Of a DNA stretch of 39,863 nt, positions 1-39,863 are shown piece by piece. Numbering within the stretch: the stretch's first letter is position 1; the number at the start of each line of letters is the position of its first letter. The DNA is from Methanobacteriota archaeon (lineage in GTDB: Archaea > Thermoplasmatota > Poseidoniia > Poseidoniales > Thalassarchaeaceae). Under the pieces are notes generated by a model. It worked only from the letters and a program-made list of their open reading frames with translations, was not told the DNA's origin and searched no databases. The stretch covers positions 1-39,863 of the forward strand of contig PBSO01000037.1 in the NCBI GenBank assembly GCA_002726275.1, written 5' to 3'. The position numbers and the translations under genes are program-made.

Positions 1-1
1 G

Positions 2-73
2 ATAACCGAGGAGGACGCCATTATCACTCTGGAGTCTCTGGGTGAAGTATTGGATGAACTTCCTAAGCGATAA
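2..73 (+). CDS. C-terminal fragment of a protein truncated by the window edge (…ITEEDAIITLESLGEVLDELPKR*)
   Basis: Open frame from base 2 to TAA at 71-73; product not identifiable from 23 residues. Confidence 0.5.
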   Translation: MTEEDAIITLESLGEVLDELPKR

Positions 74-74
74 T

Positions 75-89
75 TGCCCCTACGGGGCA
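75..89 (+). terminator. Hairpin TGCCCC-TAC-GGGGCA just after the upstream stop codon; possible 3'-end element
   Basis: Perfect 6-bp inverted repeat with 3-nt spacer, 1 nt after the stop; no clear U-tract. Confidence 0.4.
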
Positions 90-137
90 TGCTTTGCGTT
101 GAAATAGGGGTGGTGGGTCGGCCGGGACATGGGAGAC

Positions 138-584
138 ATGCAGACGACCTTCGTGATGATCAAGCCTGACGGCGTGCAGAGGGGCCTAGTGGCCGACATA
201 ATCGGACGGTTCGAGACCAAGGGGCTACGCCTCGTCGGACTAAGGCAGCTGACTCCCTCGATGGAGCTGGCGGAGGCCCACTACGAGGTCCACAAGGAGC
301 GACCGTTCTACGGCGGGCTCATCGAGTTCATCACCTCCGGCCCCGTTGTCGCAATGGCATGGACCGGGGTGGACGCGATCAGCGTCGCTCGCAACCTCAT
401 CGGGCCGACCGACGGCCGAACAGCCGCACCAGGCACCATCAGGGGCGACTTCGCAATGGACATCGGGCACAACGTGATCCACGGCTCCGACGGCGAGGAC
501 ACGGCGTCCTTCGAGCTGGGGCTGTGGTTCCCTGAGGGACTGGTCGACTGGACCCGCGACGAAGAGTCGCACATATACGAGTGA
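138..584 (+). CDS. ndk: Nucleoside diphosphate kinase
   Basis: [16 protein letters not shown]… and the NVIHGSDG active-site His motif; ORF opens at 129 but ATG at 138 fits the family start. Confidence 0.97.
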
Positions 585-615
585 GCAATCAATTCAGCAG
601 GGGAAGGAGCATGAG

Positions 616-2403
616 GTGGATGGTATGTCAGAACGCAGGCAACCCATCGTCGCTGTGCTAGGTCACGTGGACCACGGCAAGACCTCCCTCCTCGACCACA
701 TCAGGGGCCTCGGATCGGACTCCCGTGCCTCGGTCATGGACCGCGAGGCCGGCGGGATAACCCAGCACATAGGCGCCACCGAGGTGCCGGCGGACATCCT
801 CAACGAGCTCTGCTCCCCCTTGATGGGCGGGAACACGTTCGACTCGCCGGGACTCCTGTTCATCGACACCCCGGGTCACCACTCGTTCTCCACGCTCCGC
901 TCCAGGGGTGGCTCCCTCGCAGACATCGCGATACTGATTGTCGACGTCATGGAGGGCTGCAGGCCGCAGACCCTCGAGTCGCTACGCGTCCTGAAGGCGG
1001 CCAAGACCCCGTTCGTCATCGCTGCCAACAAGGTCGACAGGATATACGGCTGGGACGCCCAGCCAGGTCGCGCCATGGCCCTCTCGATGAGGAACCAGAC
1101 GCAGGACGCGATGGCCCTGTTCGAGAAGCAGTACTGGAGCCTAGTGGGACAGTTCGCCGAGGAGGGTCTCAACATCGAGCGCTACGACCGTGTCAAGGAC
1201 TTCACCAAGGACATCGCGATGGTGCCCATCTCCGCTAGGGAGGGAGAGGGCATCCAGGACCTGCTCGCTGTCGTGATCGGCCTCGCCGAGAGGTACCTCA
1301 CCGAGCAGCTCACCGACGTGGAGGGCTCCGGGGAGGGCACGGTCCTCGAGATGAAGGAGGAGAGGGGGCTCGGCAAGACCCTCGACGTCATCCTCCACAG
1401 GGGCTCCATCAAGAAGGGGGACGAGATAGTACTCGTGACCACCGAGGGAGGCCTGTCCACTCGCGTCAAGGGGCTCTTCAGCCCACGCGGCATGAGCGAG
1501 ATGAGGGACGCTGGCGACCGCTGGGACGACACGGAGGTCGCTCATGCGGCATCCGGGCTCAAGGTCTCGGCACCCGACCTCGACAACGTCCTCGCTGGCA
1601 CCACTCTCCGCGTGGTCCACACCGACTCCGAGAGGGAGGAGGCGATGGCCGCGGCCAAGGCCGAGTCCGAGCTCTCCATCGAGCTGGAGGAGGAGGGAGT
1701 CGCGATCAAGGCCGACACGGTCGGTGGATTGGAGGCACTCGCCAAGGAGCTACAGGCTCTCGATGTGCCGATTCGCAGCGCCACTATAGGAAAGGTCAGC
1801 CGCCGGGACGTGAGGAGCGCCGAGGCGGCAGTAGACCCTCTCCAGAGGGTGATAATGGCGTTCAGCACAGAGATACTCCCCGATGCCGAGGCCGAGATAG
1901 AGTCCTCCGACACCGGCGTGCACTACATCGGCTCCGACATCATCTACCGCATCCTCGAGGAGAGGGAGGAGTGGATAGAGACCAGGACCCGCGAGATAGA
2001 GGAGGCGAACCGCGAGCAGATCGTTTACCCTGGCAGGATAATGCTCCTTCCCGACCACACGTTCCGCATATCCAAGCCAGCCGTCGTGGGCGTCAGGGTG
2101 CTCGCAGGGCGGGTCCACGTCGGTCAGAAGCTCCTCAAGGACGGAAACCGCGTCGGGCGCATCAAGTCAATCCGCTCCGGTGAGGAGTCGATGAAGGAGG
2201 CGATGCAGGGCGCAGAGGTCGCACTCGCTATCGAAGGGGCCACCGTGGGCAGGCAGATCGACGAGGAGGACATCCTCCTCGTGGACGTCCCCGAGTCCCA
2301 TGCCAGGAAGCTCAGGAGGATGGACCTGAGCGCTGCCGAGGAGGAGGTCCTGGAGGAGCTGCAGGAAATCCACCGCAAGGACGACCACTTCTGGGGACGA
2401 TAG
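616..2403 (+). CDS. infB: Translation initiation factor IF-2 (archaeal aIF5B type)
   Basis: GHVDHGKTSLLD, DTPGHHSF and NKVD GTPase motifs; 595 aa; follows ndk as in many archaea. ATG at 625 is an alternative start. Confidence 0.96.
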   Translation: MDGMSERRQPIVAVLGHVDHGKTSLLDHIRGLGSDSRASVMDREAGGITQHIGATEVPADILNELCSPLMGGNTFDSPGLLFIDTPGHHSFSTLRSRGGSLADIAILIVDVMEGCRPQTLESLRVLKAAKTPFVIAANKVDRIYGWDAQPGRAMALSMRNQTQDAMALFEKQYWSLVGQFAEEGLNIERYDRVKDFTKDIAMVPISAREGEGIQDLLAVVIGLAERYLTEQLTDVEGSGEGTVLEMKEERGLGKTLDVILHRGSIKKGDEIVLVTTEGGLSTRVKGLFSPRGMSEMRDAGDRWDDTEVAHAASGLKVSAPDLDNVLAGTTLRVVHTDSEREEAMAAAKAESELSIELEEEGVAIKADTVGGLEALAKELQALDVPIRSATIGKVSRRDVRSAEAAVDPLQRVIMAFSTEILPDAEAEIESSDTGVHYIGSDIIYRILEEREEWIETRTREIEEANREQIVYPGRIMLLPDHTFRISKPAVVGVRVLAGRVHVGQKLLKDGNRVGRIKSIRSGEESMKEAMQGAEVALAIEGATVGRQIDEEDILLVDVPESHARKLRRMDLSAAEEEVLEELQEIHRKDDHFWGR

Positions 2404-2487
2404 GCCCAATGAAGTAAGCCAGTCACAAGAGAACCGAACACTCAAGTAGTGAGTGAGAGGGCCTGAGTTTAGTTAGGTGAGTGTGAA

Positions 2488-3474
2488 ATGACGATGTCTA
2501 AGACTGGTGACGCTAAGTCCCGAGAGCTAATTCAGACGGTTTCCCAGATTTCGAACGGCTTGATGAACGAGGTAAGCAAGGTCATCATCGGGAAGCAGGA
2601 GAACCTGCGACGTGTGACCATAGGCATCCTGTCCAACGGGAACATGCTCATCGAGGACTTCCCCGGACTGGCCAAGACGCTGATGGCGAACACCTTCTCG
2701 TCGGCCCTCGGATGCAAGTTCAAGCGTGTCCAGTTCACCCCAGACCTGCTCCCAGCTGACGTCATGGGGACGTACATGTACGACCAGCAGGCTGGCGAGT
2801 TCAAGCTCCGACCGGGGCCGCTGTTCACCAACCTCCTACTCGCTGACGAGATCAACAGGGCGCCACCCAAGACGCAGGCCGCTCTGCTGGAGGCCATGGA
2901 GGAGAAGCAGGTCACCATCGAGGGTATCACCCACAAGCTCCCAGCGCCATTCATCACCATGGCGACCCAGAACCCTATCGAGCAGGAGGGAACATACCCC
3001 CTCCCAGAGGCCCAGATGGACCGATTCCTGATGAAGATGTCAATGGGGTACCCAGACAGGCAGGAGGAGAAGGCCATCTTGCAGCGAAGGAAGCTCCGAG
3101 GCAAGGACGAGTACGACATCGAGCAGGTCACAAGCCCGAAGAAGGTCGTGGCAATGCAGAAGGCGTTGGAGACCGTCCACGTCGACCCGGCCATCATGTC
3201 CTACATCGTCGAGCTGGTGCAGAGGACCAGGGAGGATCACAGGATAATCACAGGAGCCTCGCCCCGTGCGAGCCAGTCCCTGTTCAAGACCAGCCGCGCT
3301 AGTGCAGCCATCGATGGCCGCGACTACGTGATACCGGACGACATCAAGGCAGTCGCCCTGCAGGTCGTCAGCCACAGGATCATGCTCAAGCCCGAGTCCA
3401 AGATTCGAGGCGTCACGGGACACCACATCATGAGGAAGATCCTCTCAGAGGTCCCCGTTCCAGTGATCCAGTGA
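2488..3474 (+). CDS. MoxR-family AAA+ ATPase
   Basis: EDFPGLAKT Walker A region, LLADEINRAPPKTQAALLEAMEE Walker B, ATQNPIEQEGTYPLPEAQMDRF sensor region. Confidence 0.95.
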   Translation: MTMSKTGDAKSRELIQTVSQISNGLMNEVSKVIIGKQENLRRVTIGILSNGNMLIEDFPGLAKTLMANTFSSALGCKFKRVQFTPDLLPADVMGTYMYDQQAGEFKLRPGPLFTNLLLADEINRAPPKTQAALLEAMEEKQVTIEGITHKLPAPFITMATQNPIEQEGTYPLPEAQMDRFLMKMSMGYPDRQEEKAILQRRKLRGKDEYDIEQVTSPKKVVAMQKALETVHVDPAIMSYIVELVQRTREDHRIITGASPRASQSLFKTSRASAAIDGRDYVIPDDIKAVALQVVSHRIMLKPESKIRGVTGHHIMRKILSEVPVPVIQ

Positions 3475-3528
3475 TTCGGAATATTCACGGGTCTGGCAGC
3501 ACCCTTGCAGCCTGAGGGAGCGGAGCGG

Positions 3529-4440
3529 ATGTCGCAAGGGCCGGTTGTTATCGCCGTGGTTAACCACAAGGGAGGCACCGCCAAGACCACCACTTCGGTG
3601 AATCTGGCAGCTGCCCTGGCCAAGGGGGACTCGGACATGGGGATTCCTGCTAGGAGAGTCCTCCTCGTTGACCTGGACCCACAGGGAAACGTCGCGACGA
3701 CCTTTGGAATCGACAAGAGCACTCTCGGGCCGACGATGAACGAGCTCTTCAAGGGAGGCATAGACAGCGACCCAGTGCCCCTTTCCGAGTGTCTCCTGAG
3801 TCCCCCTCAGCTGACTTCTGCGATGCGCTCTGCGTGGAAGAGGCACAACCCGGACAGGAAGAGGGGACCACCAAACTCGATCGAGGTTCGGAACCTATGG
3901 GTCCTCCCAGCCGACCTTGATCTATCCGGAGTCGAGATAGACCTAGCCACCAGGATAGGTAGGGAGCACAGGCTGAGGTTGGCCCTTAGGGAAGCCACCG
4001 GCAAGTTCGACGTGGTCATCGTGGACACCCCCCCATCCCTTGGCCTGCTGACTATCAACGGGCTATCTGCAGCTGAGTGGGTCCTCATTCCCATCCAGGC
4101 AGAGTTCTACTCTCTGGAGGGGATGAGCCAGCTCCTAGGCCTCATCAGGAACGTCCAGGGGACCATCAACCCGAGCCTCAAGCTGTTCGGGATAGCCCTC
4201 ACGCTCGTACAGTCCAACAGCAGGCTGGGGGAGACCGTGGCGGAGCAGGCGAGACGCCACTTCGGCGAGAGAGTCTTCGGGACAGAGATACCGAGGCTCG
4301 TCGCGATAGCCGAGGCCCCTCTGGAGGGGGCTCCGATAGTGATAGCGAAGAAGCCGAACAAGTCGAACCCAGGGAGCTCGGTATACTGGGAGCTGGCAAA
4401 AGAGGCGGATGACAGGATAAAACGCATCACTGAAAGCTAG
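3529..4440 (+). CDS. ParA/MinD-family ATPase
   Basis: Deviant Walker A NHKGGTAKTTTSVNLA, VDLDPQGN, VIVDTPPSLGLLTIN; ORF opens at TTG 3505 but ATG 3529 is likelier. Confidence 0.94.
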   Translation: MSQGPVVIAVVNHKGGTAKTTTSVNLAAALAKGDSDMGIPARRVLLVDLDPQGNVATTFGIDKSTLGPTMNELFKGGIDSDPVPLSECLLSPPQLTSAMRSAWKRHNPDRKRGPPNSIEVRNLWVLPADLDLSGVEIDLATRIGREHRLRLALREATGKFDVVIVDTPPSLGLLTINGLSAAEWVLIPIQAEFYSLEGMSQLLGLIRNVQGTINPSLKLFGIALTLVQSNSRLGETVAEQARRHFGERVFGTEIPRLVAIAEAPLEGAPIVIAKKPNKSNPGSSVYWELAKEADDRIKRITES

Positions 4441-4449
4441 CCTTGGATC

Positions 4450-5538
4450 CTAAGCGTCTAGCGCGGACTGTCGCGCATCAAGCAGAGCGGACTCCCATTT
4501 CACCTTCAGCTCGGCCTTCAGCGACTTCAGTATCTCCTTCACTTCCTTCTTTGAGAGATCATCCCTCTTCGAGAACTGCTCCTCCAAGTTGGCTAGCATC
4601 TCGGCCTCCCGCTCCTTGGCGAACTCCGCTACGGACTGCTCCATCTCGACCTCAAGCTCGAGGGCGACCTCCTGCCTCTTCAATGCCAGAGCGGCCTCCA
4701 TGGTCTCCCTCTCGGAACGGAACCTCCTCTCCAGCTCGGAGAGGGCCTTCCTCTCGGCCTCCTCCTCTAGCGACTTCATTCTGACCTCGACGTCGGACTT
4801 CATCTCTGACTCGAGAGACTTCTTCTCCTCGTCAAGCTGCTTCTGGAACTCGCTCTCCTGCTTTCTCCGTGACTCAGCGAGCCTCTCCCTCATTTGGATC
4901 TCCTGCTCCAGACGGTGTGCCTCCACCTTGCGGTGGATCTGTGACTCCGAGGCCTCTCTGAGGTCCATCTCGACGCGCCTCTGCATCCTCTCGGCCTCCT
5001 GGGACGCCTCAAGCTCGAGCCTCTCCTTCAGGAAGGCCTTCCTCCTGTCGAGCTCGACCTCCATCTCGTCCTTCAGCCTCTTCCTGAGCTTCGCTGTGTG
5101 GGCTTCCAGCCTCCTGTCCCTCTCGAGGTCCAATTGCTCCCTGAGCCTGTTCTCCTCTCTCCTTAGCCTGTGGACCATCTCCTCCCTGAGTAGACGCTCC
5201 TCCCTCTCGAGGGCCTCGCTTTCCAGTCTCTCCATCTCATCCTCGAGCTCGGCTCTCAGATCGGCTTCGAGCTGCTGCAGCTGCTCGTCGAATAGTATGT
5301 CGTACCCCTTCCTCATGGCTCCCTGCATCCCAGACAGACGCTCGGTCATCTCTGCAATCCTCATTCTGCGTTCTCTGCGTATGCCGCTTCGGACTCTCGA
5401 CTCCTCGTCCAGGTGGTCCCTTGCACGCGCCATCGACTCCCTGCTGGGGGATGTCGCTAGACGATGCTGAGCTCGTAGGGCGGCCAGTTCGTCGACCCCC
5501 TCGGAGTCATCGTTGCTTGGCGACTTGCTCTCACTCAT
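4450..5538 (-). CDS. Long coiled-coil protein, Glu/Arg/Lys-rich, unknown function
   Basis: About 360 aa of near-continuous charged heptad-like sequence after MSESKSPSNDDSEG; ORF extends to 5637 but ATG at 5538 is more likely. Confidence 0.85.
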   Translation of the reverse strand: MSESKSPSNDDSEGVDELAALRAQHRLATSPSRESMARARDHLDEESRVRSGIRRERRMRIAEMTERLSGMQGAMRKGYDILFDEQLQQLEADLRAELEDEMERLESEALEREERLLREEMVHRLRREENRLREQLDLERDRRLEAHTAKLRKRLKDEMEVELDRRKAFLKERLELEASQEAERMQRRVEMDLREASESQIHRKVEAHRLEQEIQMRERLAESRRKQESEFQKQLDEEKKSLESEMKSDVEVRMKSLEEEAERKALSELERRFRSERETMEAALALKRQEVALELEVEMEQSVAEFAKEREAEMLANLEEQFSKRDDLSKKEVKEILKSLKAELKVKWESALLDARQSALDA

Positions 5539-5623
5539 GGGTACCCATCCCCAGTCTGACGCTTGTTTCTCCCTATTTGAGGGAGGAGGGTCGCAGAAGG
5601 CCGATAACAGCGGTTTGCGGGGT

Positions 5624-5638
5624 CGTGCCGTAGGCACG
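5624..5638 (-). terminator. Hairpin CGTGCC-TAC-GGCACG (minus strand) directly after the zinc-ribbon gene stop
   Basis: Perfect 6-bp inverted repeat with 3-nt spacer, 2 nt beyond the stop at 5641-5643. Confidence 0.4.
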
Positions 5639-5640
5639 GC

Positions 5641-6039
5641 TCAGAATGTCACGTTGAACGCCGCATCGCAGGCAGGGCAGCTCAGCTCTTTCGTGCCGGG
5701 CTTGGGCTTGATCCTGAGCTTGCTCTCGCACCCGGGGCACTGGATCTCGACCTTGTTGACCTTCTCGGTGAGCCTGAATAGTTTCGAGCATGCAGCGCAG
5801 CTGATGTCGAGAGGGCGCTCTTCGCTACCGGCAACGACGATCGTGTTGCAGTGTGGGCAGGGGAGAGTCTCTTCCATCAGGGCGTCAATGGTTGGCTGGT
5901 GGCTAACCCTGCATACCGCATCGCAAACCTTGCACGTTATCTCACCGAGGCCCTGGGGGAGCATGTGCCCGCAGTTGGCGCATTCCGCTAGTGGAGGAGC
6001 GTGCCTAGACTCCACCTCGACAACGTCCGACATGACCAT
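5641..6039 (-). CDS. Multi-zinc-ribbon protein
   Basis: Successive CxxC pairs: CANCG, CKVCD, CPHC, CAAC, CPGC, CPAC. Confidence 0.85.
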   Translation of the reverse strand: MVMSDVVEVESRHAPPLAECANCGHMLPQGLGEITCKVCDAVCRVSHQPTIDALMEETLPCPHCNTIVVAGSEERPLDISCAACSKLFRLTEKVNKVEIQCPGCESKLRIKPKPGTKELSCPACDAAFNVTF

Positions 6040-6042
6040 CCC

Positions 6043-8610
6043 TCACGTATTCGATTTATCAAGCGGTCGTAGGGTTTCACTGCCATCACGGCCAATAAGC
6101 GCCCCAAACGAGTCAACGATGTCAGAACCTATGTCCCTTGCGAGGTCGAATAGGGTGGTGAGCCTCTGAGTGCCAGTCCCGGTGACCCACATTCCGTTCA
6201 GAATGATGAGCAGAGCACTCGCCTCGTGGAGGGCTATCCCAACTGCTAGGTTTATCTCGGCTCCGAGCAGTACCGCTGAGACCAGTATCAAGGTGACCCC
6301 AATTGAGATTGCTATGTTGGCTAGGACGACGCTCCTGGTCCTCCTTGACAGGGTTATCAGCCTCGATAGTGCACGTGGGTCCTCTCCTGGGATCAGCACA
6401 TCGGCTGCATCGAGGTTGACCTGATCCCCGCTCCCTACAGCGATGCCGACATCTGCTGCTGCTAGGGCCCCTGCGTCGTTGAAGCCGTCTCCTGCCATCA
6501 GGGTCTTGCCTGCTTTGGACTTCTCCGAGACCCATGCTGCCTTTCCTTCTGGGTCAACGCCACCTCTGCATGAACTAGGGGGTATTCCGAACCTGCTCGC
6601 GAACGCCTCTACGCTTGACTGCTCGTCACCACTGAGTATCTCTATTGTTACGCCGCTCTTCGTCAGAGAATCTAGCATCTCCGCCACTCCCTCGCGTGTG
6701 TCATCGTGAGAGAATCCGAATGAAGCGATTGCCCTGCCCTCGATGGATAGGACGCTGGCACCGAACCCGGATTTCCGATACTCAGCTAGAGACGAGTCCA
6801 GTTCCTCGGGTATCTCAACCCCCTCTGACATGAGCCAGTCTACACGTCCAAGCATCAGCTTCTGACCCCTGAGGGAACCCGTTACCCCTGCATCGCCGTC
6901 CGCGATGTCAGATATCTGCAACGGCTTGATGGACCTGCTTTCCGTGACTCCCAGTATCGATTTGGCATAGGGGTGATTGGATCTCATCTCCAGTCCCGCG
7001 GCCATTCTCAGGACATTGTCCTCAGACTCGTCATCTGATACCGAGATTCCGGTGAGAACCGGATGACCGCTAGTCAGCGTCCCAGTCTTGTCGAGTAGTG
7101 CTAGACTTACGCCCGCTGCTGCCTCTAGGACGTCACCCCCTCTAGCGATTAGGCCAGATGACGAGGCGGACGTCAGAGCAGCTGCATGGGGTATCGGGGC
7201 GGCAAGAAGCAATGAGCACGGACAGGAGACTACCCAAAGCAGAGCAGTGGTCATGATCATCTCCTCACTTCTCCCGTGCACGAGGAACGCTAGGAATGGG
7301 GCGAGAACCAAGACTAGGGGGACCCAGTACTTGGTGAACGTCTCTATCGAGCTCTGGGTTCTAGTGGGCTTGTCCTTGTACTCCCTGACTAGGTCGACCA
7401 GGCCTGACAGGCGCGTCTCATCGCCACTGGCAACCGCTCTTATGACGACAGGGCCCCTGACAAGCGTCAGTCCAGCCTCCACCAGGTCCCCCTTGCTTAT
7501 CGATACTGGAACTGGCTCGCCTGTGAGAGGGGCCCTGTTTAGAGAACCGGATCCCTCTGTCACGGTACCGTCGACGGGTACAATCTCCCCGGACCTGACC
7601 TCGATCAGGTCCCCAGCCCCAATAGCCTCCACTGGCGTCATGTCGCCATCCTGACAGTCATCCAGCTGTACGCAGGATGGAGCTACTGTGAGGCTCCTCT
7701 GAATCACGTTAAGACTCCTAACTCCAGAGAGTTGCCCATTGGATGGGCTCACCAGCCTGGCTCCTCTGGGCATCCTATCAAGGCCCCCCTGCATCGACTC
7801 TCTTGCCCTGATGATTGCACGTTCTTCCAAGTGCGAGGCTAGGGCTTCCAGACCCACCACCATCAATGCCTCCGCCCACTCTCCTAGAATAACGGCCCCG
7901 AGGACTGCCAGGGATGTGAGTACCTGGAAACCCAGTATCCTGTTCTGGATGCTCGCCATCCCCTCTTGGAACATCTTGAATCCAGCCATTGAGACCCCAA
8001 CGAATCCGATTATGGATGAGAAGATGCTCGGAAGCCCACTGCTCTCCACTATCAGAATCGCGAGAATCATAGGGATTGTCAGGACTGAGGTAATCAGCTT
8101 GATCTGGTCATCCCTGAGCCTCTTCGTTGTAGACGGCGCGTATAGAGCATCATCCCCTAGGATGGCTGTAATCATCGATTCTGCGACCGACCTGAGCCCC
8201 TCTTCTCTAATCCATAGGCTCTGGATCTCAATTTTACCATCATCCATCCTTATTCCGAGCACCCCCGGAACCCCTAGCAACTCGTTCCTCAGACCCCTGC
8301 GATCCTTACCTATTCTGCTGGCCGCCTCTCTTGGAGTGATTCCAACGACTTGGGTCCATCCTACATCGGGGCTGTGGCCGAGACTCTCGAGAACAGAGGA
8401 TGACTTCGAGATTCGCCCCCTCGAGACATCCAGTCCAATCCTCGCAGTTCCTTCAGTGACAGAAATCTTGCAAGAGTCAATACCGGGCAGTCTGCTAACC
8501 GCCTTGGTCGCCTTCATGGCGCAGTCCGGACAGTCCATCCCTCTGATTCCCCATTCGAAGTTGTGGATGCCATCAGGTGCTAACGCGGAGTACCCATCCG
8601 CCTGCTCCAT
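6043..8610 (-). CDS. P1B-type heavy-metal-transporting ATPase
   Basis: N-terminal GMDCPDC metal-binding domain, SCPCSL membrane motif, DKTGTLT phosphorylation site, GDGFNDAGAL hinge. Confidence 0.95.
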   Translation of the reverse strand: MEQADGYSALAPDGIHNFEWGIRGMDCPDCAMKATKAVSRLPGIDSCKISVTEGTARIGLDVSRGRISKSSSVLESLGHSPDVGWTQVVGITPREAASRIGKDRRGLRNELLGVPGVLGIRMDDGKIEIQSLWIREEGLRSVAESMITAILGDDALYAPSTTKRLRDDQIKLITSVLTIPMILAILIVESSGLPSIFSSIIGFVGVSMAGFKMFQEGMASIQNRILGFQVLTSLAVLGAVILGEWAEALMVVGLEALASHLEERAIIRARESMQGGLDRMPRGARLVSPSNGQLSGVRSLNVIQRSLTVAPSCVQLDDCQDGDMTPVEAIGAGDLIEVRSGEIVPVDGTVTEGSGSLNRAPLTGEPVPVSISKGDLVEAGLTLVRGPVVIRAVASGDETRLSGLVDLVREYKDKPTRTQSSIETFTKYWVPLVLVLAPFLAFLVHGRSEEMIMTTALLWVVSCPCSLLLAAPIPHAAALTSASSSGLIARGGDVLEAAAGVSLALLDKTGTLTSGHPVLTGISVSDDESEDNVLRMAAGLEMRSNHPYAKSILGVTESRSIKPLQISDIADGDAGVTGSLRGQKLMLGRVDWLMSEGVEIPEELDSSLAEYRKSGFGASVLSIEGRAIASFGFSHDDTREGVAEMLDSLTKSGVTIEILSGDEQSSVEAFASRFGIPPSSCRGGVDPEGKAAWVSEKSKAGKTLMAGDGFNDAGALAAADVGIAVGSGDQVNLDAADVLIPGEDPRALSRLITLSRRTRSVVLANIAISIGVTLILVSAVLLGAEINLAVGIALHEASALLIILNGMWVTGTGTQRLTTLFDLARDIGSDIVDSFGALIGRDGSETLRPLDKSNT

Positions 8611-8692
8611 GTTCCTCGGATGACGGGGAATGCCTTGAATCTGATTAGTGAATAGGCGATGGAGTCATCAGGTCACCAGCATTCCGGCATAC

Positions 8693-9412
8693 ATGGTCGA
8701 ACTGCCTGAAGACGGCGAGTGGGACATGCTGGTCTTCGATGTCGATGGCACAATATTGGATGCAGACGGCATGATTCCTGAGACCATTACGCTTGTCAGG
8801 GAGCTTGAAAGAAAGGGCATGACTGTATCACTGGCATCAGGCCGGACCCTCCCCAATCTGACCCCACTTCACCAGTCAATGGCCATTTCTGGATTCATAG
8901 TGGGCGAGAATGGGGGAATGGTATGGGACTCACACCATGGTCATCCGATCAGGGCACTAGCAGACGGATCCAGGACCAGGGATGCGGCACAGTGGCTTGG
9001 AACCCAGATTGAGGGACTGAACCCAGAGGGAATAGAGTCCAACAGGTGGAGGGAGACGGAGTGGTGCCTGATCGACATTGGCGATTGGGAGCAGGTCAGA
9101 GATGCGATAGCCGACTCAGAGTGGTCGGACATCTCGGTCATACCAACAGGATACGCAGTTCACCTGACCGTACCGGGTCATGACAAGGCATCCGGGTTGA
9201 GATTCGCCTTCGAGCAGCGCGGGATAGACCCGAAGAGGGTCATTGCCTGTGGCGATGCCCCTAACGACATACCGATGTTCAACATGGTTGATTGCGGGGT
9301 ATGCGTGAATTCGGCCTACCCGAACGTCATAGAGGCTGCGGACGCAGTCACAGATGCCCATGGAAAGGAAGGCTCACTGGAGCTTCTCAGGGCTCTAATT
9401 GACAGGATATGA
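8693..9412 (+). CDS. HAD-superfamily phosphatase, archaeal phosphoglycolate phosphatase-like
   Basis: LVFDVDGTILDADG, LASGRT, GDAPNDIPMF; ORF opens at 8648 but ATG at 8693 is plausible. Confidence 0.85.
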   Translation: MVELPEDGEWDMLVFDVDGTILDADGMIPETITLVRELERKGMTVSLASGRTLPNLTPLHQSMAISGFIVGENGGMVWDSHHGHPIRALADGSRTRDAAQWLGTQIEGLNPEGIESNRWRETEWCLIDIGDWEQVRDAIADSEWSDISVIPTGYAVHLTVPGHDKASGLRFAFEQRGIDPKRVIACGDAPNDIPMFNMVDCGVCVNSAYPNVIEAADAVTDAHGKEGSLELLRALIDRI

Positions 9413-9419
9413 TGAATTC

Positions 9420-9504
9420 TGGTGCAGGCGGCAGGATTCGAACCTGCGAAGCGCTATGCAGAGGATCTTGAGCCCTCCCCCTTTGACCACTCGGGTACAC
9501 CTGC
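9420..9504 (-). tRNA. tRNA-Leu (CAA), with encoded CCA
   Basis: Minus strand GCAGGTGTACCCGAGTGGTCAAAGGGGGAGGGCTCAAGATCCTCTGC…GGTTCGAATCCTGCCGCCTGCACCA; acceptor stem pairs, loop CTCAAGA, long variable arm. Confidence 0.95.
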
Positions 9505-9617
9505 AGCGATTGCGACAGTAATCACCCTCTTGATACTCGCGCCTCCTGACATCTTCCAACTTCATTGGAGGAATTGTTCAATAGTCTCCTTGCATGCATT
9601 CGCTCCGGGTGTCTGGG

Positions 9618-10496
9618 ATGGATGGCGATAATGAGATGCCAAGGCTGAACTCCCACCAGTTGATAGCAGTCGACAAGGCCCTGATGGAGATAAGCCGTAA
9701 ACAGAGATCCTCGGCCGTCCCGGTCGAGTTGCCAATGGCGAATTTCTGGGCAGCCGTCGGACAGCTGGTGAGGCACCTAGAGTCAGAGCTGGCTGAAACC
9801 ATGCGCACCGAGGGACCTACAGCGAAGGCCCAACTACAGACTCGCAAGCTAGGAGTAACACGAACACAGGTAAGCGATCTGACCAGACATCGACTAAACG
9901 CATTCACTCAGCACGCCATACTTTCTAACCTACTTCGATCACCCGAGGGTGACTCTATGTCCGATGCAAACGGCCCCGGCATAATAGAATGGGAGAGGCA
10001 TGACCCGTCAGAGAGGGCGTTCTATTCGGGAATAGGGCACTTGGTTGACAAGTACAAGCATGAAGTCTCCCTCAACTCCCTTCTACGTAGCTCATGGGAT
10101 GCCCCGCCCCCTCCTCCCGAGACACCTTCACACACCGCCCCACTGACCGAGTTTGTTCCAGGTGTGGAGAAGTCCGATGCGCCAGAGGCAGAGACAGCCC
10201 CTCAGCCCCCTGAAACAACTCATTGGGAGGATCCAGACTATGACGAGGAGGACAGGATAAGGGAGATGGATGCATTTCCCGGGATCGGGACAGGGGCAGC
10301 GCCACCACCAGAACCGACGCCAGTCGAGCCAATAAGCGAGATGAGGAGGATACTCGTACTTCAGGACATGACCGAACCCATAGTGACGGAAGACGGCTCG
10401 GAGATCACCCTCACAGCAGGGGACATCGAGAACTGTCCCTCCATAATCGCTGACACCCTTATTGCCGCAGGAATGGCAGAGGCTGCAGACCTCTAG
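9618..10496 (+). CDS. Archaeal GINS complex subunit (Gins51/15-like)
   Basis: C-terminal RILVLQDMTEPIVTEDGSEITLTAGDIENCPSIIADTLIAAGMAEAADL resembles the GINS B domain; helical N-terminal domain. Confidence 0.8.
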   Translation: MDGDNEMPRLNSHQLIAVDKALMEISRKQRSSAVPVELPMANFWAAVGQLVRHLESELAETMRTEGPTAKAQLQTRKLGVTRTQVSDLTRHRLNAFTQHAILSNLLRSPEGDSMSDANGPGIIEWERHDPSERAFYSGIGHLVDKYKHEVSLNSLLRSSWDAPPPPPETPSHTAPLTEFVPGVEKSDAPEAETAPQPPETTHWEDPDYDEEDRIREMDAFPGIGTGAAPPPEPTPVEPISEMRRILVLQDMTEPIVTEDGSEITLTAGDIENCPSIIADTLIAAGMAEAADL

Positions 10497-10553
10497 TCCC
10501 TAGCAATGACTTAGTGTTGCCATCTCCGACTACTAGGTATCAGAGGTGAGCCA

Positions 10554-11879
10554 TTGGGCAAGACAGTGACAAAGAAACAGATTAGCAACATGAGGAAGGC
10601 GTTCAAAGATGACCCTACAGCGAAGATAGCCCAGAACGCGGTAACAAGCAACGCCCTGTCAGACGTGGCATTGCGCCGGGATCTGGTACAGTCGATAGAC
10701 TCCACATTCAGTACCAAGCTGGACGACTGGAAGGTCACTCACCAGAAGAATAGCGGAAGGTGCTGGCTGTTCGCTACGCTGAACCTATTCAGGCCGGGCA
10801 CGATGAAGAAGATGAATGTCAAGAACTTCGAGTTCAGTCAGTCACACATTCACTTCTGGGACAAGTTCGAGCGCTCCAATCACTTCCTGGAGGCAATAAT
10901 AGAGACTTCCGACAGGCCAGTGGATGATCGAACGATACACTTCCTCCTCTCGGACCCAATTGGGGACGGTGGCCAGTGGAACATGGCAACGAACCTGATT
11001 CGTAAGCACGGACTAGTTCCAAAATCGGCTTATCCCGAATCCAAGAGTAGTAGCGCCACAAGGTGGATGAATGCAATACTGAAGGATATACTGAGGAGCT
11101 CTGCAAGTGAGTTGAGGGGTATAATTGACTCTGGTGGAAGCAAATCGGATGCCCGTGAGCACAAGGAGAAGAGGATACAGGACATCTGGAGGGTCCTTTG
11201 CATCCACCTCGGCACACCACCAGAGAAGTTCGATCTCCAATGGAGGGACAAGGACGACAAGTTCCACCGTAAGGGGAGCATGACGCCACAGGAGTTCGCC
11301 AGTGAGTTCGTGGATATCGACTGGGAGAACTACGTCTGCATCGTAAACGACCCTCGCAACGAGTACTACAGGACCTATACCGTCGACTACCTTCAGAATG
11401 TGGCCGGGGGCCCACCAGTCGTGTACCTAAATGTCCCCAGTGGTGAGATGAAGGACATCACTCAGAAGCTCCTGGAGGACGGACTGCCCGTTTGGATGGG
11501 TTGTGATGTTGGCAAGCAGATGGAGAGGAAGAGGGGCCTATGGGATGCCAATCTTTTCGAAACCAACGAGCTCTATGGGATAGAGTACGGCATGGAGAAG
11601 GCCGACCGTCTACGGTTCGGCCAGACTATGATGACTCACGCGATGCTGTTCACGGGCGTCGATGTTGTCGATGGAAAACCCAGGAGGTGGAGAGTCGAGA
11701 ACTCTTGGGGAGCAGACTCGGGGCAGAAGGGGTACTACACGATGAATGACAGCTGGTACGACGAGCACATGTTCGAGATCGCCGCCCCTAGGGACTACCT
11801 GACGGAGAAGATGATCGAAGGGCTGGACTCTGAGCCAGTAGTTCTCGATGCCTGGGACCCGATGGGCAGCCTAGCCTAG
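10554..11879 (+). CDS. C1B-family cysteine aminopeptidase (bleomycin hydrolase/PepC-like)
   Basis: NSGRCWLFATLNLFR active-site Cys, MTHAMLFTGVD His region, WRVENSWGADSGQKGYYTMND Asn region. Confidence 0.94.
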   Translation: MGKTVTKKQISNMRKAFKDDPTAKIAQNAVTSNALSDVALRRDLVQSIDSTFSTKLDDWKVTHQKNSGRCWLFATLNLFRPGTMKKMNVKNFEFSQSHIHFWDKFERSNHFLEAIIETSDRPVDDRTIHFLLSDPIGDGGQWNMATNLIRKHGLVPKSAYPESKSSSATRWMNAILKDILRSSASELRGIIDSGGSKSDAREHKEKRIQDIWRVLCIHLGTPPEKFDLQWRDKDDKFHRKGSMTPQEFASEFVDIDWENYVCIVNDPRNEYYRTYTVDYLQNVAGGPPVVYLNVPSGEMKDITQKLLEDGLPVWMGCDVGKQMERKRGLWDANLFETNELYGIEYGMEKADRLRFGQTMMTHAMLFTGVDVVDGKPRRWRVENSWGADSGQKGYYTMNDSWYDEHMFEIAAPRDYLTEKMIEGLDSEPVVLDAWDPMGSLA

Positions 11880-12200
11880 GTTGCGCAGTGAAAGCTCAAT
11901 CGTGACAGAGTCCGGGATAGGTATTCTCAGGACCTTCCTGAGTGCCTTTTCGTCTCTCGATGTGTTGGTCACCAGCTCAAGGAGCCTCTTGTGGACTCTC
12001 ATTTCCCAGTGGTCCCATGTCTCAGCACCCTCTCCATCGGGGCTCTTGCGGCATGGTACGACTATTCTGCGGGTTGGGAGAGGTATGGGGCCGCGTAGCT
12101 TAACGCCCGTCTCATCCGAGATGTGCTTGATCTGGTCACAGACCTGATTGACATCAGTGTGATTCTCTCCCGTCAGTCTGATGGTCGTGACTACGGGCAT
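11871..12200 (-). CDS. rps10: 30S ribosomal protein S10 (uS10)
   Basis: IRLTGENHTDVNQVCDQIK…GPIPLPTRRIVVP…WEMRVHKRL; downstream of EF-1alpha as in other archaea. Confidence 0.95.
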   Translation of the reverse strand: MPVVTTIRLTGENHTDVNQVCDQIKHISDETGVKLRGPIPLPTRRIVVPCRKSPDGEGAETWDHWEMRVHKRLLELVTNTSRDEKALRKVLRIPIPDSVTIELSLRNLG

Positions 12201-12219
12201 CTGTTCACCTTAAGTCGAC

Positions 12220-13512
12220 TCAACTCTTCTTCTCGATGGCTATGCACATTCCAGCGGCAACGGTCTTACCCATGTCGCGGATTGCGAACCTGCAGAGCTC
12301 AGGGAAGTCGTCCTTGACTTCGATAGCCATTGGCTTGGTTGGCTGGAACCTGACGGTCGCTGCGTCTCCTGACTTCAGGAATGCTGGCGTCTCACCGGTC
12401 TTGAGGTTCTTGATTAGCTCGACGAATCGAACTGCAACCTGTGCTGTGTGTGCGTGGAACACTGGTGTGTATCCGACACCGATCGCCTTTGGTATCTCCA
12501 TCATCTGGATGTTCCCAACGAAGCTCTCGTCGTGGCGGACGAACACAGGAGCGCTCTCTGCGTATCCAGCGACGTCTCCTCTGCGGATGTCGGTGGCAGC
12601 TAGGCCACGGACGTTGAAACCGACGTTGTCACCAGGCACTGCCTTCTCGTGCATTGTGTGGTGCATCTCGATGCTCTTGACCTCAGCAGTCTTCTGGCTG
12701 GGGTTGAAAACAACGGTCTTGCCGGAGTGCAGGACACCGGTCTCGACCTTTCCGACTGGAACGGTCCCGATTCCGCTGATCTTGTAGACGTCCTGGATTG
12801 GCAGGCGAAGTGGCTTGTCTGTTGGCTTTGGCGGCATTGTGATGGCGTCGATGGCCTCGAACAGAGTCGGGCCGTCGTACCAAGGCATGTTCGTGCTCTT
12901 GTTGTACACGTTGTCGCCTAGCTGAGCCGAGCATGGGACGAAAGTGATCTCGTCCGGCTTGTATCCAGCTCCCTTCAGTAGGTTGCCGACCTCAGCCTTG
13001 ACGTCGTTGTACTTGCCCTCTGCCCAGTCAACACCGCTGATGTCCATCTTGTTGACGTTGACAATCAGCTCGGTTACTCCGAGAACGCGTGCTAGGAAGG
13101 CGTGCTCCCTTGTCTGCGCGTTGACGCCGTCGTTGGCGGCAACGTTCAGTACTGCGGCGTCAGCCTGGCTTGTTCCAGTGATCATGTTCTTCACGAAGTC
13201 ACGGTGACCAGGTGCGTCGATGATGGTGAAGTAGTAGTTAGGGGTGTAGAACTCCTTGTGCGCGACGTCGATGGTAATTCCACGTGCACGCTCCTCCTTC
13301 AGTCCGTCCATGACGTAAGCCAGACCGAAACCGGCCTTACCGGACTCAGCAGCTAGCTTCTCGTTCTTCTCAATCACGTGCTCTTCTATGTGCCCGCTAT
13401 CAAGAAGTATACGACCTACAGTCGTTGACTTTCCGTGGTCTACGTGCCCTACGAACACGATATTCAGGTGCGGCTTGCTCTTGTCTTCCCATTGTGAACC
13501 CATATTATCCAC
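12220..13512 (-). CDS. tuf: Translation elongation factor EF-1alpha
   Basis: [37 protein letters not shown]; full-length 430 aa. Confidence 0.98.
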
Positions 13513-13540
13513 CTCTAAGTGTGGCCCGCCGACCGAAGGG

Positions 13541-13553
13541 GCGTATATGAATC
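13541..13553 (-). promoter_or_regulatory. Candidate TATA box for EF-1alpha
   Basis: Minus-strand GATTCATATACGC about 35 nt upstream of the ATG. Confidence 0.45.
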
Positions 13554-13615
13554 GTTCCCCCTAGCCTAAATCGCCCACTTCCTAGTAGTACACCGATAAT
13601 GGCCACCAGAGGGCA

Positions 13616-14815
13616 CTATCCATCGCGGCTATAGTCCAACACGACGATGTAGAAGTTGACTTTGGTAGTGTGCGTCTCCTCGTTCACGAGGTCGTTCGTC
13701 CACTCTCCGGGCAGGAACCCTCTCACGGTGGAAGCGCCGATGACCTGCCAGATGCAGTATTCGTCATTGCCGCAGTCTCCACTGTTGCGATTGTCGTTAC
13801 CTAGGGCCGTGGTGTTGGAGATCTCCTCGTCCGTGCTGTTGTACATGTAAACGTCGAGCTTGTTATCGGTGGTTGTCCCACCTATCCCTCCTCCGAGCTG
13901 ATCATCGTCCTGCTGGGGGTATCCCACCTTTACTCTGAGATACACTATCCTGTCTATGCTCTCTTCGTCGTAGGCCACTGGGAAACTCCAGGTCATCCTG
14001 ATTGGCTCCTGGATCCTCCTGTCCATCTCGAAGTCCAGCCACTCGCCCCTGTAGTTGACGTATACGTTGGTGTCGTAGTAGTCTGTGAGTCCGTTGTTGT
14101 CGGTGACGGTGAGCCTTACCTGCCATGCCCCGGCGGGCCGCTCCTCCCAGTCGATCGTCTCCCCTGAGGCATCGACGTCGTTGTCCTCGATCCCATCTCC
14201 GTCCGAGTCAGTGTTCCTGTCCAAGTCCCACTCGTAGCTCACTATGTACTCCTCTGCGTAGCAGTCCGAGTCATCGGGGTCGCAACCAGCCCAGGAGGCG
14301 GAACCGTCCAATGTGACGGTTGTGGACACGCTGATGTCCCTGTCGTCTATCTCCTTGTCGTCTTCGCAGACCCATACAACGACCCTGTCGCCGCTTCGCG
14401 CATCCTCCCCCACGCAGTTCTGGTCCTTGTCGGACACTATCTCTGCGTGCGGCTCTCTGGCTGACGAGTCTATGACGGTCACAGTCATGCTAGTGGTCAC
14501 CTCGTGGGTTCCATCGCTGACAGCCAGCTTCACCGAGTACTCGCCCGGTTGCGCGTACGTGTGGCTAGTAGTCAGACCGGAACCGAGGTTCCCGTCGCCG
14601 AAAGTCCATGAGAAAGTCATCGGGTCTGCATCGGGGTCAGAGGACCCGACTGCACTGAATGTGACTGACTCCCCCGCCTTGATCGAGCCAGAGGGGTCTA
14701 TCGACATGTTCGCAGAGGGCGGGCTATTGCTTCCCAGGATGTCTAGACAGCCTGCCAGTGCAGTGAAAATCATCAGCATGGCCATCATCAAGCCTGTAGC
14801 CTTGCCCCCTCTCAT
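13616..14815 (-). CDS. PKD-domain lipoprotein, secreted
   Basis: Signal peptide with LAGC lipobox; PKD motif SSDPDADPMTFSWTFGDG…YAQPGEYSVKLAVSDG; Asp-rich segments. Confidence 0.88.
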   Translation of the reverse strand: MRGGKATGLMMAMLMIFTALAGCLDILGSNSPPSANMSIDPSGSIKAGESVTFSAVGSSDPDADPMTFSWTFGDGNLGSGLTTSHTYAQPGEYSVKLAVSDGTHEVTTSMTVTVIDSSAREPHAEIVSDKDQNCVGEDARSGDRVVVWVCEDDKEIDDRDISVSTTVTLDGSASWAGCDPDDSDCYAEEYIVSYEWDLDRNTDSDGDGIEDNDVDASGETIDWEERPAGAWQVRLTVTDNNGLTDYYDTNVYVNYRGEWLDFEMDRRIQEPIRMTWSFPVAYDEESIDRIVYLRVKVGYPQQDDDQLGGGIGGTTTDNKLDVYMYNSTDEEISNTTALGNDNRNSGDCGNDEYCIWQVIGASTVRGFLPGEWTNDLVNEETHTTKVNFYIVVLDYSRDG

Positions 14816-14861
14816 GTTGCATCGCTGGAGGCTTGTATGAAATCAACCCTGCGATAAATCG

Positions 14862-17471
14862 TTAGAAGTCGAATATGCTCTGTTGCCTAGTCCCTTCCAG
14901 CAAATCCTTCTCGTTCCATCCGAATGCTTCGGTGATTCGTCCTAGGGATTTAGCCAGTCGTCCTGCGTAGTACTTCCTGTCGTATTCAGGCGGATTCCCC
15001 CCTATTTCATCAACCAGCCAGGCCTTCACCCCCAGCTTCTTGTCGCCCCCATCTGGTTCTGTGATCACGTATCCCACCTTCATTCCCGGAGTGAACTGCA
15101 GACCTGCCTCTATTCTCTGCTTCGCGGCCCTAACGTAAGGGAGCCCGTCTTCGTTCTTGTACACACTGAAGTCCCACTCGTTCTTCTTAGAATTCCACTT
15201 CCCCTTGCAAGAGCGGCTAATCACCAGCCTCGAGGGGTCAACATTCCCCGCTCGCACCTCATCAATCGCCACCTTGGTCATGTTCACAGCTTCTTCTGTG
15301 TCCCCATCCAGAAGCATCTCGAACATCTCGGTCATGGTATCGGAAAGGAGGTCGAATGAGTCAGTCCTCCTTACTTCGTACCCCCTTATCAGCATCTCTT
15401 CCCTAGGCCATACCACTCTTCCGACGTACCTCTTCTTCGCCCCGTGGCTGAAAAATGCGGAAAGGGCGGTTTCGAACTCGAGTTCCGCGCCCTCTCTGGT
15501 GAACATCTGAGCGAGCCCCTCTCCAAACTCCAGCGTCTCCTCGCGGGTCCTTTCCCAGACCTCCGCCCCGTCCGGGTCCTCAGGCTTGTTTGTGGGGGCC
15601 TCCTCATCAACTGGAGATTTAACGAAAATTGAATCAGTGTCCGAGTATATCACGTCATTACCGCCCTCCTCGACTTGGGATATTATCGCCTTGATGTTGT
15701 GTCTGGCCCACTCGGTTATGCTTGCCCCCAAGTCGGGATGAGTAAATCGGTAGAAGCTGGATGCGAAGACGCCATAGAACGAATTCATGAGTATCTTTAC
15801 CGCATACTGTAGTTGATCCAGCAGGAATGCCTCAACCACATCATTGCTTGCTTGGGCCTCCTCCATCTCCTTCTTGTACAAGTCCCTCTTTGCCATCAAA
15901 TCCTCCAGAAGCCTAGGGACAAGGCCATTCATTTCGTCCTTCGACTTGTATCTGGTTCCAGTCGTCGGTGAGACACTGTGTGACGAGTCTTCTTCGCCAT
16001 CCCTCACAAGGGTGGTGGAACAGATGTTGTTGCTGATCATTATTGAGGGGTACATCGACTTGAAGTCGAGAACAACTACCCACGGCTCCATTCCAGGCTC
16101 CACTTCGTGAACGTAGCCCCCTGCTATCTGATCCCTTTTCCTCGGCCCAGCGTTGGTCATTGGGACAGCTATGCCCTCCTTGTCGGCCAACCTCATAACA
16201 AGCGAGTCGATCCATTGACTCGTGGTCCCATTAGCCGCAGTCTCGACTGCAGTCAAGGACACTGAAGCCAGGGCCTCTTTCCTGGCAATCGCCTTCAGGT
16301 GCCCAAGTATGTCCAGGGGCAGGTGCGTGTCCCTGACGCAGTACTCCATCACGACATCAGGTCTTGCGGCCCACTCCTCGTCCATCTTGCTTGCATCGAC
16401 ATCGAGCTTCCGCATTCCCTCGTCATCAGGCCAGAGGAGTTGTGAGACGTACCTCAACGACTCCCTCTGGGGTCGCAGTGTCTGCCGTGCCTGCCACCAT
16501 GCGTCCATGGGTATCCTTCCAGGAATCCTCCAAACCCTGTTTTGTTGCCTCGTTGGGAATATCCTCTTGCCCTCTCCCTCGTTCATTGGGACTCTCCCCC
16601 AGCCAAACAGAGGCGCTCTGTTGTACTTCGGCCGGGGACATATCACTTCTGCCCGCTCCTCCATCCTCGGAAGGTCGAAGTTATCGATGTTGTAACCAGT
16701 AACGAAGTCCGGGTCGGACTCTCTCACAAGGGAAGTCAGTCCCTCCATGATTTCCCTCTCCTCGCCCTTGAATTCATGTTCGGAGCGCTCACCAGCGCGA
16801 TCCACCACAGCAGCAGCGCATAGTATGCGATTAGTGGAAATGCTGGTCTCCAGGTCGAACGAGAAAGTGACGAATGGGGCGGGGAACGGCTCAGTCCTGG
16901 ATAATCCATCCAGTTCGCAGGAAACTACCATGTCTACGGGGTAGATGCCCGCGCCCCCCGCTTTCGCGATAGCCACCTCTGCCGAGCTAATGTCAGTGGT
17001 AGAGTCATTTTTCGCTTCATCGGGTGCCCTCCCACTCGCCCAGAGAACTTCCCCACTTGCGTTGATGTGTGGCCCCAGATCAAGATCCAGCATTAGGCGA
17101 TTCTGGAATGGAATGTCCGCACTTGTCACCTCCCAATCCTCCAGTTTCTTTCTGAGCCTCCTGACTGAGTAAGGCTGGTCAGCATATACCCTCCAATGCC
17201 TCTTCTCACCATGCCTCGTCCACTTGGTCACCGGCCCCTCTATGTCCACCACCTCCGAAATGGAGCGGACACCGTCAAGATTCACGGTTTCATCGGGACG
17301 GGGGGCTCCTCGTCGAGCTATGTCGAAGTAAGGGCGGAGCCCGTTTACCAGTAGAACCACTGAGTGTCCGGCTTGAGAGCGGCACCACAGTTCCACAGTT
17401 GTTCGGGGCGGATTCGAGTCGACAGACTGGTACGAACCGGAGACTATGCACATCCTCTCCTCCCACTCCAT
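14862..17471 (-). CDS. polB: Family B DNA polymerase
   Basis: FSFDLETS (ExoI), VTGYNIDNFDLPRM (ExoII), YCVRD (ExoIII), LDFKSMYPSIM (PolA), KILMNSFYGV (PolB), VIYSDTDSIFV (PolC). Confidence 0.96.
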   Translation of the reverse strand: MEWEERMCIVSGSYQSVDSNPPRTTVELWCRSQAGHSVVLLVNGLRPYFDIARRGAPRPDETVNLDGVRSISEVVDIEGPVTKWTRHGEKRHWRVYADQPYSVRRLRKKLEDWEVTSADIPFQNRLMLDLDLGPHINASGEVLWASGRAPDEAKNDSTTDISSAEVAIAKAGGAGIYPVDMVVSCELDGLSRTEPFPAPFVTFSFDLETSISTNRILCAAAVVDRAGERSEHEFKGEEREIMEGLTSLVRESDPDFVTGYNIDNFDLPRMEERAEVICPRPKYNRAPLFGWGRVPMNEGEGKRIFPTRQQNRVWRIPGRIPMDAWWQARQTLRPQRESLRYVSQLLWPDDEGMRKLDVDASKMDEEWAARPDVVMEYCVRDTHLPLDILGHLKAIARKEALASVSLTAVETAANGTTSQWIDSLVMRLADKEGIAVPMTNAGPRKRDQIAGGYVHEVEPGMEPWVVVLDFKSMYPSIMISNNICSTTLVRDGEEDSSHSVSPTTGTRYKSKDEMNGLVPRLLEDLMAKRDLYKKEMEEAQASNDVVEAFLLDQLQYAVKILMNSFYGVFASSFYRFTHPDLGASITEWARHNIKAIISQVEEGGNDVIYSDTDSIFVKSPVDEEAPTNKPEDPDGAEVWERTREETLEFGEGLAQMFTREGAELEFETALSAFFSHGAKKRYVGRVVWPREEMLIRGYEVRRTDSFDLLSDTMTEMFEMLLDGDTEEAVNMTKVAIDEVRAGNVDPSRLVISRSCKGKWNSKKNEWDFSVYKNEDGLPYVRAAKQRIEAGLQFTPGMKVGYVITEPDGGDKKLGVKAWLVDEIGGNPPEYDRKYYAGRLAKSLGRITEAFGWNEKDLLEGTRQQSIFDF

Positions 17472-17611
17472 CCGCTCGCCTCGCTCTCAGCAGGTAACTG
17501 ACTGCCTTCAAACTATGTCCCAGCGAGGGGCCATAACGATGCCGGGAGGAAATCCTTGCGCAATCGTTGAAAGCCGACTTGCTTCCGAGATGTACGACTG
17601 GAGTTGTAATC

Positions 17612-18634
17612 TTGGCAGAAGACCGACCTGAAATCGACTGGGACGCTCTCACTTTCAGTTTCACCGAGACTGACAGGATGTACATCGCCAAGTGCAACAT
17701 CGGGGAGGAATGGTCTCCCGGATCAATGAGGGACTTCGGGGATCTGAGAATGTCACCCGCAGCCGGCGTCATAAACTATGGACAAGGCTTGTTTGAGGGT
17801 CTCAAGGCCCAAAGGGCAGCCGATGGCAACGTCGTATTGTTCCGCCCGGATCACAATGCCAGACGCTCGCAGGAAGGGGCTCGGAGACTTGGGATGCCCC
17901 CGGTTCCAGAAGAGATGTTCCTAGATGCGGTGAAGCAGACGGTCCGCGAGAACCTTCGGTGGGTCCCACCCATGGGCAAGGGGGCACTCTACGTCAGGCC
18001 ACTTCTCATGGGCAGTGGCCCCATACTCGGAGTCGCCCCTGCCCCCGAATACACGTTCCTAGTGTTCGTGTCCCCTGTGGGGCCCTACTTCAAGGGAGGG
18101 ATAACCCCCACTTCCCTGAGGGTATCGGACGAGTTCCACAGGGCTGCCCCAGGAGGCTCTGGGGGTGTCAAAGCGATAGGGAACTACGCTCCCGGAATGA
18201 TACCCTCGAAGATGGCCAAGAAGGAAGGCTACTCCGAGATAATCTACCTCGATGCGGCCAACCACAAGTACATCGAGGAAGTGGGTGCAGCCAACTTCTT
18301 CTGCGTCAAGGATGGCGTGATATCAACACCGGAGCTGACAGGCACAATACTCCCAGGGGTCACGAGGTCATCCATCATAGATCTAGGCAGGTCGAGGGGA
18401 TACGAGGTCAGAGAGGAGAAGGTGGAAGTGGGCTATGCCATGGATGCCGATGAGTGCTTCTGCGTAGGTACAGCAGCCGTAGTCTCCTCAATAGGGAAAA
18501 TACAGCATGGTGACAGGGTCGTTGAGTACTGCGACGGGGGAGTGGGACCAGTCACAATGCAGCTTTACGAGGAGCTGACGGCAATCCAACAGAGGAGAGC
18601 GCCCGATGAGTTCGGATGGACTGTCGAAGTATGA
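17612..18634 (+). CDS. ilvE: Branched-chain amino acid aminotransferase
   Basis: YGQGLFEGLKAQR, RPDHNARR, GGVKAIGNYAPGM, EEVGAANFF; start uncertain (TTG 17612, ORF from 17567). Confidence 0.92.
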   Translation: MAEDRPEIDWDALTFSFTETDRMYIAKCNIGEEWSPGSMRDFGDLRMSPAAGVINYGQGLFEGLKAQRAADGNVVLFRPDHNARRSQEGARRLGMPPVPEEMFLDAVKQTVRENLRWVPPMGKGALYVRPLLMGSGPILGVAPAPEYTFLVFVSPVGPYFKGGITPTSLRVSDEFHRAAPGGSGGVKAIGNYAPGMIPSKMAKKEGYSEIIYLDAANHKYIEEVGAANFFCVKDGVISTPELTGTILPGVTRSSIIDLGRSRGYEVREEKVEVGYAMDADECFCVGTAAVVSSIGKIQHGDRVVEYCDGGVGPVTMQLYEELTAIQQRRAPDEFGWTVEV

Positions 18635-18679
18635 CTTCACAGTCATAATCCATATACACCGAGAGGCTGTGCCCCGGTT

Positions 18680-18874
18680 ATGATTCAGTATTCATGCTCG
18701 TCCTGCGGGATGGGAGTAGTTGGAATGGAATGCGCAGCATGCAACAGCGAACTGGTGCCAGACACCATAACCACGGCCGATGGACGAGAGGTCTCAGTGG
18801 CAAGATGCCCAGAGGGATGTGGCAAGATCAAGTCTCCAATGTGCTGTGGTTTGGACATGACTTGCCAAGTCTGA
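18680..18874 (+). CDS. Small Cys-rich putative zinc-binding protein (64 aa)
   Basis: CSSCG…CAAC…CPEGCGKIKSPMCCGLDMTC: nine or more cysteines in pairs. Confidence 0.75.
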   Translation: MIQYSCSSCGMGVVGMECAACNSELVPDTITTADGREVSVARCPEGCGKIKSPMCCGLDMTCQV

Positions 18875-18879
18875 TGCAC

Positions 18880-19026
18880 TCACTGGGGGACTGAAACAAC
18901 CCAAACATTGCTTTCCTCGTCGAACACGGGATTCGGCATACCGGAATGCTCGATAATGCATGAGAAGACAAGCCTCCAGTAAGTCTCGTAAGCTCCCTCG
19001 ATGCTTGATGAGTAGTAGGTTATCAC
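18880..19026 (-). CDS. Possible small protein of 48 aa or gene remnant, not in supplied ORF track
   Basis: Read on minus strand from GTG: MITYYSSSIEGAYETYWRLVFSCIIEHSGMPNPVFDEESNVWVVSVPQ*; protein-like composition, stop 5 bp from the convergent neighbour's stop. Confidence 0.4.
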   Translation of the reverse strand: MITYYSSSIEGAYETYWRLVFSCIIEHSGMPNPVFDEESNVWVVSVPQ

Positions 19027-19154
19027 AGAAGACGCACTATCCCCTTACACCGGTAATAGCGTTATTGCTGGGCCTAAGGCTGAAAGTGCTCTATTACGAA
19101 ATGTGAAGATTATGATGATTGGATTCAAGGGGTACCCATTCTTCCACGTGCCTG

Positions 19155-21152
19155 ATGGGAGAGGAGTGCTGCGGACATGACCACGCTAAGGGTGGTCACA
19201 CGCATACAGATTCGGAAGTACAAGACTCCCCTATTCTTGAGGCGGAGTTGCTTCTGGAAGAGGATTTTCCAGATGAAGCGAAATCTCCTTCGGGGACGCC
19301 ATCGATAGATCCCCGACGACTCTTAGCAGCAGCAGGGGCATTGGGGATAGTCGCCCTTCTCTTGGCCGTTATAGCACAATCAGTCATATTCGATCAGATA
19401 AAGGACGAGATCAAGAAGGATCTTGGAATCTATGAGAGGGTACCCGTTTGGGAGCGTGCCGAATGGCCCTACATTACATCCCAGAACAACTCGTTTGTCA
19501 TGGAACAAGGCCCTTATGCCACTCTCGAGACCGATAACGAGTGGAACTCCACACACCATTTTGTCGAATTCATACTGCCCCTCTCAGAGGGTGGGGCGGC
19601 CCCTGATGGAAAGGTGAGTCTAGGACTCTGGCTACCCGATGTCCCGGAGGGAGTAAAGGTCCCAGTGATAGCAGAGTTCGGGCCATACTTCGATGAGGTA
19701 TCGGTTGAAACCGGTCCAGTCGAACAGCCTGGGACTTGGCTTGGTAGCATGATCATCGATCAGATACTGCCTCATGGATTCGCCTTCGCACAGGTCTCCG
19801 TTATGGGAACCGGACGTTCGAACCATTGCATGGATCTGATGGGCAATGCAGAGCAGCTCGGCGTAGACGCAGCTGTTACTTGGCTTGGAACGCAGGATTG
19901 GTCAAACGGGCGCGTAGCCATGATCGGTAAGTCATACGACGGGTCAACCCCCTGGCAGGCAGCTATGTTTGGAAACGAGCACCTTTCCACCATCGTACCA
20001 ATCTCTGGCCTTATTGGGGTCATGGAGCTGATGTGGAAGAACGGCTCCTCCGAGGCACGAGCACCGATAATGCACAACGGAGTCTACGGTTCGTATGGCA
20101 TAGACGGTGATGCTGAGGACATCGGCAATCTATGCCCTGACTACATCATCGGGCCCGGAACCGGGGTGGCAGCTTGGATGTGGGGCGGAGAAGTCGCAGG
20201 TAACTACTGGGGAGAGAGGTACTTCCTCGATCGCGTGCTTGAGAATTACGAGGGCTCGGTGTACCTGATACAGGGAATGCACGATTGGAACGTGGACCCT
20301 CACATGGCCATTCCAGTGATCAACCAACTCAAGGATGCTGGAATAGAGGCAAAGGGACTATTCGGCCAGTGGGACCATGATTATCCAGATCGCCCCACAT
20401 ACCACTTTGATAGATCCGGGGAAGGTCGAGGGCGCGAGGCGTTTTCTCAGATGACAAGATTTGACTGGATGCAGGATCTACTAGAGTGGTTTGATTACTA
20501 CTTGTTAGATGGGGGCGAGAAGCCAGGCCTTTGGGTCGAGATTCAAACTAACCAGGGGCAGTGGCGTCTAGAGGACAGGTACCCGCCCGAGGGAATGGCA
20601 ACACTCGCGCTCGATTTAGGAGGGGCTTTGTCAAATATCGGTGGCACGACCAATATTCTACCGACTGGCTCAACCGGCCCCGTCTATGAGACTGCACCAT
20701 TGGAAGAGGGCATATGGATCGCGGGACTCCCCCGACTCCACATAGATGTGAACACTGCAACCGTGGGTGGACAGATTTACGCATTGCTCGAGGATTGCGA
20801 CGAGATGGGATCGTGCATCCACATAGGTCACGCCATCATGGATCTGCGATATCATGAGGGAGGTACCGAGGAGCAGACATGGCTGCCTGTAATACAGACA
20901 ATCAATGCGAAGATGGAGTTCTTTGCAATGGACGTCCAGATTGAAGCTGGACATACAATCAGGCTGAGCCTATCTAGCACCGGCGAAGACTACCTGCCGG
21001 CTTCTACGAGCTCGGTGGTCACAGTTCAGGAGGGCCAGACGTCAAACCTACTACTGGATCTGATAGACCCGAGCGAAAAGATGCTATTCGACCCACCTCA
21101 TTGCACAAGTCCAATTTGCATTGAGCAAGGGCTCAATGCTACGGTCACTTGA
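19155..21152 (+). CDS. Membrane-anchored S15/CocE-type alpha/beta hydrolase (Xaa-Pro dipeptidyl-peptidase-like)
   Basis: GKSYDGSTPW nucleophile elbow, QGMHDWNVDP Asp, QWDHDYP His; N-terminal TM segment; His-rich N-terminus. ORF opens at 19119. Confidence 0.85.
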   Translation: MGEECCGHDHAKGGHTHTDSEVQDSPILEAELLLEEDFPDEAKSPSGTPSIDPRRLLAAAGALGIVALLLAVIAQSVIFDQIKDEIKKDLGIYERVPVWERAEWPYITSQNNSFVMEQGPYATLETDNEWNSTHHFVEFILPLSEGGAAPDGKVSLGLWLPDVPEGVKVPVIAEFGPYFDEVSVETGPVEQPGTWLGSMIIDQILPHGFAFAQVSVMGTGRSNHCMDLMGNAEQLGVDAAVTWLGTQDWSNGRVAMIGKSYDGSTPWQAAMFGNEHLSTIVPISGLIGVMELMWKNGSSEARAPIMHNGVYGSYGIDGDAEDIGNLCPDYIIGPGTGVAAWMWGGEVAGNYWGERYFLDRVLENYEGSVYLIQGMHDWNVDPHMAIPVINQLKDAGIEAKGLFGQWDHDYPDRPTYHFDRSGEGRGREAFSQMTRFDWMQDLLEWFDYYLLDGGEKPGLWVEIQTNQGQWRLEDRYPPEGMATLALDLGGALSNIGGTTNILPTGSTGPVYETAPLEEGIWIAGLPRLHIDVNTATVGGQIYALLEDCDEMGSCIHIGHAIMDLRYHEGGTEEQTWLPVIQTINAKMEFFAMDVQIEAGHTIRLSLSSTGEDYLPASTSSVVTVQEGQTSNLLLDLIDPSEKMLFDPPHCTSPICIEQGLNATVT

Positions 21153-21336
21153 TGCCGCCCTTCTCATAGCGCTGGGTCCACTTGAGCCTTCGAGGGTTCC
21201 TCTTGAGCTTCAGTGCGTTCTTGCGAGCCTTGCTGTCTCTGAACCACATTACCGAACCGTCCCTCTTGATGTACATGATTCCAGTACCTGGCTCTATCTC
21301 TTCGCTGGTGAAGCTGCAGATTCTTGTCTCTGGCAT
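21145..21336 (-). CDS. rpl24e: 50S ribosomal protein L24e (eL24)
   Basis: ICSFTSEEIEPGTGIMYIKRDGSVMWFRDSKARKNALKLKRNPRRLKWT. Confidence 0.95.
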   Translation of the reverse strand: MPETRICSFTSEEIEPGTGIMYIKRDGSVMWFRDSKARKNALKLKRNPRRLKWTQRYEKGGIK

Positions 21337-21345
21337 CTAATCCAC

Positions 21346-21573
21346 CTACCGCGTCCCCAGCCTTCGGGCTTCTCGACCTGTGTCTCTTAGCATCAGAATG
21401 TCTCCGACACGTACCGGGCCGAGGACGTTTCTGGAGATAATTCGTCCAATGTCTCGTGGGTTGTTCGAATCGTCAACCCTTACCTTGACCTGAATGGCCT
21501 CGCCACTCATGCCAGTCCTGCCGACAATCTCAACGACCTCAGCCGGCCATGATTCTTGAGCCACTATGTCCAA
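21346..21573 (-). CDS. rps28e: 30S ribosomal protein S28e (eS28)
   Basis: [26 protein letters not shown]…[25 protein letters not shown]. Confidence 0.95.
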
Positions 21574-21583
21574 CCTCCTTCAT

Positions 21584-21967
21584 TCAGTTGTTTGAGAGAG
21601 TCTCGTGGTGTCCCTTCACTTCGTTGAAGCGATCCTGTGCCTCTTTGTCGACGTCCAAGACCGCTATGGCAGCAGTTCTTGTTCCAGCTATCATTCCAGC
21701 TGAGTCGGCTAGGTAGCCCTGGTCTTCGACGTAGATGAATGGGATGTTCTTCTCCTTGCAAATCATTGGTATGTGAGCGAGAAGCTCTCCTGGGTTGACG
21801 TTCTCAGCCATGACTACCATGATTGCACTTCCGCGCTCTGCAGCCTTGGTGACCTCATTGGCCCCCTTCTTGATTCGGCCTTTGCCATCCTTGCCAATTG
21901 CTTTCACAAGTTCGTAAACTTGCTCTTGTACGTCTTTCGGGGTCTCAAATGCTATGTGAACACTCAT
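21584..21967 (-). CDS. rpl7ae: 50S ribosomal protein L7Ae (eL8)
   Basis: KKGANEVTKAAERGSAIMVVMAENVNPGELLAHIPMICKEKNIPFIYV; ORF opens at 22024, ATG 21967 fits the family. Confidence 0.95.
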   Translation of the reverse strand: MSVHIAFETPKDVQEQVYELVKAIGKDGKGRIKKGANEVTKAAERGSAIMVVMAENVNPGELLAHIPMICKEKNIPFIYVEDQGYLADSAGMIAGTRTAAIAVLDVDKEAQDRFNEVKGHHETLSNN

Positions 21968-22009
21968 TGGAACATCTCCTCGTGTTGGGTAAGCCGGCGC
22001 AGGACATGG

Positions 22010-22021
22010 CCGATATAAACG
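22010..22021 (-). promoter_or_regulatory. Candidate TATA box for the eL8-eS28-eL24 operon
   Basis: Minus-strand CGTTTATATCGG about 45 nt upstream of the eL8 ATG. Confidence 0.45.
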
Positions 22022-22058
22022 CAACGTATTGTCATACGCTCATGTCGAGGTCAAGAAT

Positions 22059-22988
22059 TCACTCAATCAGGTCCTCGAGTCCACGGGCCAGTGCGGGTGC
22101 GGCGCTCACCACCGCACGTGGATTGGGGAGCGAATCAGTCGTGAAAACCCCATCAACGTGATTTGCCAGCTTGGAAAGAGCCCCACCGGTGAATAGCCCA
22201 TGCGTGCAAGCTGCAAATACGGCAGTAGCGCCCTGTCGCCTGAGCGCGTCGCTAGCACGGCAAATTGTTCCACCAGTGCTGATCATGTCATCCACTATGG
22301 CTACTACTTTGCCTTCAACATCCAGGTCCTTCGGAGTATGCTCGATTGTATGGGCGTCAATCCTGGTCTTCTCAAGGTAGGAGAATTCGCTCCCCATCAG
22401 TTCAGCAACTTCTGAGGCACGAGATATTGCGCCCTTGTCCGGGCTGAGGATGAAGTCCGGGCTACCTTCCCTGCCCAGAAGATCAGCAATCTCCGGCATA
22501 GAGCTCACAAATCTTACCGGGACTCCAAGGCCATCCAGAACTTTTGGCTCGTGCAGGTCAAGAATCACGATTCCATCGCATCTGCTTCCCATGATTTCTG
22601 CAATCACTCGAGCAGAAACAGCTTCACCAGGGGAGAATCGCTTGTCCTGCCTCGCGTATCCGTAGTAGGGGATGGCTAGGTAGATGCCCGGACCAACGTC
22701 ATCGAGTTTCTGGGGCTCTAGACCTTTGTAATTCGACAAATCCCCCTTCCTTACATCACTAATTGCCTCAAGAAGTAGTATAGTTCTCATGATCCCAGAA
22801 TCTGGATACGTGTTGGAAACAAGGATTACAGGCTCGGATCTGACAAGCTCGAAGGAATCGCTGGGAACACGCACATAACCCTCGCCATCAGGGAATTTCC
22901 TGCTCTCAAGATCGACATATTCCATGCCCATAATCCCTGCTAGGGAGACGGCCAAATCGCGGCCGGATGAGCCGCTAACCACTGGCAT
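22059..22988 (-). CDS. prs: Ribose-phosphate pyrophosphokinase
   Basis: YYGYARQDKRFSPGEAVSARVIAEI, DLHEP, VVAIVDDMISTGGTICRA PRPP loop. Confidence 0.95.
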   Translation of the reverse strand: MPVVSGSSGRDLAVSLAGIMGMEYVDLESRKFPDGEGYVRVPSDSFELVRSEPVILVSNTYPDSGIMRTILLLEAISDVRKGDLSNYKGLEPQKLDDVGPGIYLAIPYYGYARQDKRFSPGEAVSARVIAEIMGSRCDGIVILDLHEPKVLDGLGVPVRFVSSMPEIADLLGREGSPDFILSPDKGAISRASEVAELMGSEFSYLEKTRIDAHTIEHTPKDLDVEGKVVAIVDDMISTGGTICRASDALRRQGATAVFAACTHGLFTGGALSKLANHVDGVFTTDSLPNPRAVVSAAPALARGLEDLIE

Positions 22989-23049
22989 GTGACGATGATG
23001 CGACCTGAGCCTCCTTCATGACGCTACCGCTTGTGAAAGGGGACTTGAC

Positions 23050-23127
23050 TGGTGGGCATGACAGGATTTGAACCTGTGGCCTCCCGGTTATCAGCCGGGT
23101 GCTCCAGCCAAACTAAGCTACACGCCC
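23050..23127 (-). tRNA. tRNA-Ile (GAT), with encoded CCA
   Basis: Minus strand GGGCGTGTAGCTTAGTTTGGCTGGAGCACCCGGCTGATAACCGGGAGGCCACAGGTTCAAATCCTGTCATGCCCACCA; all stems pair. Confidence 0.96.
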
Positions 23128-23164
23128 TTGAGCAGCCGTCCGAGATTGGGTACTGATTTGAAAC

Positions 23165-23767
23165 CTACTCATCATCGTCGAAATCACTTTCGCCGTCTTC
23201 GCCGTTCAACTTCAGGAAACTTGGCAGGGTTAGAAGCCGCTTCAGAGAGCACCTCAGGATCACTTCGTCAAGCCTAGAGGTAGTCCTGGCAAGCTGTCCA
23301 ACAGGAATGATGAAACTCTCCTCGATTCCATGCTTCTTCTTGACCATGAAGTGAGGGGTTACAATAACTCCCCTGTATGTTCTCTTGATCTTCACCATAC
23401 CCACAACGTTCCCTATGTCGATTCCATCGTTGTCAAGCACCGCGCGATCAAGAAGCTCATCCGGGGCAAACAACTCTTCCGAGATCCTCACTGTGTTCCT
23501 CCACCTCCTCTGTAGTTCACGCATTGATTTTGATAGCTTAATTGCACCATCTGGCCTAATGCTGTGAACTAATTCCTTCGAAAGGGGAGCGCTTTCAGCT
23601 GCCTTTCTCATGTATTCCTCTGCGACTCCAGGGACAACTTTCAATCTAAGGGACTGAACACATTCGTCCCTCGGATGAAACCTCTCTCCCGTGACTACGC
23701 CGACGAAAGTGTCTCCGACATATACGTCCCTTTGGAGTAGCTCTTGTATTCTATAATCATCATTCAT
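23165..23767 (-). CDS. PRC-barrel-like protein, unknown function
   Basis: Two beta-rich segments (VYVGDTFVGVVTGERF; GIDIGNVVGMVKIKRTYRGVIVTPHFMVKKKHGIEESFIIPVGQL) resembling PRC-barrel repeats; acidic tail. ORF opens at 23815, ATG 23767 likely. Confidence 0.55.
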   Translation of the reverse strand: MNDDYRIQELLQRDVYVGDTFVGVVTGERFHPRDECVQSLRLKVVPGVAEEYMRKAAESAPLSKELVHSIRPDGAIKLSKSMRELQRRWRNTVRISEELFAPDELLDRAVLDNDGIDIGNVVGMVKIKRTYRGVIVTPHFMVKKKHGIEESFIIPVGQLARTTSRLDEVILRCSLKRLLTLPSFLKLNGEDGESDFDDDE

Positions 23768-23860
23768 TTTCTCACCGATTGTTGTTGAGTGTGCATCCCC
23801 CGCGCTTCTCTCCAATGTTCCAGACGCTTGATTGGCACTTATACTATACGTTTAACAAGA

Positions 23861-23969
23861 CTGATAATTCAATTGGAAATTTCAATGATAACCTAATTTT
23901 CCTATTGATAATTTAAAGTGTGTTTGATTATTTGTATGATTATCAGAAATTGGGTTTCGCCGATTATCA
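23861..23969. promoter_or_regulatory. Cluster of GATAAT/GATTATC motifs in a divergent intergenic region
   Basis: TGATAAT 23862, TGATAAC 23886, TGATAAT 23906, TGATTAT 23925, TGATTATCAG 23937, CGATTATCA 23961. Confidence 0.5.
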
Positions 23970-24041
23970 TGGACTTCTGAAGCGCTGATCCCAACCCGTT
24001 CACAGAGAACCTTGATGTGCGTCGCGTTACTCCAACATGCG

Positions 24042-25559
24042 ATGACAGACGCGTTGGAACTCCTGAACTCGATTCGCAAAAGGACTGGCAAGTCCCTAAC
24101 TCCCGGGCTTCCCGATGAAGTCATTCGGATGTTTTCAGAATCTGACCCCTCTCTTTCCAGGGCGATTGAAGAATCATTAGTCAATTTCGACATTCTCTCT
24201 TCCGATCAAGGAACTTCAATGTTTGATATGGATGAGGATGATATGGTCAGGGAGGTCCAGTCTGATTTCGTCAATTTCTACGCACCAGAAACAGTAAACC
24301 CGTATGTAGCAATAGCTGCAAGAGGTCCATGGATTGTCACTTCCCATGGGGCCGTCTTGCACGATAACGGGGGATATGGTATGCTTGGTATGGGGCACGG
24401 CCCTGATGACGTGATTAATGCGATGCAGCAGAACTGGGTAATGGCCAACGTGATGACTCCCTCATTTAGTCAGAAAAGACTGGCGAATATGATCAGGGCG
24501 GAAGTAGGGCAATCTAGAGGGAACTGCCCTTTTGACAAGTTCATTTGCCTGAATAGCGGCTCTGAATCAGTGGCCATCTCAATGAGAATCGCCGACTTAA
24601 ATTCGAAAATCGAAACTGGGCCAGGTGGCTCTCATGAGGGGAAGCCCACGAAATTACTGGCACTTGAGCAGGCATTCCATGGCAGAACACAGCGCCCCGC
24701 TCAAATTTCAGACTCATGCAGGGACAAGTATGAGGAGCATTTGGCAACTTTCCGTGACAAAGAGGGCGTTATGTTTGTTCCTTCAAATGATGTCGATTCA
24801 CTAAGGGACGCCTTTGCAAAGGCCGAGAGTGAGGGATTCTTCATTGAAATGATGGCTATGGAGCCGGTGATGGGAGAAGGCAACCCAGGGCAATGTGTTA
24901 CAAGAGAGTTCTATGATGAGGCACGCCGTCTAACCAAGGAGCATGGAAGCTTCCTACTAGTCGACTCAATACAAGCAGGATTTCGCGGTCAGGGCTGCCT
25001 AAGCATAGTCGACTACGAAGGCTTCGAGGATTGCGAGGCACCTGATATGGAGACATGGTCAAAGGCACTGAGCGCAGGCCAGTACCCTCTCTCAGTAGTT
25101 GGACTTAGTGAGAGGGCGGCCCAGACGTACGTCGTCGGTGTCTATGGCAATACTATGACAACGAATCCACGGGCACTAGAGACCGCAATCGCAGTTCTGG
25201 GCAGGATCACCCCAGAACTCAGGGACAACATACGCGAACGCGGTTCGGAGTTCAAGAGAAAACTGACAGGGCTAATGGAGGAGTATCCAGGCAGGGTTAT
25301 CGATGTCCAGGGAACCGGATTGCTACTTTGTGCGGAACTAGATCCAGACACACTCCCAGTCATTGGATTCGGTAGTGTTGAGGAATGGTGCCGAAGAAAC
25401 GGCCTCGGGGTAATTCACGGAGGTTCAAACGCCCTGAGATTCACCCCTCACTTCGCCATAACCTCCGAGGAGATAGACATGATAGTAGACATCATCAGGC
25501 AGGCACTGGAACACTTCTCGTCGGCTGAAAAGGAAAACAAGGCGAAATCCCTAGCATGA
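24042..25559 (+). CDS. Class III PLP-dependent aminotransferase
   Basis: LNSGSESVAISMRIAD, EQAFHGRT, LLVDSIQAGFRGQG (PLP Asp), TWSKALSAGQYPLS (PLP Lys). Substrate not assignable. Confidence 0.88.
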   Translation: MTDALELLNSIRKRTGKSLTPGLPDEVIRMFSESDPSLSRAIEESLVNFDILSSDQGTSMFDMDEDDMVREVQSDFVNFYAPETVNPYVAIAARGPWIVTSHGAVLHDNGGYGMLGMGHGPDDVINAMQQNWVMANVMTPSFSQKRLANMIRAEVGQSRGNCPFDKFICLNSGSESVAISMRIADLNSKIETGPGGSHEGKPTKLLALEQAFHGRTQRPAQISDSCRDKYEEHLATFRDKEGVMFVPSNDVDSLRDAFAKAESEGFFIEMMAMEPVMGEGNPGQCVTREFYDEARRLTKEHGSFLLVDSIQAGFRGQGCLSIVDYEGFEDCEAPDMETWSKALSAGQYPLSVVGLSERAAQTYVVGVYGNTMTTNPRALETAIAVLGRITPELRDNIRERGSEFKRKLTGLMEEYPGRVIDVQGTGLLLCAELDPDTLPVIGFGSVEEWCRRNGLGVIHGGSNALRFTPHFAITSEEIDMIVDIIRQALEHFSSAEKENKAKSLA

Positions 25560-26248
25560 GTGATCGGATGGGAAAGAAAGTCCACATCGTTGGAGAAAGG
25601 GACGTATTTTTTGATGCGATATCTGACAGACTAAACAGGGCGGGAGCCATAATCACAGATGACAGGCAAAATGCTGATGTCGTCGTCTCCTTGGGCAAAG
25701 GGTCTAGCGGTGACATAGTTGTGGTCCCTGGGGATATGGAGACTGGAGATGCCAGCCTCATTGTAAGGATCCACGACTTGCTGATCCCCGAGTCTCCCAA
25801 TGAATGGGGCCCAAGGGACATCCATGAGTGGTCGTACAGCATTATGGAAGGCGCAAACAAAAACGAGGCCTCCGATTTCCAAGCTAGGCATTGGCTGCAT
25901 GTAAGGGATGCCACTGATGCACTCTCATTACTGATAATGGCTGACTCGGATGTAATGCCTAGTGGCATACTGAATATGTCTGGGAGGCGTGCATGGGGGC
26001 CTCAAGAGGTTCTAGAGGAGATGACTCTACTTTGGTCTAGATTCACCAATACTCTGAATCACTCGCACACACCAGAGTCACTTTCCGCGATCCCAAGTCC
26101 AGTTCCGGAATCCTCCAGGGGATCAGTCAGCAGACCCGATCTAGGATCACTTCACGAAGCTCTGAGGGAACTAGGAACAGATGGATGGCATCCGCTAGTC
26201 CCTATGCGAGTTGCACTGATGGAGGTCTTCGCTCACGCGGAGAACTGA
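25556..26248 (+). CDS. Divergent extended-SDR/epimerase-like protein apparently lacking the catalytic core
   Basis: LHVRDATDALSLLI…GILNMSGRRAWGPQEVLEEM…RPDLGSLHEALRELGTDGWHPLVPM resembles the C-terminal half of NDP-sugar epimerases; ATGA overlap with upstream gene. Confidence 0.55.
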   Translation: MSDRMGKKVHIVGERDVFFDAISDRLNRAGAIITDDRQNADVVVSLGKGSSGDIVVVPGDMETGDASLIVRIHDLLIPESPNEWGPRDIHEWSYSIMEGANKNEASDFQARHWLHVRDATDALSLLIMADSDVMPSGILNMSGRRAWGPQEVLEEMTLLWSRFTNTLNHSHTPESLSAIPSPVPESSRGSVSRPDLGSLHEALRELGTDGWHPLVPMRVALMEVFAHAEN

Positions 26249-26249
26249 T

Positions 26250-26426
26250 TCAGTTCTTGTCGTTCTGGACCTTCACTCTGATGGCCTGAGCCATTCCCTT
26301 GGCGGACTGCATAGCCTTGCGGACTCGGGTACCAGCTGCCTTGTTCCCCTTGTCGTGCTTGACTGCGTCACCCACGGCGTCTTCTAGCATCTCAATCATA
26401 TCATGCATCATCTTCTCGACGGACAT
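26250..26426 (-). CDS. Histone H1-like (Hc1-type) small basic protein, 58 aa
   Basis: MSVEKMMHDMIEMLEDAVGDAVKHDKGNKAAGTRVRKAMQSAKGMAQAIRVKVQNDKN; the KGNKAAGTRVRKAMQ…QAIR.KVQ pattern is characteristic of Hc1. Confidence 0.75.
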   Translation of the reverse strand: MSVEKMMHDMIEMLEDAVGDAVKHDKGNKAAGTRVRKAMQSAKGMAQAIRVKVQNDKN

Positions 26427-26489
26427 AACGCAGGCCCGGTGCAAGAACGCTCTTAGCCGTTTTCACGAACCAAGTCGTGATAATCCCCA

Positions 26490-27473
26490 CTATTGAGAGA
26501 ACAAATCAGCGCCGAGAACCGGCAAAATAACGCTAGCATCGCCCTCTACGACCACTTGAGGCGCCTCTGGACGGACTTTTCCCCAAGAAACGGCCTCCCG
26601 TAGACGAGCACCAGATAGAGAACCATCGTATTCGGGAGCAGTAGTGATTGAAACAGCCGAATCCAATCCGCCTCTGTATTGATTCCACCAAATGACGTGA
26701 TGCTTGGAAATCCCTCCCCCTACCATTAGCGCGTGACTCTCATCTGCCGTCCAAGTCAAGTCAGAGAGGATTTGCTCATCTGCCATAAGATCAACAAAGA
26801 ATTTGGGATTCTTCTGCCGGTGCATGAATAGTTGCGCTCCTATTGATCCATCGGTAATTCCGGGAATGACCATGGGAATACGGTGTTTTGCAACCCAGTG
26901 AAGCAAGGACGACTCATCTTCGATCCTGTCTCCCAGAGCCCAACACAGCTCAACCGAACCAAACCCAAGCCACGGATTATCTGGGATCGCCTCTTTCCGT
27001 TCGATTTCTATTTCATCTAGCCAAGGCAGAACCACGTTCTCCAAAATCTCCCCATAGCACTCATTCGGGACAATCACGTTGCCAAGTCTGTTGAGTCCCT
27101 CTTCACCCAAGGCGATATCATCCAAACTGAAATCCCCGTGGAAGTATTCTCGGTAGGTCCTGGCAATGTCATGATCGAGAGTTCCACATGTGGTAACTAC
27201 GACATTGAAAGACTGCCTCTTCAGCCCCTCTAGGAAGAACCCCCTAGTTCCCGTAGCACAAAGACATGCAGGAAAAGAGAGCCAGTTCAGAACGCCCTGC
27301 TCGCCGACGCTTTCCATCGATTCACGTAATATGTCTCTTGCAGAAGCAAGCTTTGTTGCTGTGAAACCGCCAGCTCTAGACATTTGGTCGATTAGTGACC
27401 CAACACTGTCAACAGACTCGAAGTCATAGTCCTCGACTGGCACGTCGAAGTCGTCTCGCGAGTATCCGGCCAC
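26490..27473 (-). CDS. dys: Deoxyhypusine synthase
   Basis: TTCGTLDHDIART, GGGISKHHVIWWNQYRGGLDSAVSITTAPEYDGSLSGARLREAVSWGK containing the active-site Lys. Confidence 0.96.
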   Translation of the reverse strand: MAGYSRDDFDVPVEDYDFESVDSVGSLIDQMSRAGGFTATKLASARDILRESMESVGEQGVLNWLSFPACLCATGTRGFFLEGLKRQSFNVVVTTCGTLDHDIARTYREYFHGDFSLDDIALGEEGLNRLGNVIVPNECYGEILENVVLPWLDEIEIERKEAIPDNPWLGFGSVELCWALGDRIEDESSLLHWVAKHRIPMVIPGITDGSIGAQLFMHRQKNPKFFVDLMADEQILSDLTWTADESHALMVGGGISKHHVIWWNQYRGGLDSAVSITTAPEYDGSLSGARLREAVSWGKVRPEAPQVVVEGDASVILPVLGADLFSQ

Positions 27474-27498
27474 GTCAGTCCGCGTCGCTCATTCCCCT

Positions 27499-29778
27499 TC
27501 AATTGGTCGCACTCTGCAGTTGTATTATCCGGTCTCGAATCGAGGCCGCTCTCTCGAAGTCCAGTCTTGCAGCTGCAGCCCGCATCTCCTTCTCCAGCTT
27601 CTCGACAATCCTCGATACGTCACCCCCATCCCCGATGTCAATATTTTCCGATGGAATCTCAGCCCATTCTGGCTGACTCACGTTGTCTAGAACTGAATCG
27701 GACGTATTCCACATGCCGGCACCCAGTGCGAACTTCTGGGCCAGCCCGTCTAGTCCCTTTTTCCCAGGGGCCTTCGCAACCAGCCTCCTGCCTCCGCCAC
27801 TGCCCTTTCCCGCTGCCCCAGCCAACAGGTCCCCAATCTCCTGGCCCATTACCGGTAACGGCTTCTGGATGGTTTTGGGAGTTATTCCGTGCTCCTCGTT
27901 ATGCTTCTTCTGCCTGGACCTCCTTGCAGTGGTCTGCTTCATCGCTGCCTCCATTGAGGGGGAAATTGAATCTGCGTACAGAATCACAATTCCGTTCTCA
28001 TTCCTCGAGGCCCTCCCTATTGTCTGCAGAAGAGACCTCTCGTTCCTAAGGAATCCCTGTTTGTCCGCGTCGAATATTGCAACGAGTGACACCTCTGGTA
28101 TGTCCAATCCCTCTCTCAGAAGATTGATCCCTACAATTACGTCGATGTGCCCAATCCTGAGGGCCTTGATGATCTCGGTCCTCTCAAGAGTGTCTATCTC
28201 AGAGTGCAGATAGTGTGCCTTGATGCCATTTCTTTCTAGGTAACCAGCCACTTCTTCTGCGAACTTGATAGTCATAACCGTGACAAGCACTCGCTCGTCT
28301 CTCTCCACTCTGGAATTTATCTCGGACATCAGATCCTGTACCTGTCCCTCTATCCCCTTCACTACAATCCTCGGATCAAGAAGTCCAGTAGGTCTGATTT
28401 CCATCTTTACGACCCCTTCAATCTCAGAGAGTGTCCCCTCTAGAGTCGAAGAACCCACCCTCTTTTCCAGCTCTGGAGTAGAAACTCCACCTCCTCCCTG
28501 GACATGAAGGAGTCCCTTGGGTACTTCTTGCTTGGTAACCTCAGCGAGATGTCGTAACTCCCTCTCCCCGGGAGTGGCGCTTACATACACCATCTGAGGG
28601 ACTATGGACTGGAACTCATCAATCCTCAGAGGTCTGTTGTCATATGCTGAAGGTAGCCTGAAACCATGGTCAATCAGATTCTTCTTCCTGGAGAAGTCTC
28701 CTCCGTGCATCCCGCCCACTTGTGGCAGAGTCACGTGGCTCTCATCCATTATCACCAGGTATCTATCGTCACCACCGTGAAATTTCTCTGCATTCGTGGA
28801 GAAGAAGTCCAATAGGCAGTACGCTCGTTCTCCCCTCTGGCGCCTGTCGAAATGCCTCGAGTAGTTCTCAACGCCCTTGCAAGAGCCAATCTCGGTTAGC
28901 ATTTCCAGATCAAATCTTGTCCGCCCCTCCAGTCTATGGGCCTCGATGTCCATGCCCTTTCCTTGGAACCAGTCAACCCTTCCATCCAACTCGTGCTCTA
29001 TGTCTTCAAGAGCCTCGTTGAAACTCTCCTCGCTAGTCATATAGAACTCTCTTGGATGTATCCAAGCCTCCTCGAAGTCATACAGTACCTCCCAAGAGAT
29101 GGCCTCACAAATCTGGATCTTCTCTATCCCCTCCCAGCCAAACCTCACTCTCATCGGGTCATCCCTGCTAGGCATCCAGATGTCCAGAACCTCTCCTCGA
29201 AGTCGAATGTCGCCACGAGTCATTCCACCGGTGGTTCTCTTGTACTGTAGGCCGACGAGTTCTCTGACTACATCTTGAGGGTCTATACTCTGTCCAACTT
29301 GCAGTCTGAGGTGGTTCTGCTCGAAAACTTCAGGGGGATTAAGTCCGTAGATGGATGAGACGGTGCCTATGGTAACCACGTCAGGCCTGGAAACCAAAGA
29401 GGCCACTGTGGAGAACCTCTCCTGCTCTATCCTCTCATTCATCTGCAACTCCTTGTCGATGTAAAGGTCCCTGCCAGGGATGTAAGCCTCGGGTTGGTAG
29501 TAGTCGTAGTAGCTAACGAAGTACTCAACGGCATTCTCTGGAAACAGCTCGCTCATTTCCTGCCACAGTTGCCTCGCTAGGGTCTTGTTGTGAGATAGAA
29601 TAAGCGTCGGCATTTGCAACTTCTCGATGATGTTCGCCATCGCGAATGTCTTGCCAGACCCAGTCACCCCCAGTAGTACGCACCTTTCTTGACCTCCCTC
29701 TATCTGTTCCACTAGGGAGTCAATCGCCTGTTGCTGATCACCGGCGGGTCCGTAGTCAGAGCGTAGAACGAACATCAC
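27499..29778 (-). CDS. uvrB: Excinuclease ABC subunit B
   Basis: GVTGSGKTF, YYDYYQPEAYIPGRDLYIDKELQMNERIEQER beta-hairpin, C-terminal UVR motif RLDFERAASIRDRI. Confidence 0.98.
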   Translation of the reverse strand: MMFVLRSDYGPAGDQQQAIDSLVEQIEGGQERCVLLGVTGSGKTFAMANIIEKLQMPTLILSHNKTLARQLWQEMSELFPENAVEYFVSYYDYYQPEAYIPGRDLYIDKELQMNERIEQERFSTVASLVSRPDVVTIGTVSSIYGLNPPEVFEQNHLRLQVGQSIDPQDVVRELVGLQYKRTTGGMTRGDIRLRGEVLDIWMPSRDDPMRVRFGWEGIEKIQICEAISWEVLYDFEEAWIHPREFYMTSEESFNEALEDIEHELDGRVDWFQGKGMDIEAHRLEGRTRFDLEMLTEIGSCKGVENYSRHFDRRQRGERAYCLLDFFSTNAEKFHGGDDRYLVIMDESHVTLPQVGGMHGGDFSRKKNLIDHGFRLPSAYDNRPLRIDEFQSIVPQMVYVSATPGERELRHLAEVTKQEVPKGLLHVQGGGGVSTPELEKRVGSSTLEGTLSEIEGVVKMEIRPTGLLDPRIVVKGIEGQVQDLMSEINSRVERDERVLVTVMTIKFAEEVAGYLERNGIKAHYLHSEIDTLERTEIIKALRIGHIDVIVGINLLREGLDIPEVSLVAIFDADKQGFLRNERSLLQTIGRASRNENGIVILYADSISPSMEAAMKQTTARRSRQKKHNEEHGITPKTIQKPLPVMGQEIGDLLAGAAGKGSGGGRRLVAKAPGKKGLDGLAQKFALGAGMWNTSDSVLDNVSQPEWAEIPSENIDIGDGGDVSRIVEKLEKEMRAAAARLDFERAASIRDRIIQLQSATN

Positions 29779-29783
29779 AGCAC

Positions 29784-30713
29784 CTAGTCCAACATCCCAT
29801 CAGCTGTCAATGGATCAATCATCATAATGGCTGCTAGAAGAATCCACCCAGTAAGCATCGAAACACGGAACAGTGTTGTTTGGAAGTCTGCCAATCTATC
29901 CCGGGAAACGATGACTGCAATATTGAGGATGGACATTGCCCCTGCCGCAGCAAGAAACCATATCTCATCCATAGGATCAGAAATTGCGAAGCATGCAAAC
30001 CAAAGAAGAGTAAGTTGTACAGAGGTCCTGGTGGTGGCCTGCTCGCCGAACCTGGAAGGGAATGAATGAATCCCATTTTCCCTATCGCTTTCCACATCCA
30101 TCCTAGCGTAGTTGATGTCGAAGGCAGTTATCCATAATGAGACACCCAATGAAATGAAGAACACCTCGGGGTACCAGTGGAACTCAGTGGAACCATCACC
30201 CATACCGGTAATTGCGGCCCACCCGTGTACATCGGCTGAGACGGCGACCCAGGCAGCTGCTGGAGCAAGTCCCAAGCAAAGCCCCAGCCATGAGTGACAC
30301 AGCCAGGTGTATCTTTTCGTATACGGATAGATTACGAAAACCAGAACTGGAAGCCAAGCCATCATGAGTGCCACCTCGTTAAGCTGCCAGGCCCCGAAGA
30401 GAAGCATCCCAAGAAAAACTGCTGAGAGGGACCAAGCAGTACCCATCGACATGGCACCTGAGACCAAATGGCGATTTTCTGTTCGAGGATTTGTAGCGTC
30501 AATGTCCCTGTCTATGATTCGATTCAGTGCCATAGCCAATCCCCTTGCCCCCACTGCCGCAATTAGAATCCAGAGGATATCGACGCCAAACTTAGGCGTC
30601 GAAAGCTCGTGTACGAATTGGTTGTGAGCTAGGACATACCCAATTAGCACGAATGGAAGTGAGAACAAGGTATGCTCCACCTTGACGAACTCCAGGATGT
30701 CCCTGAAGCCCAT
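29784..30713 (-). CDS. ubiA: UbiA-family prenyltransferase
   Basis: ALNRIIDRDIDATNPRTENR and DINYARMDVESDRENGIHSFPSRFG Asp-rich motifs; multiple TM segments. Confidence 0.94.
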   Translation of the reverse strand: MGFRDILEFVKVEHTLFSLPFVLIGYVLAHNQFVHELSTPKFGVDILWILIAAVGARGLAMALNRIIDRDIDATNPRTENRHLVSGAMSMGTAWSLSAVFLGMLLFGAWQLNEVALMMAWLPVLVFVIYPYTKRYTWLCHSWLGLCLGLAPAAAWVAVSADVHGWAAITGMGDGSTEFHWYPEVFFISLGVSLWITAFDINYARMDVESDRENGIHSFPSRFGEQATTRTSVQLTLLWFACFAISDPMDEIWFLAAAGAMSILNIAVIVSRDRLADFQTTLFRVSMLTGWILLAAIMMIDPLTADGMLD

Positions 30714-32584
30714 TAGAAACCACCCTCTTCAAGCCACGACTCGACTCTTCTCAGAACCTCCGGATCATGCAACGTAACTCCGGGCCATCTTCGTACAGGC
30801 ATCACTCCCTCGTTCGATGGAATGGGGGCCGTCGCATCCCATGCAACACGGTTTCTGTGATCATCGAAATGAAGGTCCCTACCAACATCGAAACGGCAGA
30901 AAAGTTGCCATAGTAGGCGCCTTCTCCAACCCTTCTCGTGAAGATCAGCATCCGTATCTGTGATGAATAGCCATCTCAGATTCTTCGAACCCTCCAGTTC
31001 CCAAATCGCATTGCAGATACCCTCTATCTTCTCCCTTTGTCTCCTAGCTGCAGTCTCATTGACATGCTCGACGCTTTCATTTGGCTTGGGACCCCCTTCA
31101 ATATCTGTAGTGACAACTAACATTGACGAGCGAAGAAGCCTAGCCTGCTCGACACCATCAATCCCAGTAGCAGATACTTCCAGGCTTTCAGGGCAACCCG
31201 GTTGGGTTCCGGGCTCATGTAGAATATCTCCAACAACCGGCCTCGTTGCATCAATCAGTAATTTGTCATGCACGTTCTCCCATGGCGAGGCATGTGCGAG
31301 TGAATCAGCTACCATACCCGGCAACACTACCAAATCATCTGGTATTGATACTCTCACATCCAATGCATCTAGGAGGGAATCCAGATCCTTCACCGGGTGA
31401 CCTTCATCGACAACCACAATCACCTTCAGGAACATCATTTGACCAGCGCCTAGGAGTCCAAGTGCAGTTTTTCTCCCCTGTCGTGGGTATCTCTGCTTCG
31501 ATGACACAATCGCCAGATTGTGGAAACCTGTCTCTAGTGGGAGGAAGAGGTCAGTCACATCCCTGTGTTGGAATCTCAGAACAGGCAAGAAGGCGTCTCC
31601 TATGGCCTCCCCAAGATATCCATCCTCCATGGGTGGAACGCCTACAATGGTCATTGGAATTACTGCATCCTTCCTGTGAGTGATGGCTTCGATATGCATG
31701 ACCGGATACAAATCTGGAAGAGAGTAGTGACCAAAGTGATCACCGAATGGCCCCTCCATCCTCTCCTCCCCTGGGGCCATGTAACCCTCGATAACGACGT
31801 CACACTCCGCTGGAACCCACAGGTCATTCGTCAGACATTTTGTAATCTTCAGCCTACTGCCACCCAGTAGGCCAGCGAACTCGTACTCAGACAAATTGTC
31901 TGGGAGTGGAGATATGGCGCTGAACATTACTTCAGGGGGCCCTCCGAGACATATCGCAACCGGCATCCTCCCATTGGTTGCCTCTGCATGTTCGGCCCCG
32001 TGCTTATGCGCTTGCCAGTGCAGTCCAACTTCCCTTGGCCCGAATAATTGACTCCTGTACATCCCCATGTTGTGTACTCCTGTATCAGGATCAGCAGTCA
32101 CAACAAGAGGGAGAGTCATGTATCGACCGCCATCTTCAGGCCAAGTCTTTGGAATTGGAAGCTTGGTTATGTCCGGGAAATCCATCATTATTTGCTGACA
32201 TGCCCCTCTGCTGACCTTCTTGGGAGCCATGGATATCCCCTCTTTGGCAAGCCCCAGGCCTTTCCATGGGGCCCTCAGGATTCCACCAATGTCTGGTTTC
32301 ATCAGTGCTACCATTCTTTTTCCGATCTCGTCTGGTGAATCAACATCCAGAGCTAGATTCGTCCTTTCCCTTGTCCCAAACAGGTTCATTGCGAGAGGGA
32401 ATTTACTGATACTCCCATCAGGGAGCCTTGGCTGCTCGAAAAGAATTGCACCCCCGCCCCTCTTGACAAGACGGTCTGCGAAGCACCCAGCTTCGTACTC
32501 AACATCAACTGGATCAGCCACTCTGATTAGCTCTCCAGACACTTCAAGAGCCCGGATGTAACGTGACAGTTTGCGCCAGCCCAC
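30713..32584 (-). CDS. ubiD: UbiD-family decarboxylase
   Basis: NMGMYRSQLFGPREVGLHWQAHKHG, EGPFGDHFGHYSLPDLYPVMHIEAITHRKD; directly followed by ubiA. Confidence 0.94.
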   Translation of the reverse strand: MGWRKLSRYIRALEVSGELIRVADPVDVEYEAGCFADRLVKRGGGAILFEQPRLPDGSISKFPLAMNLFGTRERTNLALDVDSPDEIGKRMVALMKPDIGGILRAPWKGLGLAKEGISMAPKKVSRGACQQIMMDFPDITKLPIPKTWPEDGGRYMTLPLVVTADPDTGVHNMGMYRSQLFGPREVGLHWQAHKHGAEHAEATNGRMPVAICLGGPPEVMFSAISPLPDNLSEYEFAGLLGGSRLKITKCLTNDLWVPAECDVVIEGYMAPGEERMEGPFGDHFGHYSLPDLYPVMHIEAITHRKDAVIPMTIVGVPPMEDGYLGEAIGDAFLPVLRFQHRDVTDLFLPLETGFHNLAIVSSKQRYPRQGRKTALGLLGAGQMMFLKVIVVVDEGHPVKDLDSLLDALDVRVSIPDDLVVLPGMVADSLAHASPWENVHDKLLIDATRPVVGDILHEPGTQPGCPESLEVSATGIDGVEQARLLRSSMLVVTTDIEGGPKPNESVEHVNETAARRQREKIEGICNAIWELEGSKNLRWLFITDTDADLHEKGWRRRLLWQLFCRFDVGRDLHFDDHRNRVAWDATAPIPSNEGVMPVRRWPGVTLHDPEVLRRVESWLEEGGF

Positions 32585-32621
32585 GACCCTCCGGCGGGCC
32601 CACAGGATGAGAAGGTTCGCT

Positions 32622-32638
32622 CGCCGCCGTAGGCGGCG
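32622..32638. promoter_or_regulatory. 7-bp perfect hairpin CGCCGCC-GTA-GGCGGCG between divergent ubiD and geranylgeranyl reductase genes
   Basis: Direct reading of the inverted repeat. Confidence 0.45.
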
Positions 32639-32678
32639 TGACCGACGGTTTCATTGGGTAATCCGCATCCGACGCATT

Positions 32679-33908
32679 ATGGGTGAAGCAGCGACGGTCT
32701 GCGATGTCCTCGTTATAGGGGCTGGACCAGGTGGTGGCAACGCAGCCCTTCAGTCAGCTAGATTGGGTCTCGAAACTATACTAATCGAGGACCATGATGA
32801 GATTGGCACACCAGTTCATTGCGGCGAATGTATCTCAGACATTGCCTGTCAGAACTTAGGACTCAGCCTTCCCGATGAGGTAATCAGCAAGAAAGTCAAG
32901 GGGATAAGGGTGGTTTTTCCTGATGGGACAGAGAAATGCCTGTCAGAACACGGCTACGTTCTCGAGAAGCATCTGTTCGAGAGATGGATCGCTGACTCGG
33001 CTGTTAAGGAGGGCGCCAGACTCAGTCTCGGTCACAAGATTACCGGAATGAGTAAGCTGTACGAGGAGGGCGCATTCTCCGGATGGATGTGCGAGGGCAA
33101 GGGAGACCTCTTCCCAATCAAGGCAAAGATAGTAATCGATGCGTCAGGAGTCGCTTCGGTGGCTTCGAAGATTCTAGAACTAAATCCGAGAGGAAAGGTG
33201 GTTGCTGGAATGCAATACGAGCTAATCGACGTCCCAACTGATGGATACCTAGATTTCTACATCTGGCCCGAATATGCTGAGAAGGGTTACTTGTGGATGA
33301 TACCGAAGTGTGATGGCAGGGCGAATGTTGGATTGGTCACCGAGGATAAACCGAGGACGAAAAAGGCCCTCGATGAGTTCATCGAGAAAACCCACTTCAA
33401 GGATCTTGAACAGGTGCTACCTCCATGGAAAAATAAGGGGAACCCCGCCTTCGGTGGAACCATACCAATATCCGGGCCACATGAGAACACACATTCAGAT
33501 GGCCTGATGCTCGTGGGCGATGCTGCTGGATTCACCTCCCCACTATTCGAAGGGGGCTCCCATCTCGCCCTGAAGTCCGCTGTTTTCGCAGCCCAGACTG
33601 CTTCAGCAGCAATCTCGGAGGGAGATTTGAGTGCCTCTAGACTAGCTGAGTACCCGAAGCTGTGGAAGAAGGAGTTCCCACCTTATGACAAGATTTTGAG
33701 AGGTAAGAACGCGCTATTCGACCTCTCAGACGATGAGATGTCCTTGATGGCTAGATGCTTCCCAGACGAGATGTCCGACATGGGTGCCGGAGGAAAGGCA
33801 ATGGTCGGCATGAGAATCCTTCTACGAAAGCCCGGATTATATCTCAAGAAGATAGTCCCGGCAATGCTGGCATTCGGTTACAGTCGGGCCAAGTTCTACG
33901 GTTGGTGA
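32679..33908 (+). CDS. Geranylgeranyl reductase family FAD-dependent oxidoreductase
   Basis: DVLVIGAGPGGGNAALQSARLGLETILIE, GLMLVGDAAGFTSPLFEGGSHLAL; ORF opens at 32571, ATG 32679 precedes the Rossmann motif. Confidence 0.92.
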   Translation: MGEAATVCDVLVIGAGPGGGNAALQSARLGLETILIEDHDEIGTPVHCGECISDIACQNLGLSLPDEVISKKVKGIRVVFPDGTEKCLSEHGYVLEKHLFERWIADSAVKEGARLSLGHKITGMSKLYEEGAFSGWMCEGKGDLFPIKAKIVIDASGVASVASKILELNPRGKVVAGMQYELIDVPTDGYLDFYIWPEYAEKGYLWMIPKCDGRANVGLVTEDKPRTKKALDEFIEKTHFKDLEQVLPPWKNKGNPAFGGTIPISGPHENTHSDGLMLVGDAAGFTSPLFEGGSHLALKSAVFAAQTASAAISEGDLSASRLAEYPKLWKKEFPPYDKILRGKNALFDLSDDEMSLMARCFPDEMSDMGAGGKAMVGMRILLRKPGLYLKKIVPAMLAFGYSRAKFYGW

Positions 33909-33912
33909 CTGT

Positions 33913-36252
33913 TTGCTTCCCCTTCTAGGGCAATTACTCCTGCTGACTGCTATTTTCGCGTCCCTGTTTCACGTCCTGCGACCAGAAAAGTCAGCAGATC
34001 AGTTCGTTCGAGCGGTTACCGCGGCATCTCAAGCCTCCCCCTTCCTCTTACTGGCTGTGGCATTCATCATTGATGCGGGGGCACTCGACTTAGTTGTCAG
34101 ATATGGCGGATCAGAACTGCCTCTGATTTATCGCATCTCAGCCGTGTGGAGTAGCAGGTCCGGGCCTCTTTTGATGTGGGCGGGAATAATGGGGGCCGTT
34201 ACTTGGTGCATGTCACGTAAATCACCAGAAACCAGCTTAGATGTCAGGATAATGCATGCTTGGACCGCACTCCTGCTCTCTCTAGCAGCGATGCTATCGC
34301 CCTTCGAGACTTCTTCGAGCCTAATTGGAGGGGGCCTCAACCCACTTCTTCAGACTGACTTGATGGTAATTCACCCTCCAATTGTATTCGCATTCTACTC
34401 GTTCTGTATAGCGACTTCAAGCGTGGCTCTGGCAGGCGTGATAAGGGGGGACGAGGCAACCGAGATCCACCGTTCACAGCTATATTGGGCAAGGGCTGGC
34501 TTTCTAGTTGGGACAATTGGAATTGGCCTAGGCGGGCTTTGGGCATACACAGTACTCGATTGGGGTGGCTATTGGGCGTGGGACCCAGTTGAGACCGGGT
34601 CCCTACTGCCATGGCTAGCTCTGCTGGTAGTGCTCCATGCCAGAGCCAACACAAACAGCCCAGCCACGAGGGTCTCCCCTGCCGTAGGGATAATGGCAGG
34701 AGCGCTTGCATTCCATGCGACGCTGGTAACTAGGGCCAATGGCGTCTGGGCATCGGTTCATGCATTCGTTTCTGATGGAGAGGGCTCGCTACCACAGGAT
34801 CCTTACTTACGAGTTCTGGAGATAGTCGAGATGGATGCTGTGGGAGCTGAGATTATGGGATACGTGATATCAATAATATTGCTTTTCTACTATTCAATCA
34901 CTCACCTACGGAGGCAACAAAGAGAGTCACTGAGAATCTCCGGAAACACCTCACTCCTTCAGTCAAACAGAACCCTTTCACTAACGCTGGCGGGGTCCTT
35001 CGTCATAGTCTCAATCTGGATAGGCTCCGTCGCAACATTCCTGGTAGGTTTCTCGGCAATCGTTCTACTGATTGAGGGGGATGCCAAGAAGCCACCAACT
35101 CACTGGGTTGCACTGGGAGTCACTTTGATGCTTTTCTCAAGCTGGACATGGAACGCCGAATGGTACCAAGCCTTTGCTGGAATGGTGCCCTTCTTTGTCC
35201 CCTGGATAATGACCGAAGAAGAGGAAGGAGAGTCGTGGGGAATCCTCGACGAAGCGTCCTCGCGTACGCGCGCGGCCAAGACCTTCCCCTGGTACGGAGG
35301 CATTGCTTTCCTCCTGCTCACGTGGATGATTCTCACAGTAGAGATAGACGGAACAAGTTTGGAGGCGCACGAGTTCTACGGCGCACCAATAATCGGTCTC
35401 CTAGCCCTAGCACTGGCCGCCTACTCATGGGGGAACTCAGTTGACACGAGAAAGGGCAACTTGCTGCTACTTGCAGCAGTGACTTCTTCGCTGGCACTCG
35501 CTTATCTGTCCGATCAATTCAGCCTACCGGGCGACCCCCATCTGCCAATCACATCTTTTGCAACTAGAGGTGCGCTCGCCACTTTCATGCTAACCCTACT
35601 GGTTTTCGCTCTCCCCCCAGTCTCGAGACAGGCATGGAAAACGGCCTCTTCCGCATACAAGTCAGCCTCAAAGGCGGGAAGAAGAAGCCTGTCGCCTCCA
35701 CGAATCAGGCTGCTAGCTAGCCACTTAGCCCATCTTGGGATACTATTGCTGCTAGTCGGGCATGTTATGACAACCACACTGGTTGACCGATCTGACCCAT
35801 CACACTTGGTCACGCTAGTCAAGGACGAACCAGTGAGGCATGGTGATTACGACTATGTCCTAATAGAAACAATCGCCATCGATAACCAGGACGATGACTT
35901 CCGTTTCGACGTGGGTGACGCCTACCTCGGAATAGTGGTCGAGATGCGCAAGGGGGGTGAAGTAGTAGACACTCTCGAACCGGGGATTTTGAGGTTCGGA
36001 GCATCGGGCAGGTCAGAAGTCGATAGGCACGTGGGAATGTTCGGCGATACAATTCTGATCCTCGATGGATTCCAAGTCCAAGACCTAATGCCATCCCTCT
36101 TCCTAAACCAAACCGGTGACATCGATAGAATACGGGTCACAGTGCACGAACTTCAGGGAAGTCATCTTGTTTGGGGGGGCTGGTTAATCACCATACTTGC
36201 GGCAGGTCTCGCATTTTCATCAAGCGAACGAAACCAATTAGAAGAGGAGTAA
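33913..36252 (+). CDS. ccmF: Cytochrome c biogenesis protein CcmF-like, heme-handling
   Basis: WWD-type motif LDWGGYWAWDPVETGSLLPWL; many TM helices; TTG start 4 bp after the preceding gene. Confidence 0.88.
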   Translation: MLPLLGQLLLLTAIFASLFHVLRPEKSADQFVRAVTAASQASPFLLLAVAFIIDAGALDLVVRYGGSELPLIYRISAVWSSRSGPLLMWAGIMGAVTWCMSRKSPETSLDVRIMHAWTALLLSLAAMLSPFETSSSLIGGGLNPLLQTDLMVIHPPIVFAFYSFCIATSSVALAGVIRGDEATEIHRSQLYWARAGFLVGTIGIGLGGLWAYTVLDWGGYWAWDPVETGSLLPWLALLVVLHARANTNSPATRVSPAVGIMAGALAFHATLVTRANGVWASVHAFVSDGEGSLPQDPYLRVLEIVEMDAVGAEIMGYVISIILLFYYSITHLRRQQRESLRISGNTSLLQSNRTLSLTLAGSFVIVSIWIGSVATFLVGFSAIVLLIEGDAKKPPTHWVALGVTLMLFSSWTWNAEWYQAFAGMVPFFVPWIMTEEEEGESWGILDEASSRTRAAKTFPWYGGIAFLLLTWMILTVEIDGTSLEAHEFYGAPIIGLLALALAAYSWGNSVDTRKGNLLLLAAVTSSLALAYLSDQFSLPGDPHLPITSFATRGALATFMLTLLVFALPPVSRQAWKTASSAYKSASKAGRRSLSPPRIRLLASHLAHLGILLLLVGHVMTTTLVDRSDPSHLVTLVKDEPVRHGDYDYVLIETIAIDNQDDDFRFDVGDAYLGIVVEMRKGGEVVDTLEPGILRFGASGRSEVDRHVGMFGDTILILDGFQVQDLMPSLFLNQTGDIDRIRVTVHELQGSHLVWGGWLITILAAGLAFSSSERNQLEEE

Positions 36253-36332
36253 TCGAGGCAAGGAAGTCGATTCCACCACCGTTTGTATGAAAAAGGGGAA
36301 GCGGGTCGGCCGGACGCCTAGGAGGCCCATTC

Positions 36333-37028
36333 ATGGATAGCGGTGCAATAGTCCACATTGACTACGACCTTTACGAAGGTGAAGCAGAGAGGCTAATCGA
36401 GACCACTCGCGAGGACGTCGCGAAGGAGCATGATATGCATGACGAAAGCCGAACCTACGAGCCTATGGTTACAGTGGTTGGAGATGGAAGGCTAATAGCC
36501 GGATTCGAGACATCATTGGGCGAGGCAGAGGCTGAGAAGGACTACGAAATCGACATAGAGCCGGCGGATGCCTATGGCGAGAGAGATGCCAGCCTGGTTG
36601 AGACAATCGGGCAGAATGTCCTGATGAGGAGCGTTCGAGACCCTAACATGCTAGCGATAGGCGCACCTGTGGAAATAGGAGGAAGGCAGGGCACCCTACA
36701 GTTCCTAAGCGCCGGACGTGCACGAATCGACTACAACCACCCACTGGCCGGATCAACTCTTCGCTACAACTACCGAATCGTGAAGGTAGTCGAGGATCGG
36801 AAGGAAAAGGTCGAGACCCTACTAAACATGAACACGGGCCGTGATGACTTCGAAATCGAGTTCAAGAAGGACGATCTGACAGTTACACTCCCAGACACCA
36901 TAGCATACGACCAGAACTGGTCATACGCCAAGTTCAGCCTGGTTCGAACCCTTAGGGACCATATCGGAGTAGGTACCATCGTGTTCCGCGAAGTACACGA
37001 ACCGAGGGTAGTGGAAGAAGAAGAGTGA
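36333..37028 (+). CDS. FKBP-type peptidyl-prolyl isomerase, long archaeal/SlyD-like
   Basis: VHIDYDLYEGE, GDGRLIAGFETSLGEAEAEKDYEIDIEPADAYGERD, DYNHPLAGSTLRYNYRIVKV. Confidence 0.92.
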   Translation: MDSGAIVHIDYDLYEGEAERLIETTREDVAKEHDMHDESRTYEPMVTVVGDGRLIAGFETSLGEAEAEKDYEIDIEPADAYGERDASLVETIGQNVLMRSVRDPNMLAIGAPVEIGGRQGTLQFLSAGRARIDYNHPLAGSTLRYNYRIVKVVEDRKEKVETLLNMNTGRDDFEIEFKKDDLTVTLPDTIAYDQNWSYAKFSLVRTLRDHIGVGTIVFREVHEPRVVEEEE

Positions 37029-37179
37029 TTCGCAGGGTTCTTCCCTCATCGCCATCACGTTGTGCTCGCCTCAATGACGACGAAGGTGGACTGAGCCAAC
37101 GGCACTGACGTTCCCTATGAGTACCGAGAGGCACCAAATCATACGTGCATTGAAGACACGCAGTGTATTCGACGAACCA

Positions 37180-37845
37180 ATGGCAAGACCGATAGTCGGA
37201 CTATCAATGGTCGCAATGATGCTACTTTCCGTGCTCACCAGCGGGTGCATGGGTCTCGCGATTCAGCGTGAGGTGATGGAAGACCTCAGGGAGGATTACG
37301 AAATAGACACCGTCCCCGTCGAACCAATCGGATGGGAGCACAAGTTTTCGCAAAACGAATGCGTTCTTCCCGGAACTGAGGAAGACGCTCAGGAACTTGA
37401 TTGCTACTCCAACATCACCACCATTCGCGTAGATCAAACCGTGTCTAAGATGTCACTAGATTTGTCAGTCTCTTTCGAATGGTCGGCACTGATAGGAGAG
37501 TACCTTGGAAACAATACCGACGAAATAAGATTCGTCGAGATAACTCTCCGAAAGCCGAACCAGGAGGTTTGCTGGACCTATCTGGCAACCAGTACCGTTT
37601 CCCTGGAAGGGGAATGGAGTGGTGAGAACGACTGCGAATCCGGAACCGGATCAAATACGTCGGGATTCGATGAAGGGGAATGGAAGCTGGAGGTCAGGGC
37701 AAGGGGCTATGCCTTCTCGGCACCGATAGACACCCTGTCCTTCCAAGATGAATTCAGAGTCTCCTTGTGGGTCACTAAACCATGCGTTAGGTTCCCAGAA
37801 ATTCACGAATTTCCCGATTGTACGTTCCTATCTGACCTAGACTGA
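37180..37845 (+). CDS. Putative secreted lipoprotein, unknown function
   Basis: Signal sequence MARPIVGLSMVAMMLLSVLTSGCMG with lipobox; ORF opens at 37117. Confidence 0.7.
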   Translation: MARPIVGLSMVAMMLLSVLTSGCMGLAIQREVMEDLREDYEIDTVPVEPIGWEHKFSQNECVLPGTEEDAQELDCYSNITTIRVDQTVSKMSLDLSVSFEWSALIGEYLGNNTDEIRFVEITLRKPNQEVCWTYLATSTVSLEGEWSGENDCESGTGSNTSGFDEGEWKLEVRARGYAFSAPIDTLSFQDEFRVSLWVTKPCVRFPEIHEFPDCTFLSDLD

Positions 37846-37921
37846 GCCACTTTATCCGGGCAGAGTCCATGCGTAGCGCTTATGAGCAGTCGGCAGGTCG
37901 CCGCGACGCTGAGGAATCATT

Positions 37922-38536
37922 GTGGATGACAGTCTGAGCCCCCTAGTGCCTCTTGACATGTACGAGCAGCATGCTGTTCACATTGGAACCAATCAGAAGT
38001 CATCAGACATGAAGCGCTTCCTGGACACTTTCAGGCAGGATAGCAGTGGGCTCCATCACATCGACATCAGACAGACAGATGCTCGCATCAGAACTGTCGC
38101 CAAGTTCCTCTCAAACTACGAGCCCAGCAGAATTCTAGTGGTTAGCGCAAGACAGTACGGTCAGAGACCAGCTCGCAAGTTCGCCGAGGCAATCGGCGCG
38201 AAGAGGATTGTCGGGAGGTTTATCCCAGGCACACTGACAAATTCAAGGCTCAGGACCTACATCGAGCCCGAGGTAATATTGGTCACCGATCCAGCAGCCG
38301 ACTCACAGGCACTTTCTGAGGCTGTCAGCTCTGGATTGCCAGTCGTTGGAATCTGCGATGCCAACAACAAGCTAAGGAACGTGGACCTCGTTCTTCCGGC
38401 CAACAACAAGGGAAGAAGGTCACTCGCTCTAATTTACTGGCTATTGTCCAGAGAGACTCTGAAGATTCGAGACTCAATCACAGACGCCGACTGGGAGAGG
38501 TCCCAGAACGTCGATGACTGGGAATCTTCATTCTAG
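37922..38536 (+). CDS. rps2: 30S ribosomal protein S2 (uS2)
   Basis: HIGTNQKSSDMKRF, ARQYGQRPARKFAEAIGAKRIVGRFIPGTLTN, VGICDANNKLRNVDLVLPANNKGRRSLALIYWLL. Confidence 0.96.
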   Translation: MDDSLSPLVPLDMYEQHAVHIGTNQKSSDMKRFLDTFRQDSSGLHHIDIRQTDARIRTVAKFLSNYEPSRILVVSARQYGQRPARKFAEAIGAKRIVGRFIPGTLTNSRLRTYIEPEVILVTDPAADSQALSEAVSSGLPVVGICDANNKLRNVDLVLPANNKGRRSLALIYWLLSRETLKIRDSITDADWERSQNVDDWESSF

Positions 38537-38587
38537 GCCGTTGCCCGGAAATTTTGGGTGTACCGTGATAACTAGGAGTATCTGCGC

Positions 38588-39571
38588 ATGCGCGTGAGCG
38601 TCGAACAAGTCCCACTCTTCCTAGCCCCCATGGCAGGTGTGACTGACCTAGCTTACCGCTTGTTGGCGCGAGAGTGCGGGGCAGACGTAACCGTTACAGA
38701 ATTCACAGCAGCCTCTGGTTTGACTCGTAAGAATACGTATTCGTGGCTAAAGGTTGAGTCAGACCCCCGGGAGAAGCCGTTCATTCCCCAAATCTTCGGC
38801 GGAGATATAGATGAGATGGCGAAAACAGTAGAAATGCTCCAAGACAGAGCCGATGTAATAGACATCAACTTCGGCTGCCCAGCCCCCAAGGTGTGCAGAA
38901 ATGATGCAGGAGCAGCCTTACTGAGGGACCCTGATAGGGTCGTTTCCATGGTCAGGGCGTGCATAGACGTGGCTGACATTCCCATCACCGTAAAGATGAG
39001 GCTAGGTACTGGTAGTGGGGAAAACACCGCTCTGGAGATATCAAAGAGGCTAGAGCATGAGGGGGTAAACAGGATTTGTGTGCATGGCAGAACCCTGAGG
39101 CAGAGATACTCAGGAATTGCTGATTGGGAAGAAATAAGGCAGATATCTGAATCCGTTAGTATTCCTGTAGTAGCGAACGGGGACGTCGTAGACGCCCGTT
39201 CGGCAAGCTCGTGCTTGGATCTGACAGGAGCTTCGGGAATCATGATCGGTAGAGGGGCAATAGGGAATCCAACAATATTCCACGAGATAAAGAGAGACCT
39301 AGGTTGGACAGAATCTAGCCCTCCATGGGAATACGAGGATAAATCAGTGGCTAGGAAGTGGTGCTGGGACAGGTATCTGGAACTCAGTGATGAAGTGTAT
39401 GGCAGCCAGGGGGGTAAGAACCTCAAGAGGCACGCCGTCTCCTTCACAAAGGGCCTGCCCGGGGCCTCAGCAATGAGGGTCAAACTCCACTCCATGCGAG
39501 ACAACAAGGAACTAGGCCTCGAGGTAAGCAACTATCTCGAAGAACTGGCTCATCCTGCTACGCTCGCCTAA
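38588..39571 (+). CDS. dus: tRNA-dihydrouridine synthase
   Basis: LAPMAGVTDLAYRLLARECGADVTVTE, DINFGCPAPKVCRNDAGAALLRDP, VKMRLG, RICVHGRTLRQRYSG. Confidence 0.95.
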   Translation: MRVSVEQVPLFLAPMAGVTDLAYRLLARECGADVTVTEFTAASGLTRKNTYSWLKVESDPREKPFIPQIFGGDIDEMAKTVEMLQDRADVIDINFGCPAPKVCRNDAGAALLRDPDRVVSMVRACIDVADIPITVKMRLGTGSGENTALEISKRLEHEGVNRICVHGRTLRQRYSGIADWEEIRQISESVSIPVVANGDVVDARSASSCLDLTGASGIMIGRGAIGNPTIFHEIKRDLGWTESSPPWEYEDKSVARKWCWDRYLELSDEVYGSQGGKNLKRHAVSFTKGLPGASAMRVKLHSMRDNKELGLEVSNYLEELAHPATLA

Positions 39572-39858
39572 TTTGAGAGGGCCTCATCCAGCCTTCCTGC
39601 CACCGTCCGCAGCCTTCGGAGAGTCCTATCCGCGTTTCTCATGACCCTCTCTGAAATCTCCTCTCCATTTCTACCAGCGATCCTGAATCCATATGGCATC
39701 CTCCCCCCTAGGGTGTTCAGCAGAACCCTCTGAGCATCGAGGCTCACGGGCTCTAGTATCGACTGCACCTTTTCAATGCTCAGCGAACTCTTTTTTGCTC
39801 CATTAATCAGTTTTCTTGAGACGCCCTCTTCCAATCTTCCAAGACCTCCGCGAGTCAT
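39568..39858 (-). CDS. Hypothetical protein, possibly truncated by the window edge
   Basis: 96-aa basic helical ORF whose stop overlaps the dus stop; start is 5 bp from the end of the window. Confidence 0.55.
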   Translation of the reverse strand: MTRGGLGRLEEGVSRKLINGAKKSSLSIEKVQSILEPVSLDAQRVLLNTLGGRMPYGFRIAGRNGEEISERVMRNADRTLRRLRTVAGRLDEALSN

Positions 39859-39863
39859 CAGCC

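Follow-up and report, generated by a model that had tools for sequence, protein, structure and literature searches.

The window analysed here is a 39,863-nucleotide stretch of archaeal contig. On its minus strand, a 58-codon ORF runs from an ATG at 26426 to a stop at 26250 and encodes MSVEKMMHDMIEMLEDAVGDAVKHDKGNKAAGTRVRKAMQSAKGMAQAIRVKVQNDKN. The original prediction had its coordinates and residues right, with the strand missing. The next gene upstream, in the same direction and separated by a 63-nt gap, encodes deoxyhypusine synthase (26490–27473, minus strand; PF01916, E=1.1e-86), and beyond it lies uvrB (27499–29778, minus strand), recognized by its UvrB domains in Pfam; the small gene is indeed just downstream of both, as had been described. 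On its other side, a convergent 230-aa ORF (25556–26248, plus strand), which gave no Pfam match, ends 1 nt from the stop codon. All three neighbours are conserved. At least seven genera of the window's family have in common the order L7Ae, PRPP synthetase, aminotransferase, the convergent 230-aa ORF, the small gene, deoxyhypusine synthase, uvrB, ubiA and a ubiD-like gene, where the PRPP synthetase and ubiD names were assigned by reading the sequence.

The 58-aa product belongs firmly to the Hc1 domain family. A Pfam scan matched PF07432 (Hc1) with 59.5 bits (E=2.9e-16; curated cut-off 23.5 bits), aligning residues 8–58 to profile positions 5–56 of 57, and both the GN-[K/S]-AAGTRVRKxMQ core and the R50 typical of this family are present. 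One further match, to an unrelated family, fell below cut-off, and none was obtained to PF00808 (HMf histone), PF00216 (HU/HTa) or PF01918 (Alba). The NCBIfam HctA equivalog model (NF051889) scored 23.5 bits against a cut-off of 100 and aligned over residues 1–37 only. With Pfam Hc1 above its cut-off and HctA far below, the window protein represents the Hc1 domain and not a full HctA. Chlamydial HctA shares this N-terminal domain, with no net length change over the aligned residues, but carries a lysine-rich C-terminal DNA-binding half. The window protein stops at residue 58, right behind the domain, and has no such lysine-rich nucleic-acid-binding region. The likeness first drawn to Hc1 of Chlamydiae and Bacteroidetes thus holds for the domain family, but neither for the full chlamydial protein nor for the Bacteroidota form, from which it differs by a turn one residue shorter. 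Unlike Chlamydia, the archaeal host is not known to have a developmental cycle.

Hc1 is an old gene of the Poseidoniales, an abundant group of marine archaea, and no one-off oddity of the window genome. Homologues were detected in 25 of 30 related genomes, their frames intact except for fragments at contig ends, and those relatives that carry a name in the genome scan belong to Candidatus Thalassarchaeaceae / Poseidoniales, i.e. Marine Group II. Across the phylum, 51 of 243 sampled genomes contain Hc1, all 51 in the window's order; no Hc1 was found in the other members of class and phylum in this set. Poseidoniales-type organisms were likewise the only archaea among the matches listed in a scan of genome contigs. 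Within the order, all 29 genomes sampled from the window's family have the gene, as do 22 of 35 from the sister family, one of them a single-contig genome of 2.1 Mb. Since several sister-family genera lack it entirely, members of the order can do without it. Comparison of 26 copies gave a median dN/dS of 0.15 over 157 pairs, with pairwise differences mainly at third codon positions, which points to purifying selection. Divergent copies also exist: in L251 and L252 (genus g13) and L255 (genus g14), much of the nearly invariant GNKAAGTRVRK..Q..K core and stripe is altered. Alba, rare in this family, is retained in the g13 genomes. The original prediction was to be abandoned if no Hc1 HMM match or no conservation of the ORF in relatives was found; a significant match and a conserved frame were obtained.

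An Hc1 family that is otherwise bacterial and viral raises the question of a contaminating or mis-binned bacterial contig. We regard this as having a negligible chance of being correct, as independent assemblies from at least seven genera have L7Ae, deoxyhypusine synthase and uvrB around the gene, and the single-contig sister-family genome carries it too. The synteny refutes contamination and confirms the archaeal host, to which deoxyhypusine synthase and ribosomal protein L7Ae in the same block belong. In the remaining Poseidoniales groups, Hc1 is set among different neighbour genes. Conserved archaeal surroundings in one family combined with different ones elsewhere suggest a gene that moves as a single unit.

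The region upstream of the gene was consistent with independent transcription. A TATA-like element, AAAACGGCTAAGAGCGT, lies at 26447–26463 on the minus strand (-37 to -21 from the ATG), and its position is kept across Poseidoniales loci with differing neighbours. A TATA-like block was common to 31 upstream regions of less than 70% mutual identity; in a leave-one-out test over 200 nt, the top site fell between -37 and -35 relative to the start codon at 28 of the 31 loci. By the established spacing in archaeal promoters, a TATA box whose centre lies ~27 nt ahead of the ATG would place the transcript start on or close to the start codon, as in a leaderless mRNA. Hc1 is a single-copy gene and would be expressed from its own promoter as a leaderless, one-gene mRNA. 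Scans for sigma-70 promoters and terminators were uninformative for this archaeal locus, and no inverted repeats were found there. Archaeal nucleoid proteins are mostly encoded in single-gene operons, and the working criteria for recognizing them are small size, a single-gene unit, high abundance with enrichment in the nucleoid, and DNA binding of low specificity (PMC7613761). At 58 aa, with its own promoter and variable neighbours, window Hc1 has the expected size and, judged from its sequence, the expected gene organization.

AlphaFold2, supplied with 85 homologues, predicted a helical hairpin (helices 3–25 and 29–57) at a mean pLDDT of 97.9. The two helices differ in character, with a pI of 4.6 for the acidic helix 1 and of 11.75 for the basic helix 2; that of the entire protein is 9.5. 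Its net charge of ~+2.7, decreasing to ~+0.6 in other Poseidoniales copies, is low for a nucleoid protein and counts against such a role. Conservation is centred on helix 2. A31, R34, R36 and R50 are invariant in 85 diverse homologues, and D20, K23, G27, N28, G32, T33, Q40, K43, A46 and Q47 are conserved in at least 90%. The helix-2 registers R36/K43/R50 and T33/Q40/Q47, together with the packing register G32/M39/A46/V53, showed a mean entropy of 0.65–0.69 bits versus 1.6–1.9 for the remaining registers, and the first two of these form a straight polar stripe.

Chlamydial Hc1 condenses DNA; it dimerises through its N-terminus and binds DNA through its lysine-rich C-terminus (PMC2848022). As only the self-pairing half of that protein is present here, a role in DNA packing is no more than likely. 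The domain might instead act purely in dimerisation, binding no DNA itself and modulating a DNA- or RNA-binding partner such as MC1 or RNA polymerase. The division of labour in the chlamydial protein (PMC2848022) favours this option, as do the lack of the corresponding C-terminus, the modest charge and the co-occurrence of MC1 in almost all genomes, and contacts within the dimer or with other proteins, rather than with DNA, could account for the conserved helix-2 stripe. We nevertheless consider it unlikely. The most strongly conserved positions are R, K and Q residues along one face of helix 2, kept in archaea, bacteria and phages, whose partners presumably differ, and no conserved operon partner accompanies the gene, its neighbours varying between Poseidoniales groups. 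The presence of the dimerisation domain only, with a conserved stripe, leads us to propose a dimeric hairpin that contacts DNA via the stripe; DNA binding by the window protein is in this respect inferred.

The predicted fold also suggested a small RNA- or ribosome-associated protein. Several of the best Foldseek matches in the PDB were hairpins of ribosomal protein uL29 (TM ~0.7–0.8), and chlamydial Hc1 reportedly represses translation in vitro. This explanation seems highly improbable to us, given that two-helix hairpins are generic and that every PDB match was non-significant (best E=0.58); searching the PDB by sequence gave no credible match to any solved chain. In a library of viral structures, the two best matches were hairpins with TM 0.95–0.96, the top one at E=1.6e-3 and 51% identity.

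Outside the archaea, the Hc1 domain was found in 22 of 199 Planctomycetota genomes, in 68 of 118 sampled Bacteroidota genomes and in many phage contigs. Copies from Planctomycetota (Phycisphaerae; e.g. L122 and L123) resemble the window protein in being tail-less, ~58 aa long and short in the turn, with an GNKAAGTRVRKAMQ core, but are only ~35–46% identical to it and start ~3 residues later. The Bacteroidota proteins, named 'histone H1', have the core in common with it and are mostly tail-less, but their turn (KFYDKGN) is one residue longer in every copy examined and some bear K/A/P-rich tails. In one of these, L239, the Hc1 domain is followed by such a tail, which indicates that the domain is a module to which a basic tail may or may not be joined. 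All aligned Poseidoniales and Planctomycetota copies have the shorter turn, and phages show both lengths.

Tailed-phage proteins such as those of moraphages (PMC12619734) contain the same domain, and the short-loop copies L032, L055, L035 and L037 are the nearest neighbours outside the Poseidoniales. They sit in bacterial-phage surroundings; in the L055/L058 group, for instance, these include a GroEL-type chaperonin and a match to a PHROG DNA polymerase. The large phages L055/L058/L263-L270 combine Hc1 with thymidylate synthase, thymidine kinase, a DNA polymerase match and a GroEL-type chaperonin, and most of their short-loop Hc1 copies match the Poseidoniales protein in N-terminal length. Hc1-like stretches were also seen in Synechococcus phage S-SRM01 (MW015081.1 at 183658), annotated as 'histone H1', and in Prevotella Lak megaphages (MK250016.1 at 290359), without annotation.

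In a tree of 58 columns, from which the loop column was left out, the Poseidoniales copies were nearest to the short-loop phage proteins with weak support. AU tests rejected neither a clade of Poseidoniales plus Bacteroidota (p-AU 0.37), nor Planctomycetota or the short-loop group as sister (p-AU 0.48), nor the Poseidoniales copies as one clade (p-AU 0.46). Owing to this weak support and the lack of any rejection, the tree names no donor. Bacteroidota are disfavoured as donor by loop length, though compatible with the tree. The earlier suggestion of a transferred gene therefore stands in part: restriction to one order within the phylum fits acquisition, but the tree with bacterial homologues did not reveal the source.

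Relatives of Hc1 are encoded on at least 365 viral-contig stretches. Scanning with the Poseidoniales alignment identified five viral copies with 59–71% identity to a Poseidoniales copy: L258 and the near-identical L259 (129 kb), L260, L261 (45 kb) and L262 (74 kb), on contigs IMGVR_UViG_3300017746_000001, 3300017773_000740, 3300040813_000043, 3300030109_004745 and 3300020475_000546. The L258 contig encodes a thermosome-type group II chaperonin, PCNA and a stretch with an RNA-polymerase Rpb1 domain. The latter is an 839-aa protein (L338:9545-12061) whose match to Rpb1 domain 5 covers residues 69–109 only. Among the genes of the L262 contig are those for a portal protein, a prohead protease and a major capsid protein with 34% identity to its counterparts in haloarchaeal tailed viruses, and according to the ICTV the morphogenesis proteins of Poseidoniales viruses are related to the same haloarchaeal family. 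Taken together, the thermosome-type chaperonin, the PCNA and the Rpb1 stretch, the haloarchaeal-like capsid gene and the ICTV relation make it very probable that the hosts of these Hc1-bearing viruses are archaeal, and they are probably Poseidoniales. Poseidoniales-type Hc1 on archaeal-virus-like contigs is new here. By eye, a TATA-like hexamer lies ~28–30 nt before the viral start codons of L258-L262.

Four of the virus copies grouped with the host copies in the tree (96/79), one of them within the host group (95/80). This indicates a protein common to Poseidoniales and viruses, and the tree gives no direction of exchange. Hc1 may have been a viral gene, first used for condensing viral genomes or taking over the host, that was then domesticated or repeatedly exchanged between the two. 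The abundance of viral relatives, the four contigs with Poseidoniales-type copies in these positions and the short-loop phage proteins as next neighbours agree with such a history, which we regard as possible, if somewhat doubtful. Its direction is not inferable from 58 columns, which resolve little, and the host gene spans the order and keeps its synteny across several genera. A viral source concerns origin and not present function, and would be compatible with a nucleoid role of the host protein.

The other nucleoid proteins of these hosts were surveyed in 79 Poseidoniales genomes. HU was found in none of them and a clear histone in one (G239). This sole clear histone-fold match, L021 (G239:C15:11936-12180), consists of two adjacent pieces in different frames; Hc1 was not found in that genome. 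Alba was present in 33 of the 79, mainly in the sister family, with 4 of 41 in the window's family. MC1 was detected in 74, the window's genome included. With HU, histones and Alba missing from most genomes of the window's family, Hc1 had at first seemed the sole nucleoid protein of the host, a possibility ruled out by this distribution of MC1. Since HU is absent, histones are nearly so and MC1 is almost everywhere, Hc1 would join MC1 as a second nucleoid protein. MC1 is likewise small and basic, but belongs to an unrelated family of 96 profile positions that occurs in the same genomes. It was not found in the Hc1-bearing virus contigs. A survey of archaeal nucleoid proteins assigns MC1 to Marine Group II, where it was probably gained horizontally by the order, and does not mention Hc1 in its main text (PMC7613761). 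Our literature search found no paper reporting Hc1 in archaea.

We favour, with some confidence, the explanation that a tail-less Hc1 derived from a bacterium or virus has been kept by the Poseidoniales as a small, dimeric nucleoid protein that they share with viruses. A nucleoid role is likely from homology, charge, the single-gene promoter and conservation. An ancestor of the Poseidoniales would have acquired the gene, which would be transcribed alone from its archaeal promoter as a leaderless mRNA. The two amphipathic helices are predicted to fold into a hairpin, and hairpins would pair into dimers, as the corresponding domain of chlamydial Hc1 is known to do. The basic and glutamine-rich stripe of helix 2 (R34, R36, Q40, K43, Q47 and R50) would then touch DNA without sequence specificity, allowing dimers to bridge or coat DNA alongside MC1. 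The same protein is found in viruses that probably infect these archaea, where its likely use is on viral DNA or on the chromatin of the host. A bolder extension is a chromatin component common to Poseidoniales and tailed viruses. These archaea would package their DNA with a bacterial/viral hairpin dimer plus MC1 and, across most of the window's family, without Alba, histones or HU, and viral Hc1 would dress or protect viral DNA or take over host chromatin. We put this forward as speculation that is rather unlikely to hold in full.

The Hc1 domain family thus occurs in an unexpected lineage, and its order-wide retention and virus copies add to its interest. The candidate is retained by almost all sampled genomes in one family and occurs on archaeal-looking virus contigs. 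If the proposed role is correct, the Poseidoniales would allow one to ask cleanly whether an Hc1 domain that lacks the lysine tail is enough to organise DNA. An overlooked second nucleoid-protein candidate of bacterial/viral type would alter the picture of how the Poseidoniales chromosome is packed.
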